A stretch of DNA of 62,385 nt from Lachnospiraceae bacterium. GTDB taxonomy: Bacteria; Bacillota; Clostridia; Lachnospirales; Lachnospiraceae. The notes below the pieces were generated by a model, which was not told the DNA's origin, made no database searches, and saw only the letters and a program-made list of their open reading frames with translations. The stretch covers positions 1-62,385 of the forward strand of contig JAFLTG010000005.1 in the NCBI GenBank assembly GCA_022510545.1. The letters are read 5' to 3'. Of the stretch, positions 1 to 62,385 are shown one piece after another (the first letter of the stretch is position 1; each line of letters starts with the position of its first letter). Made by a program: the position numbers and the translations under genes.

Positions 1-4
1 AACA

Positions 5-59
5 GAGGCTTATAGCCTCAGAGCAAACCGCCCGTTAGACGGGCGGTGCTGATTGGTTT
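5..59. other. Two edge hairpins, possibly the tail of a structured RNA or element
   Basis: A short hairpin (GAGGCT / AGCCTC, 5-19) is followed by a 9-bp GC-rich hairpin (ACCGCCCGT / ACGGGCGGT, 27-47), and the second is loosely bracketed by AAACC (25-29) and GGTTT (55-59). No T-tract follows, so this does not read as an ordinary terminator. It may be the 3' end of a structured RNA or of an IS200/IS605-type element whose body lies outside the window. That is speculation from hairpin content alone. Confidence 0.3.
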
Positions 60-100
60 GATTTTAGTACAGTTTGTTTTAAATCAAAAGGTGAGTTATA

Positions 101-238
101 ATGAAAAAAGAGCTGGATTATTTCCGTATCGGAAAATCTTACGGTGGCTGCCACTGGTTGAATTTTAATGAGTTGTGGGATACCGGCTACAGTAGAAAAG
201 GCGGAATGATTATATATAAGACAGTAGAGGGACGGTGA
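101..238 (+). CDS. 45-residue small protein or truncated remnant
   Basis: ATG at 101 opens a 45-codon frame ending in TGA at 236-238. The product begins MKKELDYFRIGKSYGG and is rich in aromatic residues and glycine. Upstream AAAGGTGAG (88-94) is a plausible ribosome site. The stop overlaps the possible GTG start (235) of the aldo/keto reductase, so the two could be translationally coupled. The N-terminus reminds me of longer Lachnospiraceae proteins of unknown function that open with a similar ELDYF..G.S.GG string, so this may be a truncated copy. No function can be assigned. Confidence 0.45.
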   Translation: MKKELDYFRIGKSYGGCHWLNFNELWDTGYSRKGGMIIYKTVEGR

Positions 239-243
239 TTGAC

Positions 244-1395
244 ATGCACTACAGAGAACTAAAAAGATGTAACAATATAAAGGTTAGTGAAATTGCCCTG
301 GGATGTGAGGGCTTTGTGGGTAAGTCAAAAGAAGAGTTTGCAGCTATGCTGGACAGGGCTATGGAACTTGGAATCAATTTTATCGATATGTACACACCCA
401 ATCCTGAATTCAGGGATAATCTTGGTGCAGCGATTGCAGGAAAAAGAGATAAGATTGTGTTGCAAGGACATTTATGTTCCGTGTGGGAAAACGGGCAATA
501 TCTCCGTTCGAGGGATATGCAAAAGACTAAGGCTGGATTTGAGGATCAACTAAAGCGCATAGGCATAGATTATCTGGATATTGGAATGATTCACTATGTG
601 GACAGCGAAAGTGACTTTCATGCGGTTTTTGACAGTGATATTATAGAATATTGCAAGCAACTTAAGAAAGAGGGAAGGATTCGTTCAATAGGCATAAGCT
701 CACATAATCCCAAGGTGGCACGTATGGCAGTGGAAACCGGATTAATTGATGTACTTATGTTTTCCGTAAATGCGGCGTATGATATGCAGCCGCCGGGTGA
801 GGATTGCAACGAATTATGGAATCTTGAGAATTACAAAAACGGGCTTACCAATATGAATCCGGAGCGTAAAGAACTTTATGAGCTCTGTGAAAGAGAAGAT
901 GTCGCGATTGATGTTATGAAAGTATTCGGCGGCGGAGATATGCTGAATGCCAAGTTGTCGCCATTTGGTGTAGCTTTTAACGAATATCAGTGCATCGAAT
1001 ATTGTCTTACCAGACCGGCTGTAGTTTCGGTGATGGCGGGCTGTCATTCAATAGAAGAGATTGAGAAGGTGGTGTCTTATGATAAGGCATCCCGTGAAGA
1101 CAGGGACTATGCCTCTGTTTTGTCCCGTATGGATAAATTCAAATTTCATGGAAACTGTATGTACTGCGGACATTGTGCACCCTGCTCAGTAGGCATCAAC
1201 GTTGCAGATGTAAATAAATATTTGAATTTGTCACTGGCACAGAATACGGTGCCGGAAACTGTGGCAGATCACTACAAGCTTCTTGAGCATCATGCTTCAG
1301 ACTGTATTGCCTGTGGAAGCTGCCAGAAGAATTGTCCTTTTGGGGTAGAGGTAATTGAGAAGATGAAAAAGGCAGCGGAGGTGTTTGGTTATTAA
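244..1395 (+). CDS. Aldo/keto reductase with C-terminal [4Fe-4S] ferredoxin domain
   Basis: A 383-residue protein with an aldo/keto reductase TIM barrel (about residues 1-280, opening MHYRELKRC..IKVSEIALG) and a C-terminal ferredoxin-like part with the cysteine clusters CMYCGHCAPC and CIACGSCQKNCP. Members of this anaerobe family are predicted cytosolic oxidoreductases that couple a nicotinamide barrel to iron-sulfur electron transfer; the substrate is unknown. The ATG at 244 matches the usual family start. A GTG at 235, overlapping the preceding small ORF, sits closer to GAGG at 227-230 and is a real alternative. The gene overlaps the MoxR start by 11 nt, which suggests co-translation. A paralogue of the same architecture lies at 6165. 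Confidence 0.85.
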   Translation: MHYRELKRCNNIKVSEIALGCEGFVGKSKEEFAAMLDRAMELGINFIDMYTPNPEFRDNLGAAIAGKRDKIVLQGHLCSVWENGQYLRSRDMQKTKAGFEDQLKRIGIDYLDIGMIHYVDSESDFHAVFDSDIIEYCKQLKKEGRIRSIGISSHNPKVARMAVETGLIDVLMFSVNAAYDMQPPGEDCNELWNLENYKNGLTNMNPERKELYELCEREDVAIDVMKVFGGGDMLNAKLSPFGVAFNEYQCIEYCLTRPAVVSVMAGCHSIEEIEKVVSYDKASREDRDYASVLSRMDKFKFHGNCMYCGHCAPCSVGINVADVNKYLNLSLAQNTVPETVADHYKLLEHHASDCIACGSCQKNCPFGVEVIEKMKKAAEVFGY

Positions 1396-2335
1396 CGAGT
1401 CAGCTAAACGGATATTAGATGAAGTCAATAAGGTTATACTGGGAAAGGAAAAAGAAGTACAGGAAGTATTATTGAACTTTCTTGCCAACGGTCATATTCT
1501 CATCGAAGATATTCCGGGAGTAGGTAAGACTTCGCTGGCAGTGGCCTTTTCCAGAGCATTGGGGCTTGACTGTAAGCGAGTGCAGTTTACACCTGATGTA
1601 ATGCCTTCCGATTTGACCGGCTTTTCCATTTACCGCAGGGAGGAGGACAAGTTTGTTTATCAGAAGGGCAGCGTGTTCTGCAACCTGCTTTTAGCTGATG
1701 AGATTAACCGTACTTCTCCGAAAACACAGTCGGCGCTTTTGGAGGTTATGGAAGAGAGGAAGGTATCGGTAGAGGGAGTTACCAGAGAGGTACCAAGCCC
1801 CTTCCTTGTAATAGCCACACAGAATCCTTTTGGCAGCGCCGGCACGCAGTCTCTGCCACCGGCACAGATGGACAGGTTTATGACGTCTCTTACTTTGGGG
1901 TATCCGGATTTTGAGAGCGAGCTTGCGATGGCAAAGGAGATAGACGAACAGGAGCGCATAGATAGGGTAGAGGCAGTTTCTGATGCGACAGCCTTTCTTA
2001 AGATGCAAAAGGAGATACACAGTGTCTTTATGAAGGATGAGGTTTATCATTATCTCCTTGAACTGGTGACTGCTACCAGAAATCATGCATATATAGAGCG
2101 AGGTGCGAGTCCCAGAGCAACTATTTCACTGGTAAAAATGTCAAAGGCTATGGCATGGCTCTCCGGCAGGGACTATTGTACACCCAATGATGTGGCAGCA
2201 CAGTTTCCTTATGTGATAGCACACAGAATTGTTCTTGATTTGGCAACGGAAATGGAACATATAAGTAGGGAGCAGATAATAAAGGAAATATTAGAGTCAG
2301 TAAGGAAACCGTCTATAGAGAGTAAGGAACCATAG
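1385..2335 (+). CDS. MoxR-family AAA+ ATPase
   Basis: A 316-residue cytosolic AAA+ ATPase with Walker A GVGKTSLA (about residues 45-52), Walker B LLADEINR, sensor 1 IATQNP and the C-terminal lid typical of MoxR/RavA proteins. MoxR ATPases act as chaperone-like factors for partners encoded next to them, usually DUF58/VWA and transglutaminase-domain membrane proteins, and that is the arrangement here. The start is taken as TTG 1385, inside the 3' end of the reductase gene, with GGAGG (1377-1381) only 3 nt upstream. ATT at 1391 would give better spacing but is a rarer start. The gene looks full length. Confidence 0.9.
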   Translation: MVINESAKRILDEVNKVILGKEKEVQEVLLNFLANGHILIEDIPGVGKTSLAVAFSRALGLDCKRVQFTPDVMPSDLTGFSIYRREEDKFVYQKGSVFCNLLLADEINRTSPKTQSALLEVMEERKVSVEGVTREVPSPFLVIATQNPFGSAGTQSLPPAQMDRFMTSLTLGYPDFESELAMAKEIDEQERIDRVEAVSDATAFLKMQKEIHSVFMKDEVYHYLLELVTATRNHAYIERGASPRATISLVKMSKAMAWLSGRDYCTPNDVAAQFPYVIAHRIVLDLATEMEHISREQIIKEILESVRKPSIESKEP

Positions 2336-2360
2336 AGCAAGAAATCGGAAACAAAGAATA

Positions 2361-3458
2361 ATGAAAAAAGTAATTCTTCTTTTTATGACAGGCGCAGCCT
2401 ATTATATTGCAAGTATGTATAGACAGATGCCGTTGATGGTGCTTGCGATTGCTATGATTATGCTGGATATAATCCTGTTTGTGCTTCCACGTTATCTTAT
2501 GCAGGGAATACAGCTTTCTTTTCCCAAACAGATGCAGCATACGGAAAAGGGAAAAACGGAATGTTATGATATTATAGTGGAAAACAGGGGAAAGCTGCCT
2601 GTCAGGTATATAACTGCAAGACTGCAGCTTTATGATGAAAAAGGAACATTAATTAAAAAGTATAAAGTTCGCAAAGACGATCGGGAAATGACAGATATCA
2701 TAAGTCTTTCTGCGGATATTTCTCATTGTGGTTTGTACAGGCTTAGTATTAGTCAGGTTCGTGTATATGATTATCTTCAAGCCTTTTCTTCTGCAAAGTC
2801 GGTGCAGCAACAGATGAATATTCTGGTGCTGCCAAAGGTAAAAGCTATGAAGTTTAAGTTTCCGTATATGGAACTGCAGGGAAGGCAGTCAGAGGATGCC
2901 AATAGAGAGCAGATGCGGTATTCAGGTACCGAGAACAGGGATATAAGGCAGATAAGAGAGTATCAAAACGGCGATACTATGAGGCATATCCACTGGAATC
3001 TCAGTGCCAGGGCAGACAAAATGTGGATGAAAGAGTATGAAAGGGAAAATGATTCATTTTTCCGTCTTCTTTTGGATATAAGGCCTCCGGAAGCTTGGAA
3101 AGCAGAGGAGAAGGACGGATTTTATGAATTGATTTCTGCATTTATATTGGGATTTTTACAGTCAGACTGGGGACTGTTGATATGCTGGTATGATAGTGAG
3201 ACCGGAGGCTTTGTCTCTATGAAAGTGGAGCAGGCTGCCCAGTACCGCAATATGATGGCTAAACTGTATAAGACAGAGTTTATAGCGGATGAGAAAGCTG
3301 ACAGCGCTTATGCCAGGCAACAGGCAGTATTTGGAAACAATTTTATCAGATTGAATCTTGGTTTGGAATGTTATTATGGAGAAAAGTTCAGGTATCGCTT
3401 TACCTACGAAAATCTTGAACAGGAACTATCTCAGGCTTATCTTTTTTCTCTGTGCTGA
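2361..3458 (+). CDS. DUF58 membrane protein
   Basis: A 365-residue protein with two N-terminal membrane segments (about residues 3-20 and 25-45), an extracytoplasmic-type beta region, and the DUF58 signature around residues 195-225 (RDIRQIREYQNGDTMRHIHW, then the SARADKMWMKEYER stretch). DUF58 proteins accompany MoxR ATPases and transglutaminase proteins and are thought to form a membrane-associated complex, with no enzymatic role proven. The gene follows moxR by 25 nt, and its 3' end overlaps the next gene by about 83 nt, so the three are probably one coupled transcript. Confidence 0.85.
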   Translation: MKKVILLFMTGAAYYIASMYRQMPLMVLAIAMIMLDIILFVLPRYLMQGIQLSFPKQMQHTEKGKTECYDIIVENRGKLPVRYITARLQLYDEKGTLIKKYKVRKDDREMTDIISLSADISHCGLYRLSISQVRVYDYLQAFSSAKSVQQQMNILVLPKVKAMKFKFPYMELQGRQSEDANREQMRYSGTENRDIRQIREYQNGDTMRHIHWNLSARADKMWMKEYERENDSFFRLLLDIRPPEAWKAEEKDGFYELISAFILGFLQSDWGLLICWYDSETGGFVSMKVEQAAQYRNMMAKLYKTEFIADEKADSAYARQQAVFGNNFIRLNLGLECYYGEKFRYRFTYENLEQELSQAYLFSLC

Positions 3459-5589
3459 TTATGGCATAATCTTTTTCTGGGGTAAGCTTGATAAGCTTGT
3501 ATACCGCAGCGAAGTGGCGGTTTTAGCAGTGTCGATATTTATTATCGGATTATGGTATATATTTTATCGAAAAAGAGAATATATTTATATATATACGATA
3601 ATTACGGCAGCTATGCTTCTGGTGACTGGATTTGTGGGACGTAATACTCTTCGTTTACAACTTGGCTATCTGAAAAGGGCTATGACGGATGAACCGGGTA
3701 TGGAAACACAGTCTATTACGTTTATGTTTGTGCTTTTTATGATTCCGGTATCCTTATTGTTGTTTGTGATAGAGCTTTGGTGGAAACGTCACGGTTTGGT
3801 ATGTCTGATTCTTACCGGTTTACTGGTGGCAGGACCTATGACAGGTATTCCGTCAAGCTATCTATCTATTTTTTTACTGCTTTTATTTATGGTATCCTTT
3901 GCTGTGATACAGGAAGGAAGGCTTACGGGAGCAGTGGCGGTACTTTTGTTCGTTATTTCGTTTATTATTGTATATTCAGGCAGAGACAGACTGTATCAAT
4001 TTGCCTATGAGGCGGAATATTTTGTTCATAATACTATAAGTTTTATTACGGGAGCGGCGGATGAAGCAACAGCAAGCGGACAAATTAGCAAGGGTAATGA
4101 CTATAAAACAGGAACCGTACAGATTGAGCTGGAAACAGGTGATATGCCTACGGAAAGCTTGTATCTTGGCGGTTTCAGCGGAAGTGATTATCTGGGTGGA
4201 GCATGGCTGGAGGATGATGATAACGGACTGCTTACTCAGGCGGCAGAGACTTTAGGCTTGGGAAACAGGGTTTGGAGCTTGAGTAACAGGTTTGGCGGCA
4301 TGTATTTTACTTTAAATGCTTTTTTATCGGGGAAAGGAATGCTTAATTCCCGTTCCATGACACTGCGTCATCCCAGCAGGCATTACAGGAGATATTTTTC
4401 GCCATATACAGGGCAGTGGGCAAGTGATACGGTGTACAACAGAGGAGCCATAAATACAGGTTATACTTACAGGTATTATGAGCAAAAGGATATGGATATA
4501 GACTGGAACAGATTGAGATTGGGAATAGCATTTGAACCTCAGGCGAATTGGTATAGAAATTTACAGGATGCCTATATGGAAGCGGTACAAGAACAGTGTC
4601 TACAGGTACCAAAAGAAAGAATTCCAAGGCTTACCAAGCTCTGTGAAGAACACCCGTTGACTGAACTTGATGATATTACTGCATTTATCATATCGGCGCT
4701 TGAAAACAATGCGGAATATACCCTGACTCCGGGAAATGCGCCGGTAAATAAAGATATAGTGGAATATTTTATGTTTGAGAGCGGTAAGGGTTATTGTCAG
4801 CATTTTGCATCCACGGCGGTACTTATGTATAGACTTTATGGCATTCCGGCCAGATACGCCTCGGGATATCTGGCAAATCCTGAGGACTTTGTTTTGGAGA
4901 GGGGAATGTACAGAGCATATCTGACAGATGAGTCTGCCCATGCCTGGGTGGAAATCTTTATGAAAGATTATGGCTGGGTTCCCATAGAAGTTACGCCTTC
5001 GACAGACGGGAGTATTCGTACTTCCTATCCGGGATTTGACAGCAGCCGGTTGGAGCAGATATTGTCTAAACATCAGTGGAATGCCGATACTTTTATTCCG
5101 GTGTATGAGAAAGAGGAGATCCGGGAAATCGAACAGGTGGAAGAGGAAGTTTTTACGATTACTATTCCATGGGAGAAGATAAAAGAATATATTCCGATAA
5201 TAATAACTGTTATTATTTATACTGTTTTACTGCTCCCTTTTATGTGGGATTACAGGAGGCTTAAGAGGCTTTGGAAACTAGAGGGTATGGATTGCAGACA
5301 GTTATTTACAAGGTGTATGGAAATCATTCGCTTTGCAGGATATCTTAAAGACTGTGATGGATCAGAGGAAGATTTTACTAAGCGATTGGCAACACAGTTT
5401 CCTGAGATTGAAGCAGAGGATTTTAGTTATATGATGGCGGTTGTGGAGATGTCCGCCTATGGACCTAAAGAACCGGAGGAACAGGAGAGGGTGTTTGTGA
5501 AAAATATGTATAAGCGTATAGAAGGGGAAGTTGGCAGGCGGCTTAAATGGTATAGGAAGGTTGGATTTTGTTTTAAGAAATATGTGTAA
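3376..5589 (+). CDS. Membrane transglutaminase-like protein (TgpA type)
   Basis: About 737 residues: a multi-helix N-terminal membrane domain (about residues 15-225), an external region, a transglutaminase-like core, and one C-terminal membrane helix (about 615-635) followed by a cytoplasmic tail. The papain-like triad is visible as Cys in GKGYCQHFAS (about residue 473), His in SAHAWVEIF (about 520) and an acidic Glu in WVPIEVTPS, where many relatives have Asp. These proteins are predicted cysteine proteases or transglutaminases of the MoxR-DUF58 system. The frame stays open to TTG 3358, but ATG 3376 is the more natural start. Either start overlaps the DUF58 gene. Confidence 0.85.
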   Translation: MEKSSGIALPTKILNRNYLRLIFFLCADYGIIFFWGKLDKLVYRSEVAVLAVSIFIIGLWYIFYRKREYIYIYTIITAAMLLVTGFVGRNTLRLQLGYLKRAMTDEPGMETQSITFMFVLFMIPVSLLLFVIELWWKRHGLVCLILTGLLVAGPMTGIPSSYLSIFLLLLFMVSFAVIQEGRLTGAVAVLLFVISFIIVYSGRDRLYQFAYEAEYFVHNTISFITGAADEATASGQISKGNDYKTGTVQIELETGDMPTESLYLGGFSGSDYLGGAWLEDDDNGLLTQAAETLGLGNRVWSLSNRFGGMYFTLNAFLSGKGMLNSRSMTLRHPSRHYRRYFSPYTGQWASDTVYNRGAINTGYTYRYYEQKDMDIDWNRLRLGIAFEPQANWYRNLQDAYMEAVQEQCLQVPKERIPRLTKLCEEHPLTELDDITAFIISALENNAEYTLTPGNAPVNKDIVEYFMFESGKGYCQHFASTAVLMYRLYGIPARYASGYLANPEDFVLERGMYRAYLTDESAHAWVEIFMKDYGWVPIEVTPSTDGSIRTSYPGFDSSRLEQILSKHQWNADTFIPVYEKEEIREIEQVEEEVFTITIPWEKIKEYIPIIITVIIYTVLLLPFMWDYRRLKRLWKLEGMDCRQLFTRCMEIIRFAGYLKDCDGSEEDFTKRLATQFPEIEAEDFSYMMAVVEMSAYGPKEPEEQERVFVKNMYKRIEGEVGRRLKWYRKVGFCFKKYV

Positions 5590-5657
5590 GAACTGTAAAT
5601 GAACTTCAAAGATGCAATCTTAAAAATATAAAACAAAATTAACAAAGGAGAATATAA

Positions 5658-6128
5658 ATGAGACGAAGTGATAGAGAAATCAAAGATATTAATGAAATTA
5701 TTCAGGTAATGGAAAAATGCGATGTATGCCGCCTGGCGCTGAATGACGAAGAATATCCATACATATTGCCGCTTAATTTCGGTATGCAAACAGATAACGG
5801 GGAAATAATTTTATATTTTCATGGTGCAAATGAGGGAAAAAAGTATGAATTGATTGCTAAAGACAATCGTGCAAGTTTTGAAATGGATTGCTCTCATAAA
5901 TTAGTTACAGATATGCAAACCGGAAATTGCACTATGGAATATGAAAGTGTGATAGGATGCGGCAGGATTGAAATGATTCCGGATGATGAAAAATATGATG
6001 CCTTATGCATATTGATGAAACATTATCATAAAGAGGATTTTCCGTTTAATAAAGCGGTTGTGCCTCGTACGACGGTTTTTAAACTCATTGTAGAGCAGGT
6101 TAGTGGAAAAAGGCGTATGATGAAATAG
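5658..6128 (+). CDS. Pyridoxamine 5'-phosphate oxidase-family (NimA-like) flavoprotein
   Basis: A 156-residue protein with the split-barrel pattern of small FMN-binding oxidases: R-SDREI near the N-terminus, then CDVCRLALNDEEYPYILPLNF, an ILYFHGANEGKKYELI strand-helix and a buried FEMDCSH segment. Relatives are annotated as NimA-like or pyridoxamine 5'-phosphate oxidase-related proteins. Some reduce nitro compounds, but the natural substrate is unknown. A clear ribosome site (AAAGGAGAATATAA) precedes ATG 5658. It lies 36 nt before an Fe-S aldo/keto reductase, so the two probably share a transcript and a redox context. Confidence 0.8.
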   Translation: MRRSDREIKDINEIIQVMEKCDVCRLALNDEEYPYILPLNFGMQTDNGEIILYFHGANEGKKYELIAKDNRASFEMDCSHKLVTDMQTGNCTMEYESVIGCGRIEMIPDDEKYDALCILMKHYHKEDFPFNKAVVPRTTVFKLIVEQVSGKRRMMK

Positions 6129-6164
6129 TTTTAGGAGAGAAAACCAACTGTTAAGGAGACAATT

Positions 6165-7355
6165 ATGATTTATAGCGATTTTAAAGGAAAAAAATTATCA
6201 TTATTAGGTTTTGGAACAATGCGGCTTCCACTTATGCCGGATGAAAGCGGAGAAGTGGATGAGGATGCGGTTTGTGAGATGGTGCGTTATGCGGCAGAGC
6301 ATGGAGTGAACTATTATGATACTGCCTATCCGTATCATAATTCTAAATCTGAGATTATCATCGGAAAGGCATTAAAGCAATTACCACGTGAGAGCTTCTA
6401 TCTGGCAACAAAATATCCGGGACATCAGATTTCAGCAAGTTACAATCCTGCGGAAACTTTTGAGGAGCAGTTGAAAAAGTGCGATGTGGAGTATTTTGAT
6501 TTTTATCTGCTTCATAATGTTTATGAAAATTCTATAAGTACATATACTGACTCTAAGTGGGGAATTGTAGATTACTTTGTAGAGCAGAAGAAGCTTGGGC
6601 GTATCAAACATCTGGGCTTTTCAACGCATGGGTTGCAGGATACCTTGGTGGAATTTTTGGATAAGTATGGTGATGTAATGGAATTTTGCCAGATACAGTT
6701 AAATTATCTGGACTGGACATTACAGGATGCAAAAGCGAAATATGAACTTCTAGAAAGAAGAGGGATTCCCGTATGGGTTATGGAACCTGTCAGGGGTGGC
6801 AGACTTGCTGATTTGGGTGAGGAAGCGAATGCTAAATTGACCGGTTATCGACCGAATGAGTCAATGGCATCATGGGCATTCAGGTGGCTTCAGGGACTAC
6901 CAAATGTTAAGATGATTCTTAGCGGAATGTCAAATATTGAACAAATGCAGGACAATGTACATACATTTGAAGAACGAAAACCGTTGACGGAAGCAGAGAA
7001 TCAGACACTATTTGAGATTGCGGAAGGAATGAAAAGTTCCGTCCCCTGTACCGCCTGTCGTTATTGCTGTGCGGACTGTCCGAAAAAACTGGATATACCC
7101 AAACTACTTTCTCTTTATAATGAATCTCGCTTTTCACCAAGTTTCAATATAGGTATGACAATTGATGCTCTTGAGGAAGATAAAAGACCAATGTCCTGTA
7201 TAAGCTGTGGGCGATGTGCAAAGATTTGTCCACAGAAAATCAATATTCCGGAGGCAATGAAGGAGTTTTCAGGGATACTTGAGAAGATACCCCATTGGGA
7301 GGATTTGTGCAGGCAAAGAGAGGAAGCGGCGCGTAGGCTGAGGGACGGCATGTAA
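6165..7355 (+). CDS. Aldo/keto reductase with C-terminal [4Fe-4S] domain (second copy)
   Basis: 396 residues: an aldo/keto reductase barrel (residues about 1-280, opening LLGFGTMRLP, with catalytic-type Tyr in YDTAYPYHNSKSE) followed by iron-sulfur motifs CTACRYCCADCP (about 295) and CISCGRCAKICP (about 345). It has the same architecture as the gene at 244 but is clearly diverged. The predicted role is cytosolic oxidoreductase with electron transfer through two clusters. AAGGAGACAATT gives a good ribosome site. The last two codons and the stop (GGC ATG TAA) lie inside the left arm of a 78-bp palindrome, so that element may have supplied the current C-terminus. Confidence 0.88.
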   Translation: MIYSDFKGKKLSLLGFGTMRLPLMPDESGEVDEDAVCEMVRYAAEHGVNYYDTAYPYHNSKSEIIIGKALKQLPRESFYLATKYPGHQISASYNPAETFEEQLKKCDVEYFDFYLLHNVYENSISTYTDSKWGIVDYFVEQKKLGRIKHLGFSTHGLQDTLVEFLDKYGDVMEFCQIQLNYLDWTLQDAKAKYELLERRGIPVWVMEPVRGGRLADLGEEANAKLTGYRPNESMASWAFRWLQGLPNVKMILSGMSNIEQMQDNVHTFEERKPLTEAENQTLFEIAEGMKSSVPCTACRYCCADCPKKLDIPKLLSLYNESRFSPSFNIGMTIDALEEDKRPMSCISCGRCAKICPQKINIPEAMKEFSGILEKIPHWEDLCRQREEAARRLRDGM

Positions 7356-7424
7356 AAATACTAAGTTTTCTTTGCTTATTGGCGGAGCCAGAGGCGCAAA
7401 GAAAACTTAGTATTTTTACATGCC
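7347..7424. repeat. 78-bp palindromic element, copy 1
   Basis: A perfect inverted repeat: 29-nt arms at 7347-7375 and 7396-7424 around a 20-nt loop (TTATTGGCGGAGCCAGAGGC). The inner 13 bp (AAGTTTTCTTTGC) and the loop are nearly identical to the element at 15544. The outer 16 bp (GGCATGTAAAAATACT) differ between copies but stay paired. The left arm contains the stop codon of the upstream gene. A- and T-rich stretches flank the inner stem, so it could act as a terminator in both directions. The precise 29-20-29 layout suggests a small mobile or REP-like element. Confidence 0.85.
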
Positions 7425-7428
7425 TTTA

Positions 7429-7454
7429 GCCGAGGTCAGAAGCGCAAAAACTTA
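7429..7454. repeat. Degenerate half-copy of the 78-bp element
   Basis: Directly after copy 1, the sequence GCCGAGGTCAGAAGCGCAAA followed by AACTTA resembles the loop plus inner right arm of the element (GCGGAGCCAGAGGCGCAAAG followed by AAAACTTA) at roughly 20 of 26 aligned positions, with a 2-nt gap. No matching left arm remains. It looks like a decayed partial copy. Confidence 0.5.
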
Positions 7455-7515
7455 AGCTTGACATTAAGCTTATATTATGATAATTTTTTATAAAATAATT
7501 TTAGGAGAGCATAGA

Positions 7516-7578
7516 ATGCCGAACTTACAGAACCCAATGAACTATATGTACATGTATTACAGACGTATTGATCTGTAA
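7516..7578 (+). CDS. Possible 20-residue peptide ORF
   Basis: An AGGAGAG ribosome site (7503-7509) precedes ATG 7516 with good spacing. The frame runs 20 codons to TAA. The product begins MPNLQNP and continues with a Met/Tyr-rich MNYMYMYYRR stretch. Upstream are two direct TTAAGCTT repeats (7452-7459 and 7464-7471) around a TTGACA, which could be a promoter/operator region, though no well-spaced -10 is clear. No modifying enzyme or transporter is adjacent. It could be a real small peptide, a leader peptide or chance. Confidence 0.35.
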   Translation: MPNLQNPMNYMYMYYRRIDL

Positions 7579-7760
7579 TTGATGCCCGACAGGATGCACG
7601 GTTACAGATAATAAATAGGTCTGATATGTCTGTGCATATAAGTCGGTGAATGTAAGTTTAGGTATTTAGGGATTAATCTTATTAAAACTTTTTAGTATTG
7701 TATATTTTATAGCATCCAAAATACTAATTAACTGAGTAAATAAATGAACTGATATATATA
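7579..7760. other. Gene-free stretch with weak secondary structure
   Basis: Between the peptide ORF and the terminator there is no credible protein frame. Weak pairings are visible: TCTGTAA with TTACAGA near 7573-7607, ATATG with CATAT near 7625-7640, and TTAGTATT with AATACTAA near 7690-7730. I could not match this to a known riboswitch class. It may be an untranslated RNA attached to the small ORF, or decayed sequence. Confidence 0.3.
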
Positions 7761-7761
7761 A

Positions 7762-7797
7762 ATGCACTGGACATATCGAATGTTTAGTGCATTTTTT
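7762..7797 (+). terminator. Intrinsic terminator before the GNAT gene
   Basis: The stem ATGCACT / AGTGCAT is extended inward by GACAT pairing with ATGTT, and is followed by a run of T (ATTTTTT). It marks the end of a short transcription unit covering 7460-7790, separate from the GNAT gene at 7821. Confidence 0.7.
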
Positions 7798-7820
7798 ATG
7801 CTTGGAATGGAGGATTAAAT

Positions 7821-8321
7821 ATGAGATTAGCAAACGGAACTGAAGTCACAGTAAGACCTTACAATGAAGCTGATGCGGAGGAAATAGTCAGGTTGATTGT
7901 AAGAAATTTCAAGGAAGTTAATGTTAAGGATTACGGGGTAGAAGCAATGGAGAAGCTAGCTAAGCACCATGACGTAAACTGGTTCAAAAGTATAGCAGCT
8001 GGCTCAAACGTATATGTTTTTCTAAATGATGACATAATTGTCGGAGTAGGTTCTATAGCCCCTTTCTGGGGGAGTCTTACGGAAAGTATAATACTTACTG
8101 TTTTTGTTCTTCCTGAACTGCATAATCAGGGAATCGGCAGTTTGATTATGGATACCCTTGAGGCAGATGAACTATTCTTAAGGGCAGATAGGATAGAAAT
8201 ACCTGCATCTATTACAGCAGTTGAGTTTTATAGAAAAAAGGGATATGAATATAAAAATGGTATCAAAGAACTGGATGAAGAACAGCATTACAGGTTGGAA
8301 AAGTGCAGAAATGTTAATTAG
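7821..8321 (+). CDS. GNAT-family N-acetyltransferase
   Basis: A 166-residue cytosolic GNAT protein. The opening RLANGTEVTVRPYNEADAEE is typical, and the acetyl-CoA binding segment VFVLPELHNQGIGSLIMDTLE carries the Q-G-I-G pattern (Q/RxxGxG/A), followed by a late FYRKKGYEY motif. The acceptor substrate is unknown. GGAGGATTAAAT gives a strong ribosome site for ATG 7821. It lies 12 nt upstream of the broken kinase-like gene. Confidence 0.8.
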   Translation: MRLANGTEVTVRPYNEADAEEIVRLIVRNFKEVNVKDYGVEAMEKLAKHHDVNWFKSIAAGSNVYVFLNDDIIVGVGSIAPFWGSLTESIILTVFVLPELHNQGIGSLIMDTLEADELFLRADRIEIPASITAVEFYRKKGYEYKNGIKELDEEQHYRLEKCRNVN

Positions 8322-8333
8322 GGAGGGGCGATT

Positions 8334-8885
8334 ATGAAATTAGTATTTATATTAGGAAATGCGGCAGTAGGTAAGATGACAGTAGGACAAGAACTTATGA
8401 AAATCACGGATTTACGGCTGTTCCATAACCATATGACGATTGAGACTGTAATAGAGATATTTGGGAAATATGATAGTAAAATAATCAATGAATTAAGAGA
8501 TATTATATTTACATATTTTGCGACTTCTGACAATTACGGTATGATTTTCACATTTATGATGGCTTTTGACCAACAATCAGATTGGGAGTATTTAGAGCAT
8601 ATTAAGAATATTTTTACTCCATATGGTACGGAATTTTATTATGTTGAGCTAATAGCGCCGTAGGAAATCAGACTTAAAAGAAATGCGACTGAAAACCGTT
8701 TAAAAAACAAGCCGTCTAAAAGGAATTTGCTCATCTCAAACCAAAGACTTATAGATGATGATCAAAAATACAGATGTGTAAGCTTTGAAGGGGAAATACC
8801 GTTTGACAATTATCTTAGAATTGATAATTCTAACAAAACGCCAGAAGAAGTTGCGGTGTTTATAAAAGAAACTTTTAAATTATAA
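8334..8885 (+). pseudogene. P-loop kinase-like gene interrupted by an in-frame TAG
   Basis: The frame opens at ATG 8334 with the P-loop GNAAVGKMT (near residues 8-16, consensus GxxxxGK[ST] with Met before Thr) and reads to TAG at 8661-8663 (109 residues). The same frame then continues without frameshift for 73 codons to TAA 8883-8885, encoding RLKRNATENRLKNKPSKRN, a YRCVSFEGEIP segment and a C-terminal ..PEEVAVFIKETFKL. This matches the usual C-terminal half of small nucleotide-kinase-like (shikimate kinase-like) proteins as I remember them. A single substitution creating amber is the simplest reading. A shortened 109-residue product is unlikely to be active. Confidence 0.75.
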
Positions 8886-8905
8886 ATTAAAGTTATAAAT
8901 TATAG

Positions 8906-8934
8906 TTGACACGATTACAGAATTGTAATATTAT
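8906..8934 (+). promoter_or_regulatory. Promoter of the metal-efflux operon
   Basis: A -35 TTGACA (8906-8911) and -10 TATTAT (8929-8934) are separated by 17 bp, close to the sigma-A consensus. The operator-like dyad at 8935-8958 lies immediately downstream. Confidence 0.8.
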
Positions 8935-8958
8935 ACATATGAACAGTTGAACATATGT
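8935..8958. promoter_or_regulatory. ArsR/SmtB-type operator dyad
   Basis: ACATATG (8935-8941) and CATATGT (8952-8958) form an inverted repeat, with ATGAACAGTTGAACAT inside. It resembles the TGAACA-containing operators of SmtB/CzrA/CadC repressors. It covers the expected transcription start, so a bound repressor would block the promoter. Confidence 0.65.
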
Positions 8959-9001
8959 TATATCAAAATGTAAATCATTAATTTTAGGAAAGGAGATAGA
9001 C

Positions 9002-9403
9002 GTGACAAACAGGAAAGAACAGGAGATTGAATCAAATACAGCTTTGGGACCTCTCGAACTTCCTGAAACAGACTTTATAGCAGCAAGAGAAGATGTTGTA
9101 AGAAAGGTTCTTTCACAACAACCGGATGATGAAATCTTATACGACTTGGCGGAGCTTTTTAAGGTATTTGGTGACTCAACCAGAATTAAGATTTTATATT
9201 CTTTATTTGAAACCGAACTTTGTGTATACGATATTGCCAGACTTTTAAACCTAAGTCAGTCATCAGTCAGCCATCAGCTCAGAATCTTAAAAACTTCCAA
9301 GCTGGTAAAGTTCAGGCGTGAAGGAAAATCGGTTTTTTATTCTCTGGATGATGAACATGTACGTTCAATTATCAGTATGGGAATGGAACATGTAGAAGAA
9401 TAG
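9002..9403 (+). CDS. ArsR/SmtB-family metal-sensing repressor
   Basis: A 133-residue winged-helix repressor. The recognition helix region reads LNLSQSSVSHQLRILK, followed by the wing KFRREGKSVFYSLDD. The C-terminal helix carries D-x-H-x10-H-x2-E (DDEHVRSIISMGMEHVEE), close to the alpha-5 zinc site of CzrA/SmtB (D-x-H-x10-H-x2-H/E). Upstream ELCVYDIA matches the CadC alpha-3 ELCVCDL segment but keeps only one of its cysteines. It probably represses the downstream HMA and P-type ATPase genes and releases on Zn, Co or Cd. The start is GTG 9002, with AAAGGAGAT 4 nt upstream; the ATG-free N-terminus agrees with this. Confidence 0.85.
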   Translation: MTNRKEQEIESNTALGPLELPETDFIAAREDVVRKVLSQQPDDEILYDLAELFKVFGDSTRIKILYSLFETELCVYDIARLLNLSQSSVSHQLRILKTSKLVKFRREGKSVFYSLDDEHVRSIISMGMEHVEE

Positions 9404-9471
9404 GAAAATGACCCAATCAGTCAACATAAAAACTAAATCAAAAATAAAATAATCTGAAAGGAATGAAGACT

Positions 9472-9690
9472 ATGGAAAAAACATACAAAATCGAAGTTGA
9501 TTGCGCAAACTGTGCAGAAAAAATGGAAGATGCAGCAAAAAAAACTGAGGGCGTTGCAGACGCATCGGTCAGCTTTATGACCCTGAAAATGAAAGTAGTA
9601 TTTGAAGATGGTGCAGACGAAAAATCGGTTATGAAAAAAGTTTTGAAAGCATGCAGGAAAGTAGAGCCTGATTGTGATATTGAAATCTAA
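9472..9690 (+). CDS. Free heavy-metal-associated (HMA) domain protein
   Basis: A 72-residue single HMA domain: KTYKIEVDCANCAEKMEDAA has the metal-binding CxxC (CANC) on the first loop, then the usual beta-alpha-beta pattern ending ..VEPDCDIEI. It probably binds or carries metal for the P1B ATPase encoded 24 nt downstream, whose own N-terminus lacks an HMA domain. An ATG at 9463 lies directly against the AAAGG ribosome site, so the ATG at 9472, about 9 nt from it, is preferred. Confidence 0.85.
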   Translation: MEKTYKIEVDCANCAEKMEDAAKKTEGVADASVSFMTLKMKVVFEDGADEKSVMKKVLKACRKVEPDCDIEI

Positions 9691-9714
9691 ATACATACAA
9701 CGAGGTAGCGCACA

Positions 9715-11583
9715 ATGAGCAGAAAACAGAAAAAAGTATTATTTAGAATCATCATCTCCGCGATACTATTAATTATTATACATCTGATTGAACCGGAAGG
9801 CTGGTTTTCTTTACTATATTTGATACCATATTTTATCATAGGATATGATATCCTAAGAAAAGCAATACTCGGTATCATACATGGAGAAGTATTTGACGAA
9901 AACTTTCTGATGGCGGTTGCAACTGTAGGCGCAATTGGGCTTAGAGAATTTTCGGAAGGCGTAGCCGTTATGCTTTTTTACCAGATTGGCGAGCTGTTCC
10001 AGAGCTATGCGGTTGGAAAAAGCCGAAAGAATATAACCGCGCTTATGGATATACGCCCCGATTATGCCAATATTGAAAAAGATGGCGGACTGGAGCAGGT
10101 TGCACCGGAAGAGGTATCTATCGGTCAAACCATTGTTATTCGACCGGGTGAAAAGATCCCTCTCGACGGTGTGATTATTGAGGGCAATTCAACCATAAAC
10201 ACCAGTGCGCTAACAGGTGAGAGTGTTCCAAGGGATGCGGAAACAGGAGATGAGGTAATAAGCGGCTGTGTAAATATGACCGGTCTGATAAAAGTTAGAA
10301 CCACAAAAGAATTCGGAGAATCAACTGTAAGTAAAATTCTGGATTTGGTTGAAAATTCGAGTATGAAAAAATCCCGTTCGGAGAATTTCATATCCAAATT
10401 CGCCAAGGTTTATACGCCTGCGGTATGTTACAGCGCCGTTGCGCTTGCGGTTTTGCCGCCGCTTGTGCGTATGATGTTTTTAAATATTGAGCCGGAATGG
10501 GGAGTATGGGTATTTAGGGCATTGACTTTCCTGGTCATTAGTTGTCCCTGTGCGCTGGTCATTTCGATTCCACTGAGTTTCTTTGGAGGAATCGGGGCAG
10601 CATCCAAATGCGGTATTCTGGTTAAAGGCTCTAATTATCTGGAGGCTTTGTCAGAGGCCGGATACATTGTTTTTGATAAAACAGGAACATTGACAGAGGG
10701 TGTTTTTCGTGTTAAAAATGTATATGCAAAAGATGCAGCAGATGAGTACGTGCTTGAGATAGCCGCACTGGCGGAAAGTTATTCATCACACCCGATAAGC
10801 AACAGCCTAAAGGAAGCCTGTGCTGAAATGCCTGATAAAGATAGAGTGAGCCGGGTAGAAGAAATAGGCGGTCATGGCGTGACTGCATTAGTTGATGGTA
10901 AAGAAGCTGCTGTCGGAAATGCCAAACTGATGAATAAGTTGCAGATTTCATACGAAGAATGCACGGAACCCGGAACTGTAGTCTATGTTGCACTTGAACA
11001 GAAATATTTGGGTTGTATTTTGATATCCGATGTTATAAAAGAAGATGCGAAAGATGCAATTGAGTCTTTGAAAAAAGCCGGAATAAGAAAGACAGTGATG
11101 CTTACCGGTGATAATAAAGCGGTAGCTGAGGCAGTGGGAAAAGAGCTTGGAATTGACGAGATTCATAGTGAGCTGCTTCCGGCAGATAAAGTTACCCGTG
11201 TTGAGGGACTTTTAAAAGAAAAACCGGATAAAGAAAAATTGGTTTTTGTTGGAGACGGAATTAATGATGCTCCGGTACTTACAAGAGCGGATATAGGTAT
11301 TGCAATGGGAGCATTAGGCTCGGATGCGGCAATAGAGGCTGCAGACGTAGTGCTTATGGATGACGACCCGCAAAAAATATCATTGGCAATTAAAATTTCA
11401 CGGAAATGTTTAAGAATTGTCTACCAGAATATTGTCTTTGCACTTGCAGTAAAAGCGCTCTGCCTTATTTTGGGAGCACTTGGTATTGCTAATATGTGGA
11501 TTGCGATTTTTGCGGATGTCGGAGTTATGGTAATTGCGGTTATCAATGCTACTCGTACGCTTTATACTAAGAAGTTGACATAA
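9715..11583 (+). CDS. cadA: P1B-type metal-exporting ATPase (Zn/Cd/Pb class)
   Basis: A 622-residue integral membrane ATPase. Visible motifs are TGES (actuator), CPC in ISCPCALVIS (about residue 277), DKTGTLTEG with phosphorylated Asp (about 320), the HP dipeptide in YSSHPISN, and GDGINDAPVL (about 512). The late Lys (ALAVKALCL) and Asp (FADVGVMVI) match the Zn2+/Cd2+/Pb2+ P1B-2 subgroup rather than copper pumps. It lacks the usual N-terminal HMA domain, which is encoded separately just upstream. With the ArsR-type repressor this is a metal-induced efflux operon. The metal is inferred from family motifs; zncA/zntA-type naming would be equally fair. Confidence 0.88.
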   Translation: MSRKQKKVLFRIIISAILLIIIHLIEPEGWFSLLYLIPYFIIGYDILRKAILGIIHGEVFDENFLMAVATVGAIGLREFSEGVAVMLFYQIGELFQSYAVGKSRKNITALMDIRPDYANIEKDGGLEQVAPEEVSIGQTIVIRPGEKIPLDGVIIEGNSTINTSALTGESVPRDAETGDEVISGCVNMTGLIKVRTTKEFGESTVSKILDLVENSSMKKSRSENFISKFAKVYTPAVCYSAVALAVLPPLVRMMFLNIEPEWGVWVFRALTFLVISCPCALVISIPLSFFGGIGAASKCGILVKGSNYLEALSEAGYIVFDKTGTLTEGVFRVKNVYAKDAADEYVLEIAALAESYSSHPISNSLKEACAEMPDKDRVSRVEEIGGHGVTALVDGKEAAVGNAKLMNKLQISYEECTEPGTVVYVALEQKYLGCILISDVIKEDAKDAIESLKKAGIRKTVMLTGDNKAVAEAVGKELGIDEIHSELLPADKVTRVEGLLKEKPDKEKLVFVGDGINDAPVLTRADIGIAMGALGSDAAIEAADVVLMDDDPQKISLAIKISRKCLRIVYQNIVFALAVKALCLILGALGIANMWIAIFADVGVMVIAVINATRTLYTKKLT

Positions 11584-11647
11584 TATAAAGTAAAGCAGCA
11601 TTTGACTAACATGTAGGTTGACATAACAATTTGGCAGGAGAATACAA

Positions 11648-12376
11648 ATGAAGGGTTTCGGGACAATAATAAACGTAATAGCAGTTCTTATGGGAGGAAC
11701 TCTCGGAATATTAATTAAGGGCGGCATGAAAGAAAAGCTGCAAAATATTTTAGTTCAATCCTGCGGTCTTGCCACCCTTTTTATAGGTATAAGCGGAACG
11801 CTTCAAAATATGCTTATATTAACCGATGAGGGAATTAGTGTACAAGGAACCCTTCTTCTTATATGCTCTCTTGTAATTGGTAGTTTTGTAGGCGAATTAA
11901 TAGACATAGAAGGCAAACTGGAAACTGCCGGAGAAAAACTAAAAGGAATGATAAAGTCTAAAAACGACAGCCGCTTTGTAGACGGTTTTGTCACAGCCTC
12001 TTTGGTAATATGTATTGGAGCGATGGCGGTAGTCGGTTCACTCCAGGATGGACTTACCGGGGATTACAGTATGCTGCTCTCCAAGTCGGTTCTCGACTTT
12101 ATTATAATAATCGTTTTTGCATCCACAATGGGAATCGGAGTTTTATTCTCAGCGCTGCCGCTTGGAATATATCAGGGACTGATTACCCTGCTTGCGGTAT
12201 TTATCGCCCCATATATGACGGATTCCATGATTTCAAGCCTGTCGTTGGTAGGTTCAGCCCTAATATTCGGCGTAGGAGTCAATCTTATTTGGGAAAAAGC
12301 GCTCCGTGTGGGAAATATGCTTCCGGCATTGTGCGTTCCGGTTATATATGAACTGATTATGCAGATGTTCGCTTGA
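11648..12376 (+). CDS. DUF554 family membrane protein
   Basis: A 242-residue protein with about six or seven membrane segments, opening FGTIINVIAVLMGGTLGILIKGG, with GTLL.CSLVIGSFVGELIDIE in the middle. This is the DUF554 (YdfK-type) family of uncharacterised inner membrane proteins. It has a good ribosome site (GCAGGAGAATACAA). It follows the metal pump by 64 nt and ends before a terminator, so it may be the last gene of the metal-efflux transcript. A transport role is possible but unproven. Confidence 0.8.
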   Translation: MKGFGTIINVIAVLMGGTLGILIKGGMKEKLQNILVQSCGLATLFIGISGTLQNMLILTDEGISVQGTLLLICSLVIGSFVGELIDIEGKLETAGEKLKGMIKSKNDSRFVDGFVTASLVICIGAMAVVGSLQDGLTGDYSMLLSKSVLDFIIIIVFASTMGIGVLFSALPLGIYQGLITLLAVFIAPYMTDSMISSLSLVGSALIFGVGVNLIWEKALRVGNMLPALCVPVIYELIMQMFA

Positions 12377-12397
12377 TTTGATACGTAGTTTGTGGTA

Positions 12398-12432
12398 CAT
12401 TCTTAGGTAGGTTACTTAAGAATGTATTTTTA
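12398..12432 (+). terminator. Intrinsic terminator after DUF554
   Basis: The stem ACATTCTTA (12398-12406) / TAAGAATGT (12417-12425) has a 10-nt loop and is followed by ATTTTTA. It separates the metal locus from the lipoprotein-metH unit. Confidence 0.8.
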
Positions 12433-12445
12433 TGTTGTTAATTAA

Positions 12446-12462
12446 GAGAAAGGCATGGTTAT
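12446..12462 (+). repeat. 17-nt leader motif, copy 1 (repeated before the topoisomerase gene)
   Basis: GAGAAAGGCATGGTTAT is identical to 27045-27061, and in both cases sits just upstream of a start codon (gap of 12-13 nt between AAAGG and ATG). A looser version (AGAAGGCATGGGATTATA) precedes the pseudouridine synthase at 39714. The embedded ATG is out of frame here. Confidence 0.55.
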
Positions 12463-12465
12463 AAA

Positions 12466-12990
12466 ATGTTTAAAAAGTTTAAAGGTCTATGTGTAATATA
12501 TTTATCTGCCTTATTACTTATAGGATGTGGAAAAGATGAGGCTTTAGATGAATACCAGACTAACATGGAAACTTTTTTTAATGATATTGCAGAAATAAAT
12601 GACAATATGAATTCAATCGATGTAGGTTCGGAAGGCTATATTGAGGAACTGTTAGCTTATCTTGATGCGCTTGATGAAGAGGTGGCATGGATGGCAGAGC
12701 TTGAAGTTCCGGATGAATTTTCGGCGGTGGACAGTCTTGCCGATCAGGCAAGTGAGAATATGTCACAGGCGGTCTCTTATTATCATCTTGCATATGAGGG
12801 AGAAGAATATGATGAAAATATGGAAAGTGCTGCCGGTGAGTATTATGACAGGGCTAATACCATAATTCAGTATATAATAACAATCCTGCATGGGGAAATC
12901 CCTGAGGGAGAGGGTGTTACATATACGGAAGAAGATAAGATATTCGGCGGTGGATACATGAATAAGTCTGAGGATGAAGTAGATGAATAA
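12466..12990 (+). CDS. Putative lipoprotein overlapping metH
   Basis: A 174-residue protein with a lipoprotein signal: positive N-terminus MFKKFKGL, hydrophobic core, and lipobox LLIGC with Cys near residue 21. The mature part is highly acidic and predicted helical (repeated D/E, EYQTNMETFFNDIAEIN), with no recognised domain. The C-terminal GGGYMNKSEDEVDE tail overlaps the metH start by 8 nt (ATGAATAA), so the two genes are coupled. It is probably anchored to the outer face of the membrane. Function is unknown; the link to methionine synthesis is positional only. Confidence 0.75.
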   Translation: MFKKFKGLCVIYLSALLLIGCGKDEALDEYQTNMETFFNDIAEINDNMNSIDVGSEGYIEELLAYLDALDEEVAWMAELEVPDEFSAVDSLADQASENMSQAVSYYHLAYEGEEYDENMESAAGEYYDRANTIIQYIITILHGEIPEGEGVTYTEEDKIFGGGYMNKSEDEVDE

Positions 12991-15514
12991 ACAGGAATTT
13001 GTAAATATTATAAAAGAAAACCCAATATTTCTGGATGGTGCAACAGGAAGCAATCTTTTAAAAAGGGGGATGCCTGCCGGAGTCTGTCCGGAGAAATGGA
13101 TATTGGAGAATAAGGAAGTAATTATTGGGCTGCAGAGAGAATTTATTGAGGCTGGCAGCAATATAATCTATGCACCGACTTTTTCCGCCAACCGTATTAA
13201 ATTAAAAGAATACGGGCTTGAGGAACGGATTCGGGAAATGAATCATGACCTTGTTGCAGTGGCAAAAGAAGCGGCAGCCGGAAATGCCTATGTAGCAGGC
13301 GATATTACTATGACAGGTGAACAGCTTGCACCCATAGGAAAGTTGGATTTTGAAGAGCTTATTGAAATATATAAGGAACAGATAGGCTATCTTGTTGAAG
13401 CCGGTGCTGATCTGCTGGTTGTAGAGACGATGATGAGTCTGCAGGAGACAAGGGCGGCACTGATTGCGGCCAAGGAGATTTGCGAGCTGCCGATTATGGC
13501 GACTATGACATTTGAAGCAGACGGCAGGACCCTGTTTGGAACTGATGCAAAGACGGCTGCAGTTGTGTTGGAAAGCCTGGGTGCGGCAGCTATCGGAGCA
13601 AACTGTTCAACCGGTCCGGATAAAATGGTTGACATAATACGGAGTATGGCAGAAGTGACAAGTATACCGATTATTGCCAAGCCTAATGCAGGGCTTCCTG
13701 CTTTAGATGAAAACGGTCAGACTGTCTATGACATGGGTGAAGATGACTTCGCAGAAGGTATGAAAGCCATAATAGAAGCCGGCGCTTCAATAGTCGGCGG
13801 CTGCTGCGGAACTTCGCCTGCATATATCAGAGCATTGAAAGAAGCTGTAGGGGAGATGCAGCTTAGCAAATATAAAAAACAGCAGGAATACAATATTTCT
13901 GCAGGTGGGGCATCTACGCACAGATATCTTGCAAGTGAACGAAAAACCGTTGATTTTACTCTGGATGATAATTTTATGATAGTGGGTGAGCGTATTAACC
14001 CCACCGGAAAAAAGAAATTGCAGGCAGAGCTTAGAGAAGGCTCTATGGAAATGGTAATGTCTTTTGCACAGGAGCAAGAAGCCTGTGGGGCAAGTATCCT
14101 GGATGTGAATATGGGTATGAGCGGCATCGACGAGAAAGAGATGATGCTTAAGGCGATTGAGACAGTGGGAGGTTTGACAAATCTGCCGCTTGCGATAGAT
14201 TCCAGCCATGTGGACGTAATCGAAGCTGCCTTGCGCAGATATCCGGGAAGAGCTTTGATCAATTCAATCTCTTATGAGAAAGCGAAGTTTGAAGCGCTTT
14301 TACCGATTGCAAAAAAATATGGCGCAATGTTTATCCTGCTTCCTTTATCGGATGAAGGCCTGCCTAAAAATCTGGAAGAAAAGATTGATATTATAGAGAA
14401 AATACAGAAACGCGCATATGAACTTGGAATGCGCAAGGAGGACATAATTGTAGATGGTCTTGTTGCTACGGTAGGAGCCAATAAGACTGCAGCCCTTGAG
14501 ACATTAGAGACTATCCGCTACTGTAAAGAAAAGGGCCTTGCAACAATTTGCGGTCTGTCTAATATTTCTTTCGGTTTGCCGGAAAGAAGCTATGTAAATA
14601 CAGCCTTTCTTACAATGGCAATACGCGAGGGCCTTACAATGGCGATAGCTAATCCCTCTCAAGAACTGTTAGTAAGCCTTGCATTTGCATCTGATCTGCT
14701 TTTAAATAAACAGGGGGCAGATATTCGCTACATACAGCTTATGGATGCCGTAAAGGCGAAAAGAGAGGCACTGGGAGAGACTGCGGTTAAGCAAAACGGT
14801 ATAAATAATACAGGAAATGGTACTGTTGGCGGCGTAGGGCTTAATATTGCAGGTAATAGTGCATTAGAACAGGCGCCTGCATCAATTTTAGATAAGCTGC
14901 GTTCTGATGTACTTAAAGGAAATATAAATAATATCGTGGCGGATACCAAAAAGGCAATTGAAGAAGGAAATTCACCTAAACAGATTTTGGATGATGTTTT
15001 GCTTCCGGCAATTAACGAGGTGGGAGAGCTTTTTGATAAAGGCAAATATTTTCTGCCTCAATTGATAGCCAGTGCAGAGGCTATGAAAGCCTCTATTGAA
15101 TATCTTGAACCGATGCTTATGGAAAACAACTCGGGTAAAGATATGCCTACCGTAGTAATAGCAACGGTAGAAGGTGATATTCATGACATTGGAAAGAATC
15201 TTGTCACATTGATGCTTAAGAATTACGGTTTCAAAGTTATTGACCTTGGAAAAGATGTGTCCAAAGAAAAGATTGTTGAAGCTGCACTTGGGCATAATGC
15301 GCAGGTGATTGCACTGTCTGCGCTTATGACAACTACTATGCAGCAGATGAAAAGGGTAATTGAATATGCTAAGGAAAAGGAAGTTAAGGCTAAGATTATA
15401 ATCGGCGGAGCTGTAATTACACAGGAATATGCGGATGAAATTGGTGCGGACGGATATTCCAAAGACGCGGCAGATTGTGTCAAGGTGACGCAGCGGATAT
15501 TGGGCATTGACTGA
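12983..15514 (+). CDS. metH: Cobalamin-dependent methionine synthase without reactivation domain
   Basis: An 843-residue cytosolic enzyme that transfers the methyl group of methyltetrahydrofolate to homocysteine. Domains in order: homocysteine methyltransferase barrel (about residues 1-290, with zinc cysteines in GANCST and GGCCGTSP), pterin-binding barrel (about 310-600, MIVGERINPTGKK), a helical cap, and the B12-binding domain with EGDIHDIGKNLV (D-x-H-x2-G, His near residue 733). The C-terminal AdoMet-binding reactivation domain of E. coli MetH (1227 residues) is absent, as usual in Clostridia, where a separate activase is expected. The lipoprotein gene overlaps its start. The 78-bp palindrome copy 2 follows 29 nt after its stop. 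Confidence 0.92.
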   Translation: MNKQEFVNIIKENPIFLDGATGSNLLKRGMPAGVCPEKWILENKEVIIGLQREFIEAGSNIIYAPTFSANRIKLKEYGLEERIREMNHDLVAVAKEAAAGNAYVAGDITMTGEQLAPIGKLDFEELIEIYKEQIGYLVEAGADLLVVETMMSLQETRAALIAAKEICELPIMATMTFEADGRTLFGTDAKTAAVVLESLGAAAIGANCSTGPDKMVDIIRSMAEVTSIPIIAKPNAGLPALDENGQTVYDMGEDDFAEGMKAIIEAGASIVGGCCGTSPAYIRALKEAVGEMQLSKYKKQQEYNISAGGASTHRYLASERKTVDFTLDDNFMIVGERINPTGKKKLQAELREGSMEMVMSFAQEQEACGASILDVNMGMSGIDEKEMMLKAIETVGGLTNLPLAIDSSHVDVIEAALRRYPGRALINSISYEKAKFEALLPIAKKYGAMFILLPLSDEGLPKNLEEKIDIIEKIQKRAYELGMRKEDIIVDGLVATVGANKTAALETLETIRYCKEKGLATICGLSNISFGLPERSYVNTAFLTMAIREGLTMAIANPSQELLVSLAFASDLLLNKQGADIRYIQLMDAVKAKREALGETAVKQNGINNTGNGTVGGVGLNIAGNSALEQAPASILDKLRSDVLKGNINNIVADTKKAIEEGNSPKQILDDVLLPAINEVGELFDKGKYFLPQLIASAEAMKASIEYLEPMLMENNSGKDMPTVVIATVEGDIHDIGKNLVTLMLKNYGFKVIDLGKDVSKEKIVEAALGHNAQVIALSALMTTTMQQMKRVIEYAKEKEVKAKIIIGGAVITQEYADEIGADGYSKDAADCVKVTQRILGID

Positions 15515-15629
15515 ATAAGTCAATATGTTTTTTGTGCCGGGGCGGATTGTACAAAAAGTAAGTTTTCTTTGCTTATTGTCGGAGCCAGAGGCGCAAAGAA
15601 AACTTACTTTTTGCACAATCCTTATTCAG
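15511..15629. repeat. Outer inverted arms around palindrome copy 2
   Basis: CTGAATAAG (15511-15519, starting in the metH stop region) is the exact reverse complement of CTTATTCAG (15621-15629). These 9-nt arms enclose the 78-bp palindrome plus a 24-nt spacer on the left only. The extra layer may mean the right flank was copied from the left. Confidence 0.5.
15544..15621. repeat. 78-bp palindromic element, copy 2
   Basis: Arms of 29 nt at 15544-15572 and 15593-15621 around a 20-nt loop (TTATTGTCGGAGCCAGAGGC). Inner 13 bp are identical to copy 1. The outer arm reads GGATTGTACAAAAAGT against GGCATGTAAAAATACT in copy 1. Five differing positions (3, 4, 9, 13, 15) are all matched by a compensating change on the opposite arm; one A-C mismatch exists at position 8. 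Runs of A and T flank the inner stem, so it probably also terminates metH transcription. Confidence 0.85.
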
Positions 15630-15726
15630 AGACTAAAGGTGTATAGAATTATTTTAGTAAGTTTATTTAATTAAATTTATTATGATGAATGATTGTTAAA
15701 TTTTTAATGAGAGGAGTAAACAAAAT

Positions 15727-17340
15727 ATGATAGGTGCGGAGGCAATAGTAAAATGTCTGGAGAAAGAAGGGGTGGAATATGTCTTCGGATATCCGGGCGT
15801 TGCAATTTGTCCGTTTTATAACAGTATACTAAATTCAGATATAAAAACTATCTTAATTCGTACAGAGCAGAATGCGGCACACGCGGCAAGCGGACTGGCG
15901 CGGGTCAGCGGGAAGGTAGGTGTCTGTGCCGTAACATCTGGTCCCGGTGCAACCAATGTAATCACCGGTATTGCGACGGCTTTTGCAGACAGTATTCCGC
16001 TTGTGTGTATAACCGGACAGGTTAACAGTGAGCTGATTGGTTCCGATGTATTCCAGGAGGCGGATATTACAGGTGCGGTTGAGTCTTTTGTTAAATATAG
16101 CTATCTGGTAAAAGATGTAAATCAGATTCCGAGGATTTTTAAAGAAGCCTTTTATATTGCCAATTCAGGAAGAAAGGGTCCGGTTCTGATTGATATACCG
16201 ATTGATGTACAGAATGCAGCGCTTAAAAGGTTTGAATATCCGGAAGAAGTCAATCTGCGTACCTATAAACCCACAATAAAAGGACATGCGGTACAGATTA
16301 AGAAGGTTGTAGGCGAGCTTGCTAAATCAAAGAGACCTATTATCTGTGCAGGCGGCGGTGTGTTGCTTAGCGGTGCGGAAAAAGAACTGCGTGAACTTGC
16401 AGAGAAATACAGTATTCCCGTTGTATCCACTATGATGGGAATCGGAGTTATGCCTACCAACCATCCAATGTATTACGGTATGGTTGGAAATAACGGTAAA
16501 CCCTATGCCAACAGAGCGATGAATGAGTCGGATCTTCTTATAATGGTGGGTGCAAGGGTTGCCGACCGTGCGGTCAGTCAGCCGGACCTTATTACGGAAA
16601 ATAAAGTGCTGGTACATATAGATGTGGATCCGGCGGAAATCGGCAAAAATGTCGGTGCATCCATACCGCTTGTCGGAGATGCAAAGCACATTTTTGAAGA
16701 TTTTGCCAAGGAAGAGATAACCTGTAATCATGATCAATGGATAAAAGTATTGAATGATTACAGAGAAACCATGAAAAAGAAAAGAAATCCTAATCCCGAT
16801 TATGTGGATCCTGCAGGATTTATTACAATGCTCTCCGAGAAGATGGCTGATGATGCCATATATGTGGCTGATGTGGGACAGAATCAGATTTGGTCATGCT
16901 CTTATCATATAGTGAAAAACGGACGCTTTTTAACCACCGGAGGTATGGGCACAATGGGATATTCCATTCCGGCGGCGATGGGAGCCAAGCTGGCCTGTCC
17001 GGACAGACAGGTGGTTGCCGTATGCGGCGATGGTTCTTTCCAGATGTCTATGATGGAGCTTGCCACTATGCGCCAGTTCAATGTCCCGGTGAAAATCATT
17101 GTGCTGAAAAATAATTACCTGGGAATGGTAAGGGAGTTTCAGCACTATAATTACAAAGATAATTACTCCGTTGTAGACTTAAGCGGAAGTCCGGATTTAG
17201 AGAAACTTGCAATGGCATATGATATGAAATTTATGCGGCTTTTTACTATGGAAAAAGCAGAGGAAACTGTTCAAGAATTTCTGGCTAATGATGAATCGGT
17301 GCTTTTGGAATGTGTTATTGACCCGATGGATCTTGTCTAA
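15727..17340 (+). CDS. ilvB: Acetolactate synthase large (catalytic) subunit
   Basis: A 537-residue thiamine-diphosphate enzyme that condenses two pyruvates to acetolactate, or pyruvate with 2-oxobutyrate, at the head of branched-chain amino acid synthesis. It shows the N-terminal VEYVFGYPGV segment, activating Glu in LIRTEQNAAHAA, VTSGPGATN, and the ThDP motif GDGSFQMSMMELATMRQF ending at KNN. It is slightly shorter than common IlvB (about 550-570). GAGGAG precedes ATG 15727. The next gene, a regulatory subunit, starts 22 nt downstream, so the two are co-expressed. Confidence 0.9.
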   Translation: MIGAEAIVKCLEKEGVEYVFGYPGVAICPFYNSILNSDIKTILIRTEQNAAHAASGLARVSGKVGVCAVTSGPGATNVITGIATAFADSIPLVCITGQVNSELIGSDVFQEADITGAVESFVKYSYLVKDVNQIPRIFKEAFYIANSGRKGPVLIDIPIDVQNAALKRFEYPEEVNLRTYKPTIKGHAVQIKKVVGELAKSKRPIICAGGGVLLSGAEKELRELAEKYSIPVVSTMMGIGVMPTNHPMYYGMVGNNGKPYANRAMNESDLLIMVGARVADRAVSQPDLITENKVLVHIDVDPAEIGKNVGASIPLVGDAKHIFEDFAKEEITCNHDQWIKVLNDYRETMKKKRNPNPDYVDPAGFITMLSEKMADDAIYVADVGQNQIWSCSYHIVKNGRFLTTGGMGTMGYSIPAAMGAKLACPDRQVVAVCGDGSFQMSMMELATMRQFNVPVKIIVLKNNYLGMVREFQHYNYKDNYSVVDLSGSPDLEKLAMAYDMKFMRLFTMEKAEETVQEFLANDESVLLECVIDPMDLV

Positions 17341-17362
17341 GGCGAATGGAGGATATTTAACT

Positions 17363-17851
17363 ATGAAAAAGAAAATATATTCAGTTTTGGTAGAGAACAG
17401 ATCGGGTGTGCTTTGTAAGGTATCGGGACTTTTTTCAAGAAGAAGCTACAATATCGATTCATTAGCGGTTGGAGAGACTGATGATCCGCAAGTGTCATGT
17501 ATGACGATTGTCAGCAGCGGAGACCAGAGAACCATAGAACAGATTGAAAAGCAGCTTAATAAAAAATTAGATGTAATAAAGGTTAAGACCTTTGATGAAG
17601 CGGACAGTGTCAGCAGGGAGCTTATGCTAATTAAAGTGAAATATAACAGGAGCAATAGACGTGACATTATGGAGACCTGCGAAATACTTAAGGCTGATAT
17701 TGTGGATATGTCCAAGAATCAGATGATGATTCAGATTTGTGATGTGCCGGAGAAGATTGCACTGCTTATCAATATGCTGCGGTCTGTCAGCGTTATTGAA
17801 GTTGCAAGAACAGGAACCCTGGCGCTGCCTAAATGCGTGGATACGGATTAG
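17363..17851 (+). CDS. ilvN: Acetolactate synthase small (regulatory) subunit, first copy
   Basis: A 162-residue ACT-domain protein: KIYSVLVENRSGVLCKVSGLFSRRSYNIDSL is the classic IlvN N-terminus, followed by a second ACT-like half ending VARTGTLALPK. It binds the catalytic subunit and confers valine feedback. The open frame extends back to 17288 within ilvB, but GGAGG at 17348-17352 places the start at ATG 17363. A close relative follows at 18033 with its own promoter. Confidence 0.9.
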   Translation: MKKKIYSVLVENRSGVLCKVSGLFSRRSYNIDSLAVGETDDPQVSCMTIVSSGDQRTIEQIEKQLNKKLDVIKVKTFDEADSVSRELMLIKVKYNRSNRRDIMETCEILKADIVDMSKNQMMIQICDVPEKIALLINMLRSVSVIEVARTGTLALPKCVDTD

Positions 17852-17903
17852 AAACAGTATGAATATTGATTGGTTGTGTACAGTTTATCGGACATACAAA
17901 TAG

Positions 17904-17932
17904 TTGACTTTTTTATTTATAGTTGCTACAAT
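17904..17932 (+). promoter_or_regulatory. Promoter before the second ilvN-like gene and ilvC
   Basis: A -35 TTGACT (17904-17909) and a -10 TACAAT (17927-17932) are spaced 17 bp apart, with an extended -10 TG at 17924-17925. It would allow ilvN2-ilvC to be expressed separately from ilvB-ilvN. A second TTGACA at 17935 lacks a matching -10. Confidence 0.7.
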
Positions 17933-18032
17933 TATTGACAGTGCATAATCTTGAAAATTGGAGATTTTTCAAAATATGAAACTCTTTTTATACATTGTAA
18001 TGATGTAGTATTATGGAAAGGTAGGATTCTCA

Positions 18033-18530
18033 ATGCATAAAAAAGTATTTCAGCTGTTGGTTGATAATACATCAGGCGTACTTAGCCGTATATCAGGACT
18101 TTTTTCAAGGCGGGGATATAATATTGAAAGTATTACGGCAGGTGTAACAGCCGACCCGCGTTATACACGTATTACAATTGTAACATCCGGAGATGACGAG
18201 ATTCTTGACCAGATTGAAAAACAGGTTGCCAAGCTGGTGGATGTCAGGGATATCAAGGAACTGAAGCCCAATGAGAGCGTTTACCGTGAACTTGCAATGA
18301 TTAAGGTAAAGACATCTGAGGAACATAGGCAGGGTGTTATAGCTGTAGCAGATATTTTCCGGGCCAAGATTATTGATGTATCCAATGATAGTCTGATTAT
18401 TGAGCTTACAGGAAATCAGGACAAGATAGAGGCATTTATTAAACTGCTTGAAGGATATGAAATTCTGGAGCTTGCAAGAACCGGTATTGCCGGACTTGGA
18501 CGCGGAACTGAGAATGTTACTTATTTATAA
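18033..18530 (+). CDS. ilvN: Acetolactate synthase small subunit, second copy
   Basis: A 165-residue ACT-domain protein (KVFQLLVDNTSGVLSRISGLFSRRGYNIES) closely related to the gene at 17363 but clearly diverged, including ARTGIAGLGRGTENVTYL at the C-terminus. It probably regulates an acetolactate synthase, either the same ilvB product or another catalytic subunit elsewhere. It lies 71 nt upstream of ilvC, downstream of its own promoter at 17904. The duplication may allow different feedback responses. Confidence 0.88.
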   Translation: MHKKVFQLLVDNTSGVLSRISGLFSRRGYNIESITAGVTADPRYTRITIVTSGDDEILDQIEKQVAKLVDVRDIKELKPNESVYRELAMIKVKTSEEHRQGVIAVADIFRAKIIDVSNDSLIIELTGNQDKIEAFIKLLEGYEILELARTGIAGLGRGTENVTYL

Positions 18531-18567
18531 TGTAAATACAGACGCAAAAGCGTTAATAAAATAATGA

Positions 18568-19617
<1,050 letters not shown>

Positions 19618-19647
19618 AGTTTAATAAAGTATTTGCAAATAATTAAT

Positions 19648-19693
19648 ACCCTGTCTTGTAAATGATTGTATTTATGGGATGGGGTGTTTTTTT
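19648..19693 (+). terminator. Intrinsic terminator after ilvC
   Basis: A 16-bp stem with several G-U pairs (ACCCTGTCTTGTAAAT at 19648-19663 with ATTTATGGGATGGGGT at 19670-19685), 6-nt loop GATTGT, then GTTTTTTT. Confidence 0.8.
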
Positions 19694-19830
19694 ACATTTT
19701 ATGACAAATATTTACAATGAAAAATTTATAAAAAAGTAATATTTTAGGATGTATCGTCTTAAATAGTCATAACATATCATAATTAAAAGAAGATAACTGG
19801 CATATGAATATTTGGAAAGGAGGTAAACCG

Positions 19831-20403
19831 GTGAATAGGGAATGTGAAAAAGATGGAAATAGCATCAAGGTAAAACGCTTGCTTCTCCTTATTTTACTGA
19901 TTTTATTAATTCTTACAATATCAACAGTCATAATACTTTTTCTGATAAGAATTAATAGTGATAATACTGCCATAGTTGTTGTTCCCAATGAAAATATAAG
20001 TGGCGGAGTAGGTCTGGTAATAGATTATGATGCGAAGAATAGTATGTTGAGCAAAAATGATAATACTCCGGAACAAGGTGTGGCAATTTCCGGTTATAGT
20101 TCTATGACCGTTCCTGCCAATACAGATAAAATAACAGTTGATTTTTATAATCCTGAAGAAAATGCCGAACTGTATTACCTGACCTTTGAATTAAGGCTTT
20201 ATAATGACAACGGTCAGGACTACGAGGTGTTGTATACATCCGGGCTTGTTGAGCCGGGAAAACACATTGAACAGATAACACTTTCCCATGGACTGGAAAA
20301 GGGCAGATATGATGCAGTAATACACGTTCAGCCATACCGCATGAATGAAGAGAAAACGCTTACCAATAATGCAGATATGAGAATTGCTTTGATTGTTAAA
20401 TAA
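19831..20403 (+). CDS. Membrane-anchored extracytoplasmic protein
   Basis: A 190-residue protein: a short basic N-terminus, one very hydrophobic helix (about residues 16-38) and an external beta-rich domain (GGVGLVIDYDAK..., SMTVPANTDKITVDFYNPEENAELYYLTFELRLYND). The GTG start at 19831 is chosen because AAAGGAGGT (19816-19824) lies 6 nt upstream; the ATG at 19804 has no such site. The external part looks like an immunoglobulin-type sandwich. It probably works with the signal-peptide protein 54 nt downstream, which has a similar external style. No family was recognised. Confidence 0.7.
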   Translation: MNRECEKDGNSIKVKRLLLLILLILLILTISTVIILFLIRINSDNTAIVVVPNENISGGVGLVIDYDAKNSMLSKNDNTPEQGVAISGYSSMTVPANTDKITVDFYNPEENAELYYLTFELRLYNDNGQDYEVLYTSGLVEPGKHIEQITLSHGLEKGRYDAVIHVQPYRMNEEKTLTNNADMRIALIVK

Positions 20404-20457
20404 AGCAGATTTTAGTTAAGACAAAATATAAACAATTTATTCGAAAGGGGTATTAAA

Positions 20458-20946
20458 ATGAAAAAATTGTTAGCAGTTATCCTGTCTGTTATAATTACTA
20501 TGAATATGTCTATTATTTCACTGGCTGCTGAAGATATAACACAGGATTCCCAGGAACAAAGCGGGGAAACTAATATAAATTATAATATAGGTTTGACTTA
20601 TACTGTAACTATTCCCGCAAGCGTAACTTTTACAGATTCTGAAAAATCGGTTGAGAGAGGGCTTCAGGCAAGCAATGTGTTCATCAATGAAGGCACTTCC
20701 CTCCATGTAAAAATTTCAAGTCTTAATGATTTTAAACTGAAATGTGGCGAGGGATATATTGATTACTCTATTTTGTATAATTCCAACAAAGCTCCGGAAG
20801 GGAATAATTATACAATTTTGACAGTTGGTAACGGAGATACTGCGGGGTGGGTAATTCTAAGATTTACCACCGAACTGGATAAAAAACATGCCAAATATGC
20901 AGGAAACTATACCGACACACTTACCTTTACTGTTTCGGTTGATTAG
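20458..20946 (+). CDS. Small secreted beta-rich protein
   Basis: A 162-residue protein with a signal peptide (MKKLLAVILSVIITMNMSIISLAA, likely cleavage after ..SLAA) and a mature beta-rich domain starting near YTVTIPASVTFTDSEKSV and ending DTLTFTVSV. The pattern recalls small Firmicutes surface or fimbria-like subunits. GAAAGGGGTATTAAA gives the ribosome site. It pairs with the preceding anchored protein. No sortase motif is present. The function is unknown. Confidence 0.7.
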   Translation: MKKLLAVILSVIITMNMSIISLAAEDITQDSQEQSGETNINYNIGLTYTVTIPASVTFTDSEKSVERGLQASNVFINEGTSLHVKISSLNDFKLKCGEGYIDYSILYNSNKAPEGNNYTILTVGNGDTAGWVILRFTTELDKKHAKYAGNYTDTLTFTVSVD

Positions 20947-21031
20947 AATGCACCTATATAGGCGGGGAATACCGCATACCATTTACTTTTTGTACAAGAT
21001 TATGCAGGATTATAACTAAGTACTGACTGTA

Positions 21032-21071
21032 AAACCGGAGGTTTGTTATAAAATTAGCAAACCTCCGGTTT
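21032..21071 (+). terminator. Hairpin after the secreted protein gene
   Basis: A perfect 14-bp stem, AAACCGGAGGTTTG (21032-21045) with CAAACCTCCGGTTT (21058-21071), loop 12 nt. The T-tract is short (GGTTTAT), so termination is likely but not certain. Confidence 0.65.
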
Positions 21072-21097
21072 ATGTAGGCCAATCATTATGGGGAGTA

Positions 21098-21126
21098 TTG
21101 ACTTCAAAAAAACACTCAAGTATAAT
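21098..21126 (+). promoter_or_regulatory. Promoter of the bile salt hydrolase gene
   Basis: TTGACT (21098-21103) and TATAAT (21121-21126) are 17 bp apart, near consensus. Transcription would start near 21133, which supports ATG 21199 as the real start and excludes the longer reading frame from 21088. Confidence 0.8.
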
Positions 21127-21198
21127 TGTAACAATACGAAAGTATCATATTTTGCGGCTTGTGAATTTGTTTATAAGATAATGGAGGTAAAAGCTATT

Positions 21199-22170
21199 AT
21201 GTGTACAGCGGTAGCTTATAAAACTAAAGATCACTATTTTGGACGCAATCTGGACTATGAGTTTTCTTATAATGAGACAGTCACGGTTACACCCAGGAAC
21301 TATCCGTTTCATTTCCGCCGTATGGATGATATGCCAAGCCATTATGCTATGATCGGCATGGCTTTCGTTCAGGAGGACTATCCGCTTTATTATGATGCCA
21401 CTAATGAAAAGGGCTTGAGCATGGCGGGGCTTAACTTCCCCGGGAATGCCGATTATAAGCCGGAAGATCCTGATAAAGATAATATTACACCTTTTGAATT
21501 TATACCCTGGATATTGGGGCAGTGTGCTACGGTGCCTGAGGTTCGTGAGAAACTATCCGGGCTTAGTCTTTTTAAAGAAGACTTTAACTCCAAACTTCCG
21601 CTGTCTCCGTTGCACTGGATGATTTCAGATAGGGACGAGAGCATTGTTGTAGAGTCGGTTAAAGACGGTTTGAAGGTTTATGAAAACCCTGTGGGTGTTA
21701 TGACCAATAATCCTACCTTTGATTTTCATATGCTGAATCTATCAAACTATATGGGACTGACCCGAAACGAGCCGGTAAGTCGGTTTTCTGATGAATTGAC
21801 GCTTGTTCCATACAGCAGGGGCATGGGTGCAATTGGTCTGCCGGGAGATTTGTCATCTGCGTCACGTTTTGTGAAGGCTGCCTTTACTAAGCTTAATTCC
21901 ATTTCCGGAGAATCGGAATCCGAGAGTATAAGCCAATTTTTTCATATTCTCGCTTCCGTTGCTCAGCAAAAGGGCTGCTGTAAGGTTGAACATGGTTTTG
22001 AGTATACCATTTATTCATCTTGCTGCAATGTGGATAAAGGCATTTATTACTACACTACTTATGAGAATAGCAGGATAACCGGCGTGGATATGTACCGGGA
22101 GGATTTGGACGGTAGTACGCTTATAAGTTACCCACTTGTTCAGGGGCAGCAGATTCAGATACAGAACTAA
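21199..22170 (+). CDS. Choloylglycine hydrolase family (bile salt hydrolase)
   Basis: A 323-residue Ntn hydrolase. After start methionine removal, Cys2 (MCTAVAYKT) becomes the nucleophile. Arg16 and Asp19 in FGRNLDYE, Asn in AGLNFPGNA, Asn in VMTNNP and Arg in SSASRFVKA match the active-site set of bile salt hydrolases and penicillin V acylases. The reaction is cleavage of the amide bond of glycine- or taurine-conjugated bile acids. ATG 21199 has GGAGG 11 nt upstream and its own promoter at 21098. No signal peptide is seen, so it is cytosolic. Bile salt preference over penicillin V is inferred from the N-terminal motif and is moderately sure. Confidence 0.88.
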
Positions 22171-22240
22171 GTATCTTTGCAAAAATTGTATTGATATGAT
22201 AAAATTATTGTTGAATTATAAGAAACAGGAGGACACCACC

Positions 22241-23506
22241 ATGGGAATGACTATGACCCAGAAAATATTGGCGGCACATGCGGGACTGGAGCGTGTTGAG
22301 GCCGGGCAGCTTATAGAAGCAAATCTGGATTTGGTGCTGGGTAATGATATTACAAGTCCGGTTGCCATTAAAGAGATGGAAAAAATGAAAGTGGACGGAG
22401 TTTTTGACAAGGACAAGATTGCGCTTGTACCGGATCACTTTGTTCCCAATAAAGATATTAAGTCGGCAGAACATTGTAAATGCGTTAGAGAGTTTGCTTA
22501 TCGTAATGAGATTACAAACTATTTTGAAGTGGGTGAGATGGGAATTGAGCACGCGCTACTTCCGGAAAAAGGTCTCACCGTGGCAGGAGATGTTATAATA
22601 GGTGCGGATTCGCATACTTGTACATATGGAGCGCTTGGAGCATTCTCAACAGGCGTGGGAAGCACCGATATGGCGGCAGGTATGGCTACCGGCAAAGCGT
22701 GGTTTAAGGTTCCCTCGGCGATTAAATTCAATATAGTAGGCAAGCCGGATAAATGGGTAAGTGGCAAAGACGTGATTTTACATATAATTGGAATGATTGG
22801 TGTAGACGGCGCTTTATACAAATCAATGGAATTTGTGGGAGAGGGTATAAAGAACCTGTCTATGGATGACCGTTTCACAATCGCTAACATGGCAATAGAA
22901 GCCGGCGGAAAGAACGGAATATTCCCGGTTGATGATCTTGCGATTGAATATATGAAAGAGCATTCCAAGAAGACATATACAATCTATGAAGCGGATGAAG
23001 ATGCAGTATATGATGAAGAATATACTATTGATTTAAGTACACTTCGTCCTACCATAGCATTTCCGCATCTGCCTGAAAATACTAAGACAATTGACGAAAT
23101 AAAGGAAGAGATTAAGATTGACCAGGTCGTAATAGGTTCATGTACTAACGGAAGACTGGACGACTTAAGAATTGCCGCAGAGGTTTTAAAGGGCAGACAT
23201 GTGGCAAAAGGCATGAGATGTATCGTGATTCCTGCAACACAGGCTATATATATGCAGGCAATGGATGAGGGGCTGTTAAAGACCTTTATAGAGGCAGGAG
23301 CAATTGTAAGTACACCTACCTGCGGCCCTTGTCTTGGCGGTTATATGGGTATACTGGCTGAGGGAGAGCGTTGTGTATCAACTACAAACCGTAACTTTGT
23401 AGGTAGAATGGGGCACGTGGATTCTGAAATCTATCTTGCAAGCCCTGCAGTTGCGGCTGCAAGTGCGATAACGGGTAAGATTTCTTGTCCATGCCAGTTG
23501 AGTTAG
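22241..23506 (+). CDS. leuC: 3-isopropylmalate dehydratase large subunit
   Basis: A 421-residue aconitase-family protein for the isomerisation of 2- to 3-isopropylmalate in leucine synthesis. Iron-sulfur ligands are seen in VIGSCTNGR and CGPCLGG, with the N-terminal [13 protein letters not shown] and [11 protein letters not shown] motifs. The length fits the shorter archaeal/clostridial type. The frame is open back to 22136, but AGGAGG at 22227-22232 sets the start at ATG 22241. leuD follows 27 nt downstream. leuA and leuB are not in the window. Confidence 0.92.
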
Positions 23507-23533
23507 AAAAATTAGGTTAAGAGAGGAATAAAC

Positions 23534-24022
23534 ATGAAAGCAGCAAAAGGAACAGTTTTTAAATATGGTGACAATGTAGATACAGACGTAATCATTCCTG
23601 CAAGGTATTTGAATTCTTCCGACCCGGCGGAACTTGCAACCCATTGTATGGAAGATATTGATAAGGAATTTATTAATAAGGTGCAAAAAGGTGATATCAT
23701 CGTGGCAACCAAGAATTTTGGCTGCGGTTCATCAAGAGAGCATGCTCCGATTGCAATCAAGGCAGCCGGTGTAAGCTGTGTTATTGCAGAGACTTTTGCA
23801 AGGATTTTTTATCGCAATGCAATTAATATAGGACTTCCGATTATCGAATGTCCGGAGGCTGCAAAAGGGATTGACGCAGGAGATACCGTAGAGGTTGATT
23901 ATGACACGGGTGTCATAACTGATGTGACTAAAGGCACTACATATCAGGGTCAGGCCTTTCCGGAATTTATGCAGAAGATTATTGCTGCAGAAGGACTGGT
24001 AAACTATATTAATCAAAAATAA
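23534..24022 (+). CDS. leuD: 3-isopropylmalate dehydratase small subunit
   Basis: A 162-residue swivel-domain subunit: [20 protein letters not shown] at the N-terminus and [16 protein letters not shown] substrate loop. It completes the LeuCD enzyme with the gene upstream. AGAGAGGAATAAAC is the ribosome site. The length is typical of short LeuD proteins. Confidence 0.92.
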
Positions 24023-24089
24023 CTGAAGTTAATGATGCGGCTTATGATTATATGGCATCATAATATATTCAGGAGATATACTAATCTAT

Positions 24090-24857
24090 ATGGTAAATAA
24101 AATAGACGGTAACAATTACTATGATTATCAAAAATTGAAAAACGTTAATATTCCCGATACAGGTGAGAAATTTAGTCTGGACTATAAGCAGAATGAGCTG
24201 CAGTCCGAATCCAAAAAAGACAATGAGGATAAGGATGAAAAAGCATCTGCTGTACAGAATAGTACAGAGGATAAAAGCGGAGTCAGGCTTGAATTATCCA
24301 GACAGGGTCAGAGTGCAGCGTTCGGAAGACCGCAGTCTGCCAGTGCATCTAAATCGCAGGAAATAGTAGATGTACAATCTATTATTAAAACTATCAGGGA
24401 TTATATATCGACAGCGATTACGGCTGTTAAGGATTTCTTTTATAATTTATGGTATGATAACCCACGGCCGGAAGCGGATATACAGGCTGCAATAGATAAT
24501 GCAGAAGTAGAGGAAATGCAGGAGAATGCAGATGTATACGATGAGCTGGAAACTGCGTTAGAACGCGCAGAACTACATGGTTTTTCGGACTCTGCAGAAG
24601 GCAAAAATAATGCGGATATTGACGCCCGTACTACTTATCGTATGAACAATGAGAAGCTTGACCGCAGAATTCAGCCATATCTTAAAAGCGGTGACTTGAA
24701 TCAGGTTATTAATCTTCTTACGGATAATGGGCGAAAAAGTATTGCCAGAAATTCCAGTCTTTTGACTTATTATGATAAGACCGGAAGAATGGTAGAGCCT
24801 AATGCTTCAGATCGTGAAAGAATCCTTCATGGTGATGGGAATACACGTAAATTATAA
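24090..24857 (+). CDS. Hypothetical protein of a Lachnospiraceae-type family
   Basis: A 255-residue protein with no recognised domain. Residues 1-85 are hydrophilic and low in structure (many K, E, D, S, Q). The middle (about 90-125) has an amphipathic or weakly hydrophobic helix (IIKTIRDYISTAITAVKDFF). The C-terminal part ends SLLTYYDKTGRMVEPNASDR..., a string I associate with related proteins in this group. AGGAG lies 14 nt before ATG 24090. It follows leuD by 67 nt but shows no metabolic link, and it ends at a bidirectional terminator. Confidence 0.65.
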   Translation: MVNKIDGNNYYDYQKLKNVNIPDTGEKFSLDYKQNELQSESKKDNEDKDEKASAVQNSTEDKSGVRLELSRQGQSAAFGRPQSASASKSQEIVDVQSIIKTIRDYISTAITAVKDFFYNLWYDNPRPEADIQAAIDNAEVEEMQENADVYDELETALERAELHGFSDSAEGKNNADIDARTTYRMNNEKLDRRIQPYLKSGDLNQVINLLTDNGRKSIARNSSLLTYYDKTGRMVEPNASDRERILHGDGNTRKL

Positions 24858-24889
24858 TTAATAAAAGGTAAAGTATGTAGACTTTCAAA

Positions 24890-24934
24890 CAGGGTTGTTA
24901 CGCCGTATCATACGGAGTAATAACCCTGTTTTTT
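24890..24934. terminator. Bidirectional terminator between convergent genes
   Basis: Long stem CAGGGTT-GTTA (24890-24900) with TAA-TAACCCTG (24918-24928), plus an inner CCGTAT / ATACGG stem, followed by TTTTTT. The left arm carries the stop codon of the diguanylate cyclase (reverse strand), so the stem is partly coding. Confidence 0.75.
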
Positions 24935-26001
24935 CCGTTTTGTTTTCCGTAATACAGTCTGCCGTCGGCATGGGTAATAGTTTCGTCAATAGAAGCGCCT
25001 TTTTTATGCGTTGCAACTCCCAGTGTGAGCGTACAGTGAATTGATGTTTCACGTAAACTGAAAACGTGATTTTCTACAGTCTGACGAATATTTTCAGCAA
25101 TATGACAGGTGTTATCCATACTGTCATTGCTAAGTATAAGAATTTCTTCACCGCCCCAACGGCATACGTTGCCGGTTGTGCCTATGAGCTGTTTTATGAT
25201 AGCGGCAATTTCTTTTAATACTACATCTCCAAAATCATGACCATATGTATCATTAACCTTTTTAAAATTATCAATATCACACATAACCATTGAAAAGGTT
25301 TCATCAGAGGCAAGTGCGTCATCCAAAAAGGCCTGCATGCTGCGGCGGTTATATAAGCCGGTCAACGGATCGATACTTGCCATGGTGTCAAGTTTGGCAT
25401 TCTGTATGTGCAGTTTGTCTGTTGTTGTCTGCATATCCGTAATAAATATCAATATAACTACGAACAGAAAAAGAAAATTTGAAGTAGTATTATATACATA
25501 AATCAAGAACTCCGAAACCGGAGATATATCTAAATTATATACACTGCCAAATATAAGAGAAATCAAACGACAGACAATAAATGTAATATATGCAATAAAT
25601 CCTAAAGCCGTACCAAGTAAATATCTATGTTTGATTTCCATCATTGTTACACATATATAGTAGCAGAATGGAATAAGTCCAAACATATAATATGAAAATC
25701 CCAGACGCCAGCCAACAAAGATAGTTGCAGCCAGGCAATGTAGGGCGACCTCTATGTAAATAGCATAGAACACCTTGAAAAAATCTTTTTCATAACCGTA
25801 TTTGGTAATATTGGAACAGATTATATATAAAGTTACGCTGCCTATATTAAAAATAAAAAGCGGTAAAACGCCCAATACTGCAAAAAGCAGGACATAAGAT
25901 GTATGTACAAAGGTGATGGCATATATAATTAAAGTAAATTTAAATCTATTAGATGAAACATTATTAAGAAAATACTCTCTTAATCGGGAAAAAATATTCA
26001 T
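24898..26001 (-). CDS. Membrane GGDEF-domain diguanylate cyclase
   Basis: A 367-residue protein with an N-terminal set of about six membrane helices (residues about 20-185) and a C-terminal GGDEF domain (about 210-365): DPLTGLYNRRSMQAFL, SMVMCDIDNFKKVNDTYGHDFGD and RWGGEEILIL (GGEE active-site form). It should make cyclic-di-GMP from GTP in response to a membrane signal. The inhibitory I-site RxxD is not visible at the usual spot before GGEE, so product feedback may be absent. A promoter sits upstream at 26054-26082. Confidence 0.88.
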   Translation of the reverse strand: MNIFSRLREYFLNNVSSNRFKFTLIIYAITFVHTSYVLLFAVLGVLPLFIFNIGSVTLYIICSNITKYGYEKDFFKVFYAIYIEVALHCLAATIFVGWRLGFSYYMFGLIPFCYYICVTMMEIKHRYLLGTALGFIAYITFIVCRLISLIFGSVYNLDISPVSEFLIYVYNTTSNFLFLFVVILIFITDMQTTTDKLHIQNAKLDTMASIDPLTGLYNRRSMQAFLDDALASDETFSMVMCDIDNFKKVNDTYGHDFGDVVLKEIAAIIKQLIGTTGNVCRWGGEEILILSNDSMDNTCHIAENIRQTVENHVFSLRETSIHCTLTLGVATHKKGASIDETITHADGRLYYGKQNGKNRVITPYDTA

Positions 26002-26053
26002 TAATTTATATCCTCAAATATCCTTATCAGCAAATTGATTTGTGTACAATCAA

Positions 26054-26082
26054 ATTATATACCGAAAAATTGATAATGTAAA
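26054..26082 (-). promoter_or_regulatory. Promoter of the diguanylate cyclase gene
   Basis: Read on the reverse strand: -35 TTTACA (26077-26082) and -10 TATAAT (26054-26059), spacer exactly 17 bp. The expected 5' untranslated stretch is about 45 nt. Confidence 0.7.
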
Positions 26083-26128
26083 CAATTTCTCACGGGTTTC
26101 TCTTGTTTCATAATATTCTGTTATGTTG

Positions 26129-26134
26129 TATAAT
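26129..26134 (+). promoter_or_regulatory. Possible -10 element for the nuclease-like gene
   Basis: TATAAT lies 32 nt before ATG 26166. The -35 region is unclear (TTGTTT is too far at 20 bp), so this is a weak call. Confidence 0.4.
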
Positions 26135-26165
26135 AAATTGAAAAAGCTGAAAAAGGGAATAAACA

Positions 26166-26909
26166 ATGGATAAAGAAGCGTTTGAACAGGCCAAAATTAA
26201 AGTTTTATTGAATCAACATGATCCGCATGGCTTTGGCACGCTGCAGGAAAAGACCGTGCATGCTGTGATGAAGCTTTATTATGAGCCGGATATAGACTGT
26301 CATGAGGTACCGATAGAAGGATATATAGCAGATATATATGCGAAAAACCGTATAATCGAAATACAGAACGGTAATTTTAACAGATTAAGAGAAAAATTAA
26401 AGATCTTTCTGCCGCTGTATGAGGTCAGGGTAGTGTTTCCGATTCCTCATAACAAATGGGTAATATATATGGATGAAGAGAGCGGAGAACTATCAAAAAA
26501 GCGCAAGTCTCCGATTACAGGCAGTATATACAGTGCGTTTCCTGAACTATATAAAATAAAAGATTATCTGACACATCCAAACCTTTCATTTGCATTTCCG
26601 TTGGTAGATATGGATGAATACAGACTGCTTCCAAGCAAAGGCAGAGGAAGGGGCAGAGGTAAAAGAGGCAGCCGCTATGACAGGATGCCCCTTGATTTAT
26701 ATGATGAAATAATCTTTGAGAGGTGTGAAGATTTCATACAGGTAATTCCATATGAATTGAATGAGACATTCACTGCGAAAGAATTTGCCGCAGCCGCCCA
26801 TATTCACCGCGACCTTGCACAGGTGACGCTTCATATTCTGCATTATATGAAGCTGGTGAACAGACCCGGCAAACGATCTAGAGAATATTTATATGAAGTC
26901 GTAGAATAA
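26166..26909 (+). CDS. Conserved protein with PD-(D/E)XK-like residues
   Basis: A 247-residue protein not assigned to a named family. An N-terminal alpha/beta part has E28 (LQEKTVHAVMK), D56 (YIADIYAKN) and E65-x-Q67 (IIEIQNG), then K77. This spacing resembles the E / D / ExK core of PD-(D/E)XK nucleases, with Gln in the last position. Near residues 165-180 is a basic GRGRGRGKRGSR linker, and the C-terminus (ETFTAKEFAAAAHIHRDLAQVTLHILHYMKL) reads like a winged-helix DNA-binding domain. It is probably nucleic-acid-associated. It ends at a palindrome of 29-bp arms. Confidence 0.65.
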   Translation: MDKEAFEQAKIKVLLNQHDPHGFGTLQEKTVHAVMKLYYEPDIDCHEVPIEGYIADIYAKNRIIEIQNGNFNRLREKLKIFLPLYEVRVVFPIPHNKWVIYMDEESGELSKKRKSPITGSIYSAFPELYKIKDYLTHPNLSFAFPLVDMDEYRLLPSKGRGRGRGKRGSRYDRMPLDLYDEIIFERCEDFIQVIPYELNETFTAKEFAAAAHIHRDLAQVTLHILHYMKLVNRPGKRSREYLYEVVE

Positions 26910-26985
26910 CATAATCGAAATAAACAAAAAAGGGGCGAGTTGCCACCGCATCCGAAGCCCCTTTTTTGTTTATTTTGATTATGTT
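26908..26985 (+). terminator. 29-20-29 palindrome after the nuclease-like gene (copy 3 by geometry)
   Basis: Arms of 29 nt at 26908-26936 and 26957-26985 around a 20-nt loop; one G-U pair, otherwise perfect. The left arm starts at the second base of the stop codon TAA. The inner stem AAAAAAGGGGC / GCCCCTTTTTT gives a strong terminator, working in both directions. Its sequence does not match copies 1 and 2, but its arm and loop lengths are identical to theirs. Confidence 0.85.
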
Positions 26986-26996
26986 CCACCAACTCT

Positions 26997-27024
26997 TTGC
27001 AAATTTTTCATTTTATGGTAAAAT
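26997..27024 (+). promoter_or_regulatory. Promoter of the topoisomerase pair
   Basis: TTGCAA (26997-27002), 16-bp spacer, TAAAAT (27019-27024) with an extended -10 TG at 27016-27017. Confidence 0.6.
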
Positions 27025-27044
27025 GTTCACGATTGTTATATTGA

Positions 27045-27061
27045 GAGAAAGGCATGGTTAT
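27045..27061 (+). repeat. 17-nt leader motif, copy 2
   Basis: GAGAAAGGCATGGTTAT, identical to 12446-12462. Here the enclosed ATG (27054) is in frame with the gene. It could be a conserved ribosome-site context or a regulatory signal. Confidence 0.55.
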
Positions 27062-27065
27062 TTTT

Positions 27066-28988
27066 ATGTCAAACGAGAACAAGTATGATGCGTCCAGCAT
27101 TACCGTGCTGGAGGGATTAGAGGCCGTCAGGGTGAGACCCGGTATGTATATCGGCAGTGTTTCCACCAAGGGTCTTAACCATTTAATATATGAGATTGTG
27201 GATAATGCGGTAGACGAGCATCTGGCGGGGCATTGTAATACTATCTATGTTACGCTGGAAGCGGACGGTTCCGCAACGATAGAAGATGACGGACGTGGTA
27301 TTCCGGTAGGTATGCATGAAAAGGGTATGAGTGCGGAGCGATTGGTGTTTACCACACTTCATGCAGGCGGAAAATTTGATAATGAAGCATATAAGACAAG
27401 CGGTGGTCTGCATGGCGTGGGTTCCTCGGTTGTCAATGCTTTGTCCGAGTGGCTGCATGTTACGGTTAAGACCGAGGGGTATATTTACGAAGATAAATAT
27501 GAGCGCGGAGTCCCGGTAATGGAATTAAAGAACGGTCTTTTGCCTGTAATCGGCAAGACGAAAGAGACCGGAACAAAGATTCAGTTTATGCCGGATGATA
27601 CGATTTTTGACAAGACCAGATTTAAGGAGGATGATGTCAAGAGCCGTCTCCATGAAACGGCATATCTTAATCCGAATCTAACGATTGTCTTTGAGGACAA
27701 AAGAAAAGAGGAGCCGGAACATGTCGAATTTCATGAACCGGAGGGTATTGTTGGCTTTGTTAAGGATATGAATAAATCCAAAGAGACCATACATGATGTG
27801 ATTTATTTTCAGGGAGAATCCGAAGGAATCACTGTGGAAGGCGCTTTCCAGTATGTAAATGAATTTCATGAAAATGTGCTGGGCTTTTGTAATAATATAT
27901 ATAATGCCGAGGGCGGAACCCACCTGACCGGCTTCAAGACAATGTTTACGAATGTAATCAACACTTATGCCAGGGGTCTCAATATCCTCAAGGAAAAGGA
28001 TGTCAATTTCACGGGCGCGGATGTTAGAAACGGTATGACAGCCGTTATATCCATTAAGCATCCTGACCCCAGATTTGAAGGGCAGACCAAGACTAAACTG
28101 GACAATCAGGATGCCGCCAAGGTAGTATCCAAGGTTACAGGTGATGAAATTGTACGTTATTTCGATAAAAATCTTGACGCTCTGAAGAATATTATCGGCT
28201 GTGCCGAAAAGGCTGCTAAAATCCGTAAGGCTGAAGAAAAAGCGAAGACTAACATGCTTACCAAACAGAAATTTTCCTTTGATTCCAACGGAAAACTGGC
28301 AAATTGCGAATCCAAGGACCCTTCCAAATGCGAAATCTTCATTGTGGAGGGTGATTCCGCGGGAGGCAGTGCCAAATCGGCAAGAAACCGTATGTTCCAG
28401 GCAATTCTGCCTATCCGTGGTAAGATTTTGAACGTGGAGAAGGCAAGTATAGATAAAGTTTTGGCCAATGCGGAAATTAAAACAATGATATATGCCTTTG
28501 GCTGTGGTTTTTCAGAAGGCTACGGCAATGACTTTGATATATCCAAGCTGCGCTATGACAAGATAATAATTATGGCGGATGCGGACGTAGACGGCGCACA
28601 TATTTCCAATTTGTTGCTCACCTTATTTTATCGCTTTATGCCGGAGCTTATTTACGAGGGCCATGTTTATATAGCTATGCCGCCTCTTTATAAGGCAATG
28701 CCGTCCAAAGGTAAGGAAGAATATCTCTATGATGATAAAGCGTTAGAAAAGTATCGAAAAACCCACAAAGGACCCTTTACATTGCAGCGATATAAAGGTT
28801 TGGGCGAAATGGATGCCGACCAGCTTTGGGAGACGACACTCGATCCTGAAACCAGACTGTTAAAGCTTGTGGAAATAGAGGATGCGCGTATGGCGTCCGA
28901 AGTTACGGAGATGTTAATGGGGACGGATGTGCTTCCTCGTAAGGAATTCATCTATCACCACGCGCAGGACGCAGAGTTGGATATTTAA
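27066..28988 (+). CDS. Type IIA topoisomerase B subunit (GyrB/ParE family)
   Basis: A 640-residue ATPase subunit: EGLEAVRVRPGMYIG, the Bergerat-fold N box YEIVDNAVDEH, GRGIPVGMH, TSGGLHGVGSSVVNAL, then the TOPRIM EGDSAGGSA and DADVDGAHI metal residues. It works with the A subunit encoded 23 nt downstream to pass DNA strands. ATG 27054 is also in frame, but it lies almost against AAAGG, so 27066 is preferred. Whether the pair is a gyrase or topoisomerase IV is discussed under the A subunit. Confidence 0.9.
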   Translation: MSNENKYDASSITVLEGLEAVRVRPGMYIGSVSTKGLNHLIYEIVDNAVDEHLAGHCNTIYVTLEADGSATIEDDGRGIPVGMHEKGMSAERLVFTTLHAGGKFDNEAYKTSGGLHGVGSSVVNALSEWLHVTVKTEGYIYEDKYERGVPVMELKNGLLPVIGKTKETGTKIQFMPDDTIFDKTRFKEDDVKSRLHETAYLNPNLTIVFEDKRKEEPEHVEFHEPEGIVGFVKDMNKSKETIHDVIYFQGESEGITVEGAFQYVNEFHENVLGFCNNIYNAEGGTHLTGFKTMFTNVINTYARGLNILKEKDVNFTGADVRNGMTAVISIKHPDPRFEGQTKTKLDNQDAAKVVSKVTGDEIVRYFDKNLDALKNIIGCAEKAAKIRKAEEKAKTNMLTKQKFSFDSNGKLANCESKDPSKCEIFIVEGDSAGGSAKSARNRMFQAILPIRGKILNVEKASIDKVLANAEIKTMIYAFGCGFSEGYGNDFDISKLRYDKIIIMADADVDGAHISNLLLTLFYRFMPELIYEGHVYIAMPPLYKAMPSKGKEEYLYDDKALEKYRKTHKGPFTLQRYKGLGEMDADQLWETTLDPETRLLKLVEIEDARMASEVTEMLMGTDVLPRKEFIYHHAQDAELDI

Positions 28989-29011
28989 GTAATTATTCAA
29001 AGAGGTTAATT

Positions 29012-31249
29012 ATGAACGACAGAATAATCAAAACGGAATATTCCGAAGTAATGCAAAAATCCTTCATAGACTACGCCATGAGCGTAATAATCGCCAGAGC
29101 TCTTCCTGATGTACGAGACGGTCTTAAACCCGTACAGAGAAGAACTCTATATGATATGTACGAGTTGGGAATCCGCTATGACAGACCCTACCGTAAGGCG
29201 GCGCGTATAGTAGGTGATACGATGGGTAAGTATCATCCTCATGGCGACAGTTCCATTTATGATGCCCTTGTGGTTATGACGCAGGATTTTAAAAAAGGTC
29301 TTCCGCTGGTTGACGGACACGGTAACTTCGGTAATATTGAGGGTGATGGCGCTGCTGCTATGCGTTATACCGAGGCGAGGCTTGAGCGTATTACGCAGGA
29401 GGCATTTCTTGCCGATCTGGACAAGGATGTTGTGGACTTTGTACCGAACTTTGATGAAACAGAGAAGGAGCCGAGTGTACTTCCGGTAAAAATCCCAAAT
29501 CTTCTTATCAACGGTTCCGAGGGTATTGCAGTAGGTATGGCAACCAATATACCTCCACACAATATGGTTGAGGTAATAAATGCCACCAAGGCCTATATGC
29601 AGGATGAAAATATTACAACCAGAGAGCTTATGCGCTATGTGAAGGGACCCGATTTCCCGACAGGCGGCATTGTGATCAATAAGGATGAACTGCTTGAGAT
29701 TTATGAAACCGGTATGGGTAAGATAAAGATTCGCGGTAAGGTAGAGGTTGAAAAGGCCAAAGGCGGTAAGGTCAACCTGGTGATCACAGAGATTCCTTAC
29801 ACCATGATAGGCGCCAATATCGGGAAATTTCTTATGGATGTGGCAAGTCTTGCCGAGACTAAAAAAACGCAGGATATAGTGGATATTACAAACCAGTCTT
29901 CCAAAGAAGGCATTCGTATTGTTATAGAACTCAGAAAAGATGCCGATGTTGAGAATTTTAAAAATCTCCTTTATAAAAAGACCAGACTGGAAGACACATT
30001 TGGCGTAAATATGCTGGCGATTTCCGATGGCAGACCGGAAACCATGGGACTTAAGCAGATTATCAAGGCAAATGTGGATTTCAGTTTTGAAGTTACTACC
30101 AGAAAATATAAGAATCTTTTGGAAAAAGAGCTGGAGAAGAAGGAAATTCAGGAAGGACTTATCAAGGCCTGCAATGTAATTGACCTTATTATAGAGATTT
30201 TGCGCGGTTCCAAGGACAGGAATATGGCTAAGGCCTGTCTGGTTGAGGGTAAGACAGACGGTATCAAATTCAGGACCAAGGAATCCAGGATTATGGCAGA
30301 ACAGCTTCTTTTTTCCAAAAAGCAGGCTAATGCGATTCTGGAAATGCGTCTGTACAAGTTGATCGGTCTGGAAATCGAGGCACTTATCAATGAACACGAA
30401 GATACAATGGCGAATATATACCGCTATGAAGATATACTTGCAAGGCGCGATTCAATGGCGCAGGTTATTATCAATGAACTTGATGAGATAAAAGAAGCCT
30501 ATGGCCGTAAAAGAAGAACTGAGATAACCAATGCTGAGGAAGCAGTCTATGTCGAGAAGCAGATTGAAGAGATGGATATATACTTCCTTATGGACCGCTT
30601 CGGCTATGTAAGGACAATAGACATGCAGACATATGAACGGAATAAAGATACTGTTCATATGGAAAACCGTTATGTGTTTCAGTGTAAAAATGTAGGAAAA
30701 GTTTGTGTGTTTACAAATACGGGACAGCTTCATACAATAAAAGTCGCAGATATTCCCTTTGGTAAGTTAAGAGATAAGGGCATTCCGGTTGATAATATAA
30801 GCAACTATGACTCTTCCAAGGAAAGCATTGTTTATGCTGCAAGCCAGACGGATTTGAACCTGTATCGTGTTATTTTTGCCACCAAACAGGCAATGCTTAA
30901 GGTTGTGGACGGCGGAGAGTTTGATGTGGCTAAGAAAACCGTTGCAGCAACCAAACTGCAGGATGATGATGAGGTTGTAAGTGTTGTTACCTATAAGGAG
31001 CAGCATAATATAATTTTGCAGTCCAAGGAGGGCTACTTCTTAAGGTTTGCCGTTGCCGATATTCCCGAAAAGAAAAAAGGCGCAATCGGCGTGCGTGGAA
31101 TGAAACTGGGCGCAAACGATGAACTTGAAGAGGTTTATTATACCCGCAATACTGATGATGCTGCCATAGAATATAAAGAAAAGACTATTGAACTCAATAA
31201 ATTAAAACTCGGAAACCGTGACACTAAGGGGGTTAAAGTCAGGGTATAG
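29012..31249 (+). CDS. Type IIA topoisomerase A subunit (GyrA/ParC family)
   Basis: A 745-residue cleavage subunit: YAMSVIIARALPDVRDGLKPVQRR, the quinolone-region KYHPHGDSSIYDALVVM, and catalytic Tyr in AAAMRYTEARLERI, then a beta-propeller C-terminal part. A clear GyrA box (QRRGGKG) is not seen; the nearest is KKGAIGVRGMKLG. With the shorter length this favours topoisomerase IV-type decatenation over gyrase supercoiling, but that is an inference. AAAGAGGTTAATT is the ribosome site. Confidence 0.88.
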   Translation: MNDRIIKTEYSEVMQKSFIDYAMSVIIARALPDVRDGLKPVQRRTLYDMYELGIRYDRPYRKAARIVGDTMGKYHPHGDSSIYDALVVMTQDFKKGLPLVDGHGNFGNIEGDGAAAMRYTEARLERITQEAFLADLDKDVVDFVPNFDETEKEPSVLPVKIPNLLINGSEGIAVGMATNIPPHNMVEVINATKAYMQDENITTRELMRYVKGPDFPTGGIVINKDELLEIYETGMGKIKIRGKVEVEKAKGGKVNLVITEIPYTMIGANIGKFLMDVASLAETKKTQDIVDITNQSSKEGIRIVIELRKDADVENFKNLLYKKTRLEDTFGVNMLAISDGRPETMGLKQIIKANVDFSFEVTTRKYKNLLEKELEKKEIQEGLIKACNVIDLIIEILRGSKDRNMAKACLVEGKTDGIKFRTKESRIMAEQLLFSKKQANAILEMRLYKLIGLEIEALINEHEDTMANIYRYEDILARRDSMAQVIINELDEIKEAYGRKRRTEITNAEEAVYVEKQIEEMDIYFLMDRFGYVRTIDMQTYERNKDTVHMENRYVFQCKNVGKVCVFTNTGQLHTIKVADIPFGKLRDKGIPVDNISNYDSSKESIVYAASQTDLNLYRVIFATKQAMLKVVDGGEFDVAKKTVAATKLQDDDEVVSVVTYKEQHNIILQSKEGYFLRFAVADIPEKKKGAIGVRGMKLGANDELEEVYYTRNTDDAAIEYKEKTIELNKLKLGNRDTKGVKVRV

Positions 31250-31285
31250 TGTGAAATAGATTATTTCACAAGAATGGAGGATTAT

Positions 31286-31837
31286 ATGCGTGTAATTGCA
31301 GGTAAGGCCAGGAGCCTTAAATTAAAGACGCCTGATGGCTTGGATACAAGACCTACTACAGACCGCATCAAGGAAACCCTGTTTAATATGCTGCAACCCT
31401 ATATACCGGACGGAATTTTTATTGACCTGTTCAGCGGAAGCGGCGGTATCGGCATTGAAGCCCTCAGCCGTGGTGCTAAGCATGCCTATTTTATAGAAAA
31501 TAATAAAAATGCACTTGCCTGTATCCTGGACAACCTTAAATTTACCAGATTGATAGATGATGCAACCGTATTAAAACAGGATGCCCTTAGCGCACTGTCA
31601 GGCATACACGAAAAAGAAGCAGACGTAATATTCATGGACCCGCCTTATGGACAGGATTATGAAAAACAGGTGCTTATGCAACTGAAAAATATGACATATG
31701 TGTCGGAAAATACACTTATTGTGGTTGAAGCTGCACTGGATACGGATTTTTCTTATGTAGAAGCTCTTGGATTTGAAATTGTAAAAGATAAGCAATATAA
31801 AACTAATAAACATATATTTATGAAAAAATCAAATTGA
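31286..31837 (+). CDS. rsmD: 16S rRNA (guanine966-N2) methyltransferase
   Basis: A 183-residue class I methyltransferase: RVIAGKARSLKLKTPDGLDTRPT N-terminus, SAM motif FIDLFSGSGGIGIEALSRGAK, and catalytic DPPYG. It methylates G966 of 16S rRNA. GGAGG at 31276-31280 lies 5 nt before ATG 31286; the in-frame ATG 31274 overlaps that site and is not used. It follows the topoisomerase pair and precedes coaD, a common order in Firmicutes. Confidence 0.92.
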   Translation: MRVIAGKARSLKLKTPDGLDTRPTTDRIKETLFNMLQPYIPDGIFIDLFSGSGGIGIEALSRGAKHAYFIENNKNALACILDNLKFTRLIDDATVLKQDALSALSGIHEKEADVIFMDPPYGQDYEKQVLMQLKNMTYVSENTLIVVEAALDTDFSYVEALGFEIVKDKQYKTNKHIFMKKSN

Positions 31838-31950
31838 AATTTCTTAAAAATATAAATATTCTAAATTATTTTTAAATTATTTTAAAATTTATAAAGACAT
31901 TTTCACAAAATTAATATAAGATAGTAAGTAATCAAATGAGGGAAAAACTT

Positions 31951-32439
31951 ATGAAAACCGCAATCTACCCAGGCAGTTTTGATCCAGTTACATTTGGACA
32001 TCTTGACGTTATTAAAAGAGCTGCCGAGATTTTTGACGAGCTGACGGTCAGCGTGCTAAATAATAACGTAAAGACTCCATTGTTTTCTGTTGAAGAACGT
32101 GTTAAAATATTAGAAGAGGCGACAAAGGACATACCTAATGTTAAGGTTGATTCTTTTAGTGGTCTTTTGATTGATTATGCAAAACGCAAAGGCGTACATG
32201 TGGCAATCAGAGGTTTGCGCGCTATTACGGATTTTGAGTATGAACTGCAGATAGCTCAGACCAATAGAAAGCTTTCCGAAGGGGAACTGGATACAATATT
32301 TTTGACAACAAGTCTTGAATATGCATATCTTAGTTCTTCAAGTGTTAAGGAAATAGCAAGTTTTAACGGAGATATTTCTCAATGCGTTCCGGATTTTGTA
32401 GGGAAATTGGTCTATGAAAAATATGGTCATATAAGATAG
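31951..32439 (+). CDS. coaD: Phosphopantetheine adenylyltransferase
   Basis: A 162-residue nucleotidyltransferase for the penultimate step of coenzyme A synthesis. It shows the T/HxGH motif [19 protein letters not shown]-terminus, and the [18 protein letters not shown] and [13 protein letters not shown] segments. ATG 31951 is chosen over 31936 because GAGGGA lies just before it. The upstream 110 nt are very AT-rich and may hold a promoter, although no clear one was picked. Confidence 0.93.
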
Positions 32440-32447
32440 GAGTAGAG

Positions 32448-33062
32448 ATGAGCAGTAGAATCGAACAATTAATTGATGAGATTGAGGATTATATTGATGG
32501 ATGTAAGTATCAACCGCTTTCCAAGACATATATCCTCGTCAATAAGGAAGAGATTGATGAGCTTCTGCGTGAACTTCGTATGAAGACTCCGGATGAGATT
32601 AAGCGTTATCAGAAGATTATTTCCAATAAAGAGGCTATTCTTAATGATGCGCGTTCCAAGGCGGAGACCATAATTAACGAAGCGACTGTACATACCAATG
32701 AGCTGATCAATGAGCATGAAATTATGCAGCAGGCTTATGCGCAGGCTAATGAAGTTGTTACTCTTGCGGCACATCAGGCACAGGAGATACTTGATGCTGC
32801 CACAACAGAAGCAAATGGTGTAAGGTCTGCAGCTATGCAGTATCTTGATGATATGCTGTCGAATCTTGAGAATATAATGACAACTACATTGAACAGTGCG
32901 ACAACTCATTATGAGAATTTCTTTAATACGATTAATGGTTATAATGAGATAGTCAAGGCTAACCGCGCAGAGCTTAAACCGCATGAAGTGGAAGAACTGC
33001 TTAAAGAAGTGGATTATGACGATCGTGCCGAAGAGTCTATTAATTTGGACATAATCCAGTAA
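32448..33062 (+). CDS. Coiled-coil protein of the coaD neighbourhood
   Basis: A 204-residue cytosolic, mostly helical protein. Residues 1-45 (IEQLIDEIEDYIDGCKYQPLS..) form a small N-terminal module, then a long coiled-coil (about 60-150, Ala/Glu/Gln-rich). It lies 8 nt after coaD with a good ribosome site (TAGGAGTAGAG). Relatives in Clostridia are often labelled ATPase or V-type subunit-like, which is not supported here. It may be a DivIVA-like scaffolding protein. Confidence 0.7.
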   Translation: MSSRIEQLIDEIEDYIDGCKYQPLSKTYILVNKEEIDELLRELRMKTPDEIKRYQKIISNKEAILNDARSKAETIINEATVHTNELINEHEIMQQAYAQANEVVTLAAHQAQEILDAATTEANGVRSAAMQYLDDMLSNLENIMTTTLNSATTHYENFFNTINGYNEIVKANRAELKPHEVEELLKEVDYDDRAEESINLDIIQ

Positions 33063-33064
33063 TA

Positions 33065-33126
33065 AGTTGAAATCAAAGATTTCAACTGCGAGTTTGAGCA
33101 GCATTAATTGCTGACTCAAACATCGC
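33065..33126. other. Two hairpins between the coiled-coil and amidase genes
   Basis: AGTTGAAATC / GATTTCAACT (33065-33087, 3-nt loop), then GCGAGTTTGAGCAGC / GCTGACTCAAACATCGC (33088-33126, two bulges). No T-tract follows, so these may be RNA-processing or regulatory structures, not terminators. Confidence 0.5.
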
Positions 33127-33147
33127 GTGAAGGGGTAGGTTTAGTAT

Positions 33148-34596
33148 ATGATTCAAAATTTCATAGTAAGCTGGTTTCGAAGGGAAGCCGGCTTATTATT
33201 TTTCACAAAGAAAGTTAATGTGATACTGGCTTGTATTCTGGTATGTTCAGGCTTGTGTGCAAACTGTTATGTAGTTATGGCGGCACAGGACGAGCCTGTG
33301 GAAGAATCTTCGGACGTCGTTGTTGTAATTGACCCCGGTCATGGAGGCAAAAACCTGGGTGGCGAATATGAGGATTACACCGAAAAGGAAATGACTCTCA
33401 TTGTTGCCAAGGCGATGAAGGAAGAACTGGATAAGTATGATGGCATTACTGTTTATCTGACAAGGGATAATGACAAGGACCTTGATTTGGAGGAAAGAGC
33501 CGAATATGCAAAGAGTGTCGGGGCCGATTTTTTATTCTGCCTGCACTTTAATTTATCCGAGCATCATACATTGTTTGGAGCAGAGACCTGGATTTCCGCA
33601 TACGGTGAAGAATACAGCAGGGGTTATGCTTTTGCGAATGTTGAAATGGAACTGCTTGAGGAACTGGGGCTTTATTCCCGTGGCACTAAGACTAGACTTA
33701 ATGATAAAGGGGAAGATTATTATGGAATCATACGACATTCCACGGCAAGAGATATACCCTGTGTGCTGATAGAGCATTGCCATCTTGATCAGGAAAATGA
33801 TAAGCCTTTTTATGACCATAATGAAAAACTACAGGACTTCGGAAAACTTGATGCTGAGGCAGTCGCCAAATACTATGGACTTAAATCAGATATACTTGGA
33901 AAGGATTACAGCAATTATAAGAATATTGAAGTAGCGACGCCTCTCCATGTAGTAAGTCCGGACAGGACTGAGCCTGATGTATGTATTATAGAACTTGTGG
34001 AACAGAATAAGAAAAACGGAAATGTAACACTTAGCGTGTCTGCTGCAGATTATGACAGCGGAATGTTATATTACACATATAGCTATGACGGTGGTCAGAC
34101 TTTTTCAGAGTTGCAGAGATGGCCTGACAAGTCGAAGGATACCTTTGAATTTACTTTTAATGTTCCGTCGGGAATCATACCGCAGGTATTGGTAAATGCC
34201 TACAACGGATATGACCTTTATACCACAAGCAATGCACTCAACCTTTCGTCAGTGAGTTATGAGTCCGATAAAGATAAACAAGCATCGGGATTGTCAGAAA
34301 ACGAAAATGAAGCGGAAGGTGAAGACGACGGAATTGAAGACGTTGAAAATATTGCCTCGGATGAGGGAAATGTACCGGATGCGTTAGAAACGTCATCATC
34401 CGATGTGCGTTCAGCAGGTGATAATATATTGACCAAACTGGTCAATGGTGATAAGGAACAAAAACCTGCTACAATTGTGTATTTTATAAAAGTATGCCTT
34501 ATCTGTATAGTTATAGTGCTTGCCATGATATGGTCAATACTTCTGGTCATAAAAAGACAGAAGCGGAAGAAGAGGCGAAGACAATCAGGTAAATAA
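33148..34596 (+). CDS. Membrane-anchored N-acetylmuramoyl-L-alanine amidase
   Basis: A 482-residue amidase_3 protein. An N-terminal signal/anchor (about residues 25-47), the catalytic domain with zinc motifs VIDPGHGGKN (His), TEKEMTLIV (Glu), LHFNLSEHH (His) and LIEHCH (Glu), then a beta-domain, an acidic Ser-rich linker (about 370-430) and a C-terminal membrane helix (about 450-470) with a basic tail. It cleaves peptidoglycan between muramic acid and the stem peptide outside the cell. The 3' end overlaps the convergent ylbJ-like gene by 50 nt. Confidence 0.85.
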   Translation: MIQNFIVSWFRREAGLLFFTKKVNVILACILVCSGLCANCYVVMAAQDEPVEESSDVVVVIDPGHGGKNLGGEYEDYTEKEMTLIVAKAMKEELDKYDGITVYLTRDNDKDLDLEERAEYAKSVGADFLFCLHFNLSEHHTLFGAETWISAYGEEYSRGYAFANVEMELLEELGLYSRGTKTRLNDKGEDYYGIIRHSTARDIPCVLIEHCHLDQENDKPFYDHNEKLQDFGKLDAEAVAKYYGLKSDILGKDYSNYKNIEVATPLHVVSPDRTEPDVCIIELVEQNKKNGNVTLSVSAADYDSGMLYYTYSYDGGQTFSELQRWPDKSKDTFEFTFNVPSGIIPQVLVNAYNGYDLYTTSNALNLSSVSYESDKDKQASGLSENENEAEGEDDGIEDVENIASDEGNVPDALETSSSDVRSAGDNILTKLVNGDKEQKPATIVYFIKVCLICIVIVLAMIWSILLVIKRQKRKKRRRQSGK

Positions 34597-35500
34597 GTGC
34601 TGTTATTGCGGTCTGTATACATTTGTGAATGAAATAATTGTTGATGGACAGGTTTGTATCTTTGATCATACTATAGGTCTGTGCCATACAGGAAAGCCCG
34701 CCAAAAGGGAGCAGAATTAGTATCATATAAAAGCCTGTGGCTCCGGTGCGGCTTATTCCGCTTGTTATTTCCAGTATGCAGTTACAAAGGGACAGGAACT
34801 TATCAGGCAGGGCAGAAAACGGTATGAACATTATGTTCAACAGGTTAAAAAAGACCATATAACCGCCAAGCTTGCCTATACCGATAAGACCGGATATGAC
34901 GGAGTCATCGATAGCTGCGAGCAGGGATGGAGTTTTGGCTGCAGTACTGAAATTAAAATACTGTTTTTTAATATATGGTTTTTTGTAAACCACGCGTCGT
35001 AATACATATCCATAACAAAGCGGCACCCCATACATAATAGCAAACGGAATATAATTACCTGATATAGACAGCGTACTCATCACAAAACTCAGAAAATATA
35101 TGGGACCTATATTATTGCAGAAAGCCAGAAGATAGGCACCCTCATCTTCGGATAATTTACCTGCTTTGCATAGTTCACCTATGACTCTTGCGCCCATAGG
35201 GAAGCCGCAGAGCATTCCCATAAGGATTGCATAAGAACCGTTCATCGAAGTTCCCCACAGCCTGTGAAACAGCGGGTGAAACCATTTAGCAAAACGCTCG
35301 GTCATATTCATACGCACCATAATTCCTGACAGTATCATAAAAGGAAGAAGTGTAGGTATCATTTTCTGAAACCATAAAGCAAGTCCCGTAGATGCGTACT
35401 CAAGAGACTGTGAGGGATAGCACAGAAGAAGATATGTAAGGTATAATGCCAGCAGGGTAAAAAGGGATTGACTGATTAAGTCAATTGTTTTTCTAAACAT
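34547..35500 (-). CDS. ylbJ: YlbJ-like membrane protein (nucleoside-recognition domain)
   Basis: A 317-residue protein with about seven or eight membrane segments. The motifs FQKMIPTLLPFMILSGIMVR, MGMLCGFPMGARVIGEL and LLAFCNNIGPIYFLSFV match the sporulation integral membrane protein YlbJ (Gate/nucleoside-recognition family). In Bacillus YlbJ is needed for spore cortex formation. The gene is convergent with the amidase and overlaps its 3' end by 50 nt. It suggests a spore-forming or formerly spore-forming ancestry. Confidence 0.8.
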   Translation of the reverse strand: MFRKTIDLISQSLFTLLALYLTYLLLCYPSQSLEYASTGLALWFQKMIPTLLPFMILSGIMVRMNMTERFAKWFHPLFHRLWGTSMNGSYAILMGMLCGFPMGARVIGELCKAGKLSEDEGAYLLAFCNNIGPIYFLSFVMSTLSISGNYIPFAIMYGVPLCYGYVLRRVVYKKPYIKKQYFNFSTAAKTPSLLAAIDDSVISGLIGIGKLGGYMVFFNLLNIMFIPFSALPDKFLSLCNCILEITSGISRTGATGFYMILILLPFGGLSCMAQTYSMIKDTNLSINNYFIHKCIQTAITALIYLIVFASSSASVFL

Positions 35501-35583
35501 AAATCACACCACAAGTAACTACTGTAAAAATTGTTACATCATAAATACTGTTATATCAATATATGAGAAAAGGGTGGACATAT

Positions 35584-36246
35584 ATGAGTCCTGATAAACT
35601 GTCGCTTAACGGAATAGAGGCTGTGATCTTTGATCTGGATGGTTCCCTTGCGGATTCTATGTGGATATGGTCGGCTATTGACGTTGAATATCTTGGCAGA
35701 TTCGGGATTAAGCCGCCTCCGGATTTGCAGTCGCAGATAGGCGGAAGAAGCTTCAGTGAGACTGCCGTATTTTTTAAGGAGAAATTTTCGATTCCGGATG
35801 AACTTGAGCAGATTAAAGCCGACTGGAATCGAATGGCGTGGGACAAATACAGCTATGAGGTAAAATTAAAAGAAGGCGCGCATGCTTTTATCAAGCTTTG
35901 TGTAGAGAAAAAGATAAAACTTGGCATAGCAACCAGTAATTCAAGGGAGCTGGTGGAAAATTTTGTATCAGTACATAGTCTTGAACCTCATTTTGACTGT
36001 ATTATGACAGGCTGCGACGTTGCTAAAGGCAAACCGGCACCTGATATATATCTGGCAGTAGCCGATAAACTCGGTGTGTCATCAGAAAACTGTCTTGTGT
36101 TTGAGGATATAATTCCCGGCATTATGGCAGGTAAGTCCGCCGGTATGAGGGTGTGTGCCGTATATGATGAAGCGTCAATTGCTCAGGATGATGAGAAAAA
36201 GGTCGCAGCTGATTATTACATTCATGATTTCAGAGAATTAATTTAA
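35584..36246 (+). CDS. HAD-family phosphatase (beta-phosphoglucomutase-like)
   Basis: A 220-residue HAD subclass IA protein: motif I VIFDLDGSLADSM, motif II IATSNS, Lys in CDVAKGKPAPDIYL and motif IV VFEDIIPG. The cap domain lies between. It should dephosphorylate a sugar phosphate or nucleotide; the substrate is unknown. The frame is open from 35563, but AAAAGGG before ATG 35584 fits better. Only about 50 nt separate it from the radical SAM gene. Confidence 0.85.
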   Translation: MSPDKLSLNGIEAVIFDLDGSLADSMWIWSAIDVEYLGRFGIKPPPDLQSQIGGRSFSETAVFFKEKFSIPDELEQIKADWNRMAWDKYSYEVKLKEGAHAFIKLCVEKKIKLGIATSNSRELVENFVSVHSLEPHFDCIMTGCDVAKGKPAPDIYLAVADKLGVSSENCLVFEDIIPGIMAGKSAGMRVCAVYDEASIAQDDEKKVAADYYIHDFRELI

Positions 36247-36296
36247 GTTAAAATCAATAATTTAGGCTTAGTAAGAATAGGAGATTGATCTAAGTA

Positions 36297-38201
36297 ATGG
36301 GTTTTCTACCGATGTCAAAAGAGGATATGCGAAATGCCGGGATTGAGCAGCTCGACTTTGTCTATGTCATAGGGGATGCTTATGTGGACCATCCGTCTTT
36401 TGGAGCGGCGGTTATAAGCAGGGTTTTAGAGGCGAACGGTTACAGTGTGGGAATAATCTCACAGCCTGACTGGAAGGATGATAAAAGCATAACCGTACTT
36501 GGCAGACCCAGACTTGGCTTTCTGGTATCTTCAGGCAATATGGACTCCATGGTTAATCACTATTATGTCTCTAAAAAGCACAGAACAAATGATGCCTATA
36601 CCGCAGGTGGAGAGGCATACAAACGTCCTGACCATGCAACGGTTGTCTATGGTAATCTGATACGAAAGACATATAAGGATGTGCCAATCATAATCGGCGG
36701 TATAGAAGCAAGTCTGCGCAGAATGGCGCATTATGACTACTGGTCTGATAAACTTAAGCATTCAATTTTACTGGATAGTCAGGCGGACATAATCTCATAC
36801 GGAATGGGTGAAAAATCCATTGTGGAGATTGCGGATGCGCTTGATAGCGGTATTGATGTAAAAGATATTACTTTTATAGCGGGAACGGTATACAGAACAA
36901 GGGATATTTCCGGCATTTATGATGCACTTACGCTTCCTGCCTATGACGAACTAGAAAAAGATCCTAAAGTGTATGCAAAAAGCTTTGCCATCCAGTATGA
37001 AAATACAGATCCTTTTACAGGAAAGACACTTATCGAGGAATATCCTCATCAGGTTTATGTAGTGCAGAATCCGCCACAGAAACCTCTCACTACAAGTGAA
37101 ATGGATGCAATCTATGAGTTGCCGTATATGCGGACCTATCATCCAAGTTATGAGGCTAAGGGGGGCGTTCCGGCGATTTCCGAAGTTAAATTTTCACTAA
37201 TAAGCAACAGAGGCTGTTTTGGAGGCTGTAATTTCTGTGCGCTGACCTTTCATCAGGGACGTATACTACAGACCAGAAGCCATGAGTCTATTTTAAAAGA
37301 AGCTGAGCTTATAATAAAAGAGCCGGATTTCAAGGGCTATATTCATGATGTGGGAGGTCCTACTGCCAACTTCAGACATCCCTCCTGTGAAAAACAACTT
37401 AAGAATGGTGTATGTAAGAATAAGCAATGCCTTTTTCCTAAGCCCTGTTCCAATCTGAAGGTAGACCATTCGGATTATCTGGAGCTTCTTAGGAAACTGC
37501 GCAAACTTCCGGGTGTAAAAAAGGTGTTTGTGCGTTCGGGAATCAGATTTGATTATCTGTTAATGGATAAAAATGATACGTTTTTTAGTGAACTCGTAAA
37601 GCATCATATCAGCGGACAGCTAAAAGTCGCACCGGAGCATATTTCAGATACGGTACTGTTGAGGATGGGTAAGCCAAGGCGAGAGATTTATGAGCAGTTT
37701 GTCCAAAAATATGGTAAAATAAATCAAAAGCTTAAGAAGGAGCAGTTTCTGGTGCCTTATTTGATGTCGTCACATCCCGGCTCAACACTTAAAGAGGCCG
37801 TTGAACTTGCGGAATATCTGCGGGATTTGGGATATATGCCGGAGCAGGTACAGGATTTTTATCCGACTCCGTCTACGATATCCACGGTAATGTACTACAC
37901 GGGGATTGATCCGATAAGCAATGAAGAGGTCTATGTATGCAGAAATCCGCATGAAAAAGCGATGCAGCGCGCCCTGATTCAGTATCGTGATCCCGACAAC
38001 TACGAGCTTGTGCGTGAGGCGCTTGTTAAGACCGGCAGGGAGGATTTGATAGGCTTTGATAAAAAGTGCCTGATTCCACCCAGGAAAATCCGGAAAAATA
38101 TACAAAACCGTATAGGTCATAAAATCGAAAAGAATACACAAATTAAGAAAAAATCAGTGAGAAACAATAGAAAGAAACAACCCAAAACGAAAAAACATTA
38201 A
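36297..38201 (+). CDS. YgiQ-family radical SAM protein
   Basis: A 634-residue protein of the YgiQ (UPF0313) family. N-terminal [18 protein letters not shown] and [16 protein letters not shown], and the radical SAM cluster [13 protein letters not shown] (C-x3-C-x2-C). The C-terminus is a long Lys/Arg/Asn-rich tail (..[12 protein letters not shown]..), common in the family. No reaction is established. It starts at ATG 36297 with GGAGATTGATCTAAGTA upstream. Confidence 0.88.
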
Positions 38202-38216
38202 AAAAGGAGCGATTTT

Positions 38217-38990
38217 ATGAACATAGCGATTATTACCGGAGCATCTTCCGGAATGGGAAGAGAATTTGCAAAACAGCTTTCAACAATATTAACAAAAACG
38301 GATGAAATCTGGCTTTTGGCCAAAAGAAAAGATCCGTTGGATATGCTGGCTATTGAACTTACCAAGGAAATAGAAATTAAAAAGAACGAGGATCAATTAC
38401 ATAAGGCTCATCAGATTAAGATAAGAACAATATCCGTTGATATTTCGGATGAGAAAAAGCTTGCGCATTTTGCGGAGGTATTGATGATACGTAATCCTGC
38501 AATTTCGGTGCTGGTAAATTGTGCCGGTACGGGGATTTACGGCTCATTTGATAAACAGAGCAGGGATGAAGTGACCCAGACAGTCCGTCTCAATGTAGTC
38601 GGACTTACACAGCTCACCAAGTACTGCCTGCCATATATGAGAAAAGGCAGTAAAATAATACAGGTTGCATCAGCAGCGGCCTTTTCCTCACAGCCTAACT
38701 TTTCGGTATATGCGGCATCAAAATCTTATGTATATTCATTCAGTAAAGCTTTGGCAAAAGAATTAAAAAGTAAAGGAATTTTGGTAACCGTTGTCTGCCC
38801 CGGACCTGTGGATACGCCGTTTTTATCCAATGCATATGGAAGATACGGTGAAATGAATTGTTTCAAGAAACTGACAATCTCCAAGGCTGATAAGGTTGTA
38901 CATAAAGCTCTTGTTGACTGTAAGAAGAAAAAGACGGTATCGGTTTACGGAATACCGATGAAACTTGTATATATGTTTGCAAGATTATGA
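38217..38990 (+). CDS. Short-chain dehydrogenase/reductase
   Basis: A 257-residue SDR: cofactor motif GASSGMGREFA, NCAGTG, catalytic Ser in QVASAAAFSS and Y-x3-K in YAASKSY, then CPGPVDTPF. It is a cytosolic NAD(P)H oxidoreductase of unknown substrate. The product ends YMFARL, apparently somewhat earlier than many homologues that carry a longer basic hydrophobic tail, so a short C-terminal truncation is possible. AAAAAGGAGCG precedes ATG 38217. Confidence 0.85.
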   Translation: MNIAIITGASSGMGREFAKQLSTILTKTDEIWLLAKRKDPLDMLAIELTKEIEIKKNEDQLHKAHQIKIRTISVDISDEKKLAHFAEVLMIRNPAISVLVNCAGTGIYGSFDKQSRDEVTQTVRLNVVGLTQLTKYCLPYMRKGSKIIQVASAAAFSSQPNFSVYAASKSYVYSFSKALAKELKSKGILVTVVCPGPVDTPFLSNAYGRYGEMNCFKKLTISKADKVVHKALVDCKKKKTVSVYGIPMKLVYMFARL

Positions 38991-39089
38991 TGAGTAAGTA
39001 ATTTATATTATTGATAATATAAGTAATAGTTTGAAAAATAAATTTTTTTACAAGACAAACTTGCAGGTTGAGCAAGAATGGAGATTGAT

Positions 39090-39659
39090 ATGATAAGAAG
39101 AGTACATAAGGGAAACTACGGATATATAGAATATCAGAAAAAATTCTCCATAATAAGAACAATTATATACTTTGCCCTTTCGCTTGCCATATACGCAATC
39201 GGATATTATTCCACCGGGACAAGCAGAAATCTGCTTACGGTAGTTGCAGTCTTAGGTTGCCTGCCTTCCTGTAAAAGTGCGGTAAATGCAGTGATGTTTC
39301 TAAGAGCCACAGGCTGCAGTCAGGAAGTAAGAGAGAAAGTTTCGGAATATGATGATAAACTTACCTGCTTTTATGATATGTATTTTACATCTTATCAGAA
39401 GAATTACCCAATAAGCCATATGGTATTAAAAGGCAATGTGATATGCGCTTACGCCGAAAATGGGAAATGTGACTGCAACTCAGGTGAAAAGCATATAGAG
39501 CAGCTTCTTAAGCAGGATGGATATAAAAATATGACTGTTAAGATTTTTGATAAACCGGAAAAGTATATTGACCGACTTGGTCAATTGGCAGAGCTGGATG
39601 TTGAAGAGTCTAAAAACAGAGATGATATGATAATGATGTTTTATTCTGTGACGTTATAA
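39090..39659 (+). CDS. Small membrane protein of unknown function
   Basis: A 189-residue protein with two adjacent N-terminal membrane segments (about residues 20-60, IIRTIIYFALSLAIYAIGYY and a following hydrophobic stretch) and a cytoplasmic alpha/beta domain of about 120 residues (MFLRATGCSQEVREKVSEYDDK...). ATG 39090 is chosen over 39078 because GGAG lies 6 nt upstream. It sits between the SDR and the pseudouridine synthase genes. I do not recognise the family with certainty. Confidence 0.7.
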   Translation: MIRRVHKGNYGYIEYQKKFSIIRTIIYFALSLAIYAIGYYSTGTSRNLLTVVAVLGCLPSCKSAVNAVMFLRATGCSQEVREKVSEYDDKLTCFYDMYFTSYQKNYPISHMVLKGNVICAYAENGKCDCNSGEKHIEQLLKQDGYKNMTVKIFDKPEKYIDRLGQLAELDVEESKNRDDMIMMFYSVTL

Positions 39660-39713
39660 AAGGCTGCATCATATGGCATAAACTCGCAATCAATCAGAAG
39701 GCATGGGATTATA

Positions 39714-40754
39714 ATGTATAAACGTACAATAACAGAGCGTGAAGCCGGACAGCGCTTTGATAAGTATCTGCGTAAGTTGCTGCCGGAGGCCGGAAGCAGT
39801 TTTTTATATAAGATGCTCCGTAAAAAGAATATTGTATTAAATGATAAGAAAGCAGAGGGAAGTGAAAAACTTGTCTGTGGGGATACGGTATCGATATTTT
39901 TTTCAGACGAGACGCTTCACAAGTTTATGGGAGAGACAGCGAAGTCGGCAAACGCTTCAGAGTTAGAATCTACTAACCTAAATTCTCAGAAAACCATGTC
40001 TGCTATGGCAGAAAACATTACAATTATTTATGAAAATAAACACATTCTAATAGTGAATAAACCTGCGGGAATACTCACGCAAAAGGCAGTATCTACGGAT
40101 TTTTCCCTAAATGACTGGCTTATCAATTATATGCTTACCACGCATCAGATAGCAGAGGATGAGTTACAAACATTCAGACCCTCCGCCTGTAACAGACTGG
40201 ACAGGAATACAAGCGGGATAGTGCTTTGCGCCAAGTCGCTGCAGGGGGCACAGATGCTTAGTGAGGCGTTACGCTCGCGTGGTTTACATAAGTTCTATAG
40301 GCTATACGTGAAAGGGCATATAACCGAAGAAAAAGTTTTGGAAGGTTATCTGATAAAGGACGAGAAAAGCAATAAGGTTGATGTTTATTCCACAATGCCT
40401 AAAGCCGATATTAATAATAAAAATGTTGCTGCAGGCAGAGGCGCATATATATGTACGAGATATATGCCCATAAAGCAGGATAATGATAAAACTCTTTTAG
40501 AGGTTGAACTTATAACAGGTAAATCTCATCAAATACGAGCTCATCTGGCCAGTATCGGACATCCGCTGCTTGGGGATTATAAATATGGTGATAAAACCTG
40601 GAATGACGAATATAAAAAGAAATACAAAATAAAGCATCAGCTTTTGCATGCATACAGGGTGTTTTTTGGTAAACTGGATGCTCCGTTTGAGGATATTAGT
40701 GAGAAAGAGTTTGTTGCACCGATGCCGGAAATATTTAACTTATGGAAACCATAG
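39714..40754 (+). CDS. RluA-family pseudouridine synthase with S4 domain
   Basis: A 346-residue enzyme: an N-terminal S4 RNA-binding domain (REAGQRFDKYLRKLLPEAGSS), an Asn/Ser/Glu-rich linker, and the RluC/RluD catalytic domain with ACNRLDRNTSGIV (catalytic Asp) and KSHQIRAHLASIGHPLLGDYKYG. It isomerises uridine in rRNA, likely the large subunit, but the site is not determinable. The leader AGAAGGCATGGGATTATA resembles the 17-nt motif seen at 12446 and 27045. Confidence 0.88.
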   Translation: MYKRTITEREAGQRFDKYLRKLLPEAGSSFLYKMLRKKNIVLNDKKAEGSEKLVCGDTVSIFFSDETLHKFMGETAKSANASELESTNLNSQKTMSAMAENITIIYENKHILIVNKPAGILTQKAVSTDFSLNDWLINYMLTTHQIAEDELQTFRPSACNRLDRNTSGIVLCAKSLQGAQMLSEALRSRGLHKFYRLYVKGHITEEKVLEGYLIKDEKSNKVDVYSTMPKADINNKNVAAGRGAYICTRYMPIKQDNDKTLLEVELITGKSHQIRAHLASIGHPLLGDYKYGDKTWNDEYKKKYKIKHQLLHAYRVFFGKLDAPFEDISEKEFVAPMPEIFNLWKP

Positions 40755-40822
40755 ATTGCGATACAGTCTATTATCATATATACTATGTATAAACATATTT
40801 ATGGGAAAGGACATCTTATAAA

Positions 40823-43561
40823 ATGGAAGAAATGAACGAGTCTGCAACACAGCAGGTGTTAGGAAAAAACAGTCAGGCAGCGCGTTTTAGGAAGATTATA
40901 AAACAGACCAGATATTCGCTTATTGTAGGTGCGGTTCTGCTGGTTCTGCTGATTATTGCAAACGTAAGCTATATAAGTATTTCGCAGGAGGAGCTTGAAA
41001 GCTCTTTGGCGCTTAAACAGTATAGGATGGGGTCAAAGACTCTTACTGCAGCTGTCCAGTCATATGCGGTCACAGGCGATGAGCAGTATTATGATGCGTA
41101 TATGAAGGAGCTCAATGTAGATAAAAACAGGGATACTGCATGGGAAATACTTCAGGATAATGATATTAAGCCCGATGAGTGGGCTGATTTAAACGAGATA
41201 GCAGGACTTTCAAACGGGCTTGTGCCTCTAGAGCAGGAGGCAATGGCTGCAATAGCTGAAGGCAATACCAAAGAGGCTGTGGAATTTGTCTTTGGCAGTG
41301 AATATGCCGAGGCGATACAGAGGATAAGCGATCTTACTGACTATACCATCGATAAAATACTCGACAGACTTAAAGCCAAAAAGACAAGATTTATGCTTCT
41401 GGAGATAATGTGTATTATAGCCTTTGTGGCTGCCTTCATTCGCCAGGCACATGACAGCTCTAAAGCAATACGATTTGCTGCGAAAGAGCTTCTGGTACCG
41501 ATTATCAAGGTTTCGGGGCAGATGTCTGAGATTGCTAATGGAAATCTTGATGCAGAGCTGGAGTTGGAGAGGGATGACAGCGAAGTTGGCATCATGGTCT
41601 CTTCAATAGATCATATGAAGAATAATATGGCCAATATGTTAGAGGATCTAAAGAAGGCAGCTGAATCGGCCATTAAGGCGGAACAGGCAAAATCACGCTT
41701 CCTATCAAGCATGTCACATGAGATACGTACACCTGTCAATGCCATTTTGGGTATGAATGAGATGATAATTAGGGAATGTACGGATTCACAATTGCTTACT
41801 TATGCAGGAAATATACAGAACTCAGGCAAGACGTTGCTCACGCTTATAAATGATATTCTGGATATATCCAAAATTGAGTCAGGAAAACTGGAAATCATCC
41901 CCACAGAGTATAAGATAGCGGAACTGCTTCTGGATTTGTGGAATGCTATTTACCTGCGGGCCAAGGACAAAAATCTGACATTATCTTTTACTTTGGATGA
42001 AACCATGCCGGGAACCCTTTACGGAGATGATGTAAGGGTAAAGCAGATTATCACAAACCTGCTCACCAATGCAGTAAAATATACGCCCAGTGGTGATGTT
42101 AAACTTAATGCTTACTATGAGAAGCATGGGGATGATACGATAACTCTTATAATATCCGTCAGTGATACCGGTATAGGTATCAGAGAAGAGGATATGGACA
42201 AACTTTTTGAGAAATTTCAGAGGATTGACGAGGATAAAAACAGACATATTGAAGGTACAGGCCTGGGAATGAGTATTACTACGATACTGTTAAAGCTGAT
42301 GAATGGTGACATATCTGTAGAAAGTGTATATCAGGAAGGCTCCACCTTTACCGTCCGCATCCCTCAGAAAGTGATAGATATTGAACCGGTAGGTGATTTT
42401 GAGACCATTAGGAACAGTCAGCCCCGGATTGATGAAAAGCAATATGACAGCTTTGAAGCACCCGAGGCAAATATACTGGTCGTTGATGACAATGCTTTAA
42501 ATCTGGTAGTGTTTACTTCATTCCTGAAACAGTCAAAAATGAATATTGTTACTGCGGAATCGGGACGGAAATGTCTTGAGTTAGTAAAGGAACAGCCCTT
42601 CCATATAATTTTTATGGATCATTTGATGCCGGAGATGGATGGCGTTGAAACTTTTCATGAAATACAAAAACTAAAAGGCTCTCCCAACGAAAACACACCG
42701 GTTATTGTGTTGACTGCAAATGCAATTTCCGGAGCAAGGGAATATTTCATGGAGGAAGGTTTTACCGATTTCCTTTCAAAGCCAATTGACAGTATTAAAC
42801 TGGAGCAGATGATAGTTTCGTATCTGCCTGATGAGCTGGTACACGAGAAAGATAATGAAGTTAGGGAAAGCAGTACTGAAGGAGATATAGTTGAGGAAAA
42901 CAGCAAAGAAAATGATGCGGCTAATGAGAGCGGTTCTAAAGATTACAGCCGGTATCAGGAATATGGCATTTACATAGAAAACGGAATTTTCAATCTGGCT
43001 GGCAATTGGGACCTGTACTTTGATATAGTTGAAATGTTTATCGAAGATAAGGATAAGCAGGAACAGTTAAAGCAGTTTATGGAGGAGCAAAATTCCGAAG
43101 ACTATGGCACGATGGTACACGCCGTTAAAGGAGATGCCTATATGCTGGGAGCCCAAACTCTGGGAGATATGGCATATGAGCATGAGAAGCAGAGTAAGGC
43201 CGGAAATCTGGCATATGTAGAGGAACATTGGGATGAACTTATAGAGTGCTGGGATAGAACTATGGCTGGTTTAGAGATGTTTTATAGGGAAAACGGCAGG
43301 GCACAGGAGACAGACTATGTAATGGCAGACCCCGTAACAGATGAAGAAGGCCAAACATATGAGATAACACAGGAAGAGATCGCAGAAGTGGTTTCTTGGC
43401 TTGATGCTTTTGAGTCTATTAAGGCGGAGGAAAAGATGAAAGAATGGCTGCAAAAGCCCCTGAAGCCGGGACAACAGATGCTCATATCAGACGCTTTATC
43501 GGCCGCAGAAAAGGAATTTAACTATGAAAAGGCAATAGAAATACTTAAGAATCATGTTTAA
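40823..43561 (+). CDS. Hybrid sensor histidine kinase with receiver and HPt domains
   Basis: A 912-residue membrane kinase. Two membrane helices (about residues 33-53 and 190-208) enclose an extracytoplasmic helical sensor, then HAMP-like linker, HisKA (SHEIRTP, His near 298), HATPase (NLLTNAVKYTP, DTGIGI, GTGLGMSI), REC (VVDDNALN, Asp near 597 in FMDHLMPEMDG, FLSKPID), HPt (VHAVKGDA, His near 765) and an extra 70-90 residue C-terminal helical part. A phosphorelay within one protein is expected. No output gene lies beside it. Confidence 0.88.
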   Translation: MEEMNESATQQVLGKNSQAARFRKIIKQTRYSLIVGAVLLVLLIIANVSYISISQEELESSLALKQYRMGSKTLTAAVQSYAVTGDEQYYDAYMKELNVDKNRDTAWEILQDNDIKPDEWADLNEIAGLSNGLVPLEQEAMAAIAEGNTKEAVEFVFGSEYAEAIQRISDLTDYTIDKILDRLKAKKTRFMLLEIMCIIAFVAAFIRQAHDSSKAIRFAAKELLVPIIKVSGQMSEIANGNLDAELELERDDSEVGIMVSSIDHMKNNMANMLEDLKKAAESAIKAEQAKSRFLSSMSHEIRTPVNAILGMNEMIIRECTDSQLLTYAGNIQNSGKTLLTLINDILDISKIESGKLEIIPTEYKIAELLLDLWNAIYLRAKDKNLTLSFTLDETMPGTLYGDDVRVKQIITNLLTNAVKYTPSGDVKLNAYYEKHGDDTITLIISVSDTGIGIREEDMDKLFEKFQRIDEDKNRHIEGTGLGMSITTILLKLMNGDISVESVYQEGSTFTVRIPQKVIDIEPVGDFETIRNSQPRIDEKQYDSFEAPEANILVVDDNALNLVVFTSFLKQSKMNIVTAESGRKCLELVKEQPFHIIFMDHLMPEMDGVETFHEIQKLKGSPNENTPVIVLTANAISGAREYFMEEGFTDFLSKPIDSIKLEQMIVSYLPDELVHEKDNEVRESSTEGDIVEENSKENDAANESGSKDYSRYQEYGIYIENGIFNLAGNWDLYFDIVEMFIEDKDKQEQLKQFMEEQNSEDYGTMVHAVKGDAYMLGAQTLGDMAYEHEKQSKAGNLAYVEEHWDELIECWDRTMAGLEMFYRENGRAQETDYVMADPVTDEEGQTYEITQEEIAEVVSWLDAFESIKAEEKMKEWLQKPLKPGQQMLISDALSAAEKEFNYEKAIEILKNHV

Positions 43562-43590
43562 TTGGCCGAAAGAAGGGCTGGGGTATCATA

Positions 43591-43725
43591 ATGTTGTCAA
43601 TTTCTATGTATAGGGATATTGAAATCTCAGAAAAACAGATAGAAAGCGACAGGATAAAAGATGCAAAAAGCGCATTGTCAGGTGTGAGGATCTTACTTTA
43701 TATTTTAAAAGTGAGAAAGCATTAA
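43591..43725 (+). CDS. Possible 44-residue ORF after the kinase
   Basis: ATG 43591 opens 44 codons (begins MLSISMYRDIEISEK, ends LLYILKVRKH). The charge pattern and length resemble small antitoxin-like or remnant proteins, but no partner toxin exists next to it. A weak GGGG lies 9 nt upstream. Low confidence; the rest of the 350-nt gap (43562-43911) holds the terminator and promoter listed separately. Confidence 0.25.
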   Translation: MLSISMYRDIEISEKQIESDRIKDAKSALSGVRILLYILKVRKH

Positions 43726-43745
43726 GAATGGGTTCACAGATTGTA

Positions 43746-43775
43746 AGGGCTATACAGAAATGTATGGCTCTTTTT
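43746..43775 (+). terminator. Intrinsic terminator
   Basis: AGGGCTATACA / TGTATGGCTCT pairs along 11 bp (two G-U), with a GAAA tetraloop and TTTTT after it. It should end the kinase transcript. Confidence 0.85.
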
Positions 43776-43793
43776 GCAGTAATTTCATTAGTA

Positions 43794-43823
43794 TTGACAT
43801 ATATTTAAAGATTATCATATTAT
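43794..43823 (+). promoter_or_regulatory. Promoter before the small membrane protein gene
   Basis: TTGACA (43794-43799), 18-bp spacer, TATTAT (43818-43823). It lies between the terminator and the gene at 43912. Confidence 0.65.
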
Positions 43824-43911
43824 AAACTTATAGATTTTATGCACTTGATAAGTAGTGTTATGTACTATTTAGGCACAAAAGGTAATTAATTAGAATTTAG
43901 AGAGATTAACT

Positions 43912-44295
43912 ATGAAAGAAAAGAAAGTTCAGATAATAATCGCTTATTTATATCACGCTTTTTTTATTCTGCTGGGATTCATATTGATGATGGATGCTCC
44001 TGATGCTTTACTTACAATTGCTATTGTTGCTGATATATTGTACTTGGTGTATTGGATTGTACTAAACAGAAGAAGTCATATGCCATGGATTGTTTATCTG
44101 CATTTTGTAATCGGTTCAGCAGTAGAAATAATACTCAATTGGTTCGGCATTATTCCGGCGGATGGCTGGATGATGTCAGATATGGGGCAAGCTATTTACT
44201 TATTATTTGTGCTTCCGATTCATGCCGCAATAATATTAATTGTTAATCTCGTATTATGGATATTGGAAGTAACAGATTTAAGAACACACATATAA
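43912..44295 (+). CDS. Four-helix small membrane protein
   Basis: A 127-residue protein with four hydrophobic segments (about residues 10-28, 33-50, 60-78, 95-118). The charged N-terminus MKEKKVQ suggests it stays inside. No known motif. It precedes recU by 24 nt and may share its transcript, from the promoter at 43794. Confidence 0.65.
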   Translation: MKEKKVQIIIAYLYHAFFILLGFILMMDAPDALLTIAIVADILYLVYWIVLNRRSHMPWIVYLHFVIGSAVEIILNWFGIIPADGWMMSDMGQAIYLLFVLPIHAAIILIVNLVLWILEVTDLRTHI

Positions 44296-44319
44296 TATAC
44301 TCAATAAGGAAGAAAAATC

Positions 44320-44856
44320 ATGGCAACATGGAACTCAAGAGGCCTTCGCGGCTCAACACTGGAAGAACTGATAAACCGCACTAACGAAAAGTATCTGGAA
44401 AGCGGTCTGGCTCTGATTCAAAAAATTCCAACCCCAATCACCCCAATCAATATAGACAAACAAAGCCGCCATATTACCTTGGCCTACTTTGAGCAGAAGA
44501 GTACTGTAGACTACATAGGCGCAGTACAGGGTATCCCGGTGTGCTTTGATGCCAAGGAATGCGCAGGAGATACCTTTGCGCTCCAGAATATCCATGAGCA
44601 TCAGGTTGACTTCATGGGTCAATTTGAAAAACAAAAAGGAATAGCTTTTTTCCTGCTTTATTACACACATAAGGATATTTTTTACTATCTGCCATATGAG
44701 ATGCTTCGCTTTTTCTGGGACAGAGCCAGAGAGGGCGGTCGTAAAAGTTTCAGATTTGACGAACTAAATCCTGAATACATACTACCTAAAAAACATGGCA
44801 TTTTAGTGCCATATCTGGATATGATACAGAAAGATTTAGATGACAGAGCGGAATAA
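44320..44856 (+). CDS. recU: Holliday junction resolvase RecU
   Basis: A 178-residue nuclease: MATWNSRGLRGSTLEELIN at the N-terminus, catalytic STVDYIGAVQGIPVCFDAKEC (Asp and E/K of the PD-(D/E)XK core) and the ..FLLYYTHKDIFYYLPYEML region. It resolves Holliday junctions in recombination and chromosome segregation. In Bacillus recU sits beside a penicillin-binding protein gene, which is not the case here. The ribosome site is AAGGAAGAAAAATC. Confidence 0.9.
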   Translation: MATWNSRGLRGSTLEELINRTNEKYLESGLALIQKIPTPITPINIDKQSRHITLAYFEQKSTVDYIGAVQGIPVCFDAKECAGDTFALQNIHEHQVDFMGQFEKQKGIAFFLLYYTHKDIFYYLPYEMLRFFWDRAREGGRKSFRFDELNPEYILPKKHGILVPYLDMIQKDLDDRAE

Positions 44857-44980
44857 ACGTGTTAAAGTAATTCTGTAGGTGTTTTATGTGATAAATACAT
44901 AAAGATATAAATTAAACAGATAAATTAATTTAAGTAAAAATTGCTAAATAAATAACAAAGCAAGGAGTATTTTAATAAAT

Positions 44981-46090
44981 ATGAGCAAGCAACTGGTACA
45001 TACCCCCGAGGGTGTAAGAGATATATACGGAGATGAAAAAGAAAGAAAAATGGAAGTTGAAAAACTTCTTATAGAACGAATACATTCTTATGGCTATCGC
45101 GATATCCAGACGCCTACCTTTGAGTTCTTTGATGTTTTTTCCAAGGAAGTAGGCACAACACCGTCTAAGGAATTATATAAGTTTTTTGACAAGGAAGGCA
45201 ATACCCTTGTACTGCGGCCGGATTTCACGCCATCTATTGCCAGATGCGCGGCTAAATATTTTATGGAGGATGATGTTCCCATTCGTTTTTGCTATCAGGG
45301 TAATACATTCACCAACACTTCCAATCTGCAGGGTAAGTTAAAGGAAACTACTCAGATGGGTGCTGAACTTATAGGGGATGCTTCCATTCAGGCGGATGCG
45401 GAAATGATTGCGATGACAATAGAAGCTCTTTATCATGCCGGACTTAATGATTTTCAGGTGAGTGTGGGAAACCTTGAATATTTTAAGGGGATATGCGCGC
45501 AGGCAGGTCTGGATGAGGAGACTGAGCTTACACTTCGGGAGCTTATTTCCGGCAAGAATTATTTTGGTGCCGAAGATTTACTTTTGAATAAAAATGTAAA
45601 TGAAAAGGACAGGGAAGCATTGCTTAAGACGAATGATTTGTTCGGCTCCATAGATGCGCTTGATGAGGCTGAAAAGTTAGTTGATAATGAGCGTTCACGG
45701 AGTGCCATAGAGAGGCTTAAAAAGGTCTATGAAGTGTTGTGTGCTTATGGAGTTGAGAAGTATGTTTCTTTTGACCTGACAATGCTCAGCAAGTATAATT
45801 ATTATACTGGTATTATTTTTAAAGGATATACCTACGGCGTGGGTGATGCGATTGTTAAGGGCGGAAGATATGATACTCTGCTTGGGCGTTTTGGAAAGAA
45901 TGCACCGGCCATTGGTTTTATGATAGAGGTGGACGAGCTTCTTTTAGCTATGGAAAGACAGAATGTAGTTATAGAATGTCTGAAAAAACGTATACAATTG
46001 CACTATAATGAAAGTAATTTTAAAGAAAAACTTAAGGAAGCGAAGATTCTTCGTGCGGATGGTAAAAGTGTTGAGCTGTTACCTGATTGA
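44981..46090 (+). CDS. hisZ: ATP phosphoribosyltransferase regulatory subunit
   Basis: A 369-residue class II aminoacyl-tRNA synthetase-like protein (VHTPEGVRDIYGDEKERK, LRPDFTPSIARCAA, KGGRYDTLLGRFGKNAPAIGF). It has no aminoacylation role; it activates the short HisG enzyme and senses histidine. It starts the his cluster hisZ-hisG-hisD-hisB-hisIE. AGCAAGGAGTATTTTAATAAAT gives the ribosome site. No T-box or histidine-rich leader was seen in the 124 nt upstream. Confidence 0.9.
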   Translation: MSKQLVHTPEGVRDIYGDEKERKMEVEKLLIERIHSYGYRDIQTPTFEFFDVFSKEVGTTPSKELYKFFDKEGNTLVLRPDFTPSIARCAAKYFMEDDVPIRFCYQGNTFTNTSNLQGKLKETTQMGAELIGDASIQADAEMIAMTIEALYHAGLNDFQVSVGNLEYFKGICAQAGLDEETELTLRELISGKNYFGAEDLLLNKNVNEKDREALLKTNDLFGSIDALDEAEKLVDNERSRSAIERLKKVYEVLCAYGVEKYVSFDLTMLSKYNYYTGIIFKGYTYGVGDAIVKGGRYDTLLGRFGKNAPAIGFMIEVDELLLAMERQNVVIECLKKRIQLHYNESNFKEKLKEAKILRADGKSVELLPD

Positions 46091-46210
46091 CCGTGATGGT
46101 AAATTGATTTAGTAATAAATAATACCTATTAACAATAATTAATAGATTACAGATGATAAATAGTAATCAATTATTACAATTAAGTATATTTTCAGGGAGA
46201 GTCATAAGTA

Positions 46211-46855
46211 ATGAGTGAAGACAGATATCTGACCTTTGCGCTGGCGAAAGGCAGACTTGCAAATAAAACAATGGAATTACTTGAAAAAATCGGGATTACC
46301 TGTGAAGAGATGAATGATAAGGATTCCAGGAAACTGATTTTTGTAAATGAGGAGCGGAAACTTAAGTTCTTTCTTTCCAAGGGACCGGATGTGCCCACAT
46401 ATGTGGAATACGGTGCTGCGGATATAGGCGTAGTTGGCAGTGATATAATTATGGAAGAGAACAGACGCGCTTATGAGGTGTTGGATCTGGGATACGGGAA
46501 ATGTCGTATGTGTGTCTGTGGTCCGAAATCTGCTAAGGAGCTGTTGCAGCATCATGAAATGATTCGTGTGGCAAGCAAGTATCCTAACATTGCCAAGGAC
46601 TATTTTTACAATAAAAAGCACCAGACGGTAGATATAATCAAGTTAAACGGTTCTGTGGAGCTTGGACCGATTGTGGAGCTTTCGGATGTTATTGTGGACA
46701 TTGTGGAGACCGGTTCGACCCTTAAAGAGAATGGGTTGGAGATTCTTGAGGAAATATGTCCGTTGTCTGCACGTATGATAGTCAATCAGGTTAGTATGCA
46801 GATGGAGCCTGAGAGGATTAAGAAGCTTATAATGGATCTGAAGCAGTATGTCTGA
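46211..46855 (+). CDS. hisG: ATP phosphoribosyltransferase, short form
   Basis: A 214-residue HisG_S enzyme that makes phosphoribosyl-ATP from ATP and PRPP, the first committed step of histidine synthesis. FALAKGRLANKTMELLEKIGI at the start and VDIVETGSTLKENGLEI (PRPP site) are clear. It lacks the C-terminal regulatory domain of long HisG, consistent with hisZ upstream. Confidence 0.93.
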   Translation: MSEDRYLTFALAKGRLANKTMELLEKIGITCEEMNDKDSRKLIFVNEERKLKFFLSKGPDVPTYVEYGAADIGVVGSDIIMEENRRAYEVLDLGYGKCRMCVCGPKSAKELLQHHEMIRVASKYPNIAKDYFYNKKHQTVDIIKLNGSVELGPIVELSDVIVDIVETGSTLKENGLEILEEICPLSARMIVNQVSMQMEPERIKKLIMDLKQYV

Positions 46856-46876
46856 CGATAATGGGAGATAAGGATT

Positions 46877-48166
46877 ATGAAAACCGTAAAACTAACTGCA
46901 GAAACAAGAAAAGATATATTAAATACACTGTTAAAGAGAAGCCCTAACAATTATGGACAGTATGAAGCTACGGTAGCTGAAATTGTAGGTAATGTGCGTG
47001 AAAATGGCAACAAAGCTGTTTTTGAATATACTAAGAAATTTGATAAATGGGATATTGATGAGAATAATATCAGAGTGACCGATTCCGAGATTGAAGAGGC
47101 CTTTTCTCAGACAGATGCGGAATTCGTGGAAGTGATAAAACGCGCAGCCGCTAATATTGATGCGTTTCACCGTAAACAACTGCATAACAGCTGGATAGAT
47201 ACGAAACCGGACGGCTCTATATTGGGACAGAAGATTCTTCCGCTTGCTGTTTCCGGAGTCTATATACCGGGAGGAAAAGCGGCCTATCCCAGCAGTGTGC
47301 TTATGAATGTGATTCCTGCCAAGGTTGCAGGGGTTAAGAAGATAATTATGACAACGCCGGCAGGTCCGGACGGAAAGGTCAATGCCGGAACGCTGGTTGC
47401 CGCTAAGATAGCAGGAGTTAATGAAATCTATAAGATAGGCGGAGCACAGGCGATTGCCGCAATGGCATTTGGAACCGAAAGCATTCCTAAGGTGGATAAA
47501 ATAACGGGACCAGGTAATATTTTTGTGGCACTTGCCAAGAAAGCCTGCTTTGGCTATGTCGGCATCGATTCTATTGCAGGCCCAAGCGAAATCCTTGTAA
47601 TCGCAGACGAAACCGCCAATCCAAGATATGTGGCGGCTGATTTGCTTTCACAGGCGGAGCATGATGAGCTTGCAAGCTCAATTTTGATTACGACAAGTGA
47701 AACTCTGGCAAAAGAGGTAAATTCACAGATAGATGGATTTTTACAGGAATTATCACGAAGTGAGATTATTAAGGCATCTCTTGATCAGTATGGCTATATT
47801 CTGCTGGCCGATTCCATGGATGATGCCATAGAGGCCGCAAATGCAATTGCATCTGAGCATCTTGAGATTCTGACCAAAGATCCTTTTAATGTAATGACTA
47901 AGATTGAAAATGCAGGTGCGATTTTTATAGGAGAGTATTCGTCGGAACCCCTTGGAGATTACTATGCAGGACCGAATCATATTCTGCCGACCAACGGCAC
48001 TGCAAGGTTCTTCTCGCCGCTTAATGTGGATGATTTTATGAAAAAGACAAGCATTATTTCGTATTCGAGAGAGGCACTGGAGCGCGACCATAAAGATATT
48101 GAGCTTTTTGCAAGCAAAGAAGGACTTAGCGCGCATGCTAATTCGATTAAGGTTAGATTCGAATAA
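46877..48166 (+). CDS. hisD: Histidinol dehydrogenase
   Basis: A 429-residue enzyme for the last two steps, histidinol to histidine with NAD+ and zinc. Family motifs are VSGVYIPGGKAAYPSSVLMN, KITGPGNIFVALAKK, SIAGPSEILVIAD, SQAEHDELASS (Zn ligand region) and the C-terminal histidine set. It lies 21 nt after hisG. Confidence 0.93.
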   Translation: MKTVKLTAETRKDILNTLLKRSPNNYGQYEATVAEIVGNVRENGNKAVFEYTKKFDKWDIDENNIRVTDSEIEEAFSQTDAEFVEVIKRAAANIDAFHRKQLHNSWIDTKPDGSILGQKILPLAVSGVYIPGGKAAYPSSVLMNVIPAKVAGVKKIIMTTPAGPDGKVNAGTLVAAKIAGVNEIYKIGGAQAIAAMAFGTESIPKVDKITGPGNIFVALAKKACFGYVGIDSIAGPSEILVIADETANPRYVAADLLSQAEHDELASSILITTSETLAKEVNSQIDGFLQELSRSEIIKASLDQYGYILLADSMDDAIEAANAIASEHLEILTKDPFNVMTKIENAGAIFIGEYSSEPLGDYYAGPNHILPTNGTARFFSPLNVDDFMKKTSIISYSREALERDHKDIELFASKEGLSAHANSIKVRFE

Positions 48167-48214
48167 GGTCAAATTAAAACGTCGCAAATAACTATAATAA
48201 TTAGGAGGATGGCT

Positions 48215-48805
48215 ATGGCACAAACAGCAAGTGTTAAGAGAAAAACAAAAGAAACAGATATAGCTTTATCAATTACTATAGACGGGAAAGGCAAGAGCAA
48301 GGTAGAAACGGATATTGGCTTTTTTAACCATATGCTTGAGGGTTTTGCAAAGCATGGTTTTTTTGATTTGACTCTATCGGTCAATGGAGACCTTGAAGTA
48401 GATTCACATCATACCGTTGAGGATACGGGAATAGTGCTTGGTAAGGCCATAAAAGATGCTATAGGTGATAAAGTCGGCATTAAGCGTTTCGGCTCCTTTA
48501 TTCTGCCTATGGATGATGCACTGTGCCTGTGTGCAATAGATATATGCGGCAGACCCTACCTTAATTTTGACTGTGAATTTAAGACAGAACGTGTTGGTGA
48601 AATGGATACCGAGCTGGTTAAGGAATTCTTCCATGCGGTAGCTTACAGCGCAGGTATGAATATACATATCAAGATGCTTGATGGAGAAAATACGCATCAT
48701 ATGATAGAGGCAATGTTCAAGGCTTTTGGCAAGGCGCTTGACGAAGCAACGAGCAAAGATGAACGTATTACCGATGTGTTAAGTACTAAGGGAAAACTGG
48801 AATAA
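48215..48805 (+). CDS. hisB: Imidazoleglycerol-phosphate dehydratase
   Basis: A 196-residue monofunctional dehydratase (step six). Metal-binding motifs FFNHMLEGFAKHG and DSHHTVEDTGIVLGKA are intact, with MAEAMFKAFG-like ENTHHMIEAMFKAFGKAL. ATG 48215 is preferred because AGGAGG (48203-48208) sits 6 nt before it, whereas ATG 48209 touches that site. Confidence 0.92.
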   Translation: MAQTASVKRKTKETDIALSITIDGKGKSKVETDIGFFNHMLEGFAKHGFFDLTLSVNGDLEVDSHHTVEDTGIVLGKAIKDAIGDKVGIKRFGSFILPMDDALCLCAIDICGRPYLNFDCEFKTERVGEMDTELVKEFFHAVAYSAGMNIHIKMLDGENTHHMIEAMFKAFGKALDEATSKDERITDVLSTKGKLE

Positions 48806-48858
48806 AGATAAAGTTATTGAAAAAGAACTAAACGGAACCTTGAATAAGGAGAGATTTG

Positions 48859-50139
48859 ATGTACAAAAAACTGATACCCTGTATTTATTTATATAAAGGA
48901 AATGCCGTAAAAGGATTTTCCGACAGCACGATTATTGATACTAATCCGGCTGCGCTCGGTAAATTTTACGGAGATAACAACGCAGATGAGCTTATTGTCT
49001 ACGATTTATCGGATAATGATGCGGAACACGAAGAAGCTCTGGATATTATCAAAGACATTTGTGCAGGAACCGAAATCCCGGTAATCGGTGCAGGGAATGT
49101 ACATCGAATGGAAGATATCAAGAAACTGATATATGCAGGCTGCAAAAAAGCTGTTCTAAACTATTCCAAGGCTGAGAATATTGAAATAACGGAAGAAGTT
49201 TCACTGAAATTCGGTAAGGATAAAATTGTTGCCAGCATCTCATCCGCAGGTGAGATTGTCAGAAATGAGGAATTAATAGAGAACTATGTGAATGAGCTTA
49301 TTCTGGTAAAAGAGCATGGAATCAAAGAGGCTGCCGCAGTTTCTAAATTCCCGATGATAGTATCGGTTCCCGAGGTTTCTTTGGATAAAATCTTAGAGAT
49401 GCTTTCAAAGGATAATATCTGCGGTATATCAGGTAATGCCATAAATGAGAATGCCAAGGAACTTCTGGCGATTAAATCACTGTGTCAGTCAAACGGAATT
49501 GAAGTTAATACTTTTGAAGCCAAAATTCCCTGGAATGAACTTAAATTAAACTCTGATGGACATGTGCCGGTAATAGTGCAGGATTACAAGACCGATGAGG
49601 TTTTGATGCTGGCGTATATGAACGAAGAGGCATATAACCTGACTATCAAAACCGGTAAGATGACATATTACAGCAGAAGCCGCGATGAACTTTGGGTAAA
49701 AGGCGAGACAAGCGGACATTATCAGTATGTTAAATCCTTAACGGCCGACTGTGACAATGATACTATATTGGCAAAAGTCTCACAGATTGGCGCTGCCTGC
49801 CATACAGGCGCACATTCCTGCTTTTTCAATGAAATCATGAGCAGGGATTATGAGACAGAGAATCCGCTTAAGGTATTCGAGCAAGTATTCGGAGTGATTA
49901 AAGACAGAAAGATTCATCCCAAGGAAGGATCCTATACCAACTATCTTTTTGATAAAGGAATAGATAAGATACTTAAAAAATTGGGCGAAGAAGCCACCGA
50001 AATCGTAATCGCTGCGAAAAACCCCAATGCAAATGAGATTAAATATGAAATCTCTGATTTTCTCTATCATATGATGGTTCTGATGGTGGAAAAAGGGGTT
50101 ACCTGGGAAGAAATTACTGCAGAGCTTGCAAGAAGATAA
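48859..50139 (+). CDS. hisIE: HisF-like / HisI / HisE fusion protein
   Basis: A 426-residue protein of three parts. Residues about 1-220 are HisA/HisF-like ([19 protein letters not shown].., [19 protein letters not shown]) but the catalytic Asp of CLDV is replaced by Tyr (CIYL) and the second catalytic Asp (VAIDA in HisF) is replaced by ASISS. Residues about 221-325 are HisI ([26 protein letters not shown]) and about 335-426 are HisE ([14 protein letters not shown]). HisI and HisE do steps 3 and 2 of the pathway. The barrel is probably non-catalytic. AAGGAGAG lies before ATG 48859. Confidence 0.85.
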
Positions 50140-50207
50140 GACAAAATGTTCTTTTTTCAATATTGTTAACATAAAATTCTGTAAAAGAATATTTTTGGGA
50201 AAAGCTA

Positions 50208-50675
50208 ATGCAAATCATAAAAACAATACAAAACCAGACAGAACAGACTAACGGCACAAAAAAGCAGGTTCCGGTAGATAAAAAAATGCGGCTGATACAA
50301 TCCATACGTGCAGAAAATATGGATAACCGTATGAAAATCAGACAAAGAGAGAACTTCCTGTACGGAACGGGAAGCATGAACAATATGCCGCCGCTTTGGA
50401 GCAAAGGCGAGCCTATGCAAATGGGAGAGGCTTACTTAAACGGTGAAAACCCCAAAGAAATAGCACCTGTTACCAATACATTCAGGATTCGTATGGCAGC
50501 GGCAATCATGTTATTTGTCGGCTTTTTGCTGTGCGATGCCGGCGGCTATAAAATCTGGGGATATTCAATGAATGATATTTATGGCTTGATTACCGAGGAT
50601 TACTTTCAGATTTACAATGACAAAAATGCAGATGAGCTGCCACAGTTAACTGAACTGCTTGGATTTGATGAATAG
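50208..50675 (+). CDS. Hypothetical protein with one membrane helix
   Basis: A 155-residue protein: a basic, Gln/Asn-rich N-terminal half (about 1-95, no clear domain), one membrane helix (about 99-117, MAAAIMLFVGFLLCDAG) and a short acidic C-terminal part (..NADELPQLTELLGFDE). The topology suggests a tail outside the membrane. It lies between hisIE and a radical SAM gene. I do not recognise a family. Confidence 0.65.
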   Translation: MQIIKTIQNQTEQTNGTKKQVPVDKKMRLIQSIRAENMDNRMKIRQRENFLYGTGSMNNMPPLWSKGEPMQMGEAYLNGENPKEIAPVTNTFRIRMAAAIMLFVGFLLCDAGGYKIWGYSMNDIYGLITEDYFQIYNDKNADELPQLTELLGFDE

Positions 50676-50719
50676 ATCGCAAATTTAGGTTTATTTGCTT
50701 GAAAGGACTTCATCTATAC

Positions 50720-52585
50720 ATGGAAAGAAAACTAGCGTTATCTAATGAAATCCTGATGCAGGTAGAGAAGCCTGCACGTTACATAGGAAATGAAGTTAAT
50801 TCGGTTATGAAAGATAAGGAAGCGGTGGATATCCGCTTCTGTATGTGTTTCCCGGATATATATGAGATTGGTATGTCACACTTGGGAATCCAGATACTGT
50901 ATTCTATGTTTAATTCATGGGAGGACGTCTGGTGTGAGAGAGTGTATTCTCCCTGGGTGGATTTGGACAAGATTATGCGTGAGCGCAAGATTCCCTTATT
51001 TGCACTGGAATCCCAGGAACCGGTCAAAAATATGGATTTTCTTGGCATAACCATACAATATGAAATGTGTTATACGAACATATTACAGATACTGGATTTG
51101 TCGCAGATTCCGTTATATGCAAAGGATAGGAGCGAGGACGATCCCATTGTTATCGGTGGGGGCCCTTGCAGTTATAATCCTGAGCCCATTGCGGAATTCT
51201 TTGATTTATTCTATATCGGAGAGGGAGAAACACAATACAGAAACCTATTGGATACTTATAAGGAAAATAAGCAAAACGGCGGCAATCGTGTAGATTTTCT
51301 TAAGAAGGCCTCGCAGATACCGGGAATTTATGTGCCATTATTCTATGAGGAGGAATATAAGCCGGATGGTACTATAAAGGCGCGTAAAAAACTCTATGAC
51401 AAGGCACCGGATACTATTGTAAAAGAGATTGTAACGGATGTATCCGATACATATTATCCGACTAAACCGGTTGTTCCTTTTATACAGGTTACTCAGGACA
51501 GGGTGGTTCTTGAAATACAGCGCGGATGCATAAGGGGCTGCCGTTTCTGTCAGGCAGGGCAGCTTTATCGTCCGGTCAGGGAAAGAGACGTGGAAGTGCT
51601 CAAAAAGTACACGGTGGAGTTATTAAATAACACTGGTTACGATGAAATCTCCCTAAGTTCATTAAGTTCCAGTGATTATTCAGGGTTAAATGACTTGCTG
51701 GACTTTATGATCAGTGACTGTAACAAACGTTATGTTAATATTTCCCTGCCGTCACTGCGTATAGATGCCTTTTCGTTGGACGTAATGGCTAAAGTGCAGG
51801 ATGTTAAGAAAAGCAGCCTTACCTTTGCGCCGGAAGCAAGCAGCCAGCGGCTTAGAGACGTTATAAATAAAGGATTGACAGAAGAAGATATTTTGAATGG
51901 TGCAGCCCTTGCCTTTGAAAGCGGATGGACAAGGGTCAAGCTTTATTTTATGTTGGGCCTGCCAACAGAGACTGAGGAGGATATTCTCGGTATAGGAGAA
52001 CTGTCTAATAAGATAGCAGCTGTTTTCTTTGATACGGTACCGAAGGACAAGCGTGTGAACGGTAAGGTTCAGATTGTTACAAGTACTTCCTTCTTTATTC
52101 CTAAGCCTTTTACGCCGTTTCAGTGGGCAAGAATGTGCACTAAGGATGAGTTTATCGAGAAAGCATATCAGACCAGAAAAGGCATAATGTCGCAGCTGAA
52201 TCAGAAAAGTATCAAGTATAACTGGCATGAAGCGGACTTAAGTGTCCTAGAAGGAATTCTTGCAAGGGGTGACAGAAAACTTGCAAAAGTAATTTTGACG
52301 GCATATGAGCGAGGCTGCCTGTTTGATTCATGGAGTGAGTGCTTCCATAATGATGTATGGATATCAAGCTTTGAGGACTGCGGGGTTGATATGGACTTTT
52401 ACACGATCCGTGAGAGGGCGGAGGATGAGATTTTCCCGTGGGATTTTCTGGATTGCGGGGTTACGAAGGAGTTTCTTCTTAGAGAATGGAAAAAAGCAAT
52501 GCAAGGAGTTACATCACCTAATTGCCGCAGTCAGTGTCAGGGCTGTGGAGCGAAGCGTTTTGGATGTGGGGTGTGTTTTGAATAA
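50720..52585 (+). CDS. Radical SAM protein, TIGR03960 family
   Basis: A 621-residue protein: N-terminal ..VEKPARYIGNEVNSVMKD, a B12-binding-like region (SHLGIQILYSMFN), and the radical SAM cluster QRGCIRGCRFCQAGQLYRP (C-x3-C-x2-C). C-terminal cysteines in CRSQCQGCGAKRFGCG. TIGR03960 proteins usually lie next to a TIGR03936 protein and rng, as here. The reaction is unknown. ATG 50720 is taken with GAAAGGA upstream; a TTG at 50699 is the longer alternative. Confidence 0.88.
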   Translation: MERKLALSNEILMQVEKPARYIGNEVNSVMKDKEAVDIRFCMCFPDIYEIGMSHLGIQILYSMFNSWEDVWCERVYSPWVDLDKIMRERKIPLFALESQEPVKNMDFLGITIQYEMCYTNILQILDLSQIPLYAKDRSEDDPIVIGGGPCSYNPEPIAEFFDLFYIGEGETQYRNLLDTYKENKQNGGNRVDFLKKASQIPGIYVPLFYEEEYKPDGTIKARKKLYDKAPDTIVKEIVTDVSDTYYPTKPVVPFIQVTQDRVVLEIQRGCIRGCRFCQAGQLYRPVRERDVEVLKKYTVELLNNTGYDEISLSSLSSSDYSGLNDLLDFMISDCNKRYVNISLPSLRIDAFSLDVMAKVQDVKKSSLTFAPEASSQRLRDVINKGLTEEDILNGAALAFESGWTRVKLYFMLGLPTETEEDILGIGELSNKIAAVFFDTVPKDKRVNGKVQIVTSTSFFIPKPFTPFQWARMCTKDEFIEKAYQTRKGIMSQLNQKSIKYNWHEADLSVLEGILARGDRKLAKVILTAYERGCLFDSWSECFHNDVWISSFEDCGVDMDFYTIRERAEDEIFPWDFLDCGVTKEFLLREWKKAMQGVTSPNCRSQCQGCGAKRFGCGVCFE

Positions 52586-52681
52586 CATATGATATCGAAT
52601 GTCATGTTTTAATGTAATATAGAGGATAAGATTAAGAAGATATATTTACTATTAATAATATTAGGAGTAATCAGGAAAATT

Positions 52682-53497
52682 GTGAAGATAAGAATTAAGT
52701 TCGCCAAATACGGAGCCATTAAATATATAGGACATCTGGATGTTATGAGATTTTTCCAGAAGGCAATTCGCAGGGCCGGAATCGACATTAAATATTCTGA
52801 AGGTTTTAGTCCGCATCAGATCATGTCATTTGCGGCTCCTCTGGGGGTTGGAATGGAGAGCTTTGGGGAGTATCTTGATATTGAAGTTAATTCCATGACC
52901 TCAACCAAAGATATGAAGGATGCTCTGAATGCGGCGTCGGTGGATGGAATAGAAATCCTTTCAGTAAAGATACTGCCGGATTCATGCAAAAATGCGATGG
53001 CAAGTGTGGCTGCTGCGGGTTATGTAATTGAATATAATGCTGATTATAATGGTAATGCTGATTCTAATTCTGATGTTAATGTGAATAATGGCGGTTTAAG
53101 CGAATTCCCTATTGAGAACATAGATAAGAAGCTGGCGGATTTTTATGCACAAGAACAGATCATTGTTAATAAAAAGACTAAAAAAAGTGAGATCGAGATA
53201 GATTTAAAGTCAGGCATATATGAAATTAAAATGGACAGGCTGAAAGATATTAATCTCCGAAACAATAATCCTGTAATCAATAATAAGGACAGCAGTTTTG
53301 TAATATACATGCTCGTAAATGCCAGCAGCAGCGGAAATATCAAACCGACAATGGTGATGGATGCTTTTTGTAAATATTGTAATATAGAGCTGCCAACCTA
53401 TTCCTGCCGGATTACAAGATTGGATACATATACAGGTGTTATTGAAAGTGACGGCAGCGAGAAGTTTATTCCGTTAGAGGAGGTCGGTCATGACTGA
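52682..53497 (+). CDS. TIGR03936 radical SAM-associated protein
   Basis: A 271-residue protein: opening KIRIKFAKYGAIKYIGHLDVMRFFQKAIRRA, typical of the family that is the partner of the TIGR03960 radical SAM protein. A low-complexity Asn/Asp insert lies near residues 120-140. It starts at GTG 52682. The stop overlaps the rng start by 8 nt, so both are translated together. The function is unknown. Confidence 0.85.
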   Translation: MKIRIKFAKYGAIKYIGHLDVMRFFQKAIRRAGIDIKYSEGFSPHQIMSFAAPLGVGMESFGEYLDIEVNSMTSTKDMKDALNAASVDGIEILSVKILPDSCKNAMASVAAAGYVIEYNADYNGNADSNSDVNVNNGGLSEFPIENIDKKLADFYAQEQIIVNKKTKKSEIEIDLKSGIYEIKMDRLKDINLRNNNPVINNKDSSFVIYMLVNASSSGNIKPTMVMDAFCKYCNIELPTYSCRITRLDTYTGVIESDGSEKFIPLEEVGHD

Positions 53498-54716
53498 AAA
53501 CGAAAAGGGTAAAATCCTTATTCTAAAATTGAATGGCCGGATTTTTTCGATTCTGATTAATAATAACAGGATACTTTCAATTCAGATTCAATCTAAACCT
53601 GATAATCTATCTGTGGTAGGCAGTATTTATGTTGGTAAGGTGCAGACCGTATCTCATAATATCGGAGCCGCTTTTATTGATATACAAAAGGGTGAGACCG
53701 CATTTTTACCGCTTAAAGAAGCAAAGGATGCTGTGCTGACAAACCGGATTCCTGACGGAACTATTAAAACGGGGGATGAACTGCTGGTACAGTTGGTAAA
53801 AGAACCTGCCAAAACCAAGCTTGCAGGACTTTCAGCCTGCCTTTCCCTTACAGGTTCCTATGTGATAATAGAACACAGGCAGGGACAGCCGGAAGGTAAG
53901 ATTAAGATTTCTTCTAAACTTAATGCGAAGCATAGTCACCTATATAAGAATCAACATAAACTTAATAAAATTGCTGAAAAATTCAATATAATAGTCAGGA
54001 CCAATGCCGAATCGGCTGATGATATTTCTCAAGTAGTCAATGAAGCCAAGGAGCTGGCAGAAGAGATGGAACGCATATTGGAAATAGGTAATAAGCGAAC
54101 CTGCTTTAGCTGCCTTCATCAAGCTGAACCTGAATATATCACATTTGTAAAAAATAGCTACTGTTATGAATACGACGAAATCATTACAGATGAGAAAGAA
54201 ATATATGATGCTTTTCTTGCAAATCCCAATCCTACACTTAAAGACTGTAAAATAAGATTTTATGAGGATGAACTGCTTCCATTATATAAGTTATACTCTA
54301 TAGAGACCAAAATCAGTGAATTAACAGCTAAAAAAGTATGGCTCAAATCCGGCGCATATCTAGTAATAGAGCAGACTGAGGCGCTTATTGCAATAGATGT
54401 GAATACCGGCAAATATGAATCACGGAAAGCTCCGGAAGAAACATATTTTAAGATAAATCTTGAAGCTGCCGAGGAAATTGCCCTTCAACTACGTGCAAGA
54501 AATCTTGCAGGAATGATTCTGGTGGACTTTATCAATATGTCGGATAAAGAACATGAGGAGCAGCTGACATTGCGTATGAAAGAGCTGTTAAAAAAAGATG
54601 TGGTTCCAGCCAATGTGGTTGACATAACCGGTCTTGGACTTATGGAGATAACCAGAAAAAAGAAGGACAAATCATTTGCGGAGCAATATTCAGGCGGACT
54701 AACTCAGACAAAATGA
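53490..54716 (+). CDS. rng: Ribonuclease E/G family protein
   Basis: A 408-residue endoribonuclease: an N-terminal S1-like region (VGSIYVGKVQTVSHNIGAAFIDIQKGETAFLPL), and catalytic aspartates in LIAIDVNTGKYESRK and MILVDFINMSD. RNase G/E cleave single-stranded RNA 5' monophosphate ends, including rRNA precursors. The usual zinc-link CPxC motif is not clear (RTCFSCLHQ is nearest). In related genomes rng is directly followed by rplU; here 7.6 kb separates them. Confidence 0.88.
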   Translation: MTENEKGKILILKLNGRIFSILINNNRILSIQIQSKPDNLSVVGSIYVGKVQTVSHNIGAAFIDIQKGETAFLPLKEAKDAVLTNRIPDGTIKTGDELLVQLVKEPAKTKLAGLSACLSLTGSYVIIEHRQGQPEGKIKISSKLNAKHSHLYKNQHKLNKIAEKFNIIVRTNAESADDISQVVNEAKELAEEMERILEIGNKRTCFSCLHQAEPEYITFVKNSYCYEYDEIITDEKEIYDAFLANPNPTLKDCKIRFYEDELLPLYKLYSIETKISELTAKKVWLKSGAYLVIEQTEALIAIDVNTGKYESRKAPEETYFKINLEAAEEIALQLRARNLAGMILVDFINMSDKEHEEQLTLRMKELLKKDVVPANVVDITGLGLMEITRKKKDKSFAEQYSGGLTQTK

Positions 54717-54767
54717 GTAAAACCGGGTAGGTGTTATCGAATAGATAAAAGAAAGCAGGTGTTATTT

Positions 54768-55322
54768 ATGAAGTTGATAGGACTTAAAAAGGTGCGGGAT
54801 GGCAAGTATCTGAAGAATTATGAACTGACTTACCTTAATAAAAAGGGGAATGAGAAGGTTTATGAGATTGTCAGCAGGCATGAGATAGAAGATGAAAAGG
54901 CGCTTGGGAATGTAGTGAGCGGAGTTTCGATTGTGGCTTATTATGAAGATAAACTTATGCTTCTTAAGGAATTTAGAATGGGGGTTAACAATTATATTTA
55001 TAACCTTTGTGCGGGTATGATAGAAGAGGGCGAATCAATTGAGGAGTGTATTGAGCGTGAATTGTATGAGGAGACCGGACTTAAGGTAAAAAGGATAATA
55101 CAGATTCTAAGGCCCTCATATTCCGCGGTTGCGATTTCGGACATAAAGACACAGATTGCCTTTGTGGAGGTAGAGGGGGGCTTTGAGGATCATTCTTCGG
55201 AAAACGAGATGATTGAGGCTAAGTTTTATAATAAAGAAGAAGTTAAGGAACTGCTTGAGACGGAGGAATTCAGTTCAAGGGCTCAGATGGCAGCATATTT
55301 CTTTATTAATGTTAAGCATTAA
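54768..55322 (+). CDS. NUDIX hydrolase, ADP-ribose pyrophosphatase-like
   Basis: A 184-residue NUDIX protein. The Nudix box GMIEEGESIEECIERELYEETGL matches G-x5-E-x7-REUxEExGU exactly, with the metal-binding EE. The preceding strand pattern suits ADP-ribose or nucleoside-diphosphate-sugar hydrolysis. ATG 54768 has AGGTG 6 nt upstream. It follows rng by 51 nt, so it may share that transcript, although this is not part of the usual rng-rplU block. Confidence 0.85.
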   Translation: MKLIGLKKVRDGKYLKNYELTYLNKKGNEKVYEIVSRHEIEDEKALGNVVSGVSIVAYYEDKLMLLKEFRMGVNNYIYNLCAGMIEEGESIEECIERELYEETGLKVKRIIQILRPSYSAVAISDIKTQIAFVEVEGGFEDHSSENEMIEAKFYNKEEVKELLETEEFSSRAQMAAYFFINVKH

Positions 55323-55472
55323 GTGGCAAATATTGATAGTTCAGATTTATTCTCCATATGATACAATAGTGTTGACATAATAAGTTTATGACATAAAAAT
55401 TATCTTTAAAATTCATAATTTTTATCAAATAAATTTTATTATGTAAACTTAATGTTAAATGGGAGGATAATT

Positions 55473-55640
55473 ATGAATACAAGAATGATTCAGATATTAA
55501 TAGGAATATTATTTGCAATGGCAGGGGTTGTTACTGTACTGGACGGTTGCTATAATATGAGGGCATCTAATCTTTTTATTGGGATAGCTTTTATAGTGGT
55601 TGGGTGCCTGTATTTTGCCAGAAAGAGAGAAAAGCAGTAG
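55473..55640 (+). CDS. 55-residue two-helix membrane protein
   Basis: A 55-residue protein (begins MNTRMIQILIG, ends ARKREKQ) with two membrane segments (about 5-22 and 32-49). GGGAGG (55461-55466) lies upstream of ATG 55473, so it is probably translated. It is followed by a terminator. The function is unknown. Confidence 0.6.
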   Translation: MNTRMIQILIGILFAMAGVVTVLDGCYNMRASNLFIGIAFIVVGCLYFARKREKQ

Positions 55641-55672
55641 ATTTTATGTTAAAAAATTCAATATATGAGATT

Positions 55673-55709
55673 AGGGTGTCCTATAACTTATATTTAGGAC
55701 ACTCTTTTT
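55673..55709 (+). terminator. Intrinsic terminator before the giant surface gene
   Basis: AGGGTGTCCTA (55673-55683) with TAGGACACTCT (55695-55705), one G-U pair, then TTTTT. Confidence 0.85.
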
Positions 55710-55848
55710 ATGAAGGATAATTAACAAATTTAACAATTTTTAACATTTTGTTGACTAATATACATTTTAATGTCAATATATTACTGTATGTTAATCGATA
55801 AGTACTAAACTATTATATATATAATACTTTTTAAGGAGGAGATTTTAT

Positions 55849-58800
55849 ATGAAAAGCAGACTATTAGCGGCATTACTTAGTGTCAGTATGCTATTTGGCA
55901 GTATGCCTGTCAATGCAGCTGAATTAGGTGCCGGAACTAACTTTGAGAGCACAGTAGTATCTGCTCAGGAGGAAATAGCGGACGAATTTGATAATGCGTC
56001 CGAAGAAACCACATCAACAGACGACGCAGCAAAAGACAGCGAAAAAAATCCAGAGGGAGAAGCTGTTTCATCTGATGTACCATCTACAGATAGAGAATAT
56101 TCAGATGAAGATTCCGTACAGGATAATACTGAACCGGATGATAATAGCAATGATACTCCTGATATGGGAGACGATAACTCAGGAGAAATAACTGAAGGCG
56201 AAACTGCAGATTCGGAAAAATCCGAGGCAGATATCGATGGAACTGTTGAACCCGAAGAACAGGCTGAGAATGAGTCTATTGTTGGTGGAGCAGAAGAACC
56301 GGATTATGATGTAACTGCTGAGGGAGTTACTGCTTTATATGAGGGTGATAATACTGTTATTCTTCCGGGCTATGACTACGATAATAGAACAACATATAAA
56401 TGGTTATCTTTTGAAGCGCCTGAAGAGGGATATTATAATCTTTATGTTAAAGAATACAGTGGCTCTGAGACCGGTTATTATATATCAATGTATGATGATA
56501 TTAATGGAAACCCTATAGGTTATGTGTATGATAGAAATATGCAATCTAACCATATGAATGCGGGAGATACACTGTATTTTAGAGCATACGTAAATGGTTA
56601 TTATTTAGATGATGTTACTTTGAATCTGGAGATTAAAAAACTTGCAACACCTACAAATACTGTAAAACATGAGGATGGCAGCTATTCTTTTACTACCGAA
56701 GATTATACTTTATCAGTATTGCCGAGAGCAGGAGTAAAGACAGTTCGTGTCGATGCTGCTATTGAAATTACAAGTGGAAACATCAGAGATGAATCATATA
56801 ACTTAATAGGATTTATTAGAGAACATGGAGAAGTTAGAGATTATAACGCGGGCAACTATTATTTAAGAAGAGATAGAAATTATCAAGATGTTGTTAATAT
56901 ACCGGCAGAGAGCGAAAAAGAATATAATCTGCGACTTATCTTGATGGATTCCCAACATAATGTATTGGCATTATTTCCGATAGATAATGATACTGTATTT
57001 ACAACAAAACCATATGATAAAGATGTAAAAATATATGAAGTTACAGCTACGGAAAGCACCATTACTATGGATTTGGAAACAATGGGGTATTATGAATGTT
57101 ATTATGCTCCGGTTGATGGATCTGAGGCTGAACGGAACGCAGTAGTAGGCAAAGGATGGGACACGTTTACTTTTACAGGCTTACGTCAGGAAACTGAATA
57201 TTATTTTACATTTACAGATTACAATAAGAATAACAAAGAAGTATTTGAAACAACGGCATCCACTACAGCAGCTACTACAACGGCAGAATACAATGCAGAG
57301 ATATCTGAAGATGGAAGTTCTATAAATATAGAAGCGGTTGTTTCAGGCTATGAAGGAACTTCAACTTATGCATATTTGTATTATGAATATACTAATGAAT
57401 TGGGTGTGCATAAATCTGATAAAGATTATAAGTTAATAGAGCAACTAGATGAAAGTGAAAACGGAGAGACAAGTTTTACAATAAATAGTTCTGTACCGAT
57501 TCAAAATGAGGCATTTGAAGCAGGCAAGGAATATGACATCACTATGTGGCTTGAAATAGGTTATATGGATGTGACTCTGTCCAAAGATATTGTACCTGTT
57601 ACACCCATTCAACAGGCAGGATTCACTGCAGAACAACTGACATTCAGCATGCTGCCAAATGATAGTAATGTAACCTCTCTTGATTATAATATTCAAATAA
57701 ATACATATGAAGGTAATGTCACAGATGAAATTACAGGTGTTATTTATTATAGACCTAAGGACAGTAAGAGTGACTATTCTTTGCGTAGCATAACCTATTC
57801 TCCGGATGAAACTCAAAATCCGGCCATAGGAACTATATCTGGTCTGGATAGCTGCGTTGATTATGATTTTATCTTATTTTTAGGCGGTGTAAAGAAAGAG
57901 GTTACTGCATATGCCGGAACAAAAAGCGTTACCTTGTCTCTGGTTGAAGATGGGAGAAATGAAACCAAGGCATTTGATATTGTACGTACATTTGCGGTTA
58001 CAAATAAAATTGATGAAGAAACGTTAACAGGCGAGTATACTTTAAGTTTATATCGTTTGATAAACGACTCCTATTACAACGTATTTGCAAATGCTGTTAA
58101 GTTTAATACCGCTAATGAATATCGTGCAGAAGTAATGACTGCATCAAGTATACAGCTTACTCCTAATACGGATTATGACTTGAAATGGGAGCTTAAAGAT
58201 GCATCCGGCAATGTGTCCGATGTCCTTTATGAGAGCATACATACTCCTAAGCCTCAAATAACTTTTGAGCCTATAGAAAGCGAAAGCAGTTATTCTACTC
58301 AGAAATTCAAAGTTACGCTTGTCGAAAGTGACAGGGCTAATTTTGATGATTTTGACTCATTGTATTTAAGGAGCTATATCCGTAAAGCCGGAAGTAATAT
58401 CTATCGCAATCCTACTGAGATAATAAGTTTAACAAGCAATGATTATAGCAGTTATATCACCTTTTCAGGGTTAGATGAGAATACTGCTTACGAGATTTCA
58501 CTGCGCGATAACACTGGTATAGAATATGCATCAACTACATTCACAACACCTGAGTATGTCTCGAACGAAGAAAATAACTACACTTTATCAAACATAAGCA
58601 TATATTCATCTTATGATACTGCGGAAGTAAGTGCAGTACTTAGTGGTAACGAGTACGGAAATCCTTGTTATATTTATCTATTCTATAAGGAACAAGATAA
58701 ATCAGATTGGTCACTGGCAGAAATTGATTATGTAGATTACTCATATTATAACTATTATGGAATGATTAGCGGTTTGAAACCGGATACTACATATAACTAT

Positions 58801-61800
58801 GCATTGGTAATTTCAGATAGCTATGATTGTGATAGTCCTGATGAAGTGACAAACGAGAACAGAAAATGGACGGGTACATTTAAAACATTGGCAAGAATAG
58901 TTGCTGAAGTTAAAGGCTTTGGTTTAACAGGGTTTAATGTTTCTTATGACTATAGCAGTTATCCGGCTGTTAAATTAAATGACGGCAGTTATACAATTGC
59001 TTATACTAGTGGTATTACTTATACGGCTAAGGTAGAACTCAGTCCCAAACAGTATGGCTATGATAATGAAGATTTTAACTGGAGCATATCGAATTCAAAT
59101 GCCGATATAACAACAGCAATAGCTACAGTGGATGAATATGGTGTAATAACACCTAAAACTGAAGGTGATGTTAAATTAACAGTAACATCTAAGAAGGAAG
59201 CGCTGGCCGGTAAAAGCGTAGAGGTGACATTGCACATAAAGAAGCTTCCGAATCAGGATGGTACAGTATTGAATGCATTGGCCAATACAAGCTCCAAGTT
59301 GAGTGATATTAGTTTCCCTGACAGCTGGGGAGGTGGCTGGTCATGGAAATATCCCAATACGCCGTTTGTTACAAATGGGGTTTATGACGATGTATATATG
59401 TTTGATGCAGTATATAGCGGCACGGATTTCTATCCATGTGAAACAACGGTTTCAGTAAATGTCGGAAAGATTACCGGTGCTAAAGCAAGCGAGACCTCCA
59501 GGCCAAGCCATAATCAGGTTCTGGAAGTGGGAAGTGGTGATAAACTAACCCTGCAAGTACTTCCTGACATTCAGGGTATAGTATCATCAAGTGTTTATGA
59601 CACAGAAATACCTAATGTCAGCGGACTCAAAATTACTCCGCAAAATAACGGAATTTATGAGATTGAAGCAGAGAAGAAAGGCAGCTACACTCTTAAGCCT
59701 GTAATAAAAGCAAGTGGCGGAAACGGAAAAGTTCTTGCTTCAACCACCTATAAGATTAAGGCGGTAGAAGATAAACAGGCTGCAACCATTGTCATTACTC
59801 CTGAAATAGAGAATATTGAAAGCAATGATGATATAATTATTAATGGAAATACAATTATCTTCAAAAATGAAAGTGCTAAGAAAGATTTTGTATTGAATGC
59901 AACAGTTACAGACCGCAATAATGCAGCAATAACAACTGCTATTACATGGAGTACTACAGACAAAACAGTAGCGGCTGTAGCAGCGGCATCAAAGTCAGAC
60001 ACCCATTCTGCGAAAGTCACTGTTAAGGGAGCAGGACATACGGTAATTACAGCTAAAGCTAAAGATACGGCAGGTGTTACAGCTAGTATAAATCTGGAGA
60101 TACAGGATCATACTCCACGTGTTGATACCGATAAGGCAAACGTAAATGTTGCATTTGATTATGATAGTTCAAGAGGTAAATCATTTGCCGACAGTGCGGG
60201 CGGCTCAGTAGAGATTGTACCTGCATACGGAGAAAGCATATCTAATGTGGAACTTCGTGACAAGGGCAGTGCTAGTAAGTCATCCAAGTTAAAACTGGTG
60301 CCGTACGACGGATACAAATATCTGGTTGCTCCGGAGGAGGCGGAAGACTTAAAAGCCGGAAAATACGACTGTACTATCGTTGTGACTACCAATGCAGATA
60401 AAGATAATGAATATGAATTCCCGTTAAAAGTAACCGTTGCAAATAAACAGATTAAAGTTACTGCTAAGATGGGAACTGTGCCTAATCTGTTTTTCAAGGC
60501 TGCTCAAGGTCAGGTAAATGTTAAGATATCCGGAAATAATGATGCTAGAGTGAATTATGTAAACTGGGAGGATTCATCTGCAGATGTAAATAACGGATTC
60601 ACGGTAAGTGACTATGGGTATAATTCAAGTAAAAAGGTGACTATACTTTACATAGATCAACAGCAGGGGTTAGCAGTTACAAACGGTAAGCTTGCAGATA
60701 CTAATGTGGCAAAGGGTACATTTACTATAAGAGTAAATGGATATAAAGGAGAATATAAGTTCGAGAACTTTGCTATTAAGTACAGCTATAAAAAACCGAC
60801 TTTAACTGCAAGTAACGTGGGTCTTGTTGTTCCAACAGCCGGAGTTACAAAGGCTGCAATGAATATTTATGATAAGACGAACAAAAGATATATCTATTAT
60901 ACCAGCAGTAACGAAGGCCAATACTCTAACTATTACGATGAAATCACCTGTGATAGTGATGACGTGACGCTTGAACCAAGACAAAGCTATTCCGGTCCCT
61001 CATATACTTATTCCGGAACTGCCAAGTCTAAAAATGTGAATCTGTCATTGAAATCATCAGGCTGGCGAGAGGCGCTAACAGTTAAGTTTACTATTAAAAC
61101 AACAACACCAAAGGCATATTTAAGTTCTAGTCAACTTACCTTTAATACCAACTTAAAGACTACTGCGTATAGTTATATCTATTTAAAAAATGGATATAAT
61201 AATGCAATATATAAAAATATTTATATTAAAGGCACGAATGCAAACGCTCAGAAACTGTTAGACGATGATTTATTTGTTATATTCGCTAACGGAAATAGAA
61301 TAACTGTGGAACAAAGTGAAGCTGCTTTTATGGGTTCATCGATTCCGGCAGGTACATACAGCTATAAGATTACACCTTATTATGCTAATCCGGACACAGG
61401 TGAAGCGACCGCTTTAAACACCCTGACACTTAAGTTAAAGGTTATAAATAAAGCTGTTACGGCTAAGGTTAGTCCTAAAGGTAATCCTGACCTTACCTAT
61501 GCAGTAGATTATGATCCTGAAAATAAAGGATATTACTGGGGTGAAGAAACTAAAAACAAGGTTTCGCTGGTTGATGCTAAATTCAGTAATCTGGCTTATG
61601 GATATTATGTGTCTGACTATAAGCTTGTGGGTGAATACAGTGAATATTTCAAATTATATAGCGAATATATCACATATGGTAAAAAATATGGCTATCATGA
61701 CTTTATCTATATCAATTATGATGAGGAGTTGGATGTAAGTAAACTGAAAGCTAACCAGTCATATAAACTTGCAATTGAATACACAATTGCAAATGATAAT

Positions 61801-62175
61801 GGTGAAGAATTTAAGGTGACAAGTAATACCTTCGCCATCAAAGTTAAACAGTCTGCACCAAAGATAACTATAACAAACAATAACCAGACCATATATGCTG
61901 CAGCAGATAATGTTTACAGATATTATCGGATATCAGTGCCTTCTTACTATACGGTAACCGGATCATCAGGCGGAATTGACTGCAATAAGGACGGTAAGAA
62001 TGACATTATAGTAAGTGGCAGTGGTTCTTTGACGGTGCAGATTGTCGATAGAGACGCGTTAGGCGCTACAGCCAAAGGCAAGAGCTATAGCATTCCGGTT
62101 ACAATATCCCTAAAGGGGCGGGATGGTATTGCCAAGGATGTTAAGGTGACGGTTAAGGTTAAAGTGAAACGGTAG
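55849..62175 (+). CDS. Giant exported multi-domain surface protein (2108 residues)
   Basis: A signal peptide (MKSRLLAALLSVSMLFGSMPVNAAELG) leads into an acidic Ser/Thr/Glu linker (about residues 25-150), a PPC-like domain (about 157-264), then a series of Fn3-like segments (about 265-1030). Bacterial Ig-like (BIG2) regions lie near 1074-1133 and 1307-1420, and more beta-rich repeats run to the C-terminus, including a DCNKDGKNDI calcium-loop-like stretch near 2044. There is no LPXTG or S-layer-homology motif, so the attachment mode is unknown. The probable role is adhesion or surface interaction. GGAGGAG gives a strong ribosome site. Confidence 0.8.
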   Translation: MKSRLLAALLSVSMLFGSMPVNAAELGAGTNFESTVVSAQEEIADEFDNASEETTSTDDAAKDSEKNPEGEAVSSDVPSTDREYSDEDSVQDNTEPDDNSNDTPDMGDDNSGEITEGETADSEKSEADIDGTVEPEEQAENESIVGGAEEPDYDVTAEGVTALYEGDNTVILPGYDYDNRTTYKWLSFEAPEEGYYNLYVKEYSGSETGYYISMYDDINGNPIGYVYDRNMQSNHMNAGDTLYFRAYVNGYYLDDVTLNLEIKKLATPTNTVKHEDGSYSFTTEDYTLSVLPRAGVKTVRVDAAIEITSGNIRDESYNLIGFIREHGEVRDYNAGNYYLRRDRNYQDVVNIPAESEKEYNLRLILMDSQHNVLALFPIDNDTVFTTKPYDKDVKIYEVTATESTITMDLETMGYYECYYAPVDGSEAERNAVVGKGWDTFTFTGLRQETEYYFTFTDYNKNNKEVFETTASTTAATTTAEYNAEISEDGSSINIEAVVSGYEGTSTYAYLYYEYTNELGVHKSDKDYKLIEQLDESENGETSFTINSSVPIQNEAFEAGKEYDITMWLEIGYMDVTLSKDIVPVTPIQQAGFTAEQLTFSMLPNDSNVTSLDYNIQINTYEGNVTDEITGVIYYRPKDSKSDYSLRSITYSPDETQNPAIGTISGLDSCVDYDFILFLGGVKKEVTAYAGTKSVTLSLVEDGRNETKAFDIVRTFAVTNKIDEETLTGEYTLSLYRLINDSYYNVFANAVKFNTANEYRAEVMTASSIQLTPNTDYDLKWELKDASGNVSDVLYESIHTPKPQITFEPIESESSYSTQKFKVTLVESDRANFDDFDSLYLRSYIRKAGSNIYRNPTEIISLTSNDYSSYITFSGLDENTAYEISLRDNTGIEYASTTFTTPEYVSNEENNYTLSNISIYSSYDTAEVSAVLSGNEYGNPCYIYLFYKEQDKSDWSLAEIDYVDYSYYNYYGMISGLKPDTTYNYALVISDSYDCDSPDEVTNENRKWTGTFKTLARIVAEVKGFGLTGFNVSYDYSSYPAVKLNDGSYTIAYTSGITYTAKVELSPKQYGYDNEDFNWSISNSNADITTAIATVDEYGVITPKTEGDVKLTVTSKKEALAGKSVEVTLHIKKLPNQDGTVLNALANTSSKLSDISFPDSWGGGWSWKYPNTPFVTNGVYDDVYMFDAVYSGTDFYPCETTVSVNVGKITGAKASETSRPSHNQVLEVGSGDKLTLQVLPDIQGIVSSSVYDTEIPNVSGLKITPQNNGIYEIEAEKKGSYTLKPVIKASGGNGKVLASTTYKIKAVEDKQAATIVITPEIENIESNDDIIINGNTIIFKNESAKKDFVLNATVTDRNNAAITTAITWSTTDKTVAAVAAASKSDTHSAKVTVKGAGHTVITAKAKDTAGVTASINLEIQDHTPRVDTDKANVNVAFDYDSSRGKSFADSAGGSVEIVPAYGESISNVELRDKGSASKSSKLKLVPYDGYKYLVAPEEAEDLKAGKYDCTIVVTTNADKDNEYEFPLKVTVANKQIKVTAKMGTVPNLFFKAAQGQVNVKISGNNDARVNYVNWEDSSADVNNGFTVSDYGYNSSKKVTILYIDQQQGLAVTNGKLADTNVAKGTFTIRVNGYKGEYKFENFAIKYSYKKPTLTASNVGLVVPTAGVTKAAMNIYDKTNKRYIYYTSSNEGQYSNYYDEITCDSDDVTLEPRQSYSGPSYTYSGTAKSKNVNLSLKSSGWREALTVKFTIKTTTPKAYLSSSQLTFNTNLKTTAYSYIYLKNGYNNAIYKNIYIKGTNANAQKLLDDDLFVIFANGNRITVEQSEAAFMGSSIPAGTYSYKITPYYANPDTGEATALNTLTLKLKVINKAVTAKVSPKGNPDLTYAVDYDPENKGYYWGEETKNKVSLVDAKFSNLAYGYYVSDYKLVGEYSEYFKLYSEYITYGKKYGYHDFIYINYDEELDVSKLKANQSYKLAIEYTIANDNGEEFKVTSNTFAIKVKQSAPKITITNNNQTIYAAADNVYRYYRISVPSYYTVTGSSGGIDCNKDGKNDIIVSGSGSLTVQIVDRDALGATAKGKSYSIPVTISLKGRDGIAKDVKVTVKVKVKR

Positions 62176-62196
62176 AATAACGAGTAATTTTAACTA

Positions 62197-62225
62197 TTGA
62201 CAAATAATAGAAAAAATTATAAAAT
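62197..62225 (+). promoter_or_regulatory. Promoter of the rplU operon
   Basis: TTGACA (62197-62202) and TAAAAT (62220-62225), 17-bp spacer. Confidence 0.7.
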
Positions 62226-62235
62226 ATTTGAGTAT

Positions 62236-62330
62236 GCCGCACAGTAAGGTATAAGTATGTCCAAACGCAAATATGAATTTGCGTTAGACATCACCGAAAC
62301 TGGCGAGTAATTATGAACTTACGTTCATAA
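62236..62330 (+). ncRNA. L21 leader-like RNA element
   Basis: The stretch upstream of rplU has the layout of the Firmicutes ribosomal protein L21 leader: GCCGCACAGTAAGGTATAAG, a hairpin AACGCAAAT / ATTTGCGTT (about 62265-62286) and a second ATGAAC / GTTCAT hairpin (62313-62328), close to the AGGAGG ribosome site. It should let L21 control its own operon. This match is by eye. Confidence 0.6.
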
Positions 62331-62346
62331 GAATAGGAGGTGCCAT

Positions 62347-62385
62347 ATGTACGCAATTATTGCAACAGGTGGAAAGCAGTACAAA
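62347..62385 (+). CDS. rplU: 50S ribosomal protein L21 (5' part)
   Basis: The first 13 codons, MYAIIATGGKQYK, are the L21 N-terminus, with AGGAGG (62335-62340) 6 nt upstream of ATG 62347. The gene runs off the window. L21 is a large-subunit ribosomal protein. Confidence 0.9.
   Translation, partial: MYAIIATGGKQYK

Follow-up and report, generated by a model that had tools for sequence, protein, structure and literature searches.

A dispersed family of near-perfect hairpins with matched arm changes and a conserved tip in a Lachnospiraceae genome

Several kinds of small repeat, and one curated RNA family, are the closest described systems for the hairpins considered here. Miniature inverted-repeat transposable elements (MITEs) have inverted ends and no coding capacity. 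REP sequences and REPINs are thought, in the passages cited, to be mobilised by RAYT (PMC3116915, PMC8266576), and replication template switching is described in the cited parts of two studies as homogenising the arms of short inverted repeats and making multi-base compensatory changes (PMC8794818, PMC8604942). The TwoAYGGAY RNA (RF01731), a curated family of unknown function, has been tabled as probably an RNA (PMC2864571) and proposed to bind CsrA (PMC4333381) in passages on the motif, which make no mention of mobility. Covariation between paired positions is usually taken as proof of a functional RNA; the covariation described below is found in a dispersed, probably mobile repeat.

We analysed a 62,385-nt stretch of a Lachnospiraceae genome (assembly GCA_022510545.1, contig JAFLTG010000005.1; the window) carrying two hairpins of a repeat family, here called family A. 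Like REP sequences and REPINs, family A is small, mostly extragenic, palindromic, multi-copy, dispersed, non-coding and hairpin-forming, but its arms are near-perfect over ~28-30 bp and end in a conserved tip, whereas the REP/REPIN palindrome is imperfect and ~20-60 nt long, and family A has tens of copies rather than hundreds. With MITEs it shares inverted ends, the lack of coding capacity and presence or absence at orthologous sites (copy 2 of the window, and L101 versus L173), but no target-site duplication was seen by eye at copy 2 and no partner transposase was found among 13 nearby proteins scanned with Pfam. Inverted ends at a fixed spacing, also MITE-like, are seen for the TwoAYGGAY repeat in four relatives, whereas family A is the hairpin itself. 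The multi-base matched changes and the homogenised arms recall quasipalindrome correction, which in the cited passages was studied at RNA genes and coding sites (PMC8794818, PMC8604942), whereas here it would extend across a dispersed repeat family. From the TwoAYGGAY repeat, with which it has in common the outer stem GGATTGYRCAAATAGTAA (in the window genome and HAN048), multiple copies and arms that vary while staying paired, family A differs in lacking the 168-nt core. Family A is best filed among interspersed MITE/REP-like palindromic repeats, and serves as a natural record of the spread of long hairpins and the upkeep of their pairing.

The window hairpins and their repeat family

The initial annotation, made from the sequence alone, had described two 78-nt palindromes with 29-bp arms and 20-nt loops, and both were recovered by an inverted-repeat search of 9 kb (Table 1), where they head the list of 27 inverted pairs. 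All 29 pairs form in copy 1 and 28 of 29 in copy 2, with a 20-nt spacer in each; the copy 2 mispair is A-C on the + strand and G-T on the - strand. The two copies are identical over the inner 13 bp and agree at 19 of 20 loop bases, as had been reported. Five differences in the outer 16 bp are indeed each matched on the opposite arm, but copy 2 has a sixth in its right arm that is uncompensated and had been overlooked. The placement of the upstream stop codon inside an arm of copy 1 and of an extra 9-nt inverted layer at the metH stop of copy 2 also held. Copy 2 lies 29 nt past the metH stop and 105 nt ahead of the acetolactate synthase-like gene. For both copies and on both strands, folding energies are 9 to 15 sd below those of dinucleotide shuffles. 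By eye, a short ORF (MPNLQNPMNYMYMYYRRIDL, window 7516-7578) was noted downstream of copy 1 and before a GNAT acetyltransferase gene (7821-8321); genome G447 has a comparable frame before a like gene (L324), and the window frame may encode a leader peptide.

Table 1. Coordinates of the two hairpins and neighbouring features in the window
Feature	Position	Strand	Remarks
Aldo/keto reductase with 4Fe-4S domain	6165..7355	+	3' end overlaps copy 1
Family A hairpin, copy 1	7347..7424	-	103.3 bits against the covariance model; loop GCCTCTGGCTCCGCCAATAA on the 'sense' strand
Copy 1 left arm	7347..7375		contains the aldo/keto reductase stop TAA, 7353-7355
Copy 1 apical loop, 20 nt, conserved	7376..7395	-	small helix TGGC-TCC-GCCA at 7390-7380
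Copy 1 right arm	7396..7424		from the inverted-repeat listing
Methionine synthase-like gene (metH)	12983..15514	+	upstream of copy 2
9-nt inverted layer, left half	15511..15519	+	CTGAATAAG; spans the metH stop, 15512-15514
Stretch without HAN048 counterpart	15530..15701		172 bases against 0 between two HAN048 matches
Family A hairpin, copy 2	15544..15621	-	106 bits against the covariance model; loop GCCTCTGGCTCCGACAATAA
Copy 2 left arm	15544..15572		from the inverted-repeat listing
Copy 2 apical loop, 20 nt, conserved	15573..15592	-	proposed helix TGGC-TCC-GACA (G-A mismatch) at 15587-15577
Copy 2 right arm	15593..15621		single mispair with left arm
9-nt inverted layer, right half	15621..15629	+	CTTATTCAG; base 15621 common to layer and hairpin
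Thiamine-pyrophosphate enzyme, acetolactate synthase-like	15727..17340	+	downstream of copy 2; name inferred from domains

The initial annotation's count of two fell well short. A DNA search gave 21 matches in the window's own genome, some of them one copy on both strands, and with a covariance model built from 22 full copies, 11 full-length copies, 7 contig-end copies and a shorter relative at C42 were identified there. Because the contig ends C4 and C102 flank one site, a call that rests on the HAN048 copy spanning it (L109), and because other ends may likewise come from common sites, we place the number of sites at 15-17. In the sister genome HAN048 (metagenome-assembled, Lachnospiraceae), the model found 15 full and 11 contig-end copies, and C115:25167-25224 also matches it, at 36.9 bits. 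A covariance-model search of the kind that the initial annotation had proposed thus yielded many further copies in both genomes, and its provision that an absence of other copies in the genome would speak against the observation fell away. All genomes used are drafts, and many copies lie at contig ends.

An exact-pattern scan of genome contigs, a kind of collection scan that may leave out records of the window's own or very near genomes, returned 31 stretches: 18 came from HAN048 and have a whole or partial hairpin, and the other 13 have none. With stricter filters, the model search was positive for 1 of 397 genomes of the taxonomic family, and the DNA search for 1 of 41, in both cases the window's own; a laxer model search (E <= 0.01) of 39 same-genus genomes gave two positives, G011 with 9 copies and G451 with 2. 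Searches of phage and plasmid collections with two queries, a TwoAYGGAY element and a family A element from G011, gave no match, and the single match in viral contigs had no hairpin around it; an origin from a phage or plasmid thus gains no support from these searches.

We noted two unusual arrangements. In HAN048, two opposite-facing family A copies lie 916 bp apart (L112; G041:C106, 28417-29416) and enclose one gene, whose product is a HAD hydrolase rather than a transposase and which adjoins a BrnA/CopG-type antitoxin gene. At L088 (G000:C92:38288-38371), the flanks look reversed relative to the tip when compared with other copies, as would be given by spacer inversion through template switching.

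Copies of family A face their neighbours in both directions. Relative to the stop-facing neighbour, 8 are antisense and 6 sense in the window genome (14 of 18 entries), 9 antisense and 7 sense in HAN048 (16 of 24 entries, with two copies listed twice, L108/L112), and 3 and 3 in G011 (6 of 9 entries). This mixed orientation to the adjacent gene counts against a role tied to the host mRNA. Raw distances from the stop codon to the nearest hairpin edge, taken without a random-intergenic background, span -15 to +38 nt in all 14 window-genome entries with a stop-facing neighbour, -12 to 60 nt in HAN048 and 14 to 106 nt in G011. The window-genome list behind the orientations and distances enters one site twice (L096/L097); of its remaining four entries, two are truncated at contig ends and the other two (L100, L101), likewise at contig ends, precede a start codon.

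Matched arm changes and the conserved tip

Across 22 copies, 99.1% of 637 stem cells hold a standard pair and 17 of the 29 pairs have changed on both sides, and none of 500 shuffles scored as high on any of five measures; the copies tested were 22 of the 26 full copies finally known, gathered with the tip pattern and with contig-end copies left out. Coincidence is ruled out by the arm matching, by this shuffle test on pairing and by the folding energies relative to shuffles. A transversion is needed in 38 of 70 two-sided cells, and such cells cannot pass through a G-U intermediate; together with the in-place changes below, this makes arm-copying better supported than selection.

To compare sites in place, we used ten alignments with HAN048, representing nine shared sites, in which the matched DNA is 88-96% identical; contig ends cut four sites in at least one genome (L091/L119, L100/L124, L129/L122, and L096 with L097 in the window genome). 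At L092/L104, three neighbouring pairs differ on both arms. L117 has one base fewer than L090 in each arm, another pair that differs on both sides, and other outer arms. Elsewhere, the differences are one-sided at L085/L111, where one of the four breaks a pair, and at L109, where they lead to G-U; L089/L105 and L095/L116 have no differences within the 29 pairs. Two of the nine orthologous sites, L092/L104 and L090/L117, therefore show clustered, mirrored arm changes between close relatives, and because these matched changes occurred in place, arm-copying by replication template switching, which such changes fit, is well supported. Since they can be read between two genomes ~10% apart, family A also offers a direct test of covariation arising from template switching alone. 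The compensated changes, which the initial annotation had read as selection for structure or arm-copying, thus extend to 22 copies and to the sites shared with HAN048, in support of that reading; selection is separately supported by a nearly fixed tip and by a G-U pair that stands in 17 of the 26 full copies.

Apart from that G-U pair, the strand asymmetry is weak. On the sense strand, the mispairs of the 26 full sister-genome copies comprise 30 G-U, 4 A-C and 3 others, with short-arm copies scored over 28 pairs and L314 and L315 left out; a single pair, 22nd from the tip, accounts for 17 of the 30 G-U. When it is set aside the count is 13 G-U against 4 A-C (binomial p 0.049, a significance overstated because the copies are related, not independent). 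A wider count that includes L314's sequence (L266) and edge cells gives 33 G-U, 6 A-C and 13 others. In the nine G011 copies, with 5 G-U against 4 A-C and 8 others, the asymmetry is absent. Selection on the sense RNA is plausible, with support that is moderate at best. Judging the flanks by eye, the sense strand of family A is also that of TwoAYGGAY if the stem shared with one longer element (L163, below) is read in the same direction.

The sense-strand tip (window - strand) reads GYCUCUGGCUCCGACAAURA; the GGA of the tip in the window copies is on the antisense strand. Mean pairwise identity in the 22 copies falls from 93.6% in the tip to 90.5% over the inner 13 bp and 72.4% over the outer 16 bp, a contrast partly built in because tip patterns, and later a tip-rewarding model, were used to gather the copies. 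Reading 50 aligned tips by eye (39 from the two sister genomes, 2 from G451 and 9 from G011, with L097 omitted as the same site as L096), we noted a candidate small tip helix, UGGC-UCC-GACA. Among the 39 sister-genome copies, one position of this helix is G-C in copy 1 and L094 and G-A in the other 37; the sole loop difference between copies 1 and 2 is the base that would turn this mismatch into G-C, and the minimum-energy fold shows the UGGC helix in copy 1 but another small helix in copy 2. Both bases of the position are missing in all nine G011 copies, L315 has UGU/ACA at the helix, two of the four helix pairs are broken in L314 (G451), and UCU replaces UCC in the tip of some copies. At tip positions 2 and 19, all 39 sister-genome copies have one of two combinations, U/G or C/A, which form wobble-shaped pairs of similar geometry. 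G011 has an entirely different stem (ending ACAAAAACGGGGC / GCCCCGTTTTTGT), yet its tip, GUCUCUGCUCCGCAAUGA, is a close version. Tip and stem are thus separable, and by their sequences appear to behave as exchangeable modules; the presence of the window-lineage tip on a TwoAYGGAY stem may reflect module exchange or conversion between families.

Presence at orthologous places and a longer relative

The initial annotation had suggested asking whether insertions interrupt orthologous spacers. Copy 2 is absent at the same place in HAN048 and in 11 of 11 same-genus genomes, so that this spacer lacks it in 12 of 12 others. HAN048 has no bases between the matches that bound copy 2 (Table 1), G451 has 0 against 185 in the window, and ten more same-genus genomes have 16 to 101 against 208 to 251. 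The spacer itself was read in four of the 12 (HAN048, G451, G013, G447), with flank alignments from HAN048 and G451. Two genomes have room for a hairpin, G444 (82 bases) and G002 (101), and the model found none in either. The possibility raised at the outset, that relatives would show the same DNA as ordinary terminators, failed at copy 2: in the four genomes with the spacer read, no ordinary terminator hairpin was seen in its place. By parsimony, absence from all 12 others points to a gain, and copy 2 was most likely gained in the window's lineage. About 94 of the 172 bases missing from HAN048 are non-hairpin, including ~80 A+T-rich bases after copy 2, which implies either an inserted unit with a long wing or more than one event; no clean target-site duplication was seen by eye at copy 2. 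HAN048 also has no copy at L173, the counterpart of L101 in the window genome, although only one edge can be seen there. Copy 1 is common to HAN048 (ortholog L119/L074), where contig C136 starts inside the hairpin and the flank is 94% identical.

In both the window genome and HAN048, many contig ends carry the outer stem GGATTGYRCAAATAGTAA of family A as part of a second, longer repeat. All five loci compared with Rfam matched RF01731 (L163 at 109.0 bits, L181 at 111.0, L187 at 140.0, L188 at 122.4 and L190 at 106.2; gathering score 43), while family A, in 18 and 9 further loci, matched no Rfam family at the gathering score. L163 (HAN048 G041:C142, about 69-365) and L181 are two nearly whole HAN048 copies; L163 folds as one long hairpin (z -15.8) and, by eye, has a flank asymmetry like that of family A and a G-U at the same stem position. 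Among 41 genus genomes, 18 had matches to the TwoAYGGAY element, and the window's own was one of them; with at most 18 candidates scored per genome, this search gives no copy numbers.

In four relatives (G451, G011, G443 and G447), the outermost ends of the longer repeat are GATTCGGGTGTCAAAAGG, with 56 matches at up to two mismatches. These include 14 inward-facing pairs, 13 spaced 303 to 315 bp and one 375 bp, and 13 of the 14 enclose a TwoAYGGAY core match; four short pairs 38 to 109 bp apart and 20 unpaired copies were also found. The window genome and HAN048, whose wings differ, have no GATTCGGGTGTCAAAAGG ends. The arms of the TwoAYGGAY elements, whose edges were set by arm alignment, differ copy by copy and are largely still paired, and inspection by eye of several element ends showed no target-site duplication. 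These observations suggest that TwoAYGGAY is carried, in several relatives of this genus, by a multi-copy ~305-bp fold-back repeat with inverted ends. The suggested placement of a curated RNA on a fold-back mobile element would change where its function should be sought.

Shorter forms are also seen. L102 (G000:C42:75-133) is a 59-nt outer-arm hairpin, whereas L163, with a like left flank, is a whole TwoAYGGAY element, so that L102 is likely a core-deletion remnant. Four short hairpins (L309, L310, L311, L312) have little beyond the TwoAYGGAY outer ends and show matched arm changes, such as GGATGTC/GACATCC in L311. At L125 (G000:C1, near 41318), the outer stem adjoins another palindrome, GGCATAAAAATAGCGGTA / TACCGCTTGTTATGCC, perhaps a third tip.

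A proposed account and its rivals

We consider it probable that family A is a small non-autonomous mobile repeat whose arms are re-copied by template switching and whose tip is recognised. The unit would be a stem of ~28-30 bp closed by a conserved tip of 18-20 nt, itself probably folded further. Copies would reach new places, often within a few dozen bases of stop codons, as the parsimonious reading of copy 2 suggests, presumably moved by a transposase acting in trans, and the arms would then be re-copied from each other by template switching during replication. The folded strand, perhaps as RNA, may be recognised by something, as the nearly fixed tip and the standing G-U pair suggest. In the window lineage the tip stands on the outer stem of the repeat with the TwoAYGGAY core, and in G011 a close tip stands on a different stem. 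A bolder form of this account, which we put forward tentatively and think has a modest chance of being right, is a modular, structure-only mobile element in which tip and replaceable stem recombine between families and are moved as a folded strand, the TwoAYGGAY RNA being cargo rather than a riboregulator of the host; an element moved in this way would leave its stem free for rewriting by template switching as long as it stays paired.

Selection alone could act on a functional RNA, for example a protein-binding or processing site in 3' regions, with independent arm mutations restoring pairing. The strong covariation, the nearly fixed tip and a G-U pair standing on one strand in 17 of 26 copies agree with this, as does the recognised RNA motif (RF01731) of the related longer repeat, but a cluster of three changed pairs and a base pair missing from both arms are hard to obtain by independent hits, 38 of the 70 two-sided cells need non-pairing intermediates, and gene orientation is mixed, and we regard selection alone as unlikely. 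Equally unlikely, in our judgement, is the converse, that replication keeps any mobile palindrome near-perfect and that neither stem nor tip has a role. Neutral template switching would explain why arms vary freely yet stay paired, up to the wholly different stem of G011, and it is a known homogeniser of short inverted repeats in the passages cited (PMC8604942, PMC8794818); the tip, however, is more conserved than the arms of the same copies, although these were found by their tips, and it is nearly kept on the unrelated G011 stem.

Two simpler origins appear very improbable. Ordinary intrinsic terminators, alike by descent, would fit the many copies just past stop codons, but a consensus scan, which covers loops of 3-8 only, found none at either window copy, no T tract follows, and the hairpin is missing at the copy 2 place in 12 of 12 other genomes. 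We give just as little weight to family A being no separate family but internal-deletion remnants of the longer TwoAYGGAY element. The outer stem is shared, the flank asymmetry is like that of L163, and likely cases of such remnants exist, in L102 opposite L163 and in the short hairpins L309-L312. Family A copies, however, share a specific 18-20 nt tip with no counterpart seen by eye in the TwoAYGGAY arms, and in G011 this tip stands on a stem unlike that genome's own TwoAYGGAY elements.
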